A DNA stretch of 64,000 nucleotides from Magnetospirillum moscoviense. GTDB lineage: Bacteria; Pseudomonadota; Alphaproteobacteria; Rhodospirillales; Magnetospirillaceae. The first letter of the stretch is position 1, and each line of letters begins with the position of its first letter. Below are positions 1 to 64,000 of the stretch, piece by piece. The stretch spans positions 1 through 64,000 of the forward strand of contig NZ_LWQU01000130.1 in the NCBI RefSeq assembly GCF_001650635.1, in the 5' to 3' direction. Made by a program: the position numbers and the translations under genes. Under the pieces are notes generated by a model. It saw only the letters and a list, made by a program, of their open reading frames with translations, was not told the origin of the DNA and ran no database searches.

Positions 1-78
1 GGCATCTCTGAAATCCAGCGCCTGGGCCAAGCCAGGACGAAGCCGCCTGCGCGAAACTATTGACAGCGAACATGAGAG

Positions 79-239
79 CAGGCTGCTAAAAAACTCGCTC
101 CGCCTTCCATTCCAGCGTCACCCCCGCGCAGGCGGGTGTCCATGTTGGGGCGAAATGAATATCCCTACCACAAGATATTGAGTGGCTGCTGCATGGATTC
201 CCGCTTTCGCGGGAATGACGGGAGTTTTTCCGCAGCCTG
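79..239. repeat. MITE-like repeat with terminal inverted repeats
   Basis: Bases 79-96 and 222-239 form an 18-base imperfect terminal inverted repeat with two mismatches (CAGGCTGC followed by an A-rich run and ACTC). Inside is a perfect stem-loop, ATTCCCGC at 197-204 and GCGGGAAT at 209-216, and a weaker one near 120-140. Ends plus internal REP-type hairpins without any coding sequence suit a non-autonomous mobile repeat. Family assignment is inference. Confidence 0.6.
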
Positions 240-491
240 TTAGATTGACTCACGCCCCCACACTGCGACATGGACATCCCTGATTGCCCGGCCAAGCCCG
301 ACAGCGATAATAAAGAATGGCTTGCATCGCCTACGACTTTCGCGACGACGTCGTCCTCAAGGTCAGAGCAGCCCAATTCAGGGGGTTCTCACCGTACCCT
401 CGGGGGGCACGACCCGCTTTCGAAAGCGGGGAGACCAAAAGAAAGCAGGCGGGCGACCCGTTAATATTTTACCGAAATAAGCCCAAGCGAA
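240..491. other. intergenic stretch with an 18-bp perfect palindrome
   Basis: No convincing gene was seen here. A perfect palindrome, CCCGCTTTCGAAAGCGGG, lies at 413-430, downstream of the minus-strand gene that ends at 492. It could be a transcript-end hairpin, but no T tract follows it in that direction. Short open frames in the stretch have no recognisable content. Confidence 0.4.
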
Positions 492-917
492 TCAGGCCAA
501 GGCCAGGACACTCGACACCGCCATCGCCAACAGCAGCGGCACCAAGATCAGCAGCGGCAATCCGCCTGGCCGGCGGAGCAGCGGGACGGCCACCACCAGC
601 CCCCACGCCACCAGCACCAGCGTCACCACGACGGCGAATTCGCCCGGCCCGTGCGGGCGGAACAGCGGGAAGCCCCAGCGGGTTTCAACGAAGACGCCAG
701 AGGGGTTGAACAGCGCCGCCAAGCTGCCGGCCAGGGCCAGGGCATAGGGGCGGCTGACGGCGCAGCCGCAGCCGCCACCAACCCGGGCGGCGGCATGGAT
801 GAACATGGCGGCAGCCAGCGGCCGCAGGCCGACGGCGATCAGACCGACCGGTTCAGGGAAGATCGGCGCGACCAAGGCCGCCACCACCAGGACGGCGCAA
901 GCCCCCAGCCCGATCAC
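492..917 (-). CDS. small hypothetical membrane protein
   Basis: A 141-residue protein starting with GTG. It is strongly hydrophobic, with roughly four membrane segments: residues 2-20, 24-45, 58-72 and a long C-terminal pair around 92-140 separated by a short basic turn (LLRRPGG). The start overlaps the stop of the upstream MCP gene (GTG and TGA share bases 914-917), so it is probably translated by coupling as the last gene of the STAS-PAS-MCP operon. I do not recognise the family. The position suggests a membrane partner of the chemoreceptor, which is inference only. Confidence 0.6.
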
Positions 918-2224
918 CGCACTTTCTGCAGGTATTGCTCGACCCGGCCGCTCAAGGATTGCACCACCTCGCTCAGCAGGTTGGCACTCCAGATCACGCG
1001 GATGGTGCCGCCGCAGGCCTGGGCCGACACCTGCGACACCACCGCCACCGAGTGCGACACCTCTTCCGCCTTTTGCGCCACGTCCTCGATGTTGGCCGAG
1101 ATGTCGCGCGTTGCCGCTTCCTGCTTCTGCACCGCCTGGGCGATGGTCGCGGTGATCTCGTCCATCTGGCGGATGGTGCCGACGATCTCGTCGATGGCCG
1201 ACACCGCCTCGCGCGCCGCGCTCTGGATGGCGCCGACCTGACTGGTGATGTCCTCGGTGGCCCGGGCCGTCTGGTTGGCCAGGCTTTTCACCTCGTGCGC
1301 CACCACCGCAAAGCCCTTGCCGGCTTCGCCCGCGCGTGCTGCCTCGATGGTCGCATTCAGGGCCAGCAGGTTGGTCTGGCTGGCGATCTCGCTGATCAAC
1401 TGGACCACCGTGCCGATCTTCGTGACCGCCTGGGCCAGGCCGTTAACCCGCTGCGAGGTCGAGGAAATATTGGCCACCGCCTCGTGGGCGACCGAGCTGG
1501 ACAGCGTCACCTGCTGCGAGATTTCGTTGATGGCTTCGGCCAGTTGGCGGGTCACTTCCGACACCGCCTGGGCGCTTTCCGAGGTCGCCTGGGCGGCGTC
1601 GCCGACATCGATCGAGCGCGAGCCGGCCCGTTCCGACCGTTGGGCCATCTGGTCGGCGGTCTTGGCGATGCCGTCGGTCGACTTGGCGACCTGGCTGACC
1701 ATCGCCTTGACCGCTTCCTCGAAGTCGGCGGTTTCCTTGCCGCGTTCCTCCATGTCGCCCAGCACCTTGTTGATCAGGCGGGCGAAGGTCAGGAAGTCGC
1801 CGCGCAGCCCCTCTTCCGGGATGATGCGGAAATATTCCTTGCGGCCGGCCCGGGCCATGGCGGCGCCGGTATCCTTGGCGAATTCCTCGGACAGGTCCAA
1901 CAAGCGGTTGACGCCGTGCAGCAACCGGCCCAGATCGTCGTCGCGGCCGATACGCAGGATGCGGGCGTTGAGGTCGCCGGCCGAGGCCGCCATCACCACA
2001 TCGGCCGAACGGCGGATCAGCTCACGCTCGGTCGCGCTCTGCCCGCCGCCACCGCCGGCCAGCCCGATCGCCGCCAGGGCGGCCCCCGCCATCGCCAGCA
2101 GCAGCACCCCCAGGGCGACACCATCCAGCCCGCTTTTCACCGCCAGCGCCAAAGCGGCCGCCGCCAGAAGGACCAAGCCGATCCAGCCCCACAGGGCCTT
2201 GCCGCCGGAAGTTGGGCTCGACAT
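914..2224 (-). CDS. methyl-accepting chemotaxis protein without a periplasmic sensor domain
   Basis: A 436-residue chemoreceptor. The start at 2224 is chosen because GGAGG lies six bases upstream; a longer frame to 2290 would run into the repeat. Two adjacent membrane segments (about residues 9-30 and 34-56) are separated by only a few residues, so there is no ligand-binding domain outside the cell. A HAMP-like linker follows (about 70-140), then a classic MCP signalling domain with the hairpin tip around [19 protein letters not shown]. Such receptors usually take input from a cytoplasmic partner. The upstream Aer-type PAS gene at 2353-2883 is the obvious candidate, giving a split energy/redox taxis receptor (inference). 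Confidence 0.9.
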
Positions 2225-2236
2225 CGGTGCCTCCTC

Positions 2237-2355
2237 GTGTGGTGTTTCTGAAATTCGCATGGCAATTCGAATTGCAGAATCACCACACAATTCAACAAAT
2301 GAGTGGCCTGCTTATCCCCGGAATTCGCTATGCGAATTTCGGGGGCAGGACACTA
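2237..2355 (-). repeat. 120-bp two-hairpin dispersed element, copy 1
   Basis: Read on the minus strand this is about 80% identical by eye to 59884-60003. It begins TAGTGTCCTGC, which pairs with GCAGGCCACT further in. A second hairpin starts TTGTGTGGTGATTC and closes with a matching CACCACAC end. Its first three bases, TAG at 2355-2353, are the stop codon of the PAS gene, and its far end abuts the ribosome-binding site of the MCP gene, so it fills the whole gap between two operon genes. Confidence 0.85.
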
Positions 2356-2883
2356 CCGACAAATAGCGAAAATCAGCTGGTCGTAACTGGAAAATCCCAA
2401 CTGGCCGACCGTGGCCTTCAGGGCGGCATAGGATTGCTCCAGGCCGGCCTTGCGATCGGGATTGGATTTTTCGATTTCCAGCAACTGGGCGTAAAGCGGC
2501 TTGACGGTGTCGACCGCCGATTGCTTGGGCACCCGCCGATTGGAATGATAGCCGACGATGGCGCCGTCGGGGCCGAAATTGGGGGTGACGTGGGCGAACA
2601 CCCAATATTCGTCGCCGTTCTTGGCGCGGTTCAGCACATAGGCAAAGATTTCGTCGCCCAGCTCGATCACGTCCCACAGCAGGCGGAACACGCAGCGCGG
2701 CATGGCCGGATGACGCAGGATCGAATGGGGGGCGCCCAGCAACTCGTCCTCGGAATAGCCGCTCATGGCGATGAAGACGTCGTTGGCATAGGTGATCTTG
2801 CCGGTCCGGTCGGTCTTCGACACGATGATCTCGTCGGGGCGGAATGACCGCTCCTTGCCGGTCAGAAACAGATCGGCCGCCAT
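2353..2883 (-). CDS. Aer-type PAS domain protein
   Basis: A 176-residue soluble protein consisting mainly of one PAS domain (about residues 15-125). Conserved blocks include GKITYANDVFIAMSGYSEDEL, trimmed here to its core SGYSEDELLG, and HSILRHPAMP, typical of the PAS of aerotaxis receptor Aer, which binds FAD. Residues 130-176 are helical. AGGAG stands seven bases before the ATG. It follows the STAS gene by 24 bases and precedes a membrane MCP lacking its own sensor, so it is probably the sensory half of a two-protein redox receptor (inference). Its stop codon TAG is the first three bases of the 120-bp repeat, so the original C-terminus may have been changed by the insertion. Confidence 0.85.
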   Translation of the reverse strand: MAADLFLTGKERSFRPDEIIVSKTDRTGKITYANDVFIAMSGYSEDELLGAPHSILRHPAMPRCVFRLLWDVIELGDEIFAYVLNRAKNGDEYWVFAHVTPNFGPDGAIVGYHSNRRVPKQSAVDTVKPLYAQLLEIEKSNPDRKAGLEQSYAALKATVGQLGFSSYDQLIFAICR

Positions 2884-2907
2884 CTCAGCTCTCCTGACCA
2901 GAAATCA

Positions 2908-3213
2908 TCATGGGATGATCTCGAAGGTCTTTGCGGCCTCGGTCAGCTCAAGCAGGCGGGCGACCTTGTCCTTCGGTCGGGCCAAGGACAGCTTGGCCCC
3001 GATGGCGGCGACGTCTTCCTGGGCGATGTACAAAAGGCCCAGCCCGACGGAATCGATCATCGTCAGTTCCGACAGGTCGAAGACCACCGCCTGGGGGCGC
3101 TTCGCGACGATGTTGGCCAGCAACTCGCGGAATTCGACGTTGACGGTGAAGTTCATTTGTCCGGTGAACGTCACGGTGACGGTCCCGGACTGTTCGCTGA
3201 ACCGGTAACTCAT
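2908..3213 (-). CDS. STAS domain protein (anti-sigma-factor-antagonist-like)
   Basis: A 101-residue single STAS domain. The start at 3213 is preferred to one at 3246 because AGGGGA precedes it at good spacing. The motif MIDSVGLGLL (about residues 55-64) carries the conserved serine that is phosphorylated by a switch kinase in SpoIIAA-type proteins, so phosphoregulation is possible. No kinase or phosphatase of that family is in the window. It is the first gene of a minus-strand operon with PAS and MCP genes. STAS proteins in such clusters may link partner-switching to chemotaxis; the exact partner cannot be told from the sequence. Confidence 0.8.
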   Translation of the reverse strand: MSYRFSEQSGTVTVTFTGQMNFTVNVEFRELLANIVAKRPQAVVFDLSELTMIDSVGLGLLYIAQEDVAAIGAKLSLARPKDKVARLLELTEAAKTFEIIP

Positions 3214-3324
3214 GCCATATCCCCTGAACAGGACCATGCGACGCACAGCCCACTAACCATTCGGTTATAGTATGAACCCGCAGGCAGGATTGGAAAGTGG
3301 AATTCTCATCTCTCCACTAACTTA

Positions 3325-5091
3325 TCACATGGCTTCAAGTTCATCGATAAAGCCCACCACCACGTCCAGTCCCTGGCGCCAGAAGGCCGGGTCGGCGGCG
3401 TTCAGACCGAAGGGCGCCAGCAGATCGCCGTGGCGCAGGGTGCCGCCGGCCTTCAGCATGTCGAGATACTTGTCCTGGAAGCCCGGTGCGCCCTGCTGGT
3501 AGACCGAGTAAAGCGAATTGACCAGGCAATCGCCGAACGCATAGGCGTAGACATAGAACGGCGTGTGGACGAAGTGCGGGATATAGGTCCAGAACGCCTT
3601 GTATTCGTCGTGGAAGCAGAGCGCCGGCCCCAGGCTGTCGGTCTGGATCTTCATCCAGATTTCGCCGATCCGTTCGGCCGACAATTCGCCCGAGCGGCGT
3701 TCTTCGTGCACCATGCTCTCGAATTGGTAGAAGGCGACCTGGCGGACCACGGTGTTCAGCATGTCCTCGACCTTGCCGGCCAGCATGGCCTTGCGGCGCT
3801 TCGGCGTGGCGGCGCCCGCCAGCATCGACTGGAAGGTCAGCATCTCGCCGAACACCGACGCGGTCTCGGCCAGGGTCAAGGGGGTGTCGGCCATCAGGCC
3901 GCCCTGGCCGGCGGCCAGGACCTGATGGACGCCATGGCCCAATTCGTGGGCCAGGGTCATGACGTCGCGGGTCTTGCCCTGGAAGTTGACCAGCAGATAG
4001 GGGTGGACGCTGGTGACGGTCGGATGGGCGAAGGCGCCCGGCGACTTGCCGGGCCGAACCGGCGCGTCGATCCAGTTGGAATCGAAGAATTTCCGCCCGA
4101 TTCCGGCCAATTCGGGGCTGAAGGCCTGGTAGGCGGTCAGCACGGTGTCACGCGCCTGACCCCAGGTGAAGGTGGTATCGTCGTCATCGGGCAGCGGCGC
4201 GTTGCGATCCCAGTAATCCAGGCAACCAACGCCGAACCACTTGGCCTTCAGCCGATAATAGCGGTGGCTCAATTGCTCGTAGCACGAGCTGACGGCGGCG
4301 ACCAGGGCATCGACCACCTCGTCTTCCACCTGGTTGGACAGGTTGCGCGACGATTGCGGCCGGGCGTAGCGGCGCCACTTGTCCTCGATCTCCTTGTCCT
4401 TGGCCAGGGTGTTGGTGATCAGCGCGAACAAGGGGGCGTTCTCGCCCAGCACCATTCCCAAGCCCTTGGCGGCCTCGCGGCGCTTGGCCGGGTCGCGGTC
4501 GCTCATCAGATGCAGGGCCTCGGCCGAGGTCAGCGACTGGCCGCCGATGGGAAAGCGCAGCCGGGCCATGGTCTCGTCGAACAGGCGGTTCCAGGCGGCG
4601 CGCCCGGCCACCGACTTCTCGTGCAGCAGCTTCTCGCACTCGTCGGACAATTGGTGATCGCGGAACACCCGGACGTCGCGCAGCCACGGCGCATAATGGC
4701 CGGCGGCCGGGTCGGCCTGCTTGGCGGCCAGCACCGCATCGTCCAGGCGGTTGATTTCCAGCGTGAAGAACAAGGTGTGGGTCGAGATGTCGGTCACCCG
4801 TTCCTGGATGCCCTGATAGAAGCGGGCGCGTTCCGGGTCGGTCTGGTCGCCGGAATAAAGCAACTGGGCATAGGACAGGGCGCGATAGATCACTTCGCCC
4901 AGGCGCTCGTAAAGGGCGATGGCGGCACCGAACTCGGCCCCCGACAGATCGGCCAGCCGACCGGCGAAGCGCTCGGAAAAAGCCTTGGCCTGGGCCTCGG
5001 CATCGTCGAGATCGCGGGCCAGTTCGGGCGAATCGGGCGCGGCATAAAGGTCGGACAGATCCCATTCGGGAAGGGTGTCGATGTGGTTCAT
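3325..5091 (-). CDS. pepF: oligoendopeptidase F, M3B family zinc metallopeptidase
   Basis: A 588-residue cytoplasmic peptidase, the normal length for the M3B family. The zinc site HELGH appears in LAHELGHGVHQ at about residue 378, and the third ligand is expected in the glutamate-rich segment roughly 25 residues later (AETASVFGEML). The N-terminal half is the helical lobe that shields the active-site channel and restricts substrates to short peptides. AAGGAGG precedes the ATG. It stands alone, divergent from the acyl-CoA synthetase gene. Its likely role is turnover of oligopeptides. Confidence 0.95.
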   Translation of the reverse strand: MNHIDTLPEWDLSDLYAAPDSPELARDLDDAEAQAKAFSERFAGRLADLSGAEFGAAIALYERLGEVIYRALSYAQLLYSGDQTDPERARFYQGIQERVTDISTHTLFFTLEINRLDDAVLAAKQADPAAGHYAPWLRDVRVFRDHQLSDECEKLLHEKSVAGRAAWNRLFDETMARLRFPIGGQSLTSAEALHLMSDRDPAKRREAAKGLGMVLGENAPLFALITNTLAKDKEIEDKWRRYARPQSSRNLSNQVEDEVVDALVAAVSSCYEQLSHRYYRLKAKWFGVGCLDYWDRNAPLPDDDDTTFTWGQARDTVLTAYQAFSPELAGIGRKFFDSNWIDAPVRPGKSPGAFAHPTVTSVHPYLLVNFQGKTRDVMTLAHELGHGVHQVLAAGQGGLMADTPLTLAETASVFGEMLTFQSMLAGAATPKRRKAMLAGKVEDMLNTVVRQVAFYQFESMVHEERRSGELSAERIGEIWMKIQTDSLGPALCFHDEYKAFWTYIPHFVHTPFYVYAYAFGDCLVNSLYSVYQQGAPGFQDKYLDMLKAGGTLRHGDLLAPFGLNAADPAFWRQGLDVVVGFIDELEAM

Positions 5092-5158
5092 GCCGGGAGC
5101 CTCCTTGCCATCGGACCGAAAAACGCGTTGAACTAACAGCTAAGGGAGGGAGGCCCCC

Positions 5159-6964
5159 ATGTCCATCGATTACGACGCGGCCCGCAGCATACCGGCCATT
5201 TTCCTGGCGCAGGCCGACCAATTGGGCGACAAGCCCTTCCTGGCGGCCAAGCAGGGTGGGGCTTGGTGTTCCATCTCGTGGGCCGAGGCGCGCGACCGCG
5301 CCCTGGCCCTGGCCTCGGGCCTGAAGGGTTTGGGACTGGCCCCGGGCGACCGGGTCATGCTGGTGTCGGAAAACCGCCCGGAATGGGCCATCGCCGACCT
5401 GGCCATCATGCTGGCCGGCGGCATCACCGTGCCGGCCTATGTCACCAACAATGCCGCCGACCATTTGCACATCCTGACCGATTCGGGGGCGCGGATCATC
5501 CTGGTCTCGACCGCCGCCCTGGCCGAGCGGGTACTCGAGGCCGCCGTCCGCTCGGCCCGACCGCCGACAATCATCTGTCTGGACATGCCCGAGCGCCACC
5601 AGGCCCATCAGGTCACGGTGCTGGACTGGGCCGAAACCGCCCAGGCCGAGCCCGACGTCGTCCAGCTCATTCGCCGTCAGACCGCCGACATTCGCCGCGA
5701 CGACATAGCCTGCCTGATCTACACCTCGGGCACCGGGGGTGCGCCAAGGGGGGTCATGCTGTCGCACGGAGCCATGATCGCCGATTGCGCCGGCGCCTTC
5801 CGGCTATTGGAACGGGTCCGCCTGGCCGACGAGGTCTTCCTGTCGTTCCTGCCGCTGTCGCACGCCTATGAACACACCGTCGGGCTGATCTTCCCCATCA
5901 CCATCGGCGCCCGGATCGTCTATGCCGAGGGGCTGGAGCAATTGGCCGCCAACATGGCCGAGATCCGGCCCACCATCATGACCGCCGTGCCGCGCCTGTA
6001 CGAAAGCATGCGAGCGCGCATTCTCAAGGCGGTCGAGCGCCAAGGCGGCGCCAAGGCCAAACTGTTCCACCAGGCCGTTGACCTGGGCCGGAAGCGATAT
6101 CTGCACGGGCGGCTGGGGCCGCTGGACTGGCTGGCCGACAAGGCGCTGGACCGGCTGGTGCGCACCAAGGTCGCGGCTCGTTTCGGCGGCCGCCTGAAGG
6201 CGCTGGTGTCGGGCGGCGCGCCCCTGGCGCCCGAGGTCGGGTTGTTCTTCACCGCGCTGGGCGTGCCGATCCTGCAGGGCTATGGCCAGACCGAGGCCGG
6301 GCCGGCCATCTCCTGCAGCCCGCCCGACCGTATCCGCATCGAGACGGTCGGCCCGCCGCTGGCCGGCATCGAGCTGGCCATCGCCGAGGACGGCGAGATC
6401 CTGGTCCGCGGCGAGGTGGTGATGACCGGCTATTGGAACGACCCCGCCGCCACCGCCCGCACCATCGACACCGACGGCTGGCTGAAGACCGGCGACATCG
6501 GCGAAATCGATCCCGACGGCTATCTGCGCATCACCGATCGCAAGAAGGACATCATCGTCAACTCGGGCGGCGACAACGTCTCGCCGCAGCGGGTCGAGGG
6601 GCTGTTGACCCTGCGCCCGGAAATCGCCCAGGCGATGGTGCATGGCGACCGCCGCCCGCATCTGGTGGCCTTGCTGGTCCCCGACGGCGACTGGGCGGCC
6701 CAGTGGGCCAGGGACAATGGCCAAGCCGGCGAGTTGGCCGAGTGGTGCGCCCTGCCCGCTTTTCGCCGCGCCGTCGCCGACGCGGTCGATCATGTCAATG
6801 CTGGATTGTCACCGATCGAGAAGGTCCGCCGCTTCGTCCTGTGTGCCGAGCCCTTCACCACCGACAACGGCATGATGACCCCGACACTGAAGGTCCGCCG
6901 CCATGTGGTGCGCGAACGGTTCGGCGCCCAGCTCGAGGCCCTTTATCATACGAAATCCGAATAA
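5159..6964 (+). CDS. long-chain acyl-CoA synthetase, AMP-forming
   Basis: A 601-residue ANL-superfamily enzyme of the FadD15 type, which activates fatty acids with ATP and CoA. The phosphate-binding loop appears as YTSGTGGAPRG (about residues 187-197), a slight variant of YTSGTTGxPKG. The adenine motif YGQTEAGP (about 377) and the hinge GWLKTGDIGEIDPDGYLRI, seen here as LKTGDIGEID (about 440), are intact, as is the DRKKDIIV stretch. GGGAGGGAGG precedes the ATG. It is monocistronic, divergent from pepF. Chain-length preference cannot be read from the sequence. Confidence 0.92.
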   Translation: MSIDYDAARSIPAIFLAQADQLGDKPFLAAKQGGAWCSISWAEARDRALALASGLKGLGLAPGDRVMLVSENRPEWAIADLAIMLAGGITVPAYVTNNAADHLHILTDSGARIILVSTAALAERVLEAAVRSARPPTIICLDMPERHQAHQVTVLDWAETAQAEPDVVQLIRRQTADIRRDDIACLIYTSGTGGAPRGVMLSHGAMIADCAGAFRLLERVRLADEVFLSFLPLSHAYEHTVGLIFPITIGARIVYAEGLEQLAANMAEIRPTIMTAVPRLYESMRARILKAVERQGGAKAKLFHQAVDLGRKRYLHGRLGPLDWLADKALDRLVRTKVAARFGGRLKALVSGGAPLAPEVGLFFTALGVPILQGYGQTEAGPAISCSPPDRIRIETVGPPLAGIELAIAEDGEILVRGEVVMTGYWNDPAATARTIDTDGWLKTGDIGEIDPDGYLRITDRKKDIIVNSGGDNVSPQRVEGLLTLRPEIAQAMVHGDRRPHLVALLVPDGDWAAQWARDNGQAGELAEWCALPAFRRAVADAVDHVNAGLSPIEKVRRFVLCAEPFTTDNGMMTPTLKVRRHVVRERFGAQLEALYHTKSE

Positions 6965-6974
6965 TTCGGATTTC
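6952..6974. other. perfect palindrome over the acyl-CoA synthetase stop codon
   Basis: Bases 6952-6962 (GAAATCCGAAT) and 6964-6974 (ATTCGGATTTC) form an 11-base perfect inverted repeat with a single central base, and the TAA stop lies in its centre. It sits between convergent genes ending at 6964 and 7031. It could be a transcript-end hairpin or a protein site; no T run follows on the plus strand. Confidence 0.45.
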
Positions 6975-7030
6975 AAGGCCCTCGCCGGGCGGGGCCTGCG
7001 GCCCCTTGGCCGCGCCCTATGGGCGCCGGA

Positions 7031-8011
7031 TCACAGCCCGTGATAGGTCTTGAACCACTCGATGAACTTGGGCACGCCTTCCGCGATCGGCGTCGTCGGC
7101 GCGAAGCCGACGTCACGCTGGATGGCGGTGATGTCGGCATAGGTTTCCTTGACGTCACCCGGCTGCATCGGCTCGAGCACGTATTCGGCCTTGCGGCCCA
7201 GGCACTTCTCGATCAGCCCGACATAATCCATCAGGCTTTCGGAAGAGTTGTTGCCGATATTGTAGATGCGATAGGGCGGCAGGCCGCCTTCATCCTTGGG
7301 CGGATTGTCCAGCACCCCGATGACGCCCGAGACGATGTCGTCGATATAGGTGAAGTCGCGGCGCATGTCGCCATTGTTGAAGACATGGATCGGCTTGCCG
7401 TCGACGATGGCCCGCGCGAACAGGAAGGCGGCCATGTCGGGGCGCCCCCACGGGCCGTACACCGTGAAGAAGCGAAGTCCGGTGGTCGGCAGCCGGTACA
7501 GGTGCGAGTACGAATGGCTCATCAGCTCGCACGAGCGCTTGGTGGCGGCATAAAGCGAAATCGGGGTATCGACCCGGTCATCGACCGAGAAGGGCAGCTT
7601 GGTGTTGGTGCCATAGACCGACGACGAACTGGCATAGACGAAATGGCGGCAATTGGGATTGTTGCGGGCCATTTCCATCAGGACCAGATGACCCTCGACA
7701 TTCGAGCGGGTGTAGTCGTGCGGCGCCTTCAGCGAATGGCGCACGCCGGCCTGGGCCGCCAGGTTGATATAGGCGGTGATGTCGGGGAACAACTCGGCCA
7801 CTTCGGCCATGGCCGGGCGTTCGGCGATGTCGGCCTGGATGAAGGAAAAGCCCGGATGCTCGGTCAGCCGCGCCAGACGGGCGCGCTTCAGGGCCGGATC
7901 GTAATAGGGGTTGAGGTTATCGACCCCGACGACCTTTTCACCGCGCTCCAGCAGGCGAAGCGAGGTGTGGTAACCGATGAATCCGGCGGCGCCAGTGACG
8001 AGAACGCTCAT
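7031..8011 (-). CDS. NAD-dependent epimerase, UDP-glucuronate 4-epimerase type
   Basis: A 326-residue short-chain dehydrogenase/reductase of the extended class. The N-terminal NAD site is TGAAGFIG (about residues 6-13), followed by VVGVDNLNPYYD, a signature of bacterial UDP-glucuronate 4-epimerases (LpsL/CapI type). The catalytic pair is in YAATK (about residues 152-156), with a serine-rich SSSSVYG block upstream, and the tail has the usual FIEWFKTYH ending. It supplies UDP-galacturonate for lipopolysaccharide or capsule. It is alone and divergent from the oxidoreductase gene. Substrate identity is inferred from similarity. Confidence 0.88.
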   Translation of the reverse strand: MSVLVTGAAGFIGYHTSLRLLERGEKVVGVDNLNPYYDPALKRARLARLTEHPGFSFIQADIAERPAMAEVAELFPDITAYINLAAQAGVRHSLKAPHDYTRSNVEGHLVLMEMARNNPNCRHFVYASSSSVYGTNTKLPFSVDDRVDTPISLYAATKRSCELMSHSYSHLYRLPTTGLRFFTVYGPWGRPDMAAFLFARAIVDGKPIHVFNNGDMRRDFTYIDDIVSGVIGVLDNPPKDEGGLPPYRIYNIGNNSSESLMDYVGLIEKCLGRKAEYVLEPMQPGDVKETYADITAIQRDVGFAPTTPIAEGVPKFIEWFKTYHGL

Positions 8012-8106
8012 GAGACGACCCTGATATGAATGACGCCCTTGATATACCCCGGACGGCCCCGGAAATCACCCCCTCAAATTGGCCGGCGAATTGGCAAGTT
8101 TGTTGC

Positions 8107-8120
8107 CTGATCGACATCAA
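8107..8120. promoter_or_regulatory. FNR/FixK-like binding site upstream of the ferredoxin oxidoreductase
   Basis: CTGAT-CGAC-ATCAA matches the FNR/FixK consensus TTGAT-N4-ATCAA at nine of ten positions. It is 81 bases upstream of the start of the oxygen-sensitive indolepyruvate oxidoreductase and 96 bases from the divergent epimerase start, in an AT-rich stretch. Low-oxygen activation of the oxidoreductase is inferred. Confidence 0.5.
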
Positions 8121-8200
8121 TTTAATGATTTGATTGCGTTTTTTCGCCACCTCTTCCGAAATCCGCCTTTCCTCCCCACGTCAAATCAAGGGAGGCCACC

Positions 8201-11200
8201 ATGTCCGTCACCCCGAATCTGACCCTGGATCACAAATATACCGCCCGTTCCGGGCTGGTGCTGCTGTCGGGCATCCAGGCCCTGGTGCGGCTGCCGATGC
8301 TGCAGCGCGCCCGGGACAAGGCCGCCGGCATCAACAGCGCCGGCTTCATCTCGGGCTATCGCGGCAGTCCGCTGGGCGGGCTGGACAAGGAATTGTGGCG
8401 GGCCGAGAAATTCCTGAAGCAAGCCGACACGGTGTTCCGCCCCGGCCTGAACGAGGATCTGGCCGCCGCCGCCATCTGGGGCAGCCAGCAGGTCACCTTG
8501 TTCGAGGGCGCCTTGGTCGATGGGGTGTTCGCCCTGTGGTACGGCAAGGGCCCCGGCCTCGACCGTTCGGTCGATGTGTTCAAGCACGCCAATTCGGCCG
8601 GCACCGCCCGCCATGGCGGCGTGCTGGTGGTGGCCGGCGACGATCACGGCTGCAAATCCTCGACGCTGGCGCACCAGTCCGAACAGGTGCTGATGGCGGC
8701 CCAGATGCCGGTGCTGAACCCGGCCAACGTGCAGGAACTGGTGGATTACGGATTGCTGGGCTGGGCGCTGTCGCGCTGGTCCGGTCTATGGGTGGGCTTG
8801 AAGGCGATCACCGAGACGGTGGAAAGCTCGGGCCTGGTCGATGTCGATCCGTGGCGGCTTGCCATCCTTACCCCGGGCCAGCGGCCGGACCTGGCCATCC
8901 GCTGGCCCGACCGCTTCCTGGAACAGGAAATGCGTCTGATGGGGCCGAAGATCGAGGCGGCCCTGGCCTTCGCGCGGGCCAACCATCTGGACCGGGTGGT
9001 GGTGGATTCGCCCCAGCCGCGCTTCGGCATCGTCACCACCGGCAAGGCCCATCTGGACGTGCTGCAGGCGCTGGACGATCTGGGCATCGACCTGGATTAC
9101 GCCGCCCGCATGGGCCTCAAGGTCTACAAGGTGGGCATGAGTTGGCCGCTGGAGGCCGACGGCATCCGCGCCTTCGCCGAGAGACTGGACGAGATTTTAG
9201 TGGTCGAGGAAAAGCGCCCGGTCATCGAGGACCAGCTGAAGGCCCAGCTTTACAATTGGCGGGAAGACGTGCGCCCGCGCGTGGTCGGCAAGCAAGACCA
9301 GGACGGCGCGCCGCTGCTGCCCAGTCATGGCGAGCTGACGCCGGCGATGATCGCCCGAATCATCGCTGCCCGCATCGGCCGCTTCTACACCTCGCTTGGC
9401 ATCCGCGAGCGCCTGGCCTGGCTGGATGCCAAGGAAGCCGCCTTGCAGGCCGTGCCCCAGGGCTTTGCCCGCGTGCCCTATTTCTGCGCCGGCTGCCCGC
9501 ACAACAGTTCGACCAACGTGCCCGACGGCAGCCGCGCCGCCGCCGGCATCGGCTGCCATTACATGGCCACCTGGATGCCCGAGCGCCGCACCGAGACCTT
9601 CACCCATATGGGCGGCGAAGGTGCGCCATGGATCGGCCAGACCCCGTTCACCACCACACAGCACATCTTCCAGAATCTGGGCGACGGCACCTATTACCAT
9701 TCCGGCCTTCTGGCCATCCGCGCCTGTGTCGCGGCCAACGTCAACATCACCTACAAGATTCTTTACAACGACGCCGTGGCCATGACCGGCGGCCAGCCGG
9801 TCGATGGGCCGCTGTCGGTGCCGGCCATCGCCGCCCAGGTCCGGGCCGAGGGGGTGACCCGCATCGCCGTGGTGTCGGATCGTTCCATCGCCTATGCCGA
9901 CCAATTGCCGCCCGGCACCAGTACCCATCACCGCGACGACATGGACGCGCTGCAGCGGTCCTTGCGCGAGCATCCCGGCGTGTCGGTGCTGATCTACGAC
10001 CAGACCTGCGCCGCCGAGAAGCGTCGGCGCAGAAAGCGCGGCCTGATGGACGACCCGCCCGAGCGGGTCTTCATCAACCAGGCGGTGTGCGAGGGCTGCG
10101 GCGATTGCGGCGAGGTGTCGAACTGCGTCGCGGTGGTGCCGGTGGAAACCGAGTTCGGCCGCAAGCGGGCCATCGACCAATCGGCCTGCAACAAGGACTT
10201 CAGCTGCCTGAAGGGCTTCTGCCCCAGCTTCGTCACCGTCACCAACGCGACGCCCAAGCGGGCCGCTGCCGCCGACTGGGCGGGCGATTTGCCGTCCCCC
10301 ACCCTGCCCGATAGCCGCCAACCCTTCGGCATCATCGTCACCGGCATCGGCGGAACCGGAGTGGTCACCGTCGCCCAGGTGCTGGGCATGGCCGCCCATC
10401 TGGACGGCAAGGCGGTCACCGCGCTCGATCAGACCGGTCTGGCCCAGAAGAACGGCGCGGTGGTCAGCCATGTGCGGCTGTGCGACGACCCGGCCCGCCT
10501 GCATGCCGTGCGCATCGCCGATGGTGGCGCCAATCTGCTGCTGGCCTGCGACATGGTGGTGGCCGCCGGGTTCGACACCCTGGCCAAACTGAAGGCCGGC
10601 CGCACGGCGGCCATCATCAACGACCACCAGACCATGCCGGCCAGCTTCACCCATGCGCCCGATTTGGCCTATCCGGCCGGCTCGATGCATGACGCCATCA
10701 ATAATGCCGTTGGAGGGGCCGGCCACTTCATCGATGCCGGTCGCATCGCCACGCGATTACTGGGCGACGCGCTGGCCACCAACCTGTTCCTAGTCGGCCT
10801 GGCCTGGCAAAAGGGCCTGATCCCCCTGTCGGAAGAGGCCATCGACGGCGCCATCGCCCTGAACGGCGCCATGGTCGAGTTCAACCGCGCCGCCTTCCTG
10901 TGGGGCCGCCGCGCCGCTCACGACCGCAAACAGGTCGAGGCCCTGGCCGATCCCCACCCCGCCCCGGCCCTGTCACAAAATCTGGACGAATTGATCGCAG
11001 CCCGGATGGTCCATCTGACCGCCTGGGGCGATCAAGCCTGGGCGGCGCGCTACCGCACCTGGGTCGAGCGCGCCCGCGCCGCCGAAACCGACCTGGCCCC
11101 GGGCTCGACCCGCCTGACCGAGGCGGTGGCCCGCTCGCTGGCCAAGCTGATGAGCTATAAGGACGAATACGAGGTGGCAAGGCTGTATGGCGGCCTGGAC

Positions 11201-11581
11201 GACCAATTGAAGGCCCAGTTCGAAAGCTGGGACAAGGTCCTGCCGCACTTGGCGCCCCCGTGGCTGGGCACCCGCAAATACAAATTCGGCCCATGGATGC
11301 TGACCCTGTTCGAAGGCCTCAAGCACTTGAAGAGCCTGCGCGGCACCTGGCTCGATCCGTTCGGATATTCGGCCGAGCGCCGGCTGGAACGCGCCTTGAT
11401 CGACGAGTATCAGCGGGTGCTGGACGACCTGCTGTCGAACCTGACCGCCGACAAGTTGGACCTAGCAACCGAGATCGCCCGTCAGCCGCTGGCGATGCGC
11501 GGCTTCGGCCATGTCAAGGCGGCCAACGTCGCCAAGGCGCGGACGGAAACTGAGCGGCTGATGAGTGTGTGGAAAGGTTAA
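8201..11581 (+). CDS. indolepyruvate:ferredoxin oxidoreductase, fused alpha/beta form
   Basis: A 1126-residue fused enzyme that decarboxylates arylpyruvates (from tryptophan, phenylalanine, tyrosine) to aryl-acetyl-CoA and reduces ferredoxin. Order of parts: pyrimidine-binding domain (about 15-400), thiamine-diphosphate domain with a CAGCPHN block (about 430) and GDGTYYHSG (about 497), a cysteine-rich 4Fe-4S segment with CEGCGDC (about 631-637) and later cysteines in CNKDFSCLKGFC, then the gamma/IorB domain beginning GIGGTGVVTVAQ (about 710). Length fits the proteobacterial fused family. GGGAGG precedes the ATG. An FNR-like box upstream suits an oxygen-sensitive enzyme. The stop overlaps the convergent RTX gene by four bases. 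paaI-paaJ-paaK at 21-24 kb could take the phenylacetate branch further. Confidence 0.93.
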   Translation: MSVTPNLTLDHKYTARSGLVLLSGIQALVRLPMLQRARDKAAGINSAGFISGYRGSPLGGLDKELWRAEKFLKQADTVFRPGLNEDLAAAAIWGSQQVTLFEGALVDGVFALWYGKGPGLDRSVDVFKHANSAGTARHGGVLVVAGDDHGCKSSTLAHQSEQVLMAAQMPVLNPANVQELVDYGLLGWALSRWSGLWVGLKAITETVESSGLVDVDPWRLAILTPGQRPDLAIRWPDRFLEQEMRLMGPKIEAALAFARANHLDRVVVDSPQPRFGIVTTGKAHLDVLQALDDLGIDLDYAARMGLKVYKVGMSWPLEADGIRAFAERLDEILVVEEKRPVIEDQLKAQLYNWREDVRPRVVGKQDQDGAPLLPSHGELTPAMIARIIAARIGRFYTSLGIRERLAWLDAKEAALQAVPQGFARVPYFCAGCPHNSSTNVPDGSRAAAGIGCHYMATWMPERRTETFTHMGGEGAPWIGQTPFTTTQHIFQNLGDGTYYHSGLLAIRACVAANVNITYKILYNDAVAMTGGQPVDGPLSVPAIAAQVRAEGVTRIAVVSDRSIAYADQLPPGTSTHHRDDMDALQRSLREHPGVSVLIYDQTCAAEKRRRRKRGLMDDPPERVFINQAVCEGCGDCGEVSNCVAVVPVETEFGRKRAIDQSACNKDFSCLKGFCPSFVTVTNATPKRAAAADWAGDLPSPTLPDSRQPFGIIVTGIGGTGVVTVAQVLGMAAHLDGKAVTALDQTGLAQKNGAVVSHVRLCDDPARLHAVRIADGGANLLLACDMVVAAGFDTLAKLKAGRTAAIINDHQTMPASFTHAPDLAYPAGSMHDAINNAVGGAGHFIDAGRIATRLLGDALATNLFLVGLAWQKGLIPLSEEAIDGAIALNGAMVEFNRAAFLWGRRAAHDRKQVEALADPHPAPALSQNLDELIAARMVHLTAWGDQAWAARYRTWVERARAAETDLAPGSTRLTEAVARSLAKLMSYKDEYEVARLYGGLDDQLKAQFESWDKVLPHLAPPWLGTRKYKFGPWMLTLFEGLKHLKSLRGTWLDPFGYSAERRLERALIDEYQRVLDDLLSNLTADKLDLATEIARQPLAMRGFGHVKAANVAKARTETERLMSVWKG

Positions 11582-14500
11582 TTGCCGCGATCGACGTCGC
11601 TGTTGGCGATGCCGGCCAGGCTGGTCACGCCGTCCAGGGTGGCGATCTGGTAGGAATTGCTGGTGCTCGCCGCTTCCTGCGCCTCGGTGTACCACACCTG
11701 CAGCGGATTGCTGCCGTCACCGATGATAACGATTGCCTTGCCGGTCGAGGCGTCGCCGCCATTGAGGTCGGTCGCCGTTGCGGTCAGGGCGGTGGCGGTC
11801 TCGATATACTCGATCGACCCGGCGGTCACGCTGAGCGCCCCCGACGTGCCCATGGCGAAGGTCGGGTTGGACAGGCGGACGACATCGACACCCGAGGTGA
11901 AGCCGTAAATGGTGTCGGTGCCCAGCGACATGTCGGCGACCACACCGTTGACCAGCGGCGTGCCGTACTGGCGGAACTCGAACACGTCGGCGCCGTTACC
12001 GCCGGTCAGGCTGTCAGTGCCCTGGCCGCCGATCAGGGTGTCGCCGCCCATGCCGCCGATCAGGGTATCGCCGCCCTTGCCACCCCACAGGATCAGGGCC
12101 GCCGAGGTCTCGCCCGAGCCGTCGAGAATGACCGTCGAGGTGGTCCCGTTGGTGTGGGCATCGACCGTTAAGCCGGTGGTCGGCGCCGTCGAATCGGCCA
12201 GCGTGACGTTGAAGGAACTGTCGTAATTGCTGTTGCCGAGATTGATGGTCTCGAAACCGGTGATGTTGTCGAAGGTCATCTGGCCGGGCATGGTGCCCAA
12301 CAGGTCCAGCGTGTCGGTGCCGGTGCCGCCGTCCAGGCTCATGGTGTCGGCGGTCGCAAAGGAATTGCAGATCACGCTGATGGAATCGTTGTCGGCCCCG
12401 CCGGCCAACGACACCAACCCGCCGCCAAAGCGCAAATCGATGGTGGCGTTATCGATGCCGGCCCCGAAATCGAGATTATGCAGATGCCCGAAATTCTGGA
12501 ACGGCTGGGTGATCAGATTGTCATTGCCGCCCGACAGGGTCAGGTCGCCGGCATCCCAGGCCAGCACCTTGAGCTTGGCCGCCCCACCATCAAAGACCGA
12601 GGGCGAACCGGAATAGCGGTCGAGTGCCTCGAAATCGGCGCCCATCTGACCGGTGACGCCGGAAATCACCAAGGACAGACCCCACATGCCGTCCTGGCCC
12701 CAGCCGCTGGCGGTGGTGCTGGTGGTCAGGTCGGTGCTGGTCAGGCCGGAAAAGTTGAAATGGTTGAGGTTGCTGTCCGGCCGGCTGTCGGCGTTGGTAT
12801 CGACATTGTCGGTGGCAGTCGATCCGCCCGCCAGCAGCAGGTTGCCGCCATTGCTGATGGAGAAGGTGTCGCCGCCGCCTTTGCCGAACGCCACCAGCCC
12901 GGCCATCATCAGATCGTCGGGAATCGCGATGGTATCGGCGGACGAACTGCCGGCATAGGCATAGCCGGTCTTGTCGGCCCCCATGTTCTTGATCGGCACG
13001 ACGCTGCTTAGGGATTGCGGACCGCTGCCATAGCTGAACGAGGAGCTGCTGGTGTAGTCGGTGATGACCTGGGACGACGAGAACAGAAATTCCTCGATGC
13101 CCGAATAGGTCATGACATCGGCCAAGGTTCCCGACAGCGTCGAATAGAAGAAGGCCTGGCCGGAATTGAGGGTCGCCTGGTCGGTGACGATCTTGACCCA
13201 CATGTCGTCCATGCCGTCGATCGCCAGTTGGTCGGTGCCGTCACCGCCGCCGATACTGTCGGTGCCGCCGACGGTCGAGTTGGGGTCGTCGTGAATATAG
13301 AAACTGGTGTTCTCGCCCGCCGACCCGGTGACGGAATCGTTGCCCGCGGTCAGATTGATCTTTTGGGAAAAGGTGGTCGGATTTTCCACGTCCAATTGCG
13401 GCATGTTGGGGTCGTTGGCCAGCAGATTCTCGATAAACGCCTTCTCGGCCTGGTCGCTGACCGCCGCCAGGAAATCCTGGAATGTCTGGTTCTGATTTTC
13501 GGGCGCGAACTGCTCGGCGACGTCGCCGATTTCGGCCAACGGATTGAGCATGTCGGCGATGCTTTGACCGCCGCTCAAGAATCCCAGCGAGCCGAAGGCG
13601 TCGCCATACATGGCGCCCGGCTGGGTGAACACCCCGTAGATCGAGCCCGACACCCCGCCCGGCAGGTCGGTGGCCGACAGGAACAGATCGGCGGCGGCCT
13701 GCAATTCGGCCAGCGCTTCCTTGGCGGCTCCTTCCGGGATCAGCCCTTCCTTGACCGCTTCCTTGATCGCCTCTTCGGCGGCGGCCTGGCCTTCCTTGGC
13801 GGCCGCTTCCTTGGCGGCGGCGGCCTCGGTGCCGGTGGCGCCGGCGTTCGGGCCGCCCTCGGCCGGTCCCTGCTGGCCCTGCTGCTGTTGCTGCTGTTGG
13901 TTCTGCGGCGAGATCGGGTTCTGCCCCGGCGGCGGCGGTGCCGGGCGGGCCGAGATGGCGTCGCCGTACTGCGCCTGCACCTGGGCCTGTGTCAGCGTCA
14001 CCGGCGGCGGCGGCGGCTGGGTGAAGCTGGTCAGTTGCATGCTTTGGAACGGCTGGCTCATCACCTGGGTACCGCCGGCGGTGGCGATCGAGATTTGGCC
14101 GGTGCCGGCGCCCTGGTCCAGCAGGGTGACGGTGTTGTTGCTGCCCTCGGCGGCGGCGAAGCCGGCCACCGTGGTCCCGCGCACGCCGATGGTCATCACC
14201 GGCGTCCTGACCTTCATGGCATCGGGCGCCGCCTTGGCCACCTCGCCCGAGACGAACGAGAAGGTGCCCTGCACCACCGAGACCTGGGAATGCGCCTCGT
14301 TGGGCCGGCCGGGATCGAACACCATGTCGTCCAGCACCATGCGGCCCTTGGCGCCCAGCGCGAAGGTCGAACTGTCGGCCAGGATCAGGCCGACCGCCCC
14401 CTTGTCGCCGGTTTCGATGACGTCGCCCTGGGCCAGCTTGGCGTTCAGGGCCAGCGGCTCGCGGGTGCCGTCGCCATGGCGTACGAAGGCCGGCCCGCTG

Positions 14501-14847
14501 ACCTTGCTGACGATGCCGATATATTGCAGCGCCCCCATCGGATCGCCGGCCTGTGCGAACATGCCCGGCGCCAGCGGCCCGGCCAGGATCAAGGCCAGAT
14601 CGGCGGGAATCTGAGCGCCCGAGGCAGTGGCCAGGCTGGGCGGATTCGGCTGTTCGTACCAGCCGGCCACCATCACCTGCTGGCCGTCCTCGCCCTTCAG
14701 GATCAGATCGTGACCCGAACGGACGAACTGGGCGGTCAACAAAAGATCGCCGCCGGGCACGATGACAGTCCCGCCCGAGTGGGCTTGGACAACCACCTGT
14801 GGCGTGATCTTCACCACGAGCTTCGGAACTGGCGACACCGCGTTCAT
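11578..14847 (-). CDS. FecR-domain / RTX calcium-binding secreted protein
   Basis: A 1089-residue protein. There is no Sec signal peptide. A FecR-like domain spans about residues 110-250, with the block MTIGVRGTTVAG (about 218) also found in the giant adhesin at 39576-45569. A glutamine run (about 316-323) and an Ala/Glu/Lys-rich helical stretch (about 335-395) follow. The body is repetitive and Gly/Asp/Ser-rich, and near 925-960 there are tandem RTX nonapeptides of the form GGxGxDxLx (GGDTLIGG and variants). The C-terminus is acidic and hydrophobic, as in type I secretion signals. It is probably exported by a type I system, perhaps the one at 45.6-50.4 kb (inference). It is divergent from the TPR-glycosyltransferase gene. 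Confidence 0.85.
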   Translation of the reverse strand: MNAVSPVPKLVVKITPQVVVQAHSGGTVIVPGGDLLLTAQFVRSGHDLILKGEDGQQVMVAGWYEQPNPPSLATASGAQIPADLALILAGPLAPGMFAQAGDPMGALQYIGIVSKVSGPAFVRHGDGTREPLALNAKLAQGDVIETGDKGAVGLILADSSTFALGAKGRMVLDDMVFDPGRPNEAHSQVSVVQGTFSFVSGEVAKAAPDAMKVRTPVMTIGVRGTTVAGFAAAEGSNNTVTLLDQGAGTGQISIATAGGTQVMSQPFQSMQLTSFTQPPPPPVTLTQAQVQAQYGDAISARPAPPPPGQNPISPQNQQQQQQQGQQGPAEGGPNAGATGTEAAAAKEAAAKEGQAAAEEAIKEAVKEGLIPEGAAKEALAELQAAADLFLSATDLPGGVSGSIYGVFTQPGAMYGDAFGSLGFLSGGQSIADMLNPLAEIGDVAEQFAPENQNQTFQDFLAAVSDQAEKAFIENLLANDPNMPQLDVENPTTFSQKINLTAGNDSVTGSAGENTSFYIHDDPNSTVGGTDSIGGGDGTDQLAIDGMDDMWVKIVTDQATLNSGQAFFYSTLSGTLADVMTYSGIEEFLFSSSQVITDYTSSSSFSYGSGPQSLSSVVPIKNMGADKTGYAYAGSSSADTIAIPDDLMMAGLVAFGKGGGDTFSISNGGNLLLAGGSTATDNVDTNADSRPDSNLNHFNFSGLTSTDLTTSTTASGWGQDGMWGLSLVISGVTGQMGADFEALDRYSGSPSVFDGGAAKLKVLAWDAGDLTLSGGNDNLITQPFQNFGHLHNLDFGAGIDNATIDLRFGGGLVSLAGGADNDSISVICNSFATADTMSLDGGTGTDTLDLLGTMPGQMTFDNITGFETINLGNSNYDSSFNVTLADSTAPTTGLTVDAHTNGTTSTVILDGSGETSAALILWGGKGGDTLIGGMGGDTLIGGQGTDSLTGGNGADVFEFRQYGTPLVNGVVADMSLGTDTIYGFTSGVDVVRLSNPTFAMGTSGALSVTAGSIEYIETATALTATATDLNGGDASTGKAIVIIGDGSNPLQVWYTEAQEAASTSNSYQIATLDGVTSLAGIANSDVDRGN

Positions 14848-15025
14848 CGGACCAATGCCCCCCTTCAGGCATCCAAGGCTCGACTAAGACTCCTGCCCTA
14901 ATTATGCCACAAGTGCGGCTTCGACGCTAACCTCATCCTTTTTGGCAAGCCTGCTCGCTTTGCGCTTGACCCCTGCGGATTCGCGCGGTTGACTGCCTTT
15001 CAGGGAGCGTTCGAGGGGAACCGGT

Positions 15026-18000
15026 ATGAGCGAGGACCATCTTGCCGGATTTGGGGCAGGCAACGCCGGATTCGGCAGCTTCGAGCTGGCCGCCGCCGAG
15101 GCCGCCCGCGCCACCGGCGACCTGGTCACCGCCCTGCATTGGTACGATTCGGTCCTGGCGCTGGACGCCGGCCATGTCGAGGCCCAGGTCGGCCGTTGCG
15201 GCGTGCTGCGCATCATGGGCAAAACGCGCGAGGCGATGACGGAACTGGCCCGCATCCTGGCGGTCCACCCCAAGAACTTGCCGGCCCGGTTGGAACTGGC
15301 GCTGACCCTGCAACGCATGGGCCGCAGCGACGAAGCCCGCACCACCTATGCCATGCTGGTCCGCGAACCCAATGCGCCGTCCGAGGCCTGGCACGGATTG
15401 GCCCTGGTCCTGCTGGCCGAGGGCAAGGAACAGGCCGCCGAGACGGCGCTGCGCCGCTCGCTGGCCCTGGCCCCCAACCGCATCGAAGGCCGCCAGCAAC
15501 TGGCCGACCTGATCGCGCGCCGCCAGGACCTGGTCACCGCCGCCGATCTTTACCACGACATCCTGGCCATCGCCCCCGATTCCGCCGCCGCCCACGCCGG
15601 CCTGGGCCAGGCGCTGATCGGCATGGGCCGCATGGACGAGGCCCGCGATCAGTTGGAACGCGCCCTGGCGCTGGAATCCGAGAATTCCACCGCCCATCTG
15701 GGCCGCGCCCGCATGAATTTGCTGGAAGGCAACCTGGCCGCCGCCTGGGACGACATGGAATGGCGCTGGCGCCAGTCGCCGCGCCCGCGCCCGCAAGCCC
15801 CCGGCGAGCCATGGGGCGGCAACCACGAGGTGACCGGCCGCACCATCTTGCTGTGGAGCGAGCAGGGCATCGACGACACCTTGCAGATGCTGCGCTATGC
15901 CCAGATCTTCGCCGCCAAGGGCGCCCAGGTCGTCCTGGCCCTGCCCGAGCCGCTGGTCCCGCTGGGCAAGGGCGTCGCCGGTGTCGCCCGCACCCTGGCT
16001 TCGGGTAAGCCGCTGCCGCCCGATCTGCAGGTGGATTACAGCGTGTCGCTGGCCGACCTGCCGCGCCTGTTCGGCACCACCCTGACCAGCATTCCGCCCG
16101 CGCCCTATATCGAGGCGCCGGCCGGGCACCGTCCGCGCGTGTCGGCGCCGCCCGGCGCGGTGCTGAAGGTCGGCCTGGCCTGGGCCGGGCCGCGAGCCGC
16201 CTGGGCCGTTCCCTTCCCGCAGATGATGACCCTGATGGGCCATCCCGGAATCGCCATGTTTGGCCTGCAGCTCGGGACCCGCGCCGAGGATGCCCACCGC
16301 CTGGCCCACCCGACGCTGGTGCACGATTTGTCGCCCAGTATCGGCAATTACGCCGACATGGCCGGCCGCATCGCCGAGATGGACCTGATCATCACCGTCG
16401 ACGGCAATGTCGCCCATCTGGCCGGCGCCATGGGAAAGCCCGTGTGGGTGATGCTGCCCTACGCGCCTGATTGGCGCTGGATGCTGCACCGCGACGATTC
16501 GCCGTGGTACCCGACGGCGCGCCTGTTCCGTCAGGAACGCGCGGGCGATTGGACCGGAATCATCACCCATCTGATGGTGGCCCTTGATGAACGGGTCGGC
16601 GCCGAGCACCAGCGCCGCCAGGCCGAGGCCCGCGGCCAGATGGGGCCGAAGGCGGCGACCCGGGCGTTCCTGTCGACCCATCTGAAGGCCGGCGACCTGT
16701 TCGTCGATATCGGCGCGGGCGACGGCACCCACAGCCTGGACGCCGCCTGCCATCCGGCCGGCGACATCCGCGTCCTGGCGATCGACGCCAAACCGTCCGA
16801 TGCGGCCATCTTCAGCGACACCGTCGATCTGTCGGGACTGTCGGACCAGATCGAGGTGATGTGCCAAGTGGTCGGCGGTGGGCAGGGGCCGGCATTGGTG
16901 GCCGGGCGGCCGCGCGCCGGCCGCACGGTTTTCGCCCTGCCCCAGTGGGTGCGATCCGACAAGCGCTCCACCACGGTCGATGCGCTGATCGCCGACCGAT
17001 CCGACCTGATCGCCGCCCGGCTGATCGTGCGCATCGGCGCCGCCGGTTCGGTGGACGATATCGTTTCCGGCATGAGCGGATCGCTGGCCAGCGGCAGCAT
17101 CGCCATCCTGGTGTTCGAAAATCGCGAGGGGATCGCGGCGCCGCAGGTGCTGGCCGATTTCGGCTATCAACTCTTCTGCTTCCCGTCCGAGATCGCCGCC
17201 GGCCGGCTGGTGCCGTTCGACGGGCGCCCCGGCATCGTGCTGGCCCTGGCCGCCGGCCAGAAGCCGGCCACCGAATATGGCGACGCCAACGACCCGACCT
17301 CTCCGGCGGCGATGTCGCGGGCCTCGGCCCAGGCCGCCGAGCTGGCCGGCTGGGGCGTCAACGAGCTGAATGCCGGCCGCCCCAACGCCGCCGGCGAGAT
17401 GTTCGCCAAGGCGCTGGCCCAGGACCCCGGCAATGTCGAGGCCAACGCCAATCTGGGCGGACTGCTGCGGCGCATCGGCCGCGCCGAAGCCGCCGCCGCT
17501 TGTTGGCGCCGCGCCCTGAAGGCCGGCGGCGGCCCGGTGATCCGCGCCAATCTGGCCAACGTGCTGCGCGAGATGGGCCATGCCGCCACCGCCGAGGCGA
17601 TGTTCCTGAAGGTGCTGGCCGACGATCCGGCCAACCCGCGCACCCTTTATGCCTTCGCCATGCTGCTGCGCGAGCAGGGCCGCGCCAAGGAATCATTGGC
17701 CACCCTGGAACGGGTCGCCGCCGCCGATTCCTCGCTGCTGAAGCCGCACGACCTGGCCGTCGGCCTGCTGAAGGCCGGCAATCTGGCGCGCGGCATGGCC
17801 GAGATGGTCAATCGACGGCCGGTGCCCCTGCCCCAGCATACCGCGCCGGAATGGGATGGCAGCCGCCTGGAAGCGCGCACCATCCTGGTCCGCGACGAAG
17901 GCGATGCCATCGACACCATTCAGTTGGCCCGCTATCTGCCGATGGTGGCGCGCGAGGGCGGCCTGGTCACCGTCGAATGCGTCCCCGAACTGGCCCGTCT

Positions 18001-18655
18001 GCTGTCCGGCGTCGCCGGGGTCGAGCAGGTGGTGCCGCGCGGCGAGCCGCTGCCCGCCGTCGATTGCGCCGTCCGCCTGCTGGATGTGCCGCGCCTGCTG
18101 GGCACCACGTCGCGCACCACGCCGATCCGCGACGTGCCCTATCTGCGATTGCCCGACGACGTGCCGGCCTTCCGCTTTCCCGACGACGGCCGCCTGCGGG
18201 TCGGCGTCGCCTGGTCCGGGCGCCCCAATTCGCGGCAGGTGCCGTTGTCGGCGCTGCTGCGGCTGGCCGCCGACCCGACGGTCAATCTGATCAGCCTGCA
18301 ACGCCCGCCGGAAGCCGATCAGCTGGTCCAAAGCGGGTACCGCACTTTCTTCGAAGACATGGGCAGCCGGTGCGCCGACCTGGCCGAATCGGCCGGCATC
18401 ATCGCCGGGCTCGACCTGGTCCTGGCCGGCGACACCGCCGAGGCCCACATCGCCGGCGCCCTGGGCAAGACCGTGTGGGTGATGCTGCCGCTGGGCAATG
18501 ACTGGCGCTGGGTCGATGGCCGCGACGACAGCGTGTGGTATCCGACCATGCGGGTGTTCCGCCAAAGCCAGGACGGCACCTGGGATCGCGCCATCCAGCG
18601 CGTGTCGGAAGCCCTGGCGGCGATGGCCGCCGGCAAGCTGGGCCGGCGCAGCTAA
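15026..18655 (+). CDS. TPR / GT9-like / methyltransferase-like tandem protein
   Basis: A 1209-residue protein with a duplicated plan. Residues 10-235 are TPR repeats. About 245-515 is a glycosyltransferase-9/B-like module starting after an EWRWRQ segment and ending with WVMLPYAPDWRWM. About 540-740 is a methyltransferase-like fold with the SAM-binding motif FVDIGAGDGTH. About 765-890 is a second TPR block, and 935-1205 a second glycosyltransferase-like module ending WVMLPLGNDWRWVDG. GAGGGG precedes the ATG. No signal peptide is visible, so it is probably cytoplasmic. It may modify a surface or secreted protein; the divergent RTX gene 178 bases away is a candidate substrate (inference). Whether either transferase module is active is unknown. 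Confidence 0.8.
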   Translation: MSEDHLAGFGAGNAGFGSFELAAAEAARATGDLVTALHWYDSVLALDAGHVEAQVGRCGVLRIMGKTREAMTELARILAVHPKNLPARLELALTLQRMGRSDEARTTYAMLVREPNAPSEAWHGLALVLLAEGKEQAAETALRRSLALAPNRIEGRQQLADLIARRQDLVTAADLYHDILAIAPDSAAAHAGLGQALIGMGRMDEARDQLERALALESENSTAHLGRARMNLLEGNLAAAWDDMEWRWRQSPRPRPQAPGEPWGGNHEVTGRTILLWSEQGIDDTLQMLRYAQIFAAKGAQVVLALPEPLVPLGKGVAGVARTLASGKPLPPDLQVDYSVSLADLPRLFGTTLTSIPPAPYIEAPAGHRPRVSAPPGAVLKVGLAWAGPRAAWAVPFPQMMTLMGHPGIAMFGLQLGTRAEDAHRLAHPTLVHDLSPSIGNYADMAGRIAEMDLIITVDGNVAHLAGAMGKPVWVMLPYAPDWRWMLHRDDSPWYPTARLFRQERAGDWTGIITHLMVALDERVGAEHQRRQAEARGQMGPKAATRAFLSTHLKAGDLFVDIGAGDGTHSLDAACHPAGDIRVLAIDAKPSDAAIFSDTVDLSGLSDQIEVMCQVVGGGQGPALVAGRPRAGRTVFALPQWVRSDKRSTTVDALIADRSDLIAARLIVRIGAAGSVDDIVSGMSGSLASGSIAILVFENREGIAAPQVLADFGYQLFCFPSEIAAGRLVPFDGRPGIVLALAAGQKPATEYGDANDPTSPAAMSRASAQAAELAGWGVNELNAGRPNAAGEMFAKALAQDPGNVEANANLGGLLRRIGRAEAAAACWRRALKAGGGPVIRANLANVLREMGHAATAEAMFLKVLADDPANPRTLYAFAMLLREQGRAKESLATLERVAAADSSLLKPHDLAVGLLKAGNLARGMAEMVNRRPVPLPQHTAPEWDGSRLEARTILVRDEGDAIDTIQLARYLPMVAREGGLVTVECVPELARLLSGVAGVEQVVPRGEPLPAVDCAVRLLDVPRLLGTTSRTTPIRDVPYLRLPDDVPAFRFPDDGRLRVGVAWSGRPNSRQVPLSALLRLAADPTVNLISLQRPPEADQLVQSGYRTFFEDMGSRCADLAESAGIIAGLDLVLAGDTAEAHIAGALGKTVWVMLPLGNDWRWVDGRDDSVWYPTMRVFRQSQDGTWDRAIQRVSEALAAMAAGKLGRRS

Positions 18656-18696
18656 AGTCTGTCTGAGTTTGGTGGAACGGGATTTTTATCTCGCCA

Positions 18697-18797
18697 CCCT
18701 CGGGCTTGACCCGAGGGTCCACGCGCTGGGGCGCAAAAATCATTTGAAACAATGGAATGGGCGGAGCCACGTGGATGCCCGCGTCAAGCGCGGGCAT
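18697..18797. repeat. REP-type pair of hairpins
   Basis: Two perfect stem-loops about 60 bases apart: CCCTCGGG/CCCGAGGG at 18697-18717 and ATGCCCGCG/CGCGGGCAT at 18775-18797, each with a five-base loop (CTTGA, TCAAG). The loops are reverse complements, so the hairpins are mirror copies, as in alphaproteobacterial palindromic repeats. It lies in the 296-base gap between convergent genes; nothing else was seen there. Confidence 0.7.
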
Positions 18798-18951
18798 GAC
18801 CGGTGGAGGAAGCGTGCTTCGGCTTACTCTACCCCACAAACGATAACGCCCTGCCTGTCCGAGCGCCCGGGGAGAGGGGCGGCGCTCAAGGACAAACAGG
18901 GCGTGTCGAAATTCTGCCCGGGACCGTATCGGATTACCCGGGTTCAGGCGC

Positions 18952-19215
18952 TCAGTGCTTCGGCTTCCACTGATTGACGAAATAGGGAACCTCGTCCTCG
19001 GACAGTCCCAGATCCTTCAATTCGCGGTGATCCAGGCCGGCCATCTCGGATTGCAGACGATTGCGGGCGATACGGTCCTGCACCGGACGGACGACGGTGT
19101 CTTCCAGGAAAGACACGGCCTGCTGCCACAGAGAGGTCGCCGGACGGCGGGGAACAGGGCTCGGCCCGCAGACCGGATTGGGGGCACAAGGCCCGAAGGC
19201 GGGGGACAGGGACAT
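18952..19215 (-). CDS. DUF1127 small protein
   Basis: An 87-residue protein. The C-terminal 45 residues hold a DUF1127 domain, with the typical RIARNRLQSEMAGLDHRELK, seen as LDHRELKDLGLSEDEV and a short tail. The N-terminal part is Pro/Cys-rich. A start at 19215 is chosen because GGAG lies nine bases upstream; a further ATG at 19227 is possible. DUF1127 proteins in alphaproteobacteria are small, arginine-rich and have been linked to RNA binding and phosphate or stress responses. Its role here is not predictable from the context: it is monocistronic and divergent from the Rid-family gene. Confidence 0.75.
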   Translation of the reverse strand: MSLSPAFGPCAPNPVCGPSPVPRRPATSLWQQAVSFLEDTVVRPVQDRIARNRLQSEMAGLDHRELKDLGLSEDEVPYFVNQWKPKH

Positions 19216-19397
19216 CGGCGGCTCCATCGAGCAGGGTTTGAATGCTTGTAAGAAGCATATGGTTTGGCAACGCCGAACAACAAGATACATTTTTGCATGA
19301 CTGCAGGCGTTTTTTGCATCACTTCCACACCCCCTTCCCCGCCACGCATTTGCCGGCTACCCTGGCCGCCCTCGACCGCCCCCCCAAGGAGACCAAG

Positions 19398-19865
19398 ATG
19401 GCCGCCAATCCGGAAACCCGCCTGACCGAGCTGGGGATCACCCTGCCGGTTCCCGCCGCCGCCGTGGCCAATTACGTGCCGTCGGTGCTGACCGGATCGT
19501 TGCTGTTCGTGTCGGGCCAGCTGCCGCTGGAAAACGGCAAGGCAGCGGTGGTCGGCCGATTGGGCGACAATGTCACCATCGAGGATGGCGTTCGCGCCGC
19601 CCGCCTGTGCGGGCTGAATCTGTTGGCCCAGGCGCGCGCTGCCTGCGACGGCGACCTGAACCGGGTCAAGCGGCTGGTGCGCATGACAGCCTTTGTCGCC
19701 GGCACGCCGGACTTCTTCGACCAGCCCAAGGTGGTCAACGGAGCGTCGGATTTGATGGTCGAGGTGCTGGGCGAGGCCGGCCGCCATGCCCGCGTCGCCG
19801 TGGGCGTCGCCGCCCTGCCACTTAACGTCGCCGTCGAGATCGAGGCGATCTTCGAGATCGCCTGA
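19398..19865 (+). CDS. RidA/YjgF-family protein
   Basis: A 155-residue member of the Rid superfamily, of the longer subgroup with an N-terminal extension (RLTELGITLP). The core begins with LLFVSGQLP (about residues 35-43) and ends with RVAVGVAALPLNVAVEIE, shortened here to ALPLNVAVE, the usual trimer-cleft strand. The arginine that binds the carboxylate in true RidA enamine deaminases is expected in this last region (HARVAVG). AAGGAG precedes the ATG at the correct spacing. Family members remove reactive imines or enamines, but this subgroup is poorly characterised, so the substrate is unknown. Confidence 0.88.
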   Translation: MAANPETRLTELGITLPVPAAAVANYVPSVLTGSLLFVSGQLPLENGKAAVVGRLGDNVTIEDGVRAARLCGLNLLAQARAACDGDLNRVKRLVRMTAFVAGTPDFFDQPKVVNGASDLMVEVLGEAGRHARVAVGVAALPLNVAVEIEAIFEIA

Positions 19866-19873
19866 AGATCGGA

Positions 19874-21118
19874 TCAGCTGGCGGCGATGGCCTGTTCGGG
19901 AAGGTCGCCGCCGGCAATCAGCTTGTCACCGTCGCCGACGACCCGGTCCTTGCCGGTCTGCTTGGCCATATACATGCGATGGTCGGCCTTTTCGACCAGT
20001 TCCTGCCATTGCTGGCAATCGTCGGCCGTGCGCTCGGCCACGCCGATCGAGGCGGTGACCGGGTTGCCGTCGGGACGCACGCCCAACCCGGCCTCGCGCA
20101 GGCGCAGCATGGCGATGCGGGCCCCTTCGGGATCGGTGTTGGGCATCAGGGCCAGGAATTCCTCGCCGCCCCAGCGGATCAGCACGTCGCCGCGCCGCAG
20201 CACCTTGCGAAGCGCAGCCGAGGCCGCCCGCAAGGTGTTATCCCCCTCTTCGTGGCCATAGCGGTCGTTGATCGACTTGAAATTGTCCAGATCGACGAAG
20301 GCCAGCGAGAATGGCGTCTTCGAGCGCATCGAGGTCAGGAATTGCTGGACCAGCATCTCCTCGCCGACGCGGCGGTTATAGGCGCGGGTCAGGCCATCGT
20401 GCGAGGATTGGTCGACCAGCTGGCTCATGAAATGCAACTGGCTCATGCCGGCCAGGGTCGCCACCACCGCCAGCAGCAGCAGCAGCCACTGCGCCCCCAG
20501 GTGCGAGGCGAACGGCAGCAACTGGTAGCCCAGGATGCCGGTCAGCAGATAGGCCAACAGCAAGGGCAGCGACAGCAGCGCACCCTCGATGGCGGTGATG
20601 GGGAACACCGCCAGCCCGGCCACCATGACGAAGGGCAGGAAGGCGTAGCCAGCCGCCACCACCTGCTGGGCCGGATCGGAAATGGCGAACTGAGCCAACA
20701 GCGGATGGCTGATCAGGAAGAACACCGTCGGGATCGACAACAGCCAGATCAGGCCCCAGCGGGCCACCGCCACGCTGTCGGCACCGCGATAGGCCAGGCA
20801 CAGCAAGATGAAGGCGATCGAGGCCAGCACGCGCAGCGCCGCCAGATACATCGACAACGCTGTCTCGAAAATGAACAGATCGACGGGGATCCACAGGGGC
20901 GTCAGCACGGCGAAAACCGCAGAAACCAACCGCACACGCGACAGGATCAGCAGCGAGCGGCGGCGCTGGACGAAGGCCGACTGGCGCGTGGGGATAAACA
21001 GATCGAAGATTTCCGCCAGCGTCATCCCAGAGAAGACGATGGACAACACCCTGCCGATCAACACCTTGACCATGTTCACTTGGCGGTATCCTTTTGCCCC
21101 CGTGACCACCAGTTCCAT
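19874..21118 (-). CDS. membrane-bound diguanylate cyclase (GGDEF)
   Basis: About 414 residues. Six or so membrane segments occupy residues 35-240, then a GGDEF domain (about 250-410) with the active motif GGEEF in RWGGEEFLAL and an intact inhibitory site (RRGD, five residues before it). It should therefore make c-di-GMP and be product-inhibited. The start is uncertain: ATG at 21118 (used here) or 21073, neither with a strong ribosome-binding site. No GGDEF-partner EAL domain is present. It converges with the Rid gene and is divergent from paaI, sharing a control region with a perfect palindrome at 21210-21229. Confidence 0.88.
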   Translation of the reverse strand: MELVVTGAKGYRQVNMVKVLIGRVLSIVFSGMTLAEIFDLFIPTRQSAFVQRRRSLLILSRVRLVSAVFAVLTPLWIPVDLFIFETALSMYLAALRVLASIAFILLCLAYRGADSVAVARWGLIWLLSIPTVFFLISHPLLAQFAISDPAQQVVAAGYAFLPFVMVAGLAVFPITAIEGALLSLPLLLAYLLTGILGYQLLPFASHLGAQWLLLLLAVVATLAGMSQLHFMSQLVDQSSHDGLTRAYNRRVGEEMLVQQFLTSMRSKTPFSLAFVDLDNFKSINDRYGHEEGDNTLRAASAALRKVLRRGDVLIRWGGEEFLALMPNTDPEGARIAMLRLREAGLGVRPDGNPVTASIGVAERTADDCQQWQELVEKADHRMYMAKQTGKDRVVGDGDKLIAGGDLPEQAIAAS

Positions 21119-21209
21119 CGAACGGTACTTGGTCCATCTCGCACATGCAAGGCCTTTGCACACAAGGCCTTGCGCCGTTGCGACACGGCCATTGCGTTTG
21201 CGACAATAA

Positions 21210-21229
21210 TTCGGTATCAAAATACCGAA
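21210..21229. promoter_or_regulatory. perfect inverted-repeat operator between GGDEF and paaI
   Basis: TTCGGTAT (21210-21217) and ATACCGAA (21222-21229) are an 8-base perfect inverted repeat with a CAAA spacer, in the 148-base gap between divergent genes and 38 bases before the paaI start. It looks like a dimeric repressor site, for instance of a TetR- or GntR-type regulator of the phenylacetate genes (inference). No regulator gene is adjacent. Confidence 0.5.
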
Positions 21230-21266
21230 ATGGGGCGAAGACCCCGAGGGAGGTTCGACCGTCACC

Positions 21267-21715
21267 ATGCATGCACGCCACAAGGACGCCCAGGCGCTGG
21301 CCGAACAGGTCGGGAGGGCCATCATGGCCAACGATCCCAGCTCGCATTTCCTGGGGGTGACCCTGGACGAGATCAGGCCCGGCTATGCCCGCATGTCGAT
21401 GCGGGTGACCAAGGACATGCTGAACGGGCTGGGCATCTGTCATGGCGGCTTCACCTATAAGCTGGCCGACGACGCCTTCGCCTATGCCTGCAATTCCTAT
21501 AACCGCCACGCGGTGGCCTTGGCCTGCACCATCACCTATCCGGCGGCGGCGAAGGAAGGCGACCTGTTGACCGCCGAATGCGTCGAAACCCACCGCAAGG
21601 GCCGCAACGGCACCTACGACGTCACCGTCAGCCGTCCCGACGGCGAGGTGGTGGCGCTGTTTCGCGGCCATTGCCGGGTGATCGACGGCCACCACATCCC
21701 CGAGGAAGCCCATCC

Positions 21716-21719
<4 letters not shown>
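21267..21719 (+). CDS. paaI: PaaI-family hotdog thioesterase
   Basis: A 150-residue hotdog-fold thioesterase. The motif LNGLGICHGGFTYKLAD, here from about residue 51, contains the HGG turn and catalytic aspartate typical of PaaI, which hydrolyses ring-hydroxylated phenylacetyl-CoA and rescues the pathway when intermediates stall. GGGAGG lies about 15 bases upstream of the ATG, slightly far. Its stop overlaps the thiolase start (ATGA at 21716-21719), so the two are co-translated. The ring-opening paaABCDE genes are not in this window. Confidence 0.9.
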
Positions 21720-22918
<1,199 letters not shown>

Positions 22919-22986
22919 CTTCATGACATTCGGCGGCCGATCCCCGCGCCAAGACGGGGGCCGCATCCAAAAAGAGGGAGGATCCA

Positions 22987-24315
22987 TTGAACGCCGTCAG
23001 CACCCGCCGCAACCCGCCGCCCCGCGACATCCTGGACCCGATCGAGATCGCCAGCCGCGACGAGATCGCCGCCCTGCAGCTCAAGCGCCTGCAATGGTCG
23101 CTGAAGCACGCCTATGACAATGTCGGCCACTTCCGCGCCAAGTGCCAGGCCAAGGGGGTACACCCCGACGATGTCCGCGAGCTGAAGGACCTGGCCCGCT
23201 TCCCCTTCACCACCAAGGACGATCTGCGCCAGACCTATCCCTTCGGCATGTTCGCCGTGCCGCAGGATCAGGTGGTGCGGGTCCATGCCAGTTCCGGCAC
23301 CACCGGCAAGCCGACCGTGGTCGGCTATACCGCCAACGACATTTCCATGTGGGCCGACGTCATGGCCCGCTCGATCCGGGCGTCGGGCGGGCGCAGGGGC
23401 GACAAGTGCCACATCTCGTATGGCTATGGCCTGTTCACCGGCGGCCTGGGCGCCCATTACGGCGCCGAGCGCCTGGGCTGCATGGTCATCCCGATGTCGG
23501 GCGGCCAGACCGAGAAGCAGGTCCAGCTGATCCAGGATTTCAGCCCGCGCATCATCATGGTGACGCCCAGCTACATGCTGGCCATCGCCGACGAGATGGA
23601 CCGCCAGGGCATCGACACCAAGACCTGCCCGATCGAGATCGGCATCTTCGGCGCCGAGCCGTGGACCGGCGCGATGCGCGAGGAAATCGAGGCCCGCATG
23701 GGCATCGACGCCGTCGATATCTATGGCCTGTCGGAAGTGATCGGGCCGGGTGTGGCCTGCGAATGCATCGAGACCAAGGACGGCCTGCACATCTGGGAAG
23801 ACCATTTCTACCCCGAGATCATCGACCCGCAAACCGGCGAGGTTCTGCCCGACGGCGAGATGGGCGAGCTGGTGTTCACCAGCCTGAGCAAGGAAGCTTT
23901 GCCGATCATCCGCTACCGCACCCGCGACCTGACCCGTCTGGTGCCGGGCACGGCGCGGTCTTTCCGCCGCATCGAAAAGATCACCGGCCGCTCCGACGAC
24001 ATGATGATCATCAGGGGCGTCAACGTCTTCCCGACCCAGATCGAGGAACTGATCTTGAAGGATTACCGCTTAGCACCCCATTACCAGCTGGAAATTTCCC
24101 GCGACAACCACCTGGACAGCCTGGCGGTCAATGTCGAGATGCGATCCGACCAGCCTTATGACGATGATGCGGCCAAGGCGGCGGCCAAGGATCTGGTCCA
24201 TCACATCAAGTCGTATATCGGCATCTCGACCAAGGTCAACGTGGTGGCCCCCGACAGCATCGAACGCTCGATGGGCAAGGCCAAGCGGATCATCGACAAG
24301 CGGCCGAAGTCGTAA
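22987..24315 (+). CDS. paaK: phenylacetate-CoA ligase
   Basis: A 442-residue AMP-forming ligase that makes phenylacetyl-CoA from phenylacetate, ATP and CoA. The ATP-binding loop is SSGTTGKPTVVGYT (about residues 101-114), with YGLSEVIGPG (about 252) and the C-terminal GRSDDMMIIRGVNVFP, seen here as DDMMIIRGVNVFP, characteristic of PaaK. The start is TTG, chosen because GGAGG lies seven bases upstream and no better ATG is in frame. It is the third gene after paaI and paaJ, in the same direction. It could also work with the arylpyruvate oxidoreductase at 8201-11581. Confidence 0.95.
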   Translation: MNAVSTRRNPPPRDILDPIEIASRDEIAALQLKRLQWSLKHAYDNVGHFRAKCQAKGVHPDDVRELKDLARFPFTTKDDLRQTYPFGMFAVPQDQVVRVHASSGTTGKPTVVGYTANDISMWADVMARSIRASGGRRGDKCHISYGYGLFTGGLGAHYGAERLGCMVIPMSGGQTEKQVQLIQDFSPRIIMVTPSYMLAIADEMDRQGIDTKTCPIEIGIFGAEPWTGAMREEIEARMGIDAVDIYGLSEVIGPGVACECIETKDGLHIWEDHFYPEIIDPQTGEVLPDGEMGELVFTSLSKEALPIIRYRTRDLTRLVPGTARSFRRIEKITGRSDDMMIIRGVNVFPTQIEELILKDYRLAPHYQLEISRDNHLDSLAVNVEMRSDQPYDDDAAKAAAKDLVHHIKSYIGISTKVNVVAPDSIERSMGKAKRIIDKRPKS

Positions 24316-24325
24316 GGATTGAGGA

Positions 24326-24456
24326 AACACGGATGACACGGATGCGCCGCTTTGCGGCGCCACGGATAATCACGGATATCGGCTAAGCCCCTCGGGCCGA
24401 GGCGACCATCCGTGTTCATCCGTGGCCGCGCAAACGGCATCCGTGTCGTCCGTGTT
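24326..24456. repeat. 131-bp long interrupted palindrome
   Basis: The arms AACACGGATGACACGGATGC (24326-24345) and GCATCCGTGTCGTCCGTGTT (24437-24456) are reverse complements with one mismatch. Inside, CCACGGATAATCACGGAT pairs with ATCCGTGTTCATCCGTGG with one or two mismatches. There is also a GCCGC/GCGGC mini-hairpin near 24346-24359. The whole can fold as one long hairpin between paaK and the HigA-like gene. No coding sequence is present. Confidence 0.8.
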
Positions 24457-24525
24457 TTGAATTTCCTGGACGGCGGACGGCGCCGAGGACGTCGAGTTCT
24501 GTGATTACCACGCATGAGGTGCGCC

Positions 24526-24885
24526 ATGACCATTCGCCGTGATGACCTGGAATCGGGGCGGATCGACCTGTCGGAGGTGGCCGACCCGAATGCCGCTCGC
24601 CTGCCCCCCGTGCATCCGGGCGATGTGTTGCGCCATGAGTATCTGGAGCCCGCCGGCATGTCGGTCTATCGCCTTGCCGAACAACTGCGCGTGCCCCGGT
24701 CGCGCATGAACGAGATCGTCCAGGGGCGCCGTTCGGTGACGGCCGAGACCGCCTTGCGCCTGGCCCGCCTGTTCGAGACCAGCGCCGATTTCTGGCTGGG
24801 CCTCCAGGCCGCCTATGACCTGGAAACCACCCGGCTCGCCCTGGGGGAGAAGATCAACGCCGAAGTGCGGCCCCATGCGGCGTGA
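24526..24885 (+). CDS. higA: HigA-family antitoxin, apparently without its toxin
   Basis: A 119-residue XRE-type protein. The N-terminal PPVHPGDVLRHEYLEPAGMS (cut here to HPGDVLRHEYLEP, about residue 34 on) followed by a helix-turn-helix (RLAEQLRVPRSRMNEIV) is the HigA signature. GAGGTG precedes the ATG. HigB-type toxins normally lie immediately upstream, but here the upstream 210 bases hold only a palindrome. Downstream a RAYT-type relic begins within 110 bases. It may be an orphan left by loss of higB. It could still act as a repressor. Confidence 0.85.
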   Translation: MTIRRDDLESGRIDLSEVADPNAARLPPVHPGDVLRHEYLEPAGMSVYRLAEQLRVPRSRMNEIVQGRRSVTAETALRLARLFETSADFWLGLQAAYDLETTRLALGEKINAEVRPHAA

Positions 24886-24948
24886 TGGGGGTCGGTGGCC
24901 GAGCCAGCGGCATCGGAATGTATCGCATCGGTGCGAGTGCGATTGATT

Positions 24949-24990
24949 CGATGCACTGTCACCGTAATCCGATGCACTGTCACCGTAATC
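24949..24990. repeat. tandem 21-bp repeat, left pair
   Basis: Two exact copies of CGATGCACTGTCACCGTAATC, at 24949-24969 and 24970-24990. The core TGCACTGTCACCG recurs at 25105-25154, and the reverse-complement core GGATTACGGTGA occurs at 27198-27224. This resembles sequence flanking RAYT transposase genes (from memory of other genomes, not checked). Confidence 0.75.
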
Positions 24991-24991
24991 C

Positions 24992-25114
24992 GCGCTTGGG
25001 AGCGATGCTTTTATTCGCGAGATCGAAGAACTGTCCCATCGCTCCCTCAAACCAGCAAAACCAGGGCCAAAGCCGAAGACAAAAGATGCAGGCAAACAAA
25101 TTAAACTAATTTAG
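24992..25114 (+). pseudogene. 3-prime relic of a RAYT (Y1) transposase
   Basis: The open frame reads ALGSDAFIREIEELSHRSL then a Pro/Lys-rich KPGPKPKTK tail and stops at TAG (25112-25114). This resembles the C-terminal end of REP-associated tyrosine transposases, which finish with a basic GxPxK tail. There is no start codon, HUH motif or body, so only about 40 codons remain. It is bracketed by the tandem repeats at 24949-24990 and 25105-25154; its stop lies in the right-hand repeat. Confidence 0.5.
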
Positions 25115-25154
25115 TGCACTGTCACCGCAACTAATTTAGTGCACTGTCACCGCA
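25105..25154. repeat. tandem 25-bp repeat, right pair
   Basis: Two exact copies of a 25-base unit, at 25105-25129 and 25130-25154. Each contains TTAGTGCACTGTCACCGCA, sharing the core TGCACTGTCACCG with the 21-bp repeat at 24949-24990. The first copy carries the relic's stop codon. Confidence 0.75.
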
Positions 25155-25542
25155 ACCTTGGCGCCATGGGGCAGCGGTTGGCTAGGTTGAAATATACAGC
25201 GCGGTTTTCAACGCGCTAACAAGCTGGCTCACAGATTCCGTCTCGTCACAATCCCCATCTGGTGAAAGCAATCGGCGCCTGAGCAACCGGTTATCAACAT
25301 CTGGTTTGGAATGCCCCGAGGTGCCGCTGAAGGTATGCCTTAGGACCGTTGCGTAACACGCTGATATGCAGCCATTACGGCTGCTATGCATCGCGGGCTT
25401 GCTATAAGGAGCAGGCCCTATCTGCGCACTGCTCGCTGGAATTGCAGGCCGGGCATGCACAAATGAGCGGCACTTTCGGTTGACCAGCTAGGCCCGGCCT
25501 CATACTTTCGTTTCGGTAGACGATACGAAAGGAGGGGGAAAT
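25155..25542. other. 388-base gap with small stem-loops
   Basis: No gene is supported. A hairpin AGCGCG...CGCGCT lies at about 25198-25217. Near the end CTTTCGT (25505-25511) pairs with ACGAAAG (25525-25531), and the second arm runs into the ribosome-binding site of the next ORF (GGAGGGGG). AT content is higher than in the surrounding genes, in line with acquired DNA. Confidence 0.4.
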
Positions 25543-25923
25543 ATGTTGTCAATCTGTGAAAACGTGCTGGAGCTTTCACGCCAATTCGCAAAAAACGGGA
25601 TGCGGGCAATGTCGGAAATGGTGGACGCCTGCCGCTCCGATAGTTGTGGGAATTGCCGCGAGTTTGGCGGCTGCTTTTTCCGACCACGTGCGAGCACGCC
25701 GGCCGGTTCCGATCACGCCACCGTGACTGATGACATCGGCTCCCGAACGACCCTTTCGGACGGCGACGATTTCATGTTGGTGCATGGCGGTGCCAGCCAC
25801 CGCCGCGACGATATCGAACTGTTCCACCCGATAGGTAGCAACTGCGGGGGGGGGGCTCCAATGCGGCCCACTCCTCCAGCCAATGGAGGAGACCGGAAAT
25901 GTTTGCAGCATGTAAATCAATAG
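25543..25923 (+). CDS. hypothetical Cys-rich protein with a G10 tract
   Basis: A 126-residue ORF of unknown function. A strong ribosome-binding site (AAAGGAGGGGG) precedes the ATG, which is the main support; an antisense frame over the same DNA is less likely. The N-terminal half has a compact cysteine cluster, CRSDSCGNC then GGC (about residues 31-46). At 25846-25855 ten G bases in a row encode GlyGlyGly. A -1 shift there (or one extra G) joins the frame to the next ORF. The true product may therefore be one protein of about 280 residues. Confidence 0.45.
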   Translation: MLSICENVLELSRQFAKNGMRAMSEMVDACRSDSCGNCREFGGCFFRPRASTPAGSDHATVTDDIGSRTTLSDGDDFMLVHGGASHRRDDIELFHPIGSNCGGGAPMRPTPPANGGDRKCLQHVNQ

Positions 25924-26387
25924 CGGCTTTGGTACAGCATCTGATGTTTTCAGGAGACCGCCGTGGCGCGAAAGCGATCATCAAGGGTCTCATTGGACAC
26001 TGCGAGAGCTGTTCAGTTCGAACAGGATCTTGCGATCCGACCGTTCGGGGCGCCATGGGCTGCCGACCGGTAGTCAGCAACGTTCAAGATTTCATCCGAG
26101 AACTGTGCGGCACGCTAGAGGCCGTATCTGCGGAAGCCAGGCAGTTTGGGATCATCCCTGATTTCATCATTCGGCATCCCAAAACCGCCAGCGATGTCGT
26201 TAGGTTGGAAGTGGATTTCCGCGCCCAGTCGGTTCCCAGGCTTCCGCCCGCCAGTGCGGGCCGGGTTTATGACCGGGCATTTTCTTCTTCGCAGCAGGCC
26301 GAGGCTCCGCCGCAAGGCGTGGCTTCGCAGCGGTGGTTGGCCGATGTTCTTAGAAACGGCTCTCGTTCTGGTACCGTTAGGAGATGA
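25899..26387 (+). CDS. hypothetical protein, overlapping the previous ORF
   Basis: A 162-residue ORF of unknown function. GGAGGAG precedes the ATG at seven or eight bases. It overlaps the previous ORF by 25 bases in another frame, and its frame is open upstream through the G10 tract, so it may be the C-terminal part of a shifted gene. The cysteine-containing stretch GHCESCSVRTGSC (about 33-45) echoes the Cys-rich part of the previous ORF. The last 50 residues look low-complexity. The next ATG begins two bases after its stop. Confidence 0.4.
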   Translation: MFAACKSIAALVQHLMFSGDRRGAKAIIKGLIGHCESCSVRTGSCDPTVRGAMGCRPVVSNVQDFIRELCGTLEAVSAEARQFGIIPDFIIRHPKTASDVVRLEVDFRAQSVPRLPPASAGRVYDRAFSSSQQAEAPPQGVASQRWLADVLRNGSRSGTVRR

Positions 26388-26389
26388 AA

Positions 26390-26470
26390 ATGGCCGACTG
26401 GGATACCTCGGCCGTCCATACGGCCCGGGGGACGACATGGATTGGAGGAAGCTGCTATGGAGATGCCTGA
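26390..26470 (+). CDS. 26-residue small ORF before the GAF gene
   Basis: A short ORF, MADWDTSAVHTARG and about 12 further residues, with TAGGAGATGAA just before its ATG. Its end overlaps the start of the GAF-domain gene by 14 bases, so it could act as a leader or a small coupled peptide. Support is only the ribosome-binding site and placement. Confidence 0.25.
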   Translation: MADWDTSAVHTARGTTWIGGSCYGDA

Positions 26471-27032
26471 GAACGAAAGCCGGCGCCTCGCCGCACTTGA
26501 TTCCTATCGCATCCTCGATACTGAGTTCGAGGATAGTTTTGACCGCATCGCCCGCGTCGCGGCGAGGCTGTTCGATGTTCCCATCGCGCTGATCACCTTG
26601 ATTGACGCTAAGCGCCAGTGGTTCAAGGCGGCCGTCGGCGTGGATATCCGGGAAACCCCGCGGGACGAATCGTTTTGCACCTGCGCGATCCTCGAACCCG
26701 AAATTCTCGAAGTGCTGGACCCCACCCATGATCCTCGGTTTTGTGACAGTTTGCTGGTGACGGGGCCGCCAAATATTGCCTTCTACGCCGGAGCCCCGAT
26801 AATCACCCCCGACGGGTTTTCCCTAGGAACGGTGTGTGTGATTGATAGGAGCGTCAGGCCCCCGCTCGACCAGGCGGGCAAACTGGCTTTGAAGGACCTC
26901 GCCGAAATCGTCGTCGATCTGCTGGAATGGCGCAAGGCACGATTTCTTGCATCTAAAAACTCCGACATTGCTTTGGTATTGGCCAAGACCTGCTCCCATT
27001 TCATGCCGCGCCACGTGAAGGCGGAACCATGA
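26457..27032 (+). CDS. GAF domain protein
   Basis: A 191-residue protein. The start at 26457 has GGAGG at good spacing; a TTG at 26442 gives a slightly longer form. A single GAF domain covers about residues 8-155: LDSYRILDTEFEDSFDRI, trimmed here to YRILDT, then ALITLID, RQWFKA, ESFCTCAI and GAPIITPDGFSLGTVCVID, shown as LGTVCVID. This GAF subtype often precedes kinases or GGDEF domains, but here no output domain follows. A cysteine pair (FCTC, about 71-74) is typical of the subtype. It sits at the end of an accessory gene run, before the strong hairpin at 27071-27113. Confidence 0.8.
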   Translation: MEMPENESRRLAALDSYRILDTEFEDSFDRIARVAARLFDVPIALITLIDAKRQWFKAAVGVDIRETPRDESFCTCAILEPEILEVLDPTHDPRFCDSLLVTGPPNIAFYAGAPIITPDGFSLGTVCVIDRSVRPPLDQAGKLALKDLAEIVVDLLEWRKARFLASKNSDIALVLAKTCSHFMPRHVKAEP

Positions 27033-27070
27033 TGCTTCCGAGTGGCGGGACACGAATGGAATGGCTCATG

Positions 27071-27113
27071 GAGGGCAGCGCGTTGTTTGTTAGCTAAACA
27101 ACGCGCTGCCCTC
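27071..27113. other. perfect 18-bp stem-loop
   Basis: GAGGGCAGCGCGTTGTTT (27071-27088) and its exact complement (27096-27113) enclose a seven-base loop, GTTAGCT. It starts 38 bases after the GAF gene's stop. It lacks a U tract, so it is not a standard intrinsic terminator. It may be a transcript-stabilising hairpin, a recombination site or a small mobile-repeat relic. Confidence 0.7.
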
Positions 27114-27197
27114 TCATGGGCACGCACCGGCGTTCGCGGCGGCGCCAATCCGTCTCACGAATTAGAGGTTTGCCCCGACGATTGCGGGTTCTTCTCG

Positions 27198-27224
27198 GGA
27201 TTACGGTGGGATTACGGTGATAGT
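27198..27224. repeat. inverted-orientation partial copies of the RAYT-type repeat
   Basis: GGATTACGGTG (27198-27208) is followed directly by GGATTACGGTGATAGT (27209-27224). Both are reverse complements of the core in the 21-bp repeats at 24949-24990 (CACCGTAATCC). They mark the far side of the accessory patch in the opposite orientation. Confidence 0.6.
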
Positions 27225-27468
27225 AAATTCAATCAACACCCATCGTGTACTCGGTGAAACCGAGGTCGGAGTGGCACGAGGGAGCCCAATACATCTGCCC
27301 ACATCCTAGACCGAGTGCGGCTTCCAGACAGCACCCCGTCAAGTTGCACCATGACCTCCCACGCTGGTGCACCGAGCGGTACGTTGCTCGTGGTCATTCT
27401 TCTGCCCCTGTGGACGGCATCACCATGTTTGGGCTACAATGTAGCTCGAGATTTGGAGTTCCCCCACC
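27225..27468. other. gap before dinJ-yafQ
   Basis: Nothing recognisable as coding was found in the first 200 bases. The last 40 bases hold the TA-module promoter region, including the palindrome at 27433-27445 and GGAG before the dinJ start. Confidence 0.4.
27433..27445. promoter_or_regulatory. palindromic operator of the dinJ-yafQ module
   Basis: GCTACAATGTAGC is a near-perfect palindrome (only the central bases break symmetry), 24 bases upstream of the antitoxin start. Autoregulation by the antitoxin or the complex is expected in this family. Confidence 0.5.
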
Positions 27469-27726
27469 ATGAACAAAGTCGTCCGCGCCCGCATCGACGA
27501 ACATGTGAAGGACGAAGCCGCACTGGTGCTGTCGTCGATCGGACTGACCGTGTCCGACGCCTTCCGCATGATGATGGTGCGCATCGCCACCGAGAAGCGG
27601 CTGCCGTTCGAGCCGCTGGTTCCCAATGCCGAAACCATCGCCGCGATGGAAGCCGCCCGGCGCGGCGACGTGGTCCGGGTCGGCGGTGTCAAGGATCTGA
27701 TGGCGGATCTGAATGCGGACGATTAA
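27469..27726 (+). CDS. dinJ: RelB/DinJ-family antitoxin
   Basis: An 85-residue antitoxin with an N-terminal ribbon-helix-helix domain (VVRARIDEHVKDEAALVL, shown as RARIDEHVK) and the DinJ block GLTVSDAFRMMMVRIA (about residues 25-40). The acidic C-terminal tail should wrap the toxin. Its end overlaps the YafQ-type toxin start by 14 bases, the usual arrangement. GGAG precedes the ATG, and a palindromic operator lies just upstream. Confidence 0.9.
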   Translation: MNKVVRARIDEHVKDEAALVLSSIGLTVSDAFRMMMVRIATEKRLPFEPLVPNAETIAAMEAARRGDVVRVGGVKDLMADLNADD

Positions 27727-27994
27727 CCGCACCGGCCAGTTCAAGCGGGACTACAAGCGTGAAAAGAAGGGGCGGCATCGGGAAACTCTCGACGCCGATC
27801 TTGTCGAGGTCGTCTCGAAGCTGGTGGCCGACAAACCCCTGGCGGAGCGACATCATGACCATGCCCTGACCGGGAACTGGAAGGATCATCGCGACTGCCA
27901 TATCAAGCCCGACCTGATCCTCATCTACCGCCTCCCTGATGAGGAGACACTCGATCTGGTGCGCCTGGGCTCCCACAGCGAACTCGGCCTATAG
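27713..27994 (+). CDS. yafQ: YafQ-family mRNA interferase toxin
   Basis: A 93-residue RelE-superfamily ribosome-dependent endoribonuclease. The expected catalytic histidines and aspartate are present in HHDHALTG, RDCHIKPDLILIYR and the RLGSHSEL end, so the toxin looks active. It is translated from an ATG inside the antitoxin gene. No other gene depends on the pair. Confidence 0.9.
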   Translation: MRTINRTGQFKRDYKREKKGRHRETLDADLVEVVSKLVADKPLAERHHDHALTGNWKDHRDCHIKPDLILIYRLPDEETLDLVRLGSHSELGL

Positions 27995-28076
27995 CATCTA
28001 ACCGACACGCCCCCCGTTACCATCCGTTACCGATCCCCGATTGACGGCGGGCGGCCGTTGAGGGATTGATCAGAGC

Positions 28077-29207
28077 ATGCAGATCTCTCGCCCAGCCCTT
28101 ATCGCCCTTGCCCTTGCCGCCGTCGCTGGCGGCGGCTGGCTGCTGTCGTCGAAGTCGGACCAAAGCACCCCGCCCAAGGCCGAATCCCGCCCGATGCCGG
28201 TGGTGACCCGCGCCGTCGAGGCCAAGCCGATGCCAGTGCGCGTTTCCGCCGTCGGCAATGTCCAGCCGCTGTCGGTGGTGCCGGTCCGCCCGCGCGCCGA
28301 GGGCGAGGTCATCAAGGTCCATATCCAGGAAGGCCAGGAAGTGCTGGCCGGCGATATCCTGTTCACCCTGGATGCCCGCCCGGCCGAGGCCGCGCGCCGT
28401 CAGGCCGAGGCCAATCTGGCCCGCGACCGCGCCCAGTTGGATCGCGCCAAGGCCGATCTCGCCCGCTATGCCAAGCTGTTGGAAACCGGCTCGGCGACCC
28501 GGCAAAAGGTCGAGCAGGCCACCGCTGACGTCGCCGTGCTGGAAGCGGCCATCAAGTCCGACCAGGCAGCCATCGACAATGCCCGCCTGACCATCGATTA
28601 TTCGGCCATCAAGGCCCTGGTACCGGGCCGGACCGGGGTGGTCAACGCCAAGCTGGGCAGCCTGGCCAAGCCCAGCGACAGCCAATCCATGGTCACCATC
28701 ACCCAGTTGCGGCCGATCCGGGTGTCGTTCGCGGTGGCCGAATCGGTGCTGCCGCGCATCCGAAGCGCCATGGCCCAGGGCGAATTGCCGGTCAAGGTGA
28801 CCAGCGCCGCCGATCCCGGCTTGGCCGCCACCGGGGCGCTGACCTTCATCGATTCCGCCATCGACACCCAGACCGGTACCATCGGCCTGAAGGCCACCTT
28901 CGCCAACGACGACACCCGCCTGTGGCCGGGCCAGTTCGTCAATGTCAGCCTGACGCTGGGCACGGAAGAAGCCGCCCTGGTGGTCCCGGCCGAATCGGTG
29001 CAGACCGGCCAGATCGGCACCTATGTCTATGTGGTCACGCCGGAAAGCATCGCCGAAATCCGCCCGGTCACCGTCGATCGCGTCCTCGACGGCCTGGCGG
29101 TGATCGCCAAGGGAGTGGGCGCCGGCGACAAGGTGGTGATCGAGGGCCAGATGCGCCTGGGCAACGGCGTCAAGGTGGTCGAGCGCACCGCCGGGGCGCC
29201 GCAATGA
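28077..29207 (+). CDS. RND efflux periplasmic adaptor (MdtA-like)
   Basis: A 376-residue membrane-fusion protein. An N-terminal hydrophobic segment (about residues 5-22) serves as export signal or anchor; no lipobox cysteine is evident. Then come a lipoyl half (about 60-95, VRPRAEGEVIKVHIQEGQ, shown as EGEVIKVHIQEGQ), an alpha-helical hairpin (about 100-165), and beta-barrel and membrane-proximal parts. The stop overlaps the permease start (ATGA at 29204-29207). It links the inner-membrane pump to an outer-membrane channel. No dedicated TolC gene is next to it. Confidence 0.9.
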   Translation: MQISRPALIALALAAVAGGGWLLSSKSDQSTPPKAESRPMPVVTRAVEAKPMPVRVSAVGNVQPLSVVPVRPRAEGEVIKVHIQEGQEVLAGDILFTLDARPAEAARRQAEANLARDRAQLDRAKADLARYAKLLETGSATRQKVEQATADVAVLEAAIKSDQAAIDNARLTIDYSAIKALVPGRTGVVNAKLGSLAKPSDSQSMVTITQLRPIRVSFAVAESVLPRIRSAMAQGELPVKVTSAADPGLAATGALTFIDSAIDTQTGTIGLKATFANDDTRLWPGQFVNVSLTLGTEEAALVVPAESVQTGQIGTYVYVVTPESIAEIRPVTVDRVLDGLAVIAKGVGAGDKVVIEGQMRLGNGVKVVERTAGAPQ

Positions 29208-32200
29208 ACCTGTCGGCCGCCTTCATCGCCAGGCCGGTCGCCACGCTTTTGCTGACGCTGGTCCTGGTGTTCGCAGGCCTTGTCGGCTGGCAGCAATTGC
29301 CGGTGGCGGCGCTGCCCAACGTCGATTTCCCCACCATCAACGTCTCGGCCAATCTGGCCGGTGCCAGCCCCGAGACCATGGCCTCGTCGGTGGCCTCGCC
29401 GCTCGAGCGCGAGTTCTCGACCATCGCCGGGGTCGAGACCATCACCTCGTCCTCGGGCCAGGGCACCACCTCGATCACGCTGCAATTCAACATCGACCGC
29501 AACATCGACGCCGCCGCCCAGGACGTCCAGTCGGCCATCACCCGCGCGCTACGCCGGCTGCCGGAAGAAATGACGGTGCCGCCGTCCTTCCGGAAGGTCA
29601 ATCCGTCCGACACCCCGGTCGTGCTGATGGCGCTGTCCTCGGCCACCCTGCCCCTGTCGCAGTTGGACGAATACGCCCAGACCATCCTGAGCCCCCGCGT
29701 CTCTCGGCTTTCCGGCGTCGCCCAGGTGCTGATCTATGGCAGCCAGAAATATGCCGTGCGGGTCCAGGTCGATCCCGATGCCCTGTCGTCTCGCAATATC
29801 GGCATCGACGAGTTGCAGGGCGCGGTCAAGTCGGCCAACTCGATCTCGCCCTTGGGCGTGCTGAACGGGCCGCGCCAGCAATTGGTGCTGCAATCCAATC
29901 CGCAATTGCCCAACGCGGCGGCCTTCGCCGAGCTGGTGGTGGCCTGGCGCGATGGCGCCCCGGTGCGGCTGAAAGATGTCGCCACCGTGTCGGATTCGGT
30001 CGAGAACAACCGCACCGCCAGCTGGTTCAACGGCACCCGCGCCATTGTGGTGGCGGTCCAGCGCCAGCCCGACGCCAACACCGTGTCGGTGGTCAACGAT
30101 GTCCGCGCCCTGTTGCCGCTGGTCCAGGCCAGCCTGCCGGCCAGCGTCAAGATCGACGTGATGAACGACCGGTCCAAACCGATCCGCGCCGCCATCGCCG
30201 ACGTGCAATTCACCTTCGGCCTGACGGTGGCGCTGGTGGTGATGGTGATCTTCCTGTTCCTGCGCCGGGTGTCGGCCACCCTGATCCCGGCGGTGGCCAT
30301 GCCGGTGTCGCTGATCGCCACCCTGGGGGCCATGCATCTGTTGGGCTTCTCGCTCAACAACATCTCGCTTTTGGGCCTGACCCTGGCGGTGGGGCTGGTG
30401 GTCGACGACGCCATCGTCATGCTGGAAAACATCCAGCGCCACGTCGATGCCGGCATGAAACCGCTGGAGGCGGCGCTGCTGGGCTCGCGCGAGATCGGCT
30501 TCACCATCGTCTCGATCACCGTGTCCTTGATCGCGGTGTTCATCCCGATCCTGCTGATGGGCGGGGTCATCGGCAAGATGTTCCACGAATTCGCCGTGGT
30601 GGTCAGCCTGGCCATCGTGATTTCCGCCTTCGTGTCGCTGACTCTGACCCCGGTGATGTGCGCCCGCTGGCTGCGCCCCGAGCATGATTCCACGGCCGGC
30701 CCGGTCGAGCGGGCCTTGGAGAAGGGCTTCGAGCGCCTGGCCGAAAGCTATCGCGTCAGCCTGGATTGGGTGCTGGTCCATCGCGGCTCGATGCTGGTGG
30801 CGACGCTCGTGACCATCGTCGGCACGGTGGTCCTGTTCCGCGAGATCCCCAAGGGCTTCTTCCCCACCGAGGATATCGGCCAGATCTTCATCCAGACCGA
30901 GGCGGCGCAAGATATCAGCTTCAATGCCATGGCCGAGCAGCAGCAGAAGGTGATGGCCATCATCCAGGCTGATCCCAACATCGCCACCGTCACCTCGGCG
31001 ATGGGGGTGTCGGGCCTGTCCAACGCGGTCAATTCGGGCCGCATGTTCATCAATCTGGTGCCCCGCGACCAGCGCGGCCCGGTGACCGAGGTCATCGCCG
31101 CCTTGCGCAAGAAGGTGTCGGGCATCCCCGGCATCAACGTCTTCATCGTGCCGGTCCAGACCCTGAATCTGGGCGGCCGGTCGTCGAAATCGCAATATCA
31201 GTACACCCTGGAGGGCATCGACCAGGCCGAGCTTTACGCCTTCGCCGAACGGCTGGAAGATCGCCTGAAGCGCGAGCCGCTGATCCAGGACGTCACCAGC
31301 GACCTGTTGATCAAAAGCGCCCAGGCGCTGGTCGATGTCGATCGCGACAAGGCCGCCGCGCTGGGGATCAAGCTTGATGCGGTCCGCTCGGCGCTTTATT
31401 CGGCCTATGGCACCCGCGAGGTATCGACCATCTATGCCTCGGCCAACGATTATGCCGTGGTGATGGAACTTGATCCCCGCTTCCAGACCGACATGGCGGC
31501 GCTGGCCAAGCTGAAGATCCGCTCGGCCAACGGGCCGCTGGTGCCGCTGGACGCGGTGGCGACAATCCGCCGCACCGTCGGGCCGCTGACCGTCAACCAC
31601 CAATCGCAGTTGCCCGCCGTCACCATCGCCTTCAACCTGGCCGGCGACACCGCCCTGGGCGCCGCCACCGCCCGCATCCGCGCCATCGAGACCGAGATGG
31701 GCATGCTGTCCGGCATCACCTCGAACTTCGCCGGCACCGCCAAGGTGTTCCAGGAATCTTTAAGGAACCAGGGCTTGCTGCTGCTGGCCGCCGTGGTGGT
31801 GATCTATGTGGTGCTGGGCATCTTGTACGAAAGCCTGATCCACCCGGTGACCATCCTGTCGGGCCTGCCGGCGGCGGCCGTCGGCGCGCTGGCCACCTTG
31901 CTGGCCTCCAAGATGGAACTGTCGGTGATCGCCATCATCGGCATCTTGATGCTGATCGGCATCGTCAAGAAGAACGCCATCATGATGATCGACTTCGCCC
32001 TGGAGGCCACCCGCCACCAGGGCCTAAGCCCCGATCAGGCGATCCGCCAGGCCTGCCTGTTGCGCTTTCGCCCGATCATGATGACCACCATGGCGGCGAT
32101 CATGGGCACGCTGCCCATCGCCCTGGGTCACGGCGCGGCGGCCGAGCTGCGCCAGCCCCTGGGCCTGTCGGTGGTGGGCGGGCTGGTGGTCAGCCAGGTG

Positions 32201-32275
32201 CTGACCCTTTACATCACCCCGGTCCTGTATCTGTGGTTCGAACGGGCCCGGGCGATGGTCGTCAAGGCGGCCTGA
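29204..32275 (+). CDS. RND-family efflux permease (MdtB/MdtC-like)
   Basis: A 1023-residue inner-membrane proton-driven pump. The start is the ATG overlapping the adaptor's stop. Twelve membrane helices with two large periplasmic loops are expected; the first helix is at about 12-30. Helix 4 carries the proton-relay motif VGLVVDDAIVMLEN, with the two aspartates intact. The end of the protein has the KKNAIMMIDFALEA repeat of this motif. Similarity is to the MdtBC / multidrug class rather than the heavy-metal class. Substrates are not predictable. Confidence 0.93.
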   Translation: MNLSAAFIARPVATLLLTLVLVFAGLVGWQQLPVAALPNVDFPTINVSANLAGASPETMASSVASPLEREFSTIAGVETITSSSGQGTTSITLQFNIDRNIDAAAQDVQSAITRALRRLPEEMTVPPSFRKVNPSDTPVVLMALSSATLPLSQLDEYAQTILSPRVSRLSGVAQVLIYGSQKYAVRVQVDPDALSSRNIGIDELQGAVKSANSISPLGVLNGPRQQLVLQSNPQLPNAAAFAELVVAWRDGAPVRLKDVATVSDSVENNRTASWFNGTRAIVVAVQRQPDANTVSVVNDVRALLPLVQASLPASVKIDVMNDRSKPIRAAIADVQFTFGLTVALVVMVIFLFLRRVSATLIPAVAMPVSLIATLGAMHLLGFSLNNISLLGLTLAVGLVVDDAIVMLENIQRHVDAGMKPLEAALLGSREIGFTIVSITVSLIAVFIPILLMGGVIGKMFHEFAVVVSLAIVISAFVSLTLTPVMCARWLRPEHDSTAGPVERALEKGFERLAESYRVSLDWVLVHRGSMLVATLVTIVGTVVLFREIPKGFFPTEDIGQIFIQTEAAQDISFNAMAEQQQKVMAIIQADPNIATVTSAMGVSGLSNAVNSGRMFINLVPRDQRGPVTEVIAALRKKVSGIPGINVFIVPVQTLNLGGRSSKSQYQYTLEGIDQAELYAFAERLEDRLKREPLIQDVTSDLLIKSAQALVDVDRDKAAALGIKLDAVRSALYSAYGTREVSTIYASANDYAVVMELDPRFQTDMAALAKLKIRSANGPLVPLDAVATIRRTVGPLTVNHQSQLPAVTIAFNLAGDTALGAATARIRAIETEMGMLSGITSNFAGTAKVFQESLRNQGLLLLAAVVVIYVVLGILYESLIHPVTILSGLPAAAVGALATLLASKMELSVIAIIGILMLIGIVKKNAIMMIDFALEATRHQGLSPDQAIRQACLLRFRPIMMTTMAAIMGTLPIALGHGAAAELRQPLGLSVVGGLVVSQVLTLYITPVLYLWFERARAMVVKAA

Positions 32276-32345
32276 ACTTTCACCAAAACGCCACGGGAAA
32301 ACCGCAATCGGCTGGCTTACTCTGCCCGCCAACAGGAGAGGACAG

Positions 32346-32537
32346 ATGTACGACCACGACGACGAATTCCACCATTGCCCGCAATGCCAGCGCCGCACCC
32401 GCCACCGGGTCAGCCGGGGCGAACGCAAGCTGGCCGACGCGTTGTGGTGCCAGACCTGCTATCACGTCCACATGCGCGCCCAGACCGAGGCCGCCCGCCC
32501 CCGTCCCCCGCATCGTCAGGCCGAGCGCGCGGCTTGA
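32346..32537 (+). CDS. 63-residue zinc-ribbon-like protein
   Basis: A small protein with CPQC (about residues 11-14) and CQTC (about 35-38), a spacing typical of a zinc ribbon, and several histidines. The tail is Arg/Pro-rich. AGGAGAGG precedes the ATG, which supports a real gene. It follows the RND permease by 70 bases in the same direction. I do not recognise its function; nucleic-acid binding is plausible. Confidence 0.55.
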   Translation: MYDHDDEFHHCPQCQRRTRHRVSRGERKLADALWCQTCYHVHMRAQTEAARPRPPHRQAERAA

Positions 32538-32568
32538 CCCAGGCCTGCTGGCCCGGCACCATCGGCGC

Positions 32569-33180
32569 ATGGATTTCGACACCTGGCTGATCTATCTGGC
32601 CGCCGCCATCGGCCTGTCGCTGTCGCCCGGCCCCAACAGCCTGCTGGCGCTGACCCACGGCGCCCTTTACGGCCACGCCCGCGCGCTGTGGACGGTGGCC
32701 GGCGGCGCCTTGGGCTTCATCATCGTCATCGCCGCCTCGATGTTCGGCATCGGGGCATTGCTGCAGGCCTCGGCCCATTGGCTGGTGGCGCTGAAATGGA
32801 TCGGCGGCGCCTATCTGGTGTGGCTGGGCATCGGCGTATGGCGAGCCCCGCCGATCGGGCTTGACCTGCCGGCGGCGGCAAGCGCCGTGACGGCCGTCAC
32901 CTTGTTCCGCCAGGGCGCCTCGTCGGCGCTCAGCAATCCCAAGGTGCTGCTGTTCTTCGGCGCCTTCGTGTCGCAATTCATCGACCCGGACCGGCCGCTG
33001 GTGCCGCAATTCATCATCATGGCCGGCACCTTTGCTGTGACCGAAACCGCCACCGAATGGGGTCTGGCCGCCAGCGCCCACAAGGTCCGCCAATGGCTGG
33101 CCCGGGTGGGGCGACGCTTCAACCACGCCTGCGGCGGCCTGTTCGTGGCGATCGGGGTGGCGTTGCCGCTTCGGGGGTGA
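32569..33180 (+). CDS. LysE-family transporter
   Basis: A 203-residue exporter with six predicted membrane segments. The N-terminal LSLSPGPNSLLAL (about residues 16-28) is the RhtB/LysE signature, and SNPKVLLFFGAF (about 123-134) is the second conserved block. Family members export amino acids or related metabolites. The ATG at 32569 has no strong ribosome-binding site. It converges with the parE gene. Confidence 0.88.
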   Translation: MDFDTWLIYLAAAIGLSLSPGPNSLLALTHGALYGHARALWTVAGGALGFIIVIAASMFGIGALLQASAHWLVALKWIGGAYLVWLGIGVWRAPPIGLDLPAAASAVTAVTLFRQGASSALSNPKVLLFFGAFVSQFIDPDRPLVPQFIIMAGTFAVTETATEWGLAASAHKVRQWLARVGRRFNHACGGLFVAIGVALPLRG

Positions 33181-33209
33181 TGGGACCGTCCGGTCCGAAC
33201 GCGGTCAGA

Positions 33210-33509
33210 TTACAGGTGCAACCCCACATCCATGCGCCGATGCAGGATGCGGATGACGATAAGTCCGGTCTCGGCGATCCGGTAGTAGAGCATGTGGGAA
33301 CCGACCGGATACTTGAACATGCCGGCCCGGACCTCGGCGGCGCGCCCGCTTTTTCGGCCCGACGCCAGGTCGCGAAACGCCTCGACAAGGGCGGTGTGGT
33401 AACGATCGGCCTGTTCCAACGACCATGTCTTGAAGGAATAAAGCCAGATTTCCTCGAGGTCTGCTTCGGCACGCGGAGTAAGACGGACGCCGCCCCCCTT
33501 AGCCGGCAT
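33210..33509 (-). CDS. parE: ParE-family toxin
   Basis: A 99-residue RelE/ParE-superfamily protein. LTPRAEADLEEIW (about residues 10-22) and YYRIAETGLIVIRILHRRMD, shown as LIVIRILHRRMD (about 83 on), are the typical ParE blocks. ParE toxins inhibit DNA gyrase. The start overlaps the ParD end by 11 bases. It follows the antitoxin as usual for this type, and the module looks complete. Confidence 0.9.
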   Translation of the reverse strand: MPAKGGGVRLTPRAEADLEEIWLYSFKTWSLEQADRYHTALVEAFRDLASGRKSGRAAEVRAGMFKYPVGSHMLYYRIAETGLIVIRILHRRMDVGLHL

Positions 33510-33744
33510 ACTTGGCCCGCATGCGCGTCAAGAACGCTTCGTCATCGAACGGAACCGGCGGGCCGGATTCCTCGCCCGCGACAAGGGCGTCCTGCAGGGC
33601 CTTCACTTTGACCTCGTGTTCCTCGAGCAGGCGCAAGGCAGCCCGCACCACGTCGCTGGCCGAGCCGTAACGACCGGTCTGGACCTGCGCGTCGATGAAT
33701 TGGGCGAAATGATCGCCCAGCGAAACCGAGGTATTGCGAGCCAT
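33499..33744 (-). CDS. parD: ParD-family antitoxin
   Basis: An 81-residue ribbon-helix-helix antitoxin. MARNTSVSLGDHFAQFI starts the protein, and RYGSASDVVRAALRLLEE (trimmed here to SASDVVRAALRLLEE) is the family signature. The start at 33744 has GGAG upstream; a longer frame to 33819 would run through the operator palindrome and is rejected. The operator lies 20 bases upstream. Confidence 0.92.
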   Translation of the reverse strand: MARNTSVSLGDHFAQFIDAQVQTGRYGSASDVVRAALRLLEEHEVKVKALQDALVAGEESGPPVPFDDEAFLTRMRAKYAG

Positions 33745-33763
33745 GACCTCTCTCCTTGATGGG

Positions 33764-33788
33764 TACCAATATATACCATATTTTGGTA
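33764..33788. promoter_or_regulatory. AT-rich palindrome upstream of parDE
   Basis: TACCAA (33764-33769) and TTGGTA (33783-33788) flank an AT-rich core with TATA-type -10 sequence. It is just before the parD start on the minus strand and in the gap shared with the divergent VOC gene. ParD autoregulation is expected. Confidence 0.5.
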
Positions 33789-33839
33789 ATAATGCGAATC
33801 GCCATCGTGGTGACATCAAAGCACCCAGGAGGCCATTCC

Positions 33840-34262
33840 ATGGACCAACGCATCAGCCTGATCACCCTGGCCGTCGCCGATGTCGGCCGTTCGACCGCGT
33901 TCTATCAGGCGCTGGGGTGGAAGCGTTGGACCGGCATCGACACGCCGAACATCAGCTTCTTCCAGTGCGGCCCGTTGGTGGTGGCGCTTTATTCCGCCGC
34001 AGCCCTGGCCGCCGATACCGGCCTGGATGCCCCCCGCCCCGGCGGCATCACCCTGGCCGTCAACATGCGCAGCAAGGACGAGGTCACCGCCACCCTGGAC
34101 CATGCGGTATCCGTCGGCGCGAGCCTGCTGAAGCCGGCCACCGAACAGCCATGGGGCGGTTTCGTCGGCTATTTCGCCGATCCCGACGGCCATCCGTGGG
34201 AAGTGGCCTGGGTGCCGCAATTCCCCCTGGCCGAAGACGGCGCGCTGATCCTGCCGGGCTGA
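33840..34262 (+). CDS. VOC-family (glyoxalase-like) protein
   Basis: A 140-residue vicinal-oxygen-chelate protein made of one beta-alpha-beta-beta-beta pair. Conserved features are the TLAVADVGRSTAFYQALGW opening (shown as DVGRSTAFYQALGW) and the metal-site segment YFADPDGHPWEVAW (about residues 111-124), which has the glutamate. AGGAGG precedes the ATG at 33840. The family includes glyoxalases, dioxygenases and resistance proteins; the reaction is unknown. Confidence 0.85.
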   Translation: MDQRISLITLAVADVGRSTAFYQALGWKRWTGIDTPNISFFQCGPLVVALYSAAALAADTGLDAPRPGGITLAVNMRSKDEVTATLDHAVSVGASLLKPATEQPWGGFVGYFADPDGHPWEVAWVPQFPLAEDGALILPG

Positions 34263-34344
34263 TCAGCCGGGCGACGAGGCCGGATTTCAAATTGGCTGAT
34301 TTCATCGTCATGGTCGGCCATGGCGGAGTGTGAAATTATCTTGA

Positions 34345-34425
34345 ACCACAGAGACACAGAGGCACAGAGGTGTCCGACCCGTGGCGACAGGGTTGCCCCA
34401 CGAAAATCCCCTCTGTGCCTGTGGT
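34345..34425. repeat. interrupted palindromic repeat
   Basis: ACCACAG...GCACAGAGG (34345-34370) pairs with CCTCTGTGCCTGTGGT (34410-34425), one arm being longer by a ten-base insert. Sequences of the form ACCACAGAGxCACAGAG are dispersed in many bacterial genomes (recalled, not checked). It lies in the 196-base gap between convergent genes. Confidence 0.6.
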
Positions 34426-34458
34426 GAATTGAATTTTCCCCAAGAAGTCCCAGGCTGA

Positions 34459-34791
34459 TCAGCCGGTCCGTTCCAGCCAGGCCTGGCGCTCGAAGCGCTG
34501 GAAACGGTCGCGCAGATCGTCCAAGGACTGCACCACCCCGAAACCCAGCAGGTCGTTTCGGATCTTCAACAGAATCCAGCGTTCGGCCTCGTGGCTTTCG
34601 ACGCGGGCGAAATCCTCGTCCAGCAGCAATTTCAGATAGCTTTGGCTGTCGGCGTCGGTCAGGTCGGAAAACCACTCGGCCAGCAGCCGGTTGCGCCTGG
34701 CCCGCACCCAGAAGGCGGCTTCCTGGTTGGCGATGAAGTTGACCTGGCTGGTCGCCCCCTTGGCATCGACGGTGCGGACGTAATCTGTCAT
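34459..34791 (-). CDS. DUF1476 / F1-ATPase zeta-subunit-like protein
   Basis: A 110-residue protein similar over its core to the alphaproteobacterial DUF1476 family, the zeta inhibitor of the F1-ATPase: NQEAAFWVRARRNRLLAEW (about residues 22-40) matches its ARRNKLLGLW block, followed by TDADSQSYLKLLLDEDF. AAGGG precedes the ATG. The N-terminal inhibitory region is shorter and differs, so it may be a divergent paralogue. It lies downstream of hydA in the same direction, 44 bases from the hydA stop, and may be part of the hydrogenase transcript. Confidence 0.65.
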   Translation of the reverse strand: MTDYVRTVDAKGATSQVNFIANQEAAFWVRARRNRLLAEWFSDLTDADSQSYLKLLLDEDFARVESHEAERWILLKIRNDLLGFGVVQSLDDLRDRFQRFERQAWLERTG

Positions 34792-34835
34792 GCCCTTAAT
34801 GTAAGGGCGAACCCCCGGGGCGCAAAGCCCCGGGG

Positions 34836-36128
34836 TCAGCCCCGATCCATCTCCAGCTTCAGGAAATGGGTCGCGCAGGAAATGCACGGGTCGTAATTGC
34901 GGATGGCCTGTTCGGCCTTCCACTTGATGGTGTCGTCGTCCTTTTGCAGGTTCGCTTCCACCACCTTCATCAAATCCAGCTCAATCACCTTCTGGTTCTG
35001 CGCCGTCGGCGGGACGATGCGGGCGTCGAGAACGGTGCCTTCCTTGTCGATGCGATAGCGGTGATAGCAGATGCCGCGCGGCGCCTCGGTGCAGCCATGG
35101 CCCTCGCCGGCCCGCACCGGCGCCTCGACATAGGCACGCTCCGGCACGACGTAATCCTGTACCAGCTTCAAGGCGTCCTCGCACACCTGCACCAGCTCGA
35201 CCGCGCGCACGACGATGGACTGGAACGGGTTCTTGACCACCTTGCCCAATCCCGCCGCCTTGGCCGAGGCCTTGGCGGTGGCCGACAGCTTGTCGTAATT
35301 CAGGTTATAACGGGCCAGCGGACCGACATGGTGGGCCGAGCCATCCTTGGCCACGCCGTGCAGGGCGTTGGACCACGGCACATGCTCCTCGTCGATATGA
35401 TCGAGGAACTTCGACACCGGAATATCCAGACCGGCCGAGGTGACCAGGCGGCCTTCATGGATGGCGTACTCGTCGGGGTGACGCAGCGCCATGAAATTAT
35501 AATCCTGGGTGATGTCGGGGAAATCGAAGCCGCCCACCAGCTTGGCGGTGGCGATCGAGGTTTCCAGCGCCCACTTCAAATCCTCTTCCAGGCCCTTCAG
35601 CGCCTTCTTGTCGGGCAACTTAAAGAAGCCGCCGACCTTCAGGCCGACCGGGTGGATGGCGCGGCCGCCGATCACTTCCAGGATCTCGTTGCCGACCTTC
35701 TTGAGCCGCAGGGCGTTTTCCACCAGCGGCCGGTTGACGGCGGCCAGTTCCAGCGCGTCGGACAGGCCCAGGAAGTCGGGCGCGTGCAGCATATAGACAT
35801 GCAGCGCGTGGCTTTCGATCCATTCGCCGCAATAGATCAGACGGCGAAGATCGCGGATCGGCTTGGTCACCTGGATGCCCAGCGCGTCTTCCATCGCCTG
35901 GCTGGCCCCCATCAGATAGGCGATGGGGCAGATACCGCAGATGCGCGCGGTGATGTCGGGGACCTCGCGGAAATCGCGGCCCTTTAGGAAGGCCTCGAAG
36001 AAACGCGGCGGCTCGAAGATGCCGAAATGCAGCTCCTTGACGCGGCCGTCCCTGATCTTGACGTGCAACGAGCCCTCGCCCTCGACGCGGGCCAGGGCTT
36101 CGACCTTGATGGTGCGTGTCTCAGCCAT
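34836..36128 (-). CDS. hydA: NiFe hydrogenase large (alpha) subunit, sulfhydrogenase type
   Basis: A 430-residue catalytic subunit. It carries both NiFe-binding motifs: RICGICP (about residues 62-68) and DPCISCATH near the C-terminus (about 413-421), so all four cysteine ligands are present. Only nine residues follow the last motif, a short tail for processing. Length and sequence fit group 3b (NADP-linked sulfhydrogenase). The start overlaps hydD by eight bases. It is the last structural gene of a B-G-D-A set with a cyclic-nucleotide-binding gene added between B and G. It oxidises or makes hydrogen with NAD(P)(H), in the cytoplasm. Confidence 0.93.
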
Positions 36129-36897
36129 GGGTCTCGCTCTCCTTGCGGAAGGCCTCGGCGTTGGCGTTGTAGCTTCTGAACAGGCGCTGGACGTCGCGGC
36201 CGGAACAGCCCAGTTCCTTCAGATGCGCGGCCAGGGCCGCCGTGTTGGGGGTTTCCATCGGGCCGAAGCAGCCGAAGCAGCCGCGATCCTTGCCGGTGCA
36301 CAGGCTGCCGCAACCGGCCTGAGTGACCGGACCCAGGCAGGGCGTGCCGGCCGCGACCATGCGGCAGACGATGCCGTTGGCCTTGCATTCGATACATTCC
36401 GAATGCCGGGGCACGTTGGGTTTGCGGCCGTTCAGATAGGCGTTCAGCACTTCCAGCAATTGATGCTTGGAAATCGGACAGCCGCGCAGCTCGAAATCGA
36501 CCGACACATGGTCGGAAATCGCCGTCGAGGTGGTCAGGGTGTCGATATATTCCGGGTGGGCATAGACGCAGCGGATGAATTCCTTGACGCTCTTGAAGTT
36601 CCGAAGCGCCTGGATGCCGCCCGCCGTCGCGCAGGCGCCGATGGTGATCAGCGCCTTGGACTGGCGCCGCACCTCGCGGATGGCCTTGACGTCGTGCGGC
36701 GTGGTGATCGAGCCCTCGACCAACGAGACGTCGTAAGGCCCCTTCTCGATCTTGCGGGTGGCTTCCAGGAAATAGCTGATGCGGACCTCTTCGGTCAGGG
36801 CCAGCAATTCGTCCTCGCAATCCAGCAAGGACAGCTGGCAGCCGTCGCAGGACGAGAACTTCCACACCGCCAGTTTCGGGCGTTTTCTTTCGGCCAT
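36121..36897 (-). CDS. hydD: NiFe hydrogenase small (delta) subunit
   Basis: A 258-residue iron-sulfur subunit. The proximal cluster ligands are seen in [12 protein letters not shown] (about residues 15-26), IGACATAGG (about 87) and further cysteines; a cysteine-rich C-terminal half ([29 protein letters not shown], cut here to GCFGCFG) holds additional clusters. The start at 36897 is two bases after the hydG stop. It pairs with HydA to pass electrons to the flavin subunit HydG. Confidence 0.92.
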
Positions 36898-36899
36898 GG

Positions 36900-37736
36900 C
36901 TAAAGCTCCCTGACCTGGAACAGATCGGCGACGCTGTCGTAACGAAACACCGGCCCGTCCTTGCAGACGAAATGCGAGCCCCATTGGCAATGGCCGCACA
37001 GGCCGACACCGCACTTCATGTTGCGCTCCATGCTGATCCAGATGGTGTCGCGCGCCACGCCCTTCTTTTCCAGGGCGCTAGCTCCGTAACGCATCATCAC
37101 TTCCGGGCCGCAGACGAAGGCGGTGGTGTGCAAGGGGTCGAAGCCGCCCCTGGCCACCAGATTTGTGACGACGCCGACATTGCCGCTCCATTTGCCGGTG
37201 GCGCGATCGACGGTCACCAGCACGTCCATGTCGAAGCGGCCGCGCCAGCGTTCCAGCTCTTTCTTGAACAAGATGTCCTCGGGCGTGCGGGCGCCATACA
37301 GCACCATCACCTTGCCGTAACGCTCGCGGTTGTTCATGGCGTGATAGATGGCCGGACGAAGCGGCGCCAGGCCGACACCGCCGGCCACGAACACCACGTC
37401 CTGGCCATAGGCGGACTCGATCGGCCAGGCGGTGCCATAGGGGCCGCGCACGCCGATCTGGTCGCCGGCCTTCAGGGAATCCAGCGCCGAGCTGACGGCG
37501 CCGACGGCGCGGGTGGTGTGCACCAGCACCGAGCGGTCGCCCGGATCGCCCGAGATCGAGATCGGAATCTCGCCCACCCCGAAGACGTAAAGCATGTTGA
37601 ACTGGCCGGGCTTGAACGAGAACTCGCCCCCGGCCTCGGGCACCAGTTCCATGGTGAAGGTGTCGGACAGGTCGCGGCGCACCTTTTCGATGCGGAACAA
37701 GACCGGCAGCATCGGATCCCTGGGGACGGCCGTCAT
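36900..37736 (-). CDS. hydG: FAD/NAD(P)-binding hydrogenase subunit (gamma)
   Basis: A 278-residue ferredoxin-reductase-type subunit. The FAD part is residues 1-100, with a [20 protein letters not shown] region shown as GEIPISISG. The NAD(P) site is [14 protein letters not shown] (about residues 117-130), and the C-terminal 2Fe-2S-type cysteines are in [11 protein letters not shown] and VCKDGPVF (about 240-265). It exchanges electrons with NAD(P). The start at 37736 lies two bases after the preceding stop, so the operon is tight. This layout is typical of HydG of the Pyrococcus-type sulfhydrogenase. Confidence 0.92.
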
Positions 37737-37738
37737 GA

Positions 37739-38323
37739 TCAGGAATCCTTCTTCGACTTCTTCGCCGCCTTGGCCAGCCGCGCCGCCGGGCTGCGGTTGG
37801 TGCCCTTGGTCTTGCCAGCTGCCTTGACCTTGGCCTTCTTGACCTTTTCCGGCTTGGCCGACGGCCCGTACAGATCCAGCATCTGCAGGCGGGCCGACGA
37901 CAGGCGGTGCGCCATCATCGGCACGAAGCGGCGCAGCACCTCGTAGCCCAGGGCCGGATCGGCGGCCATCTTCTTTCGCAGGCACTTGCCGTCGAAGGAA
38001 ATGGCGCGAACCAGGCCGATGGCGCGGGCGTCGAAGGTCGAGCGATAGGGCTCGACGATCCACGACCAGCCGGCCACCTCGCCCTCGCCGATGGTCTCGA
38101 TGACGATCGGCTGCTTGCCGGGCACATCGATTTCCACCGCCACCGTGCCGGCGCGGACCAGATAGAACTTGGCCGCTTCCTGCCCCTCGCGGAACAGGAA
38201 CTGGCCGGCCTCATAGCGCTCGTTGGCGGCGCAGCCGACCAGCAGGGCGCGCAACGTATCGTCGATACCCTGGAAGAAGGGATGCTCGTCGATGATCTTC
38301 CCCAGATCGTCCGGCTTGACCAT
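37739..38323 (-). CDS. cyclic-nucleotide-binding-fold protein inside the hydrogenase operon
   Basis: A 194-residue protein. Residues 10-145 form a CRP-like cyclic-nucleotide-binding domain: [19 protein letters not shown] (shown as [13 protein letters not shown]), FLFREGQEA and [14 protein letters not shown], which is the phosphate-binding cassette region. There is no helix-turn-helix, so it is not a DNA-binding regulator. The last 40 residues are Lys/Ala/Pro-rich and basic. It is wedged between hydB and hydG with one and two bases of spacing, so it is co-translated with them. It may sense a nucleotide or act as an assembly partner (inference). Confidence 0.85.
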
Positions 38324-38324
38324 G

Positions 38325-39461
38325 TCACTTCCTCCCCTTGGTGCTGTCGTGGATGGCCGCTACTTCCTCGGTGATGTCGATGCCCACCGGGCACCAGGTG
38401 ATGCAGCGGCCACAACCGACGCATCCGGCCTGGCCGAACTGATCATGCCAGGTCGACAATTTGTGCGTGATCCATTGGCGATAGCGCGAGCGAACCTCGG
38501 TGCGGATGGCCCCGCCATGGATGTAGGAAAAATCGACGGTGAAGCAGGAATCCCACTTGCGCCACCGCTCGGCATGGTCGCCCTTGAGGTCGGTGACGTC
38601 CTCGACCGTGGTGCAAAAACAGGTGGGACAGACCATGGTGCAATTGCCGCAGGTCATGCAGCGGGCCGCCACCTGATCCCAGCGGGCATGCTCGGGCACA
38701 TCCTTCAGCTTGGCCGAGGTGGCGGTCTCCATCTTGCGCGACTGCTTGGCCGCGGCCTTGACCGCCTTGGCGGCGGCAGCGAGGTCGGCCTCGGCCGCCG
38801 GTTTGCCCTTGGCCGCCTTCAACAGCTTGGCGCCCTTGTCGGTGGCGGCGGTGGCGACATAGGTCACACCGGCCTTGCCGACCATTTCCACCAGCTTGAT
38901 GTCATAGCCCGTGCCCACCTCGGGTCCGGTGCCCATCGAGTCGCAAAAGCAGGTGTCGCCGGCCCGGGTGCATTCCACCGCGACGATCAGCGCGCCTTTC
39001 AGGCGGCCCTGATAGCCGGGATCGGCGAAATCCTTGTCGCCGAACACCTTGGCCTGAACATTGATGGCCGCCATCTCGCAGGCCCTGACGCCGATCAGCG
39101 CCAGCGGCGCGTCGGGTTGTGCCATGGGATCGATGGTGAAGCCCGAAGCCGTGCGCTTGGCCGAGAAAAGCTTCTGGCGCGGCGGGTACAAGACCCGCTT
39201 CCAGCCCTGCGCCCCGCTGGTATAGCCGAACAAGGCCTGGTCGCCGCGCGCCTTCAGGCGGTAATACCCGCCCTTCTGCTCGTCGCCCACGCCCATCGGC
39301 AGGTCGGCCACGGTCTCGATCTCGTCATAGATGACGGCGTCGTCGGCGACGCGTGGACCGATGGTGCGCCAACCCTTGGCACGAATGGCGGTCAACAACC
39401 CGTCCAACCCGGCCTGGTCCAGGATCACCGCCAGAGGTGCCGTCCCTTCCGCTGCAGGCAT
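38325..39461 (-). CDS. hydB: hydrogenase iron-sulfur (beta) subunit
   Basis: A 378-residue electron-transfer subunit. Two 4Fe-4S sites are visible: [12 protein letters not shown] (about residues 268-279) and [14 protein letters not shown] (about 345-358), and the N-terminal half has conserved cysteines (FCDSMG, VGVRACEM). The N-terminus resembles anaerobic sulfite reductase A / HydB proteins. An Ala/Lys-rich linker lies at about 210-255. It starts the operon and has one base between its stop and the next start. Confidence 0.92.
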
Positions 39462-39495
39462 TTCGATCCCCCCTTCGGTCCGAACATCGAAAGGT

Positions 39496-39523
39496 ATCGT
39501 ACACCCCTGCCAGAAACGCGCAA
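39496..39523 (-). promoter_or_regulatory. candidate sigma-70 promoter of the hydrogenase operon
   Basis: On the minus strand TTGCGC (39523-39518) and TACGAT (39501-39496) are 16 bases apart and 35 bases upstream of the hydB start. No FNR box or sigma-54 motif was found in the 114-base gap. The match is weak and not tested. Confidence 0.35.
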
Positions 39524-39575
39524 ATGACCATTTGGATGCGGTCAGCCCTGCGCATGGATCATTAGAAGGGGGGCG

Positions 39576-42500
39576 TCACACCGCCAGGTGGAAACTGGTG
39601 TTGTCCAACGCCGTGGTGTCAACCCCGGTGACGGTGCCGACCAGGGTGGAATTGGCGGTGGTCGCCGCCTCCATCGCGGTGGTGCTCCACAGCTCGACAT
39701 TGCCGCCATTATCGATGGCGACCAGGCCGGTGCCGGTGTTGCCGCCGCCGTAATCGGTGGCGGTGCCCGACATGGCCGTGGCGCTTTCGGCATAGTCCGA
39801 GGTCAACAGGTCGCCGGCGGTACCGAAGCTGAATTCCGAGTTGGACAGGGTGAAGAAGTCAGAACCTGATGTGAAATCGGTGATGGTGGCGGCGGCGCTG
39901 GAATCCAGGCCGAACGCATCATTGCCCAGACCGCCGGTCAAAGTGCTGGCGCCGCTGCCGCTGGCAGTCAGGGTGTCGGCATAGCCCGAACCGACCACCT
40001 TTTCGATGTTGGTGAAGGTGTCGGTGGCGCCCCAGCCGTCGGTGGCGGTGCCGAGCGCCAGGTTGACGGTGACCCCGGCCGCGTCGGACGAATAATCCAA
40101 GACATCGGTCCCCAACCCGCCATCGATGCTGTCCGCACCTGCACTGCTGACGAAGGTGTCGGCGCCAAGGCCGCCGCTCAGCGAATCGGTGGCGGTGCCG
40201 CCGGTGAAGACATCGTTGCCGGAACCGCCGGCCAGCGATATCGAACCGGTATAGGCGCTGACGTCGATGGCCAGCGACCCGGTCGCCGCAGTGGCATCGA
40301 CTGCGGTGATGCCGCCGGCCTGGGCCTCGGCGCCCAGCGTCAGGGTCTGCGCCGTCGCCGCGGTCGAGGCCAATTGCAGTTGCTCGATCCCCGAGACGCC
40401 GAAGAAGTCGCTGTCAACCAGGGTGACGGCATCGGTAAAGCTGATAGAATCAACACCCGACCCACCGACCACCGTCAAGCCGGCATCCATCACCGCATCG
40501 GTGGTCTTGATCGCGTCGGCGCCGTCACCCAGGTTGACAATGTCAACGCCGCTGCCGACCGTCAGGGTATCGGCGGTGGCGGTGCCGGTCAGCGTCAATG
40601 GTGAGTAGACGGTGCCGTCGGCGGCGAAGCGCTGACTGTAGATGCCCAGCAGATTGCCATCCTGGCTGGCCGACTGCCAGGTGACGACGAAACCGCCGTC
40701 GGACAGCGCTGCGACCGCCGGGGCTGATTGTTCGCCGGTGGCGGTGGTGTTGACCTGGAATTGGCTACCCCGGGCGGTTCCGTCCGCATCGTAAAGGCGC
40801 GCCGCCACGCCGATGCCATTACCATCGACACTGGCGCACTGCCACACCACCACGAAACCGCCATCGGCCAAGGTCGTCACCCGGGCCAGGCTCTGGTCGC
40901 CGGTGGTGGTTAGGTTGTTGATGGTGAATTGGGACCCCGACATGGTGCCGGCATTGGTGAAGCGCTGGCCGACCACGGCCAGGCCCGAGCCATCGACACT
41001 TTCCGATTCCCACACCACGACGAAACCGCCATCGAGAGCGGCGATCGACGGATAACCCTGGATTCCGGTCACCGTGGTGGCCAGTTCGAACTCGTTGGCG
41101 CCCATGGTGCCCGACGAACTCATCAGGCGGCCATAGACGGCCCGGCTGGTGTCGCCGCTATCTTGCTGGTCCGACTGCCACACCACCATGATGTCGCCAT
41201 TGGAAAGCTGCACCGCGTCGGAATAGTCCTGGTGCTGGGTGGTGAACTGGTTGACGTCGATTTCCACCCCGCCGACATTGCTGGCATCGAAGATGCGGGC
41301 GGTGACGCCGGAATAGCTGGCGTCGTCAACTTTGTAGGTGACGATATATCCGCCCGAGGCCAGGCCGCTGACGTTGGGCGTGGTCTGGTCGGCGGCGATG
41401 GTGGTATTGACGACGAACTCCGCTGCCGTCTGGGTCCCGGTGGAATCAAAGCGCCGCGCAATGATACCGCCGTAATCGCCGTCCTGTCCGGCGCTGCCGG
41501 CCCCCCAATTGACCCAGGTGGCGACAAAGCCGCCATCGGTGAGCGCTGCCAGAGAAACGTCGTATTCCTCATCACCGGTGTTGGTGTTGATGCCGAATTC
41601 CGCGCCGCGGACCGAACCGTCGGCGTTGTAGATCTGGGCGTAAACTCCCCACGAAGCGCCGTCCTGGCCGTTCGACTGCCACGCCACCACCCAGCCGCCG
41701 TCGGCGAGCGTGACGACATCGGCGGCCTTCTGGTCGAGGGTGGTATAGGTGTTGACCTGGGTCTCGGCGTAAGCCGTGCCGCCCGACAAGGTGAGGTCGC
41801 GATCGGAAAAGCGTAAGGTCTCGATGCCGGTCAGGCTGTCGGCGCCACCGCTGCCGGTCACGGTCAGCGCCGTGGTCCCACCGGTGAAGGTCTGGCTGGC
41901 AGCGGTGGCGGAATAGACCGCCACGTCGGCGCCGGCCCCGCCGGTCAGCACGTCGTTGCCGGCGCCGCCGACGAAACTGGTGCCCTGGGCGTGGCCGACC
42001 AGGGTGACCCCCGCGCTGGTGCCGCTGACCTCCATCACCACCTTCTCGATGGCGGAAAAGGTCTTGCCGCTGATGTCCAGCGTTCCGGCCTGGGTCTGAG
42101 TGAAGGTGGCGGTGTCGGTATCGCCGCTGCTGCCGTCGCCGTCCAGGATGAAGCCGGCGCCCGGCGCCGAGACGTCGTCGAACGACACCGAATCGCTGCC
42201 GGTGCCGGTCGAGATGGTCTCGATGCCCGAGATGGTGATGCCGGTCAGGTCCAAGGTGGTGCCGGCCGCGGTCAGCTGGATGGCGTCTGCCCCGGCGCCG
42301 CCGGTGATCGAGGTCAGTTGCTGCGGGTCGGCACCGCCGCCCAGGACCATGGTGGCCCCGGCCCCGGTCGATACCGTGATCTTCTCGATGCCGGTCACCG
42401 TTCCGGCCGCCAGATCGGTGGAGCCGGTGGTGGTCAGGTCGATGACGTCGATGTCGCCGACAAAACTTCCGGTGTCGGTGATGGCGTCGCCGGAGGCAAA

Positions 42501-45500
42501 ATTGGCCGCCGCCACCCGATAGGTATTGCCGCCCAAACCGCCATCCAAGGCATCGACACCCGCCGTCGCCGCCAGGGCGCCGGAGACGGTCAGGGTGGCA
42601 CTGGCCGCCACCGTGCCGCCGTTGCCGTCGGAAACGGTATAGCTGAACGTCACCGTTCCGCTGGTGCTGGCCACCGGCACGAAGGTGTAGGTGCCGTCCA
42701 GGTTGTCGGTCAGGCTGCCGGAACTGGCGGTGACCCCGCTCACCGACAGGGTATCGCCGTCGGCGTCGGCAGAGCCAGCCAGCAATTGGGCCGTGGTGAT
42801 AGTGACGGTGGTGTCCTGGTTCACGGTGACGAAGCTGCCATCGATCCAGGTCGGCGTTCCGGTCGCGCTGGCATTGCCGAACGAGCTGGTGGCGCCGTTG
42901 GTGGCGGTGGTCCCCGACCCTTCGGTCAGCGGATACCACGCCTCCAGCGTCGGTTCGGCCCCGGTCGGGTCGTTGTAGGCGTCCGAGGCGACCTGGGCGG
43001 CGGTGCGGGTTTCGCTCCACACCTTGACGTCGCTGATCGAGCCGACGAAATGGACCGAGGTATCCTGCGAGATGCCGATCTGCAACGACACCGGATCGGC
43101 GAAGGGCAACGCCGCCCCGGTGGCTTCGGCGATCCCATCGACATAAAGGGTGATGGTGGTGGCGTCGAACGAGACGGCGACATGGTGCCAGTTGCTGTCA
43201 TTGATCAGGGTGGTGCTGGTAAGGGTCGTCAGGCCGCTGCCATCCGACACTTCCAGAATCACCCCGCCGGAAAAATACTTGTTCAGCTGGACCCATTTGG
43301 TGGTGCCGCCGGTAGTGGTGATGATGCCGCCCCACATCGACGAGCCGTTATCCTTGACCCAGGCTTCCATCGTGAAGTTGGTACCCAGCGACTGGGCACC
43401 GGCCGAGGTCAGGTATTCGGCCCCGGCCAGGGTCACGGCGCCGTGATTGGCGTTGGCGGTGAAGGTCGGCACGTCGTTGATTGCGGTGACAGAACTGGTC
43501 AGTTCGGTGGCGGCGGCGGTGATGCCGCTGGCGCCGCCCGGGCTGCCGGTGTTGACGGTGACCGAGGTGGCGGTGCTACTGTCCGACCAGCCGCCGGCAT
43601 AGGTGGAATCCAGGCCGCGCACATAAAGTGATGGGGTGGCGCCGCTGAAATCGGCGCTGGGCAGGAAGCGAACCAGCGTCGAGGCCGACAGCGCCAGCGC
43701 CGCCGAACCGTCATTGACGCCGCCGATATCCACCCAGGTGGTGCCGCTGTCGCTGGAATATTGCCAGTCGCCGTCGGGTGAAACCACGTTGTTAGAGATC
43801 ACCGCGATGCCGGCCAGGCTATTGCCGTCGGCATCGGCGAAACCGGTATTCAGCAGGCTGGTCACCGTCTGCCCGGTCGGCGAGACGGTATCCTCGGCGA
43901 TCGCCGTCAACGCCACGCTGGCGGCCATGGTCGGCGAATCGTTGACCGAATTGATGGTCATGGTGGCGCTGCCGGCCGCCGTGCCGCCATTGCCGTCGCT
44001 GACGGTATAGGCAAACGTCACCGCCGCCGCAGAATTGGCCGCCGGAACGAAGGTGTAGGTGCCGTCCAGATTGTCGGTCAGGCTGCCGGAACTGGCGGTC
44101 ACGCCGGTCACGTCCAAGGTGTCGCCGACATCGACGTCGGCGGCGTTGACCAACAGTTGGGCCTTGGTGATGACGACGCTGGTATCCTCGGTGCCGGCGG
44201 TCAGGGTGACCGGACTGTTGGTCGGCTGGTCGTTGATGCCGTCGAACACCACGGTCACCGCATTGGATGCCGTCACCTTGCCGTCACCGGCGACCACAGT
44301 CAGCACCATGTTGCCGGCGAAGTCGGCATTGGGGATGACTGTATAGGTGCCGTCGAGATTGTCGATCACCGAGCCATGGTCGGCGGTTACCGAGACCAGT
44401 TGCAGCGGATCATTGTCCGGGTCGGAGAACGACGCCAGCAGTTGGGCGCCGCTGACCGTGTGCGACAGGTCCTCGGTGCCGTGCGTCCCCAGGGTCTGCG
44501 GCGTTCCGACCGGCGGCTTATTCTCCGGGGGTGGTGGCGGCGGCGGAGGAGGAGAAGGTGGTGGTGGTGGCGGCGGCGGCGGAGGTGGCGGCGGCGCAGG
44601 CGCGGGCGGAGGCGGAGGCGGCGGAGGCGGAGGCGGAGGCGGAGGCGGCGGAGGCGGCGGAGGCGCCACATCGACCGGCCCACCATCGCCACCGGGATTA
44701 CCGTCACCGACATTGCCGTCACCGCCCTTCCCGGCATCGCCGCCATCGCCGCCCGGCTTGCCTTGAGCGTCACCGCCCTGGCCCTGGCCCTGGCCTTGAC
44801 CTTGAGCTGCCCCCTGCCCCCCGCCTTGTCCCGGCCCACCGGTTGGCGCCGCCGGGGCGGCCGGCAGGCTGGGTGGCGCGGCCGGCGGCGGCGAGGGTGC
44901 CGGCGCCACCGACGACATCACCGCACCGGCATTGTTGCTGGCGGTCAAGCCAGAGCCGCCCAGGGTGGCGCCCAGCACGCCGCTGCCTGCGGAATTCAGC
45001 ACCAGCGGCGCGTCGGAGCTGCCGACCTTGCTGAGCACGATCTGGCCGACAAAGGAACTGCCGGGGTCGGCCTGCAGTGCCACCGAGGTGGCCCCGTCCG
45101 AGCCCACCAGGCCGGAAACGGTGGTGCCACGCACGCCGATGCTCATCACCGGGGTCGCCAGGCGGGCGGCGTCGGGCTTGGCCTTGGCGATGTCGCCCGA
45201 CACGAAGGAGAACGCGCCTTGCGCCACCAGAATGGTTTCGTGGCCGGTCTTGGTGGCCGGATCATAGCTGAAATCATCGACCGCGATCATGCCGCGATCC
45301 TTCAAGACGAAGGTCGAGCGATCGGCGAACACCAGGGAAATCTGGGAATCGTGGCTGGTTTCGATGCTGTCGCCCTTTTGCAGGGCGGCGCCCTGGGTGG
45401 CGGCGATCTTTTGCCCGCCGCGCACGATCCACGCCTCACCCTCGACGGCGTCGACCTTGCCGATGACCACGGGCGCCTTGCCGGCGGCGGCCGGAACGGC

Positions 45501-45569
45501 GGGTTTCTCGTCGGCGACCTGGGTCACCGGCAACTTTGGCTCGGCGACCGGATTGGTCAGAATCGGCAT
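39576..45569 (-). CDS. giant FecR / LamG / RTX adhesin, type I secretion cargo
   Basis: About 1997 residues; ATG at 45569 is chosen, a GTG nine bases upstream is possible. Order: FecR-like domain (about 40-175, containing MSIGVRGTTVSG), a Gly/Gln-rich part, a long proline tract (about 297-350), several cadherin-like Ig repeats with repeated SSGSLTDNLDGTYTFVP blocks, a LamG/concanavalin-like domain (about 680-880), more Ig repeats, WQS..DGxxxGVYAQ-type repeats (about 1270-1650), and RTX GGxGxD repeats with a C-terminal secretion signal. No Sec signal. It directly follows the T1SS genes in the same direction, so it is the likely cargo. Confidence 0.92.
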   Translation of the reverse strand: MPILTNPVAEPKLPVTQVADEKPAVPAAAGKAPVVIGKVDAVEGEAWIVRGGQKIAATQGAALQKGDSIETSHDSQISLVFADRSTFVLKDRGMIAVDDFSYDPATKTGHETILVAQGAFSFVSGDIAKAKPDAARLATPVMSIGVRGTTVSGLVGSDGATSVALQADPGSSFVGQIVLSKVGSSDAPLVLNSAGSGVLGATLGGSGLTASNNAGAVMSSVAPAPSPPPAAPPSLPAAPAAPTGGPGQGGGQGAAQGQGQGQGQGGDAQGKPGGDGGDAGKGGDGNVGDGNPGGDGGPVDVAPPPPPPPPPPPPPPPPPPPPAPAPPPPPPPPPPPPPSPPPPPPPPPENKPPVGTPQTLGTHGTEDLSHTVSGAQLLASFSDPDNDPLQLVSVTADHGSVIDNLDGTYTVIPNADFAGNMVLTVVAGDGKVTASNAVTVVFDGINDQPTNSPVTLTAGTEDTSVVITKAQLLVNAADVDVGDTLDVTGVTASSGSLTDNLDGTYTFVPAANSAAAVTFAYTVSDGNGGTAAGSATMTINSVNDSPTMAASVALTAIAEDTVSPTGQTVTSLLNTGFADADGNSLAGIAVISNNVVSPDGDWQYSSDSGTTWVDIGGVNDGSAALALSASTLVRFLPSADFSGATPSLYVRGLDSTYAGGWSDSSTATSVTVNTGSPGGASGITAAATELTSSVTAINDVPTFTANANHGAVTLAGAEYLTSAGAQSLGTNFTMEAWVKDNGSSMWGGIITTTGGTTKWVQLNKYFSGGVILEVSDGSGLTTLTSTTLINDSNWHHVAVSFDATTITLYVDGIAEATGAALPFADPVSLQIGISQDTSVHFVGSISDVKVWSETRTAAQVASDAYNDPTGAEPTLEAWYPLTEGSGTTATNGATSSFGNASATGTPTWIDGSFVTVNQDTTVTITTAQLLAGSADADGDTLSVSGVTASSGSLTDNLDGTYTFVPVASTSGTVTFSYTVSDGNGGTVAASATLTVSGALAATAGVDALDGGLGGNTYRVAAANFASGDAITDTGSFVGDIDVIDLTTTGSTDLAAGTVTGIEKITVSTGAGATMVLGGGADPQQLTSITGGAGADAIQLTAAGTTLDLTGITISGIETISTGTGSDSVSFDDVSAPGAGFILDGDGSSGDTDTATFTQTQAGTLDISGKTFSAIEKVVMEVSGTSAGVTLVGHAQGTSFVGGAGNDVLTGGAGADVAVYSATAASQTFTGGTTALTVTGSGGADSLTGIETLRFSDRDLTLSGGTAYAETQVNTYTTLDQKAADVVTLADGGWVVAWQSNGQDGASWGVYAQIYNADGSVRGAEFGINTNTGDEEYDVSLAALTDGGFVATWVNWGAGSAGQDGDYGGIIARRFDSTGTQTAAEFVVNTTIAADQTTPNVSGLASGGYIVTYKVDDASYSGVTARIFDASNVGGVEIDVNQFTTQHQDYSDAVQLSNGDIMVVWQSDQQDSGDTSRAVYGRLMSSSGTMGANEFELATTVTGIQGYPSIAALDGGFVVVWESESVDGSGLAVVGQRFTNAGTMSGSQFTINNLTTTGDQSLARVTTLADGGFVVVWQCASVDGNGIGVAARLYDADGTARGSQFQVNTTATGEQSAPAVAALSDGGFVVTWQSASQDGNLLGIYSQRFAADGTVYSPLTLTGTATADTLTVGSGVDIVNLGDGADAIKTTDAVMDAGLTVVGGSGVDSISFTDAVTLVDSDFFGVSGIEQLQLASTAATAQTLTLGAEAQAGGITAVDATAATGSLAIDVSAYTGSISLAGGSGNDVFTGGTATDSLSGGLGADTFVSSAGADSIDGGLGTDVLDYSSDAAGVTVNLALGTATDGWGATDTFTNIEKVVGSGYADTLTASGSGASTLTGGLGNDAFGLDSSAAATITDFTSGSDFFTLSNSEFSFGTAGDLLTSDYAESATAMSGTATDYGGGNTGTGLVAIDNGGNVELWSTTAMEAATTANSTLVGTVTGVDTTALDNTSFHLAV

Positions 45570-45596
45570 GGCCTTCACCTTTCTGGGAATGGCTCG

Positions 45597-46946
45597 TCAG
45601 GGTAGTCTGAACGAATTCAGTGAAAAAATCATCTCATTGCGCAAAAGCGGGTCGAACACCATGCGAAGGATGGATTTGCGCCCTATGACGATCGACGCGG
45701 TGCCGGCCATGCCCGAGCGCACCGCGTGCTCGACGCCCTTGGCATCGGTCAGCACCGCCTGATCGGACTGGATGGTCACCTTGTAATAGGTCTGGGTGGT
45801 GGTGCCCTTGGCATCCTCGATGGAATCGGCGCCCACCGCCATCACCTGGCCCTTCAACTGGCCATAGCGGAACGGATCATAGGCCGACAGCCGGATCGAG
45901 GTCTTGAGGCCGGGGCGCAGATGGGCGATGTCCTCGGGGGCCACGCGGGCCTCGACCACCAGGGCGTCGTCCAGCGGCACGATGTCCATCAAGGTGTCGC
46001 CCGGCTTGGCCACCTGGCCGACACTGGTGATGGCCGCCATCTTGACCACGCCGCGGACCGGCGAGCGCACGTCCGAGCGCGATTCGCGGTCGGTGGCCAC
46101 CTCCATGGTCGCCTTCAGCGAGGAGATCTCGGCCTCGACCTTGCTGATCTCTTCCAGGACGTCGGTACGCCAGCCCTTCTCGAATTCCGACAGCTTGGCC
46201 TCGGCCTCGTGCAACTGGGCCTGCAGGCGCGAGATGGTGTCGCGCGCGGTGGCGACCTCGGTGTCCAGCATCAATTGCTCGCGTTCGAGGCGGACGATTT
46301 CCTGGTTGCCGACCACGCCGGCGTCGAACGCCTTCTTCTTGATGCGCATTTCCTCGTTGCCCTTGGCTTGGGCACGCACCAGACCGGAATGGCGGGTCTC
46401 GGTCTCGGTGACCTCGCGACGGCGGCGTTCCATCTCGCGCTGGATCACCGTGATCTGCTGGGCGCGGTGCGACAGACGCTCGGTGTGGATGCTGAGCTCG
46501 CGGCGCTTGGTGTCGGCATCGATGGAGATGCCGGCCGGCCACTCGATGTCCTTGGTGCCGGACAGGTCGGCCTTCAGGCGGGCGGCGCGGGCCTGAAAGG
46601 CCAGCCAGCGGGCGCGCTTGTCGGCCAGATCGCCCGCCCCTTGCGAATTGACCAGCCGGACCAGAACCTCGCCCACGGCGACGAAACTGCCTTCGCGCAC
46701 CATCACTTCCTGGATGGTGCCGCCCTCGAAATGCTGGACATGGCGGATCTGGCCCGACGGCTCGACCCGGGCCGGCGCGGTGACCACCTCGTCGATTTCC
46801 AGCACCGCCCCGGCCACGATCAGCCCGACGAAGGCGGCCGTGGACCAGCGCAGCAGCGCATTGGCCGAAGGCGGCGTCAGTTTCGGCGCGATGCCGTGGA
46901 TCGGGCTGCGGAAGGGATCGATGACGGGGTTCGGCTTGCCGGTCAT
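45597..46946 (-). CDS. HlyD-family type I secretion adaptor
   Basis: A 449-residue periplasmic adaptor. The N-terminus has one membrane helix (about residues 30-50); a long coiled coil (about 110-270, with many Ala/Glu/Arg heptads) and a HlyD beta-barrel follow, with VRSPVRGVVKM (about 295) as the barrel lipoyl part. It starts one base after the ABC gene stop and ends 27 bases before the adhesin start. It connects the ABC ATPase to the TolC channel. Confidence 0.92.
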   Translation of the reverse strand: MTGKPNPVIDPFRSPIHGIAPKLTPPSANALLRWSTAAFVGLIVAGAVLEIDEVVTAPARVEPSGQIRHVQHFEGGTIQEVMVREGSFVAVGEVLVRLVNSQGAGDLADKRARWLAFQARAARLKADLSGTKDIEWPAGISIDADTKRRELSIHTERLSHRAQQITVIQREMERRRREVTETETRHSGLVRAQAKGNEEMRIKKKAFDAGVVGNQEIVRLEREQLMLDTEVATARDTISRLQAQLHEAEAKLSEFEKGWRTDVLEEISKVEAEISSLKATMEVATDRESRSDVRSPVRGVVKMAAITSVGQVAKPGDTLMDIVPLDDALVVEARVAPEDIAHLRPGLKTSIRLSAYDPFRYGQLKGQVMAVGADSIEDAKGTTTQTYYKVTIQSDQAVLTDAKGVEHAVRSGMAGTASIVIGRKSILRMVFDPLLRNEMIFSLNSFRLP

Positions 46947-46947
46947 G

Positions 46948-48921
46948 TCACGCCCCCTTGGCGGCGGGCGCGGCCGGCGGCTCGCGCTGGGTCAACTGGG
47001 TGATCTTGCCCTTCTCCATGGTGGCGGTGCGCAACGCCAGGGCGCCGACCGCCGACCGGTGCGAGATCACCACCAGGGTCCGGGTGCCGATGGCGCGGTG
47101 GATGCCCGAGATGGCCTTGCGCTCGGTCGCCTCATCCAGGGCGGCGGTGGGTTCGTCCAGGATGGTCACCGGGGCCCCTTGCAGCAGCGTGCGCGCCACG
47201 GCCACCAATTGGCGTTGGCCGCCCGACAGGTTGCGCCCGCCTTCCATCACCTCGAAATCCAGCCCCATGCCGACCGGCATGATGCCCCCCGCCCCCAGGG
47301 AATTCAGCATCGCGATCATGTCGTCGTCCGACACCAGGCCGTCATAGGACAGGTTTGAGCGCAAGGTGCCGCTGTAAAGCGGCGGATTTTGCGGGCACAC
47401 CGCGATATGGCGGCGCAGGTCGGCCGGGTCGATCAGGGCGATATCGATTCCGTCCAGCAGCACCCGGCCGGTCTCGGGCCGGATGATGCCGCTTAGGACC
47501 TTTTCCAGCGTGGTCTTGCCCGAGCCCGACGGCCCCACCACCGCCAGCCGGCGGCCGGCGCCGATGGCCAGGTCGATACCGTCCAGCACCGGATGGGCGG
47601 CTTTGGGATAGCGGGCGACCAGCCCCTCGACGGCGATGGCGCCCTGGGCCAGCGGCCTGTGGATCAGATGCACGCCCACCGGCCGTTCGGTCGGCCGGCC
47701 GGTGACGGTGCGCAAGGCCTCGAGCGAGGCCAGCGCCGACAGGGTCTGCGGCACCACGCTCATCAATTGCATGGTGGCCCCGGTGAAGCGGGTCGCCAGC
47801 ATGGTGGCGGCCAGGATGATTCCGGCGCTCATCTGGCCCTCGACGGCGCGCCAGCCGCCCAGGCCGATGGCTGCCAGCATGGCCAGGTTCTGCGCCAGCA
47901 TCGACAGGTTGCCGCGCCCCGCCGCCATGGTGCGGATGGCCCGGGCCGCCTGGGCGTAAAGGGCGGTGCCCTGGCGGAAGCGGCCCTGCAGATAGGTCTT
48001 GGCGCCGACCCGGCGCACCGTTTCGGGATCGAAGAAGCTTTCCTGCGCCGCCTGGGCGCGGAAACTGGCGGCGCGCGACAATTCGGCATGCAGCAGTTTC
48101 TGGCGATGCAGCGCCACCAGGGTCGAGCCGGCCACCACCAGATTCAGCCCCAGCACCGCCAGGGCGATCAGCGGATCGCACAGGAAAAGGCCCAGCATGA
48201 ACAGGGCCATGAACGGCAGATCGGCCAGCAGCGACACGGCGGCGGCGCCGAAGCCGTCGCGGATCGAATCGAAATCCTGCAGCATGCGCATCAGATGACC
48301 CGATGGCGCCGCCGCTCCGTCGAAGCGGGTTTCCAGGATGCGCCGATGCATGTCCATGGCCAGGCGGACATTGCCCTCGTGCAGGGCGTCCTCGACGAAC
48401 AGGCCGCGCAGGCGGCGGAACACCTGTTCGAAAATGGCGGCGACCAGGAACATGATGGCCATGGCCGCCAGCGAATCCAGCAATCCGTGCGGCAGCACGC
48501 GGTCATAGACCTGGGCCGAGAATAACGGCGCCGCCAGCGCCAGCACGTTGGCCAGACCGCCGGCCAAGCCGGCCCGCACGATCATCGGCCGCCACGAGGC
48601 CAACAGCGCCGGCCAGGCGGTGGGGGTGTCGGCGACCGACTTGTCCAGCAACGGGCGGACGAACAGCATTGTGGCCGCGCCCGGCTGCAACGGCGGCGCC
48701 ATCAGGTGGCGCGGCTCGGCACCACTTAGCAGCACGCAGGGGAACAGATCGTCCGACAGGGTCGAGGGGTCGATCCGGTCCTCGACATGGGCGGCGAAGC
48801 CGTGCCGGCCCAGCGCCACCGGCCAGGGCTGGGTCTCGCCCTCGGCCTCGGCCATGCGGTAGGAATCCTTCAAGGCGGTCGCCGCCACCGCCTGGCCCAA
48901 GGCACGCAGGCAGGCGGCCAC
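46948..48921 (-). CDS. type I secretion ABC transporter (permease-ATPase)
   Basis: About 657 residues from a GTG start at 48921; the start is uncertain, as no ATG lies in the open frame and AAGG is only four bases upstream. The N-terminal ~100 residues are a C39-peptidase-like domain lacking an evident catalytic cysteine (a CLD, as in LapB). Six helices follow (about 140-400). The nucleotide-binding domain has the Walker A GPSGSGKTT (about 490), signature LSGGQRQ, and Walker B TILDEPTAALDE. It exports RTX proteins in one step, without N-terminal cleavage. Confidence 0.92.
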   Translation of the reverse strand: MAACLRALGQAVAATALKDSYRMAEAEGETQPWPVALGRHGFAAHVEDRIDPSTLSDDLFPCVLLSGAEPRHLMAPPLQPGAATMLFVRPLLDKSVADTPTAWPALLASWRPMIVRAGLAGGLANVLALAAPLFSAQVYDRVLPHGLLDSLAAMAIMFLVAAIFEQVFRRLRGLFVEDALHEGNVRLAMDMHRRILETRFDGAAAPSGHLMRMLQDFDSIRDGFGAAAVSLLADLPFMALFMLGLFLCDPLIALAVLGLNLVVAGSTLVALHRQKLLHAELSRAASFRAQAAQESFFDPETVRRVGAKTYLQGRFRQGTALYAQAARAIRTMAAGRGNLSMLAQNLAMLAAIGLGGWRAVEGQMSAGIILAATMLATRFTGATMQLMSVVPQTLSALASLEALRTVTGRPTERPVGVHLIHRPLAQGAIAVEGLVARYPKAAHPVLDGIDLAIGAGRRLAVVGPSGSGKTTLEKVLSGIIRPETGRVLLDGIDIALIDPADLRRHIAVCPQNPPLYSGTLRSNLSYDGLVSDDDMIAMLNSLGAGGIMPVGMGLDFEVMEGGRNLSGGQRQLVAVARTLLQGAPVTILDEPTAALDEATERKAISGIHRAIGTRTLVVISHRSAVGALALRTATMEKGKITQLTQREPPAAPAAKGA

Positions 48922-48952
48922 CGCCTTGGCCTGGCCGTCGAGAATGTGCGGC

Positions 48953-50416
48953 TCAGTTGGTGAGGGCAGCGGTGGCAGGGGGCTTCTCCTCGCCCGGATG
49001 GCTGGGGTCCAGGCCCATGGCGGCGTCCAGGCGCGCCTTGGCCGCCTGCAGATCGGAATAAAGGATGAAGCGGCGCATCGCCGACAGCATCGACGAGGCC
49101 TCGGCCTTGATTTCTTCCATGGCGCTGCCGCTGCCGGCTTCCTTGGACTTGCCGGCCAGCGAGGTGATGCGGCGGTCGATGCCGGCCATCTGCTCGGTCA
49201 GGCGGTATTCCTTCAGGGCGTGGCGGTACTGGATGTCGGCGACCCGGACCTGGGTCACCACCGCCATGCCAAGGGCCAGACGCCGGGCCCGAGTGACCTC
49301 GACGTTGCTTTGGGCCTGGCGGATGCGCTTGGGCATCGACAGCACGTCGACCAGATTCCACGCCACCTGCACGCCGGCATCGGCCCAGGCGTTGTATTTC
49401 AGATAGGAATTGCTGTCGTGGTGGCCGCCGATGAACGGCCCGATACCGGGCAGCGACTTCAAAAGCTCGGTATAGATGTCCTGGACGTCGATCCGAAACT
49501 GCGCTTCCTCGCTGCGTAATTCCGGGCGGTTGTCCAAGGCCACCTGCTGCAGCGCCTCGACATCCGGGGCGGGCGGCGTGACCGTCAAGGTGGCACCTTC
49601 CGACAATTCGGCCAGGCGGAAGGCGCCGATCGACTGAACGCCCATCAGCCCGGCCAAGTCGGCCCGGGCCGTCGCCGTCTGGCGCTGCATCTCGGCGATC
49701 TGGCGCATGGTATCGACGATGGCCCGCTGGTGGGCCAGCATCTGCATGGGGTCGCCGACCTTGCTGCGCTCGGCCTCTTCCGCATCGTTGACCGAGCGGA
49801 TCAGGCGCAGTTCCAGCGCGTTGTACTTGGCCTCGGCGAATTCGTTGATGACCGCCTTCCAATAGGCGGCCTGGACGTCCTGAACCAGCAGGTGAAGCGC
49901 GCGGCGGCGCTTTTCCAGCGCCAGCTTGACGCGGTCCTCTTCCTGGTCGGACCGCAACATGGCGATGCCGAAATCCATCAGGTTCCAGGTGGCGGTCAGG
50001 TCGCGGGTGCGGCTGATGACGTCTTCGCTGGTCGAATAATTGCCGGTGGTGCCGTCGGTCAGATCCTTCGAGGTGGTGGCCTTGCGCGGGCCGCGCCGCG
50101 ACAGGTTGGCCTTGGCCGCCATGGTCGGCAGCATGGCGAAGATCGACAGGTCGGCCTTGCCCTGGGCCAACACCTCTTCCAGCAGGCGAACGCGGGAATC
50201 CAGATTGTGGGTGACGGCCAAGGCGATGGCATCGTCGACGGTCAGCGGCCGGGACAGCACCTCTTGCGGCAAGGTGTCGGCGTGCTTTTGCAGGTCCTGG
50301 CGAATTTCGGCCAGCTGTTCGGGTTCCAAGGCGCAGGCCGACAGCGTCGACGCCAGCGCCGCCGCGATCATGACCGAACCGAAAGCCCCCGATCTTTTCA
50401 AAGGACAATACTCCAT
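48953..50416 (-). CDS. TolC-family outer-membrane channel
   Basis: A 487-residue outer-membrane efflux protein. The N-terminus has a lipobox-like LSAC (about residues 25-28), so it may be a lipoprotein. Helical repeats of the TolC type fill the rest, with conserved LTVDDAIALAVTHNLDSR, trimmed here to DAIALAVTHN (about 63-72). It is the first gene of the secretion operon, which runs tolC, ABC, HlyD, adhesin. It is divergent from the hybrid histidine kinase. Confidence 0.88.
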   Translation of the reverse strand: MEYCPLKRSGAFGSVMIAAALASTLSACALEPEQLAEIRQDLQKHADTLPQEVLSRPLTVDDAIALAVTHNLDSRVRLLEEVLAQGKADLSIFAMLPTMAAKANLSRRGPRKATTSKDLTDGTTGNYSTSEDVISRTRDLTATWNLMDFGIAMLRSDQEEDRVKLALEKRRRALHLLVQDVQAAYWKAVINEFAEAKYNALELRLIRSVNDAEEAERSKVGDPMQMLAHQRAIVDTMRQIAEMQRQTATARADLAGLMGVQSIGAFRLAELSEGATLTVTPPAPDVEALQQVALDNRPELRSEEAQFRIDVQDIYTELLKSLPGIGPFIGGHHDSNSYLKYNAWADAGVQVAWNLVDVLSMPKRIRQAQSNVEVTRARRLALGMAVVTQVRVADIQYRHALKEYRLTEQMAGIDRRITSLAGKSKEAGSGSAMEEIKAEASSMLSAMRRFILYSDLQAAKARLDAAMGLDPSHPGEEKPPATAALTN

Positions 50417-50591
50417 TCCAACATCAACACTTATTTCCGGACCCCTTAACGATGCGTTTAAAGCGCACAGAAAACATCAGGCTCGGTCGGCATCCGCTTC
50501 ATTTTTCGAGGTTTTTTGCGAGACACTTGAGCCGCCCCCGGCTTGCGGATAAGGATGGATGCCGCACCCACGCCCGTCGCCGGGACCACGC

Positions 50592-53426
50592 ATGATCCGC
50601 TCTCGCCTGTTTCACCGGCTGTTTTCCACCATGTTGATCGTCGTCGGCTCGTTCTCGGCGGCGGTCTATCTGTTGGTGGTGCCGCTGGTGCAGTCCAGGG
50701 CCTACACCATCGAGCTGAACGCCAGCGGCGCCATCCTGGACAACGTCTTCACCATGGCGACCAAGATCAAGGGCGGGCTGGAGGAGCAGCGCAGCCTGAC
50801 CGAGGCGTCCTATAAGCAGCAATTGCGCAGCATCGTCCAACTGGCTTCGGGCTATGTCGATTGGGTGTTCGGCCAGCGCGACCGCGGCGAGATTTCCGAT
50901 TCCGAGGCCCGGCGCCTGGTGTTCGAGGGCCTGCGGTCGATGAAATACGGCCGCGACGATTATATCTGGGTCACCGATTATTATTCGAACCTGCTGTCGC
51001 ACCCCGACCCCGAGCTCCAGGGCAAGAATGCCGCCGACTTCCGCGACCAGTCGGGCAACACCATCATCCCGATGATCATCTCGACCGCCCGGGCCTGGGG
51101 CGAGGGATTCCACACCTATCCGTGGCGCCGGGCCAAGGGCGGGTCCACCGAGCAGAAGATTTCCTATTTTCGCGACCTGCCCGAGCACCGTCTGGTGGTC
51201 GGCACCGGCGCCTATCTGGCCGATATCGACGCCGAGGTCGAGCGGCGCAAGGCCATGGCCATCGAGGATCTGCGCCAGGTCCTGCGCGCCATCCGCATCG
51301 GCGTCGCCGGCTACGTCTATATCTTCGACGCCCGCAACAACATGGTGATCCACCCCAACCCCAATATCGAGGGCAGCGAGTTCTCTGGGCTCACCAATCC
51401 GCAATCGGGCCGGTCCATCGCCGACGAATTGAAGGCCGCCGCCGATTCCGGCGAGCCGGTCTATTACCTGTGGGACAAGCCGTCCGACCCCGGCCATTAC
51501 GTCTATCAGAAGATCAGCTGGGTGCGGCACTTCTCGGGCTTCGACTGGTACATCGCCTCGTCGGTCTATGTCGAGGATCTGCGCCGCTCGGCCGAGGAAT
51601 TGTCCAACCGCATCATCTGGCTCACCATCCTGATCCTGCTGGTCGGCATCACCATGGCGTGGATGGGGGCCCGGCGCCTGGTCCGGCCGCTGCGCCGGCT
51701 GGTCGATACCGCCGCCCAGGTCCAGGCCGGCGACCTGACCGCCAGGACCGGCATTTCCAGCGAGGACGAGATCGGCATCCTGGCCGCCGGCCTGGATACC
51801 ATGATCGACCGGGTCCAGGACAACATCGCCACCCTGGACAGCCGGGTGCGTGAACGCACCATCGAACTGGAAGACAGCAACCGCCGCCTGCAGACCGCCA
51901 TCGGCCAGCAGAACCGCGCCCAGGCCGCCCTGGCCGAGACCGAGGCGCGCCAGCGTCTGATCCTCGACGCCATTCCGGCGGCCATCGCCTATCTCGACCG
52001 CGACCAGACGATCCGCTTCGCCAACCAGCGCTGGGCCGACCTGATGCGGCGCGACAAGTCCGAGGTGACCGGCCGCCTGCTGGCCGATGTGGTCGGCCGC
52101 TCGGCCCACGGGGTGCTGGCGCCCTATCTGGATCAGACCCACCAGGGCGCGCCGGTCACCTTCGAATATGCCTTCCCGTTCGGCGACGACAGCCAGAACA
52201 TGGTGACCAAGAACACCCTGATCCCCGAACTGGCCAACGGCGAGGCCAGCGGCGGCATGTTCGTCCTGTCGCTGGACGTCACCGCCGAGCGCGAGACCGA
52301 GCGCCGGCTGATGGAAGCCCAGCGCCTGAACGCCGTCGGCCAGTTGTCGGGCGGGCTGGCCCACGATTTCAACAATCTGCTGTCCATCATCATCGGCAAC
52401 CTGGCGGCGGCGCGCGAACGCTATGGCAATGTCGCCGGGCTGGACGATTATCTGGAACCGGCCCAGCGCGCCGGCCGGCGCGGCGCCGACATCACCAGCC
52501 GCCTGCTGGCCTTTTCGCGCCGCCAGCCCCTGAAGCCGCAGCCGGTCGACGTCGCCCTCTTGATCCGCGACATGGCGGTGCTGCTGCGCCGCTCGCTGCC
52601 CAGCTCGATCCAGATGGACATCGCCGACGAAGGCCTGTCCTGCTGGGCCATCGCCGACCCCAACCAGCTGGAAAACGCCCTGGTCAACCTGGCCCTGAAC
52701 GCCAAGGACGCCATGCCCGACGGCGGCAGGCTGGGGATGTCGGCGGCGATCCGGGTGCTGGACCAGCCCGAACAATTCGACGAAATGGCTCCGGCCGGCG
52801 ACTATCTGTGCATCCAGGTCGAAGATAGCGGCCACGGCTTCGAGGCCGGCACCGCCGCCCACGCCTTCGAGCCGTTCTTCACCACCAAGGAAGGCGGCTC
52901 GGGCCTGGGTCTGTCGATGGTCTATGGCTTCGTCAAGCAGTCGCACGGCTTCATCAGGATCGACAGCCGGCCGGGCGCCGGCGCCGTCGTCACCATCTTG
53001 CTGCCCAGGGCCGAACCTGTTTCGCAGGACCAGGCCCCGGTCTCGGCAAAAATCGATCAGGCCTGGCCCGGCCGCCTGGCCTTGGTGGCCGAGGACAATG
53101 CCGATGTCCGCCGGGTGATGCGCCGGCAACTGGTCGAGTTGGGCTTCTCGGTGGTCGAGGCCGAATCCGGCGACGAGGCCTGGGACCTGGCCCAGCAGAT
53201 CGACGGCTTGCATCTGGTGGTGTCGGACATCGTCATGCCCGGCCTGTCGGGAACCGACCTGGCCAAACGGCTGAAGGCCGCCCGGCCCGAGATCGGCATC
53301 GTGCTGATCAGCGGATTCGCCATGGATGACAGCGTGGTCGGATCGGATATCATCGTGCTCGGCAAGCCGTGGGATAAACGGGACCTGATCGACGCCATCG
53401 CCAAGTTGGGGGAAGCAACCGGGTGA
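50592..53426 (+). CDS. hybrid sensor histidine kinase with Cache, HAMP, PAS and receiver domains
   Basis: About 944 residues; ATG at 50592 is used, while one at 50559 gives 11 more residues. A membrane segment (about 11-32) is followed by two sCache-type sensor domains (about 40-190 and 215-330), a second membrane segment (about 338-360), HAMP, a PAS (about 455-560), a HisKA domain with GGLAHDFNNLLS (about 575), HATPase with N and G boxes, and a C-terminal receiver with VVSDIVMPG (about 880). The phosphate acceptors are present. The stop overlaps the next gene by four bases. Its ligand is unknown, perhaps a small organic acid. Confidence 0.93.
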   Translation: MIRSRLFHRLFSTMLIVVGSFSAAVYLLVVPLVQSRAYTIELNASGAILDNVFTMATKIKGGLEEQRSLTEASYKQQLRSIVQLASGYVDWVFGQRDRGEISDSEARRLVFEGLRSMKYGRDDYIWVTDYYSNLLSHPDPELQGKNAADFRDQSGNTIIPMIISTARAWGEGFHTYPWRRAKGGSTEQKISYFRDLPEHRLVVGTGAYLADIDAEVERRKAMAIEDLRQVLRAIRIGVAGYVYIFDARNNMVIHPNPNIEGSEFSGLTNPQSGRSIADELKAAADSGEPVYYLWDKPSDPGHYVYQKISWVRHFSGFDWYIASSVYVEDLRRSAEELSNRIIWLTILILLVGITMAWMGARRLVRPLRRLVDTAAQVQAGDLTARTGISSEDEIGILAAGLDTMIDRVQDNIATLDSRVRERTIELEDSNRRLQTAIGQQNRAQAALAETEARQRLILDAIPAAIAYLDRDQTIRFANQRWADLMRRDKSEVTGRLLADVVGRSAHGVLAPYLDQTHQGAPVTFEYAFPFGDDSQNMVTKNTLIPELANGEASGGMFVLSLDVTAERETERRLMEAQRLNAVGQLSGGLAHDFNNLLSIIIGNLAAARERYGNVAGLDDYLEPAQRAGRRGADITSRLLAFSRRQPLKPQPVDVALLIRDMAVLLRRSLPSSIQMDIADEGLSCWAIADPNQLENALVNLALNAKDAMPDGGRLGMSAAIRVLDQPEQFDEMAPAGDYLCIQVEDSGHGFEAGTAAHAFEPFFTTKEGGSGLGLSMVYGFVKQSHGFIRIDSRPGAGAVVTILLPRAEPVSQDQAPVSAKIDQAWPGRLALVAEDNADVRRVMRRQLVELGFSVVEAESGDEAWDLAQQIDGLHLVVSDIVMPGLSGTDLAKRLKAARPEIGIVLISGFAMDDSVVGSDIIVLGKPWDKRDLIDAIAKLGEATG

Positions 53427-54151
53427 GCAGCAGGAAACTTCTTTACGTCATCGACGACGAACCCGACATTCGCACTCTGGTCCGCTCGGTGCTGGAGGGC
53501 TATGGCTACGAGGTCCAGACCTTCGGCAATGGCAAGGACGCCCGCGCCGCCATCCGCCGCCAGCCGCCGGAGCTATGCATCGTCGATCTGGGCCTGCCCG
53601 ACATGGACGGCCTGACCCTGGTGCGCGAATTGTGGGGCGACGCCCGCATGGGGGTGGTGATCCTGACCGGGCGCGGCGGGGTGTCCGACCGCGTGCTGGG
53701 CCTGGAACTGGGCGGCGACGATTACATCGTCAAGCCGTTCGAGCCGCGCGAGTTGGTGGCGCGCATCAATTCGCTGGTGCGCCGCCGCGAACAATTGGCG
53801 GCGGTGGCGGCCGGCAACAATCTGCAGCGCGCCCGTTTCGGCGAGTGGGTGTTCGACCCCGGCAACCTGACCCTGGCCGCCGATGACGGCCATCAGGAAA
53901 GCCTGAGCGCCGCCGAGGCCAGCCTGCTGATGGCCCTGTTGAAGGCCCCCAAAAGGGTGCTGTCGCGCGACCAGTTGCAAGGCGCCGATTCCGAGCGCGA
54001 CGATTGCGCCTTCGACCGCTCGATCGATGTCCGCATCTCGCGCATCAGGAAGAAGATCGAACGCGATGCCAAGGGGGCGCGGCTGATCAAGACCGTTTAC
54101 GGCGCCGGCTATCTGTTCGCCGCCGACGTGGTGTGGCTGGGCGCAGAGTAA
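53423..54151 (+). CDS. OmpR/PhoB-type response regulator
   Basis: A 242-residue regulator starting with GTG; the GTGA overlap with the kinase stop couples the two. The receiver domain (residues 5-118) has the acidic pair DDEPD, phospho-acceptor Asp in DLGLPDMDG (about 52) and LTGRGG and KPFEPRE switch residues. The winged-helix DNA-binding domain is residues 140-235, ending VYGAGYLFA. It is the cognate partner of the hybrid kinase. Its targets may include the adjacent acyl-CoA ligase and dehydrogenase genes (inference). Confidence 0.93.
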   Translation: MSSRKLLYVIDDEPDIRTLVRSVLEGYGYEVQTFGNGKDARAAIRRQPPELCIVDLGLPDMDGLTLVRELWGDARMGVVILTGRGGVSDRVLGLELGGDDYIVKPFEPRELVARINSLVRRREQLAAVAAGNNLQRARFGEWVFDPGNLTLAADDGHQESLSAAEASLLMALLKAPKRVLSRDQLQGADSERDDCAFDRSIDVRISRIRKKIERDAKGARLIKTVYGAGYLFAADVVWLGAE

Positions 54152-54271
54152 TCCCCCTCCCGCAACAATTCGTCACAATCCTGAGACACTTAGGAAATGC
54201 CCGCCTGATACAGCTTTGACCAACGCTGCGAAAAGCGGCGACAGGGAAACCTTGGCCAAGGGAGAAAGCGC

Positions 54272-55894
54272 ATGGGCGGCGCCAGCGTGTACGAGCAGGA
54301 TCTGGACAAGAACGACGCCAATTTCGTCGCCCTGACCCCGCTGACCTTCCTGGAACGCGCCGCCGCCGTGTGGCCGGACCGCATCGCCCTGATCCATGGG
54401 GCCCGCCGCCAAAGCTGGGCCGAGACCTTCATCCGCTGCCGCCGCCTGGCCGCCGGGCTGAAGGCGCGCGGCATCGGCACGGGCGACACCGTTGCCATGC
54501 TGGCCGCCAACACGCCCGAATTGTTCGAGGGCCATTTCGGCATCCCGCTGGCCGGTGCCGTGCTGAACGCCATCAACACCCGCCTGGATGCCGAGGCCAT
54601 CGCCTTCATCCTAAAGCACGCCGAAGCCAAGATGCTGATCGTCGATCGCGAGTTCTCGGGCGTCGCCAAGCGGGCGCTGGCGATGCTGGACTCGGCCGTC
54701 CCGGTGTTCGACATCGACGATCCCACCTATGCCGGCGGCGAGTTGATCGGCCAGGGCCTCTATGAGGACCTGCTGGCCGCCGACCTGCATCCCTGGACCA
54801 TGCCGGCCGATGAATGGCAGGCCATCACCCTGAACTACACCTCGGGCACCACCGGCAACCCCAAGGGCGTGGTCTACCACCATCGCGGCGCCTATTTGAA
54901 CGCGGTGTCCAACGCGCTGTCGTGGAACATGGGCGACGGCCCGGTCTATCTGTGGACCCTGCCGATGTTCCATTGCAACGGCTGGTGCTTCCCGTGGACC
55001 CTGGCGGTCACCGCCGGAACCAGCGTGTGCCTGCGCCATGTCCGGGTCGAGCCGATCCTGGAGGCCATCCGCACCGAGCGGGTCAGCCATTTCTGCGGCG
55101 CGCCGATCGTTTTGAACATGATCAACAACGCCCCGCCGGCCTTGAAGGAGGGCATCACCCAGCCGGTCAAGGTGATGACCGCCGGCGCCGCACCGCCGGC
55201 CGCCGTTATCGCCGGCATGGAGCGGATGGGCTGGGAAGTCACCCATGTCTACGGCCTGACCGAGGTCTATGGCCCGGTGACCCTGTGCGTGTGGCACGAC
55301 AAGTGGGACGGCCTGACCCTGGATGAAAAGGCCAGCTTGAAGGCCCGCCAGGGCGTGCGCGGCCCGATGCTGGAAGCGGTGATGGTGGCCGACCCCATGA
55401 CCCTTGAGCCCTGCCCCAAGGACGGCCGGACCATGGGCGAGATCTTCATGCGCGGCAACAACGTCATGAAGGGCTATCTGAAGAACCCCAAGGCGACCCA
55501 GGAATGCTTCCAGGGCGGCTGGTTCCATACCGGCGACCTTGCGGTGTGGCACGCCGATGGCTATGTCGAGATCAAGGACCGGTCCAAGGACATCATCATC
55601 TCGGGCGGCGAGAACATCTCGTCCATCGAGGTCGAGGATGTGCTGTACCGCCACCCCCAGGTGATGGAGGCCGCCGTGGTGGCCCGGCCCGACGACAAAT
55701 GGGGCGAAACGCCGTGTGCCTTCGTCGATCTGAAGCCCGATGCCACCGTCACCGAGGCCGACATCATGGCCTTCTGCCGCGACCACATGGCGCATTTCAA
55801 GATTCCGCGCACCGTGGTATTCGGGCCGCTGCCCAAGACCAGCACCGGCAAGATCCAGAAATTCATGCTGCGCCAGCGGGCCAAGGCATTGTGA
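54272..55894 (+). CDS. acyl-CoA synthetase, medium-chain / DmdB-like
   Basis: A 540-residue AMP-forming acyl-CoA ligase of the AlkK / DmdB branch. The ATP loop is YTSGTTGNPKG (about 189-199), with MFHCNGWCFPW (about 231) typical of the branch, YGLTEVYGP (about 328), and the hinge GDLAVWHADGY, DRSKDIIISGGENIS. All catalytic parts look intact, including the C-terminal KTSTGKIQK lysine. It is separated by 25 bases from the acyl-CoA dehydrogenase gene. Substrate could be medium-chain fatty acid or 3-methylthiopropionate. Confidence 0.92.
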   Translation: MGGASVYEQDLDKNDANFVALTPLTFLERAAAVWPDRIALIHGARRQSWAETFIRCRRLAAGLKARGIGTGDTVAMLAANTPELFEGHFGIPLAGAVLNAINTRLDAEAIAFILKHAEAKMLIVDREFSGVAKRALAMLDSAVPVFDIDDPTYAGGELIGQGLYEDLLAADLHPWTMPADEWQAITLNYTSGTTGNPKGVVYHHRGAYLNAVSNALSWNMGDGPVYLWTLPMFHCNGWCFPWTLAVTAGTSVCLRHVRVEPILEAIRTERVSHFCGAPIVLNMINNAPPALKEGITQPVKVMTAGAAPPAAVIAGMERMGWEVTHVYGLTEVYGPVTLCVWHDKWDGLTLDEKASLKARQGVRGPMLEAVMVADPMTLEPCPKDGRTMGEIFMRGNNVMKGYLKNPKATQECFQGGWFHTGDLAVWHADGYVEIKDRSKDIIISGGENISSIEVEDVLYRHPQVMEAAVVARPDDKWGETPCAFVDLKPDATVTEADIMAFCRDHMAHFKIPRTVVFGPLPKTSTGKIQKFMLRQRAKAL

Positions 55895-55919
55895 CCCACC
55901 GGGCGGAGACCGATTGACC

Positions 55920-57680
55920 ATGACCAGCTATACCGCGCCCCTGGCCGACATCCGTTTCGTGCTGAATTCGCTGGCCGGGCTGGCCGACATCACCGCCCTG
56001 CCCGGCTTCGAGGATGCCAGCCCCGACCTGACCGACAGCATCCTGGAAGAAGCGGCCAAGATCGCCGCCGGCACCATCGCCCCCCTGAACCGGGTGGGCG
56101 ACCTGGAAGGGGCGCATCTGAAGGACGGCAAGGTCAGCCTGCCCGAGGGCTGGCGCCAGGCCTGGGACGTGCTGGTCGAGGGCGGCTGGAACGGCCTGGC
56201 CTTCCCGGCCGAGTTCGGGGGCATGGGCCTGCCCAACCTACTGAACGTCGCCGTGCAGGAAATGTGGCATTCGGCCAACATGGCCTTCGCCCTGTGCCCG
56301 ATGCTGACGCAAGGGACGGTCAACGCCATCGCCGGCTACGGCTCGGACGACCAGAAGGCGACCTATCTGCCCAAGCTGGTCAGCGGCGAGTGGACCGGCA
56401 CCATGAACCTGACCGAGCCGGCCGCCGGCTCGGACCTGGCCGCCATCCGCACCCGCGCCGTGCCGGCCGAGGACGGCAGCTTCCGCCTGTTCGGCCAGAA
56501 GATCTTCATCACCTATGGCGACCACGAGATGGCGGAAAACATCGTCCATCTGGTGCTGGCCCGCCTGCCCGACGCGCCCCCGGGGGTCAAGGGCATCTCG
56601 CTGTTCATCGTGCCGAAATTCCTGGTGGGGGCCGACGGCGCGCTGGGGGCCAGGAACGACGTCGCCTGCGCCTCGTTGGAACACAAGCTGGGCATCCATG
56701 CCAGCCCGACGGCGGTGATGGCCTTCGGCGAGAACCAGGGCGCCGTCGGCACCCTGGTCGGCCAGGCCAATCGCGGCCTGGAATACATGTTCGCCATGAT
56801 GAACCACGCCCGCCAATCGGTCGGGCTGCAGGGCCTGTCCATCGCCGAGCGGGCCTATCAGCAGGCGCTGACCTATGCGCGTGAGCGCATTCAGGGCCGC
56901 CCGGTCGGCTGGAATGGCGAGGACCGCACCGGCATCGTCAACCATCCCGACGTGCGCCGCACCCTGATGGACATGAAGTGCCGCATCGAGGCAATGCGCG
57001 GCCTGATCTACAAGGCGGCCGCCGCGGTGGACATCGCCCACCATCACCCCGATGCCACCCGCCGGGCCGAAGCCCAGCTGCTGGCCGACCTGCTGACCCC
57101 GCTGGTCAAGGGCTGGTCGACCGAAATCGGCAATTTCGTCGCCTCGGCCGGCGTTCAGGTCCATGGCGGCATGGGCTTCATCGAGGAAACCGGCGCCGCC
57201 CAGCATTTCCGCGACGCCCGCATCACCACCATCTATGAAGGCACCACCGCCATCCAGGCCAACGATCTGGTGCTGCGCAAGACCTTGCGCGATGGCGGCG
57301 CCGCCATCGACGGATTGCTGGCCGACATCGCCGCCACCGCGGACCGGTTGACGGCGCACGATGCGGCCCTGGCCGCCCGTCTGGGCGCCGCCACCCAGGC
57401 GGCCAAGGGATCGGTCCGCTGCCTGGTCGGGCTGCCCCAGCGCGAGGCGGCGGCGGTGGCGGTGCCGTTCCTGGAATTGATGGGCACCCTGGTCGGCGGC
57501 CAGATGATGGCCGAGCAATTGATCGCCGCCCAAGCCGCGCCATCCGACCGTTTCCTGGCCGCCAAATCCGTCACCGCCCGCTTCTATGGCGAGCACGTGC
57601 TGACGCGGATCGATGGCCTAGCCCAGCTGATCCAGGCCGGCGCCGGTCTGGTGATGGCGCTGGACGAGGATCTCCTTTAA
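55920..57680 (+). CDS. acyl-CoA dehydrogenase (DmdC-like)
   Basis: A 586-residue flavoprotein of the longer acyl-CoA dehydrogenase branch that includes DmdC and FadE-type proteins. Motifs: MNLTEPAAGSDLAAI (about 161-175) FAD/substrate segment, KIFITYGDHEM and a C-terminal VQVHGGMGFIEETGAAQHFRDARI region (shown as HGGMGFIEETG) that supplies the flavin contacts and catalytic base region. The start at 55920 is supported by codon usage; the ribosome-binding site is weak. It follows the ligase, and its transcript ends at the terminator at 57761-57799. Confidence 0.92.
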   Translation: MTSYTAPLADIRFVLNSLAGLADITALPGFEDASPDLTDSILEEAAKIAAGTIAPLNRVGDLEGAHLKDGKVSLPEGWRQAWDVLVEGGWNGLAFPAEFGGMGLPNLLNVAVQEMWHSANMAFALCPMLTQGTVNAIAGYGSDDQKATYLPKLVSGEWTGTMNLTEPAAGSDLAAIRTRAVPAEDGSFRLFGQKIFITYGDHEMAENIVHLVLARLPDAPPGVKGISLFIVPKFLVGADGALGARNDVACASLEHKLGIHASPTAVMAFGENQGAVGTLVGQANRGLEYMFAMMNHARQSVGLQGLSIAERAYQQALTYARERIQGRPVGWNGEDRTGIVNHPDVRRTLMDMKCRIEAMRGLIYKAAAAVDIAHHHPDATRRAEAQLLADLLTPLVKGWSTEIGNFVASAGVQVHGGMGFIEETGAAQHFRDARITTIYEGTTAIQANDLVLRKTLRDGGAAIDGLLADIAATADRLTAHDAALAARLGAATQAAKGSVRCLVGLPQREAAAVAVPFLELMGTLVGGQMMAEQLIAAQAAPSDRFLAAKSVTARFYGEHVLTRIDGLAQLIQAGAGLVMALDEDLL

Positions 57681-57760
57681 CCGGCGGGCTCCCGGTTTGG
57701 CGCCGTCCCTCCCCAGGCGGCGTCGGCGAAGATGTCTCCCTTCACGAGAGCCACACCTGA

Positions 57761-57799
57761 AAAAGGGCCGGACGTCCCAGACGCCCGGCCCTCTTTTTT
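57761..57799 (+). terminator. intrinsic terminator after the acyl-CoA genes
   Basis: A GC-rich stem AGGGCCGG / CCCGGCCCT with a short loop is followed by a T6 run (CTTTTTTG). It is 80 bases after the acyl-CoA dehydrogenase stop and well placed to end that transcript. Confidence 0.85.
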
Positions 57800-57867
57800 G
57801 TTCGGACTGCTTTGACCTATAGCGTGATGCGCATAATGTGCATCACGCCAGCCGCCATTGCGGCGGC

Positions 57868-57966
57868 GGCCACTGCGCCCGCCCCGAGGTGATGGACTGG
57901 TGCGACGCGCACGGCATCGACTATGTCTTCGGCCTGCCGGGCAACGCCGTGCTGGCTCGTGCCGGG
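57868..57966 (+). pseudogene. IS1380-family transposase relic
   Basis: The frame from about 57874 reads CARPEVMDWCDAHGIDYVFG followed by LPGNAVLAR. This matches the IS1380-type transposase block with MxWCExNGVDYVFGLARNARL-like wording. Only about 30 codons survive, with no upstream or downstream body in frame. The 455-base gap between 57681 and 58135 otherwise holds only the terminator and AT-rich sequence. Confidence 0.65.
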
Positions 57967-58135
57967 GACAACGCCGCCAATGACGGGGCGGATGGACCGC
58001 CTATCTGGGAAATGTCGAATAATTACTATCGGGCATGGTTTGTGTTGGTTAAAGTCCTCTAATGACGCAGTAATGTTTGAAGCCGGAATGTATGAATTTG
58101 ACATGCCTCCCCGGGTATGATTACCATTTATTTAC

Positions 58136-58279
58136 ATGTTCAACCCTGGGGGATCGGTGGACAAGGCGATTGATGGCGCTCTGCCCTGGATTTTCGCCGC
58201 ATGGGCGGTCGTGACACTGGGAACCCTGGCGGGCCTGGGGTATCGCTCGGCCCTGGCTGCAATCCTATGCGCCGCCTGA
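58136..58279 (+). CDS. possible 47-residue membrane ORF
   Basis: A short frame MFNPGGSVDKAIDGALPW with a hydrophobic stretch (about residues 17-45) and a stop at 58277-58279. It overlaps the GGDEF start by 13 bases. No ribosome-binding site is evident. It may be a small coupled membrane protein or chance. Confidence 0.25.
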   Translation: MFNPGGSVDKAIDGALPWIFAAWAVVTLGTLAGLGYRSALAAILCAA

Positions 58280-59886
58280 TCCATCCCTTCCGCCTGGAAG
58301 CCACGTACGACGATCGCCTGCTGCCGTATCGCCAGCAGGCCGACCGCATCATGCTGGGCATGTGCGTGTTCCTGTTGGCCGTCTGCGCGGCGATCGCACC
58401 CTATAACCAAACCTGGGGATCGTGGCTGTTGATCGGCGTGCCGACGCTGCTTGTCGGGGGATTATTGACCTGGCGGGCGGCGGGCAGCCTGCTGACCCGG
58501 CTGTTCATGGCCTGCGCCTTCATGGCCTTTACAGGGCTGATCATCCACCAGACCGGCGGCGACATCGAAGCCCATTTCTCGGCTTTCGGCCTGATCGGCG
58601 TGCTTCTCTACTACCGGGACTGGCGCACGGTGGCGGCGGCGACGGTATTCATCTATTTCCACCATCTTCTGGTCGGGCTGGCGCAAAGCCTTGGAGCGCC
58701 GGTGTTCGTGTTCGACACCCAAGCCTTCTGGTCCACCTTCGCGCTGCACGTCGCCTATTTCCTGCCCTTCGTGGCGATGATGGGCTACCTGTCGATTGCC
58801 CTGCGGCGCGAGGGATACGAGAACCGGCTGGTCATTGAGATGGCCCAGAAGATCGCGGCCGGAGACCTGGCCCACCAGGTCGCGGTCGAGGACGGCTCGG
58901 TGGTGACACACGGGCTGCTGCGGGCGGTGCGCATCATGCACGACCGCATCCTAGACATTCTGGCCTCGATTCCCACCCCCACCATGGTGGTGCGCCTGGA
59001 CAGCGAGCGGGTCGTCAACATCAATGCTGCCTGGCTTCGCACCTTCGGCACCGCCGATGCCAGGCCGGAGGGAACCATCGGCGCGGCCGTCCGGGATTTG
59101 GGGATCTGGGAACGGGCCGGCGACTGGGAGAGGGTGCGCGATGCCGCTTCCAACGCGCCGGTCTCGCTGGTCTTTCTCGCCCGGGCGCTGGCGGACCAGG
59201 AGTGCCACCGGCAGGTCGAAGTGTCCACCATCCTCTACGAGGCCTCGGAAATCCGGCTTCTGATCGTCGTCGCCGAGGACGTCACCCTGCGCCGCAAGGC
59301 CGAGCAGCGGATGCGTGACCTCGCCTATCGCGACATGCTGACCGGGCTTGCCAACCGTGCCGCCCTGCACGACTCGCTGGCGGTGGCACTGGATGGCCTG
59401 CACCGGCACGACCGCCCGTTCACCCTGATCTTGCTGGATCTGGACGGCTTCAAGCCGGTCAATGACACCTACGGACATGACGCGGGCGACGAGGTGCTGG
59501 TCATTATCGCCGACCGGCTGCAGCGCCTGTTCCGCAGCAATGACGTGGTCGCCCGCCTGGGCGGTGACGAGTTCGTCGCGATTCTGACCGAGGACGGTGA
59601 CCTCGCCCACGCCCAGGTCGTCGCAGAACGCGTCATCGAGGCCATCGAACGCCCCATCGCCTTGCGCACCGCTAACACGGTGACGATCTCAGCCAGCGTG
59701 GGGATCGCCATTGCCGACACCGCCGCGGCGCCGGGCGACGCGGACGCCCTGCTGAAGCAGGCCGACCTCGCCGTCTATGAAGCCAAGCGACGCGGCAAGG
59801 GCTGTGCGGTCATTCATGACCCGAAGATCGCCGATGGCTGGCGGGCGCACCAGGGGGCTCTGGAAGTCCGGCCATCGGTGAACTAG
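58267..59886 (+). CDS. membrane diguanylate cyclase with PAS and GGDEF domains
   Basis: About 539 residues from ATG 58267; the frame is open to 58201. Five or six membrane segments (about 25-180) include a GGDIEAHFSAFG/LLYYRDWR segment and a following HH pair, a pattern known from membrane sensors fused to MCP and GGDEF outputs. A PAS-like region (about 230-345) and a GGDEF domain follow, with GGDEF intact and an RSND inhibitory site, so it should make c-di-GMP. The TAG stop is the first three bases of the 120-bp element. Flanking relics suggest it arrived or was rearranged with mobile DNA. Confidence 0.88.
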   Translation: MRRLIHPFRLEATYDDRLLPYRQQADRIMLGMCVFLLAVCAAIAPYNQTWGSWLLIGVPTLLVGGLLTWRAAGSLLTRLFMACAFMAFTGLIIHQTGGDIEAHFSAFGLIGVLLYYRDWRTVAAATVFIYFHHLLVGLAQSLGAPVFVFDTQAFWSTFALHVAYFLPFVAMMGYLSIALRREGYENRLVIEMAQKIAAGDLAHQVAVEDGSVVTHGLLRAVRIMHDRILDILASIPTPTMVVRLDSERVVNINAAWLRTFGTADARPEGTIGAAVRDLGIWERAGDWERVRDAASNAPVSLVFLARALADQECHRQVEVSTILYEASEIRLLIVVAEDVTLRRKAEQRMRDLAYRDMLTGLANRAALHDSLAVALDGLHRHDRPFTLILLDLDGFKPVNDTYGHDAGDEVLVIIADRLQRLFRSNDVVARLGGDEFVAILTEDGDLAHAQVVAERVIEAIERPIALRTANTVTISASVGIAIADTAAAPGDADALLKQADLAVYEAKRRGKGCAVIHDPKIADGWRAHQGALEVRPSVN

Positions 59887-60003
59887 TGTCCTGCCCCAGA
59901 AATTCGCAAGTGAATTTCTGGGATGAGCAGGCCACTAATCTGTTGAATTGTGTGGTGATTCCGATGTCCGCATTTTGATGCGAACTTCGGAATCACCACA
60001 CTA
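59884..60003 (+). repeat. 120-bp two-hairpin dispersed element, copy 2
   Basis: It begins TAGTGTCCTGC and ends CACCACACTA. The first half folds with GCAGGCCACTA (near 59927-59937), with an inner AGAAATTC / GAATTTCT stem. The second half is GTGTGGTGATTCCGA paired exactly with TCGGAATCACCACAC, with an inner CGCAT/ATGCG stem. TA at both ends suggests a TA target duplication. Its TAG is the GGDEF gene's stop. Copy 1 is at 2237-2355, inverted. Confidence 0.85.
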
Positions 60004-60033
60004 GGGCGCACTCAATTAAGGGATTCCCAGTGA

Positions 60034-60273
60034 GCCCGCGACTGGCTTGCCGAACGCGGCTGCGAAGCCGTTATCCCGCCAAACCCGACACGGCAGAATC
60101 CCCACGCCTACGACCGCATCGTCTACGGCAGACGTAACTTGGTCGAACGCATGTTCTGCCGTCTGAAGGACTTCCGAAGGATCGCCACCGGTTACGACAA
60201 ACGCGCGGACACGTTCCTCTCGGCCGTCTTCCGCGTCGTTGCACGCGTATGGTGGCTCAATCGCGTCCGGACC
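60034..60273 (+). pseudogene. IS5-family transposase 3-prime relic
   Basis: Frame reads RDWLAERGCEAVIPPNP, then YDRIVYGRRNLVERMFCRLK and FRRIATGYDKRADTFLSAV. This is the C-terminal part of an IS5-type transposase, including the E of the DDE triad in the NLVERMFCRLK block. An in-frame TGA at 60031 and the absence of the N-terminal half show it is a relic. It abuts the Usp gene end and accounts for the sequence between 60004 and 60273. Confidence 0.85.
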
Positions 60274-61083
60274 TTAATGGCTCATCAACACCGGCAGGGT
60301 CATGTGCTTGAGGATGTGGCGGGTGCCGCCGCCCTTGAAGAAGGGCAAGCCCTCGCCGCTCAGCGCGCCCATCACCAACAGATCGGCGCCCTGGTCGCAG
60401 GCCCGGGACAGCAGCAGGTCCATCACCCCGATATCGTCGCCGGCCAGCACCTCGCGGGTCACCTTGGCGCCGTGGCGGGCCAGATGGTCGGTGATGGACA
60501 AGGGCGGCAGGCCGGCCGCCGGTACCGCCGCCTCGCCCCGGCGCACCGACACCACCTCGACCACATCGGCACCTTCCAGCAGGGCCATCGCATCATTCAA
60601 GGCCCGGGCCGCCTCGCGGCCGCCGTTCCATGCCACCAGCGCATTCGAGCCGATGGTCGGATAGTCGCCCACCGACGGCAGGATCAGAACCGGCCGACCC
60701 GATTGCACCACCACCTGCTCGATCAATTGCTCGGGCGCGTTCTTGCCGTCGTGATGCTGGCCCAGGATGGTGAGGTCGTGGAAACGGGCGCATACGGCGG
60801 TCTCGGCCAGAACGTGCGACGGTTCGCCATGGGCCAGCCGCCACCAGCGGCTGTCCAGGCCCGATCCAGCCAGGCACTCGGCGAACTGACGCTCGGACTG
60901 GGCGGCCGCCGCCTCGAAGGCATCGGAGCCGCGATGGGCCACCATCGCCAGTCCCTGATGCTCGAGCCGGGCGAACAGGCCGGTCAGACGGCCGCCGAAC
61001 CGCTTGGTCAGCACCATCGCCGCCTTGATGCGCAAGGAATCGCGCTCGCCGCCGTCCAGATGGACCAGGATGTCCTTGAACAT
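60274..61083 (-). CDS. universal stress protein family (UspA), tandem domain
   Basis: A 269-residue protein with two Usp domains in tandem. Domain 1 starts MFKDILVHLDGG (residues 1-12); domain 2 (about 150-269) has ALVAWNGGREAARAL and the ATP-motif-like LLVMGALSGEGLPFFKGGGTRHIL, shown as MGALSGEG. GGAGAA precedes the ATG. It is just downstream of livM, separated by 20 bases. The C-terminus ends at TAA adjoining the transposase relic. Confidence 0.9.
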   Translation of the reverse strand: MFKDILVHLDGGERDSLRIKAAMVLTKRFGGRLTGLFARLEHQGLAMVAHRGSDAFEAAAAQSERQFAECLAGSGLDSRWWRLAHGEPSHVLAETAVCARFHDLTILGQHHDGKNAPEQLIEQVVVQSGRPVLILPSVGDYPTIGSNALVAWNGGREAARALNDAMALLEGADVVEVVSVRRGEAAVPAAGLPPLSITDHLARHGAKVTREVLAGDDIGVMDLLLSRACDQGADLLVMGALSGEGLPFFKGGGTRHILKHMTLPVLMSH

Positions 61084-61103
61084 GGTTGTTTCTCCGAATG
61101 GGA

Positions 61104-62087
61104 TCAGGCGTCGATGCCGCGCTTCTTCAGCCAAGGCGCGAAGACGCCAACGATACCGGCCCTGAAGGCCAGGACGCAGATGACGAAGATGATGCCCTGG
61201 ATGATGGTCACCCACGACCCGGCGGTGGCGAAGTAGTTCTGGATGGTCACCACCAGGAAGGCGCCGGCGGTCGGCCCCAGCACGGTGCCGACGCCGCCCA
61301 ACAGGGTCATCAGCACCACCTCGCCCGAGGCGTGCCAATGGACGTCGGCCAGCGAGGCCAGCTGGAACACCAGGCTTTTGGTCGATCCGGCCAGCCCGGC
61401 CAGGCCCGCCGAGATGACGAAGGCCACCAGCTTGTAGCGTTCCACCTGATAGCCCAGCGAGATGGCGCGCGGCTCGTTGTCGCGGATGGCCTTCAGGACC
61501 TGGCCGAACGGCGAATGCACCACCCGGTACAGGAAGAACACGCCGATCAGGAAGATCGCCAGCACGAAGTAATACATGTTCATGGTGTCGTTCAGGTCGA
61601 TCAGCCCGAACAGATGGCCGCGCGGCACGCCCTGGATGCCGTCCTCGCCATGGGTGAACGGGGCCTGCAATGCCACGAAGAACATCAACTGCGACAAAGC
61701 CAGGGTGATCATGGCGAAATAGATGCCCTGGCGGCGGATGGCCAGCCAGCCGACCACCGCACCCAGGCCGGCCGCGCACAAAGTGCCCAGCAAGATGGCC
61801 AGTTCCGGGGTCAGGCCCCATTCCTTGGCGGCATGGGCGGTGATATAGGCCGACCAGCCGAAGAACATCGCATGGCCGAACGACAACAGGCCGACATAGC
61901 CCAAGAGCAGGTTGAAGGCGGCGGCGAACAGGGCGAAGCACAGCCCCTTCATCAGGAACACCGGATAGACGGCGAAGGGGGCGGCCAGGGCCACGATCAG
62001 CAGCACCGCCACGAACAGCGACTGGCGCTTGGAAGAGGCGGCGACGGTGGGCGCCTGAACCGCCAGGGAAACCGGGGAATGGGTCAT
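61104..62087 (-). CDS. livM: branched-chain amino acid-type ABC permease, LivM
   Basis: A 327-residue inner-membrane permease with about ten membrane segments. FNLLLGYVGLLSFGHAMFFG (about residues 58-77, cut here to LLSFGHAMFFG) and GGVGTVLGPTAGA (about 270) are family blocks. It starts four bases after the livH stop. Together with LivH it forms the membrane channel for amino acids, urea or related compounds. No ATP-binding gene is in the window; they may be beyond the right edge or absent. Confidence 0.92.
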   Translation of the reverse strand: MTHSPVSLAVQAPTVAASSKRQSLFVAVLLIVALAAPFAVYPVFLMKGLCFALFAAAFNLLLGYVGLLSFGHAMFFGWSAYITAHAAKEWGLTPELAILLGTLCAAGLGAVVGWLAIRRQGIYFAMITLALSQLMFFVALQAPFTHGEDGIQGVPRGHLFGLIDLNDTMNMYYFVLAIFLIGVFFLYRVVHSPFGQVLKAIRDNEPRAISLGYQVERYKLVAFVISAGLAGLAGSTKSLVFQLASLADVHWHASGEVVLMTLLGGVGTVLGPTAGAFLVVTIQNYFATAGSWVTIIQGIIFVICVLAFRAGIVGVFAPWLKKRGIDA

Positions 62088-62091
62088 GGCG

Positions 62092-62979
62092 TCACGCTCC
62101 CTTGCCGAACAGGCCGGCGGGCTTGATCAGCAGCACCACCACCATCACCATGAAGATGACCGTGCTGGCCGCTTCCGGGTAGATCACCTTGGTCAGGCCT
62201 TCCAGCATGCCCAGCATGAAGCCGGTCACCACCGAGCCCAGGATCGAGCCCATGCCGCCGATCACCACCACGGCGAACACCACGATGATCAGGTTCGAGC
62301 CCATCAGCGGGTTGACCGAATAGATGGGTGCTGCCAGCACGCCGGCGATGCCGGCCAGGGCCACGCCGAAGCCGTAGGTCAGGGTGATCATCACCGGCAC
62401 GTTGATGCCGAAGGCCTGGACCAGGGCGGGGTTCTCGGTGGCGGCGCGCAAATAGGCGCCCAGCTTGGTCTTCTCGATCAGCAGCCAGGTGCCCAGGCAC
62501 AGCACCAGCGAGGCCACCACCACCCAGGCGCGATAGATCGGCAGATACATGAATCCCAGATTCCAGCCGCCGGCCAGTTCCTTCGGCACCGCATAGGGCA
62601 TGCCGGAAATGCCGTAAAGCTGGCGGAAGATGCCTTCGATGATCAGGGCCAGGCCGAAGGTCAGCAGCAGGCCGTACAGATGGTCCAGCTTGTAAAGCCT
62701 GGAAAGCATGGTCCGTTCGAGGACGATGCCGAAGGCGGCCACCGCCACCGGCGCCAGCACCAGGGCGACCCAGTAATTGGCCCCCAGATAGGTCAGCGCC
62801 AGCCAGGCGACGAAGGCTCCCATCATGTATTGGGCGCCGTGCGAGAAATTGATGATGTTGAGCAGGCCGAAAATCAGCGCCAACCCCAGGCTGAGCATGG
62901 CGTAAAAGGCACCGTTGATCAGTCCGAGCAGCAATTGCCCGAACAAGGCGGCGGTGGGGATGCCGAACAGGGTCATCAT
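62092..62979 (-). CDS. livH: branched-chain amino acid-type ABC permease, LivH
   Basis: A 295-residue inner-membrane permease with about eight segments. The N-terminal GLINGAFYAMLSLGLALIFGLLNIINFSHG region (shown as GLALIFGLLNIINFSHG) is diagnostic of LivH. The start is ATG at 62979 or 62976. It follows the binding-protein gene by about 78 bases and shares its operon. Confidence 0.92.
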   Translation of the reverse strand: MMTLFGIPTAALFGQLLLGLINGAFYAMLSLGLALIFGLLNIINFSHGAQYMMGAFVAWLALTYLGANYWVALVLAPVAVAAFGIVLERTMLSRLYKLDHLYGLLLTFGLALIIEGIFRQLYGISGMPYAVPKELAGGWNLGFMYLPIYRAWVVVASLVLCLGTWLLIEKTKLGAYLRAATENPALVQAFGINVPVMITLTYGFGVALAGIAGVLAAPIYSVNPLMGSNLIIVVFAVVVIGGMGSILGSVVTGFMLGMLEGLTKVIYPEAASTVIFMVMVVVLLIKPAGLFGKGA

Positions 62980-63057
62980 GGCTATCGGGCCTCGCTTGGG
63001 CGGGTTCCGCCCGGGACGGTGCGCCTTGATCGCGCCCCGCCCCGGCCGGACGTCAAC

Positions 63058-64000
63058 TTACTTCTTCACCAGATCGCACTTGCTGTCGGCCAGCGGCTGA
63101 TAGGCCTCGTCGCCGGGGATGGTGCGGGTGATCTTGTAGTAATCCCAGGGGCCCTTCGATTCGGCCGGCTTCTTGACCTGGGCCAGATACATGTCGTGGA
63201 CCATGCGGCCGTCGGCGCGGATCTTGCCGTTCTTGGCGAAGCCGCTGGCATCCTTGATGGGCAGGGCGCGCATCTGGTCGGCGACCTTCATGCCGTCGTC
63301 GGTCTTGGCGGCGGCCAGACCCTTCAGGTAATGGATCACCGACGAATAGGTGCCGGCATGGACCATCGACGGCATCTTGCCGTCCATCTTGGCCGACCAG
63401 CGCTTGGACCAGGCGCGGGTCTCGTCGTCCATGTCCCAGTAATAGCCGGTGGTCATCATCATGCCCTGGGCGGTGTCCAGCCCCAGCGAGTGGATGTCGG
63501 TGATGAACACCAGCAGGCCGGCCAGCGACTGGCCGCCCTGGGTGATGCCGAATTCCTTGGCCTGCTTGATGGAATTGATGGTGTCGGCGCCGGCATTGGC
63601 CAGGCCGATGATCTGGGCACCCGAGCTTTGCGCCTGCAAAAGGAAGGACGAGAAATCCGAATTGGGGAAGGGATGGCGCACCGCGCCCTTGATCTCGCCG
63701 CCATTGGCCTTGACCACGCGCTCGGTCTGGGCCTGCAGATCGTGGCCGAAGGCGTAGTCGGCGGTCAGGAAGTACCACGACTTGCCGCCATTCTTGACCA
63801 CCGCGTTGGCGGTGCCGTTGGCCAGCGCCGCGGTGTCGTAGGTCCAGTGGAAGCCGGTGGGCGAGCACTTGGCGTTGGTCAGCGCGGTCGAGGCCGCCCC
63901 CGACACCAGGTCGATCTTGCCCTTTTCCTTCGACACCTCGCGCACCGCCACGGCGGCCGCGGTGGTCACCAGTTCGGCGATGGCATCGACCTGCTCGGTG
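63058..64000 (-). CDS. ABC substrate-binding protein, Liv type, truncated at the window edge
   Basis: Only the C-terminal 313 codons are inside; the frame is open to the edge, so the start and signal peptide are beyond 64000. The visible part is a type I periplasmic binding fold with FLTADYAFGHDLQAQ and GLANAGADTINSIKQA. Sequence fits amino-acid / amide-binding proteins of the LivJ family. It precedes livH and livM and would deliver the substrate to them. Confidence 0.9.
   Translation of the reverse strand, partial: TEQVDAIAELVTTAAAVAVREVSKEKGKIDLVSGAASTALTNAKCSPTGFHWTYDTAALANGTANAVVKNGGKSWYFLTADYAFGHDLQAQTERVVKANGGEIKGAVRHPFPNSDFSSFLLQAQSSGAQIIGLANAGADTINSIKQAKEFGITQGGQSLAGLLVFITDIHSLGLDTAQGMMMTTGYYWDMDDETRAWSKRWSAKMDGKMPSMVHAGTYSSVIHYLKGLAAAKTDDGMKVADQMRALPIKDASGFAKNGKIRADGRMVHDMYLAQVKKPAESKGPWDYYKITRTIPGDEAYQPLADSKCDLVKK

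Follow-up and report, generated by a model that had tools for sequence, protein, structure and literature searches.

RUP of pneumococcus is presented, in the section of PMC2229807 that deals with it, as a MITE linked to IS630-Spn1; it is about 110 bp long and gene-less, has TA in its target, and shares its ends with an IS630. CIR1–CIR4 (Chen and Shapiro, 2003), to the extent that PMC2229807 describes them, consist of two inverted-repeat arms and a linker with TA termini, carry GANTC at or in the terminal loop, and occupy intergenic positions in alphaproteobacteria; the mechanism of their mobility is said in that description to need more information. MITEPsy1 of Pseudomonas syringae appears in the relevant part of PMC3189936 as a 100-bp MITE that duplicates CTAG or YTAA and is linked to the IS5-type ISPsy2.

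Here, we analyze a repeat present in two copies in a window of 64,000 nucleotides from Magnetospirillum moscoviense (contig NZ_LWQU01000130.1, positions 1 to 64,000). It resembles RUP in all the listed features; unlike RUP, it prefers CTAG, has two separate arms, and has no helper found in the host assembly. Compared by description, it shares with CIR1–CIR4 the two arms with a linker, the TA termini, GANTC, and the intergenic location in alphaproteobacteria, but its GANTC is in the stem of the second hairpin. With MITEPsy1, it shares the CTAG target but not the ends. The IS630 elements ending in TAGTGTCCTG, found on the Rhodococcus plasmid NZ_CP054208.1 and in genomes G128, G226, and G038, are similar to it in their ends and in the CTAG target, and differ in carrying a transposase, in their length of about 1.2–1.4 kb, and in that no hairpins were seen in those IS ends that were read. 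Within the open-licence papers searched, the element was not found described. It represents a new family of CTAG-preferring IS630-type MITEs with a CIR-like plan, that is, a new case of a kind already known. Very probably, it is a non-autonomous IS630-family MITE of about 116 bp, which is moved in trans by an IS630-type DDE transposase and integrates at CTAG with duplication of TA.

Copies in the window and adjoining genes

A preliminary description, made from the window alone, had placed the copies at positions 2237–2355 (minus strand) and 59884–60003 (plus strand), and both are indeed present there (Table 1); they are 83% identical to each other. As had been claimed, each copy opens with the TAG that stops the preceding gene, namely the PAS gene for copy 1 (a 176-aa ORF ended by TAG at 2355–2353, minus strand) and the GGDEF gene for copy 2 (561 aa). 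The next gene after copy 1 on the minus strand encodes an MCP, again as described. The reported TA...TA ends hold for copy 2, with the layout TA-GTGTCC...CACAC-TA, but not for copy 1, whose far (H2-side) end reads CACAC-GA-G, the TA being lost there.

Right after copy 2, at window positions 60004–60280 (plus strand), there is a transposase remnant (PF13586 DDE_Tnp_1_2, E 1.3e-9), which seems to be internally deleted, since the stretches that adjoin here sit about 570 bp apart in genome G006.

Table 1. Coordinates of the two copies, their hairpins (H1, H2), and the adjoining genes in the window
Feature	Positions	Strand	Remarks
Copy 2 of the element (locus L002)	59884..60003	+	One duplicated TA on each side; CTAG on both flanks; covariance-model score 143 bits
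H1 of copy 2	59884..59937	+	Left end GTGTCCTGCCCC, 4-nt bulge, 3' arm GCAGGCCAC; fold and covariation
H2 of copy 2	59950..60001	+	GTGTGGTGATTCC ... GGAATCACCACAC; GANTC site in each arm
TAG stop of the GGDEF gene	59884..59886	+	Made up of the target TA and the element's first G
GGDEF (diguanylate cyclase) gene, upstream of copy 2	58201..59886	+	Pfam PF00990, E 6e-42
Copy 1 of the element	2235..2355	-	GTAG on the H1 side and CGAG on the H2 side where CTAG is expected
H1 of copy 1	2302..2355	-	Fold
H2 of copy 1	2237..2288	-	Fold
PAS-domain gene	2353..2883	-	Ends in the TAG at the H1 end of copy 1; Pfam PF08447, E 9.9e-11; ORF
MCP (chemotaxis receptor) gene	914..2224	-	Start 12 bases past copy 1; Pfam PF00015; gene calls

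Copy number and distribution

The host assembly (G000, a draft of 4.16 Mb in 207 contigs) yields 65 matching pieces by BLAST. After the loci had been inspected, and with a covariance model built from 38 copies and full-length copies defined as those scoring at least 90 bits, it contains 23 full-length copies, besides a tandemly duplicated H1 and a number of copies that are truncated or reduced to one hairpin. Copy 2 has one identical partner over 120 bp in this assembly, and two other copies are 99% identical to it; the multiplicity and the identical partner place the pattern beyond chance.

BLAST matches are seen in six of 12 congeners (7 of 13 genomes of the genus with the host). Among 297 genomes of the order, 12 contain the exact left end CTAGTGTCCTGCCC, at 38 places, compared to six for the reversed control. 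Of 289 genomes of the class, nine (host counted) have matches to the full model, where weak-scoring ones may be chance palindromes. Genome G351 has at least 12 matches to the full model, four of which were read. The distribution over the order and the class is hence patchy. On an Acidiphilium plasmid there is a copy whose H1 is of the same type and whose H2 differs. In the host, hairpin 1 and a part of the linker are duplicated in tandem at L014/L018 (G000:C32:35481-35616); in a congener, H1 and the linker of L035 (G003:C13:305616) are attached to another second hairpin (AGGGTTGTTCTG), which hints at an exchange of the second arm.

Structure of the element

The unit of the element is GTGTCC…CACAC between the duplicated TAs, 116–122 bp with the TAs included, with no coding capacity. 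Folding confirms the two adjacent hairpins per copy that had been described: for both copies and both strands, the z-scores of fold stability are -8.0 to -10.8 relative to dinucleotide shuffles, and 0 of 200 shuffles are as stable. The feet of H1 are conserved (GTGTCCTGC with GCAGG-CCAC), mostly with a 4-nt bulge, and its stem varies with compensation; H2 is more variable among copies than H1. Pairing is retained in 96.1% of the alignment cells, and both partners have changed in 13 of 26 pairs, a level that none of 500 shuffles reaches. In copy L005, one arm of H1 has turned into the complement of the other arm, so arm-to-arm conversion could also yield covariation; since it gives the same signal, covariation was rejected as proof of an RNA function. 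The window has no Rfam match at gathering scores.

At least two GANTC sites are present in 28 of 36 copies (background, 854 sites in 464 kb); GATTC and GAATC sit in the stem arms of H2. In the four copies of G351 that were read, H2 itself has CTAG at both borders, and in the match of genome G567 the same is seen for H1. Either end of the unit is a long palindrome in its own right. The unit may have originated by fusion of two palindromic mini-elements, once separate, joined by a conserved linker, and now moving together.

Target site

Flanking bases were counted in 36 distinct copies, with identical copies merged and copy 2 represented by L001. The base preceding the left TA is C in 33 of 36 copies and the base following the right TA is G in 32 of 36, hence the target is CTAG. 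The complete CTA is retained at the left end in 26 copies and TAG at the right end in 19, with both in 17. Of the TA itself, T and A are retained in 29 and 31 copies at the left, and in 28 and 28 at the right; all aligned copies share the G that opens the element and the C that closes it. In the set of 44 copies used for the analysis of stop codons (see below), 29 retain an intact CTAG beside H1 and 21 beside H2; 19 retain it at both ends. Where the element ends are altered, several copies read CTGG or CCAG; CTCG, CGAG, CCGG, or CAAG is seen in others.

In a 464-kb sample of the host genome, CTAG makes up 95 of 5746 TA sites. The word is about 16-fold below the expectation from base composition (92 non-element occurrences vs. 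1484).

A clean empty site is available for one locus (n = 1), from another genus of the host's family. A copy is present in genome G161 and missing at the same place in G104, the flanks being 91% and 90% identical; in G104, the end of the left match and the start of the right match share the same four bases, so that the unfilled locus has a single CTAG. Two convergent gene calls of G104 both stop on this CTAG and overlap exactly there; at the filled site of G161, one stop lies on each flanking CTAG, and each gene has its own TAG. The single empty site alone fits duplication of either TA or CTAG; duplication of TA is favored by the constancy of the inner G and C, compared to the variable TA. 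Stem-loop replacement as in IS1272, in the form outlined in a part of PMC5678879, was rejected, as the empty site shows an insertion at CTAG and no replaced stem-loop.

Within the genus, the comparison of flanks covered loci L001–L010 of 22, L010 partially, and the non-coding flanks of the host loci were mostly too diverged, with nothing firm for L003 and L004. At L006, the neighboring gene stops at the same codon in all six relatives fetched, where the element is absent; read by eye, these stops are TAG in four, TAA in one, and TGA in one. At L010, the gene ends at the same codon in one of three relatives (G010, TGA), the two others not aligning there; at L005, the genes of the relatives end differently; at L008, the flanks align in element-free relatives, too loosely for the target to be read.

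IS630 elements with similar ends

Through 25 bases matching the Acidiphilium copy, an IS630 was located on the Rhodococcus plasmid NZ_CP054208.1; its ends, both with TAGTGTCCTG and both in CTAG, show agreement at 24 of 30 positions. The same arrangement is seen in IS630 elements of G226 (same family as the host) and G038 (same order), while an IS630 of G128 (same family) has TAGTGTCCTG at one end and, as judged by eye, a one-base variant at the other. Transposases of the IS with these ends belong to DDE_3/IS630; homologues at E ≤ 1e-20 are present in 37 of the 297 order-level genomes, and further homologues have related ends, e.g., TAGTGCACTG or TAGTGGATTG. The transposase frame stops at the terminus TAG in three of seven IS examined (Rhodococcus, G226, and G038). 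In such IS630 elements (L247, L253, and L254), the stop codon of the transposase is the terminus TAG, which partly belongs to target DNA.

The strongest similarity to the element is shown by the end of the G128 IS630, which matches the left end in 20/24 positions (copy 2) and 21/24 (copy 1), and the right end in 21/24 (copy 2) and 20/24 (copy 1). Of the same 24 positions, the ends of the other IS match 13–17 (G226), 16 (G038), and 14–19 (Rhodococcus); IS630 ends of the G002 and G005 types match 8–11 (9–11 for the commonest IS630 of G002). In the control, 448 YTAG-anchored 24-mers of the sample score at most 14 against the left end, besides single scores of 18, 22, and 24, which are taken to be element ends.

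In the 207-contig draft of the host, no IS630 transposase of this group is found at E ≤ 1e-20; with the G226 transposase as the query, only a 49-aa fragment is seen in G000 and a 51-aa fragment in G104, and nothing in G010, G005, G161, G219, G202, and G351. The copies in the host are nearly identical and apparently recent, despite the helper being missing from the assembly. All 27 places of CTAGTGTSSTG in G000 are known copies of the element or its degenerate copy on C22, and therefore no autonomous element with exactly these ends is seen there. Homologues in the genus (E ≤ 1e-20) are present in G002, G007, and G012, the latter two having no match to the element. Two further candidates were considered and rejected. 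The IS of G002 (33 DDE_3 matches) has TAGAGCGG at the left end in 12 of the 13 loci examined and nearly alike right ends in all 13, and with ends of this type it is not the helper. Two DDE_3 genes of the host (L047 and L048) have no CTAGTG, TTAGTG, CTAGTC, or TTAGTC in the fetched loci. On the whole, the ends, the CTAG target, and the one empty site support the TA-targeting MITE of the IS630 type that had been suggested.

Association with stop codons

Stop codons were counted for 44 unique copies fetched, scoring at least 90 bits, which are a sample of the copies in the respective genomes; repeats of one copy in a second locus were left out, as were single-hairpin or truncated copies (including the one on C22, which is at a stop), and four copies of G351 with no end on a called stop (L299, L307, L311, and L313) are also outside this set. 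Genes were called by a hexamer caller trained on 464 kb of G000 (400 genes, 90% coding), which is less reliable in other genomes. The covariance-model set superseded copy finding by regular expressions (61 rows, 19 at stops, 3 double), where many hits were spurious.

An end TAG coincides with a called stop in 18 of 44 full copies: in 9 of 23 in the host, 4 of 9 in G010, 2 of 3 in G005, and in a single copy from each of G150, G161, and G202; every one of the six remaining genomes has one copy, not at a stop. Four copies (L005, L037, L167, and L221) lie at double stops of convergent genes, L037 being scored so despite an extra G between its TAG and the element. Among the non-genic CTAGs of the host sample (at stops or outside genes), 17 of 60 are stops and none is double. 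The difference between all copies and this background is not significant (p = 0.21; p = 0.43 for the host alone). By the criterion set in the preliminary description (most copies away from stops), the proposed link would fall, as 26 of 44 copies lie off called stops; some additional link in fresh copies may still exist, in view of the copies with intact ends considered below.

Beyond stops, one copy of 44 overlaps a gene (L025, where the gene runs a few bases into the element), whereas 32 of 92 non-element CTAGs are within called genes (p = 9e-6). Because the element carries stops, any gene that it had broken would be seen as an overlap of this sort.

Alternative explanations

We consider it unlikely that the element is a functional stop-codon and 3'-end module, favored at stops because its TAG and hairpins would terminate translation, shield the 3' ends of mRNAs, or serve as insulators between convergent genes. 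Stable and covarying hairpins would agree with such a role, as would the share at stops among copies intact at both ends, 15 of 23, compared to 3 of the 21 others and to the background given above (p = 0.003); an excess is also seen for copies with at least one intact end (18 of 34, p = 0.026) and for double stops (p = 0.03). However, these subset and double-stop tests are post hoc and compare copies from several genomes to a background from the host only, there is no excess over all copies, and the intact TAGs may be merely those retained as stops. Nor did a scan around copy 2 reveal a terminator-like site. The function of a mobile stop codon, raised in the preliminary description, is not supported: the TAG belongs to the target CTAG, restored when TA is duplicated, and at the clean empty site both stops pre-exist on one CTAG. 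The excess among intact copies, observed post hoc, runs against an explanation by the target only; it may reflect intact TAGs kept where they are needed as stops, fresh copies preferring stop sites, or a host background that does not fit other genomes. The coincidence with stop codons is real, and target choice explains its possibility and most of its frequency.

The bulged hairpins, two per copy, might also be read as those of a REP/RAYT-type element recognized as single strands by a Y1 (HUH) transposase, which seems very improbable here. Y1_Tnp genes of about 240 aa are present in G000 and in G010, which are the two genomes of the genus with the most element matches, and fragments in G007, that is, in 3 of 13 genomes; a weak remnant of the element (30 bits) lies about 2.4 kb from the Y1 gene of G010. 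Yet the loci of the five Y1 hits (L320–L324) have no element match and the copies do not flank Y1 genes, while G005, G002, G003, G004, and G006 have matches without Y1, and G007 has Y1 fragments without matches. Neither a CTAG on each side nor ends like those of IS630 would be expected in a RAYT element. The Y1 genes are located at G000:C182:5704-6030 and C124:14869-15195 (L321 and L323, one with an internal TGA) and at G010:C38:45243-45569 (L320). Less remote, though still doubtful, is the view that the element belongs to the CIR repeats known from Caulobacter and Brucella and that its functional core is the GANTC methylation site. It is suggested by the same plan (about 110 bp, two arms and a linker, TA termini, GANTC, intergenic location in alphaproteobacteria), as far as the description in PMC2229807 goes, and by the frequency of copies with two or more GANTC sites; the position of GANTC in the H2 stem arms instead of the terminal loop speaks against it. 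Such membership is compatible with the element being an IS630-family MITE.

Discussion

As an IS630-family MITE, the element would rely on a DDE transposase of the IS630 type, which would act in trans at the two outer ends, GTGTCCTG and GTGTGGTG. Insertion would occur at CTAG with duplication of the central TA, to give C-TA-G ... C-TA-G; as the element starts with G at both ends, a TAG stop would be rebuilt on either strand, even at a CTAG common to two convergent genes. Insertions in genes, nearly missing among the copies, were presumably removed by selection; with CTAG being rare as well, stops and intergenic CTAGs would be the sites left to be observed.

A broader scenario is offered tentatively, and may well be wrong. 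An IS630 lineage present in actinobacteria and alphaproteobacteria might have evolved CTAG as a "safe-harbour" target, a word that has almost vanished from genes yet persists at TAG stops. Ends starting with G would rebuild stops on either strand, and some autonomous members would use the rebuilt TAG for their own transposase. The MITE would then separate stop-overlapping genes harmlessly, fresh copies would favor CTAGs at stops, and the hairpins would be kept by structural selection.

The coincidence of the repeat with stop codons is reduced to a simple rule, comprising CTAG targeting, stop restoration, and the loss of genic insertions. A plausible mobilizer can be named for repeats with the two-arm plan, the mobility of CIR having been described as unresolved. 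Finally, the family provides a natural case in which a transposon has separated two overlapping convergent genes with both stops kept, useful for studies of 3'-end evolution and CTAG avoidance.
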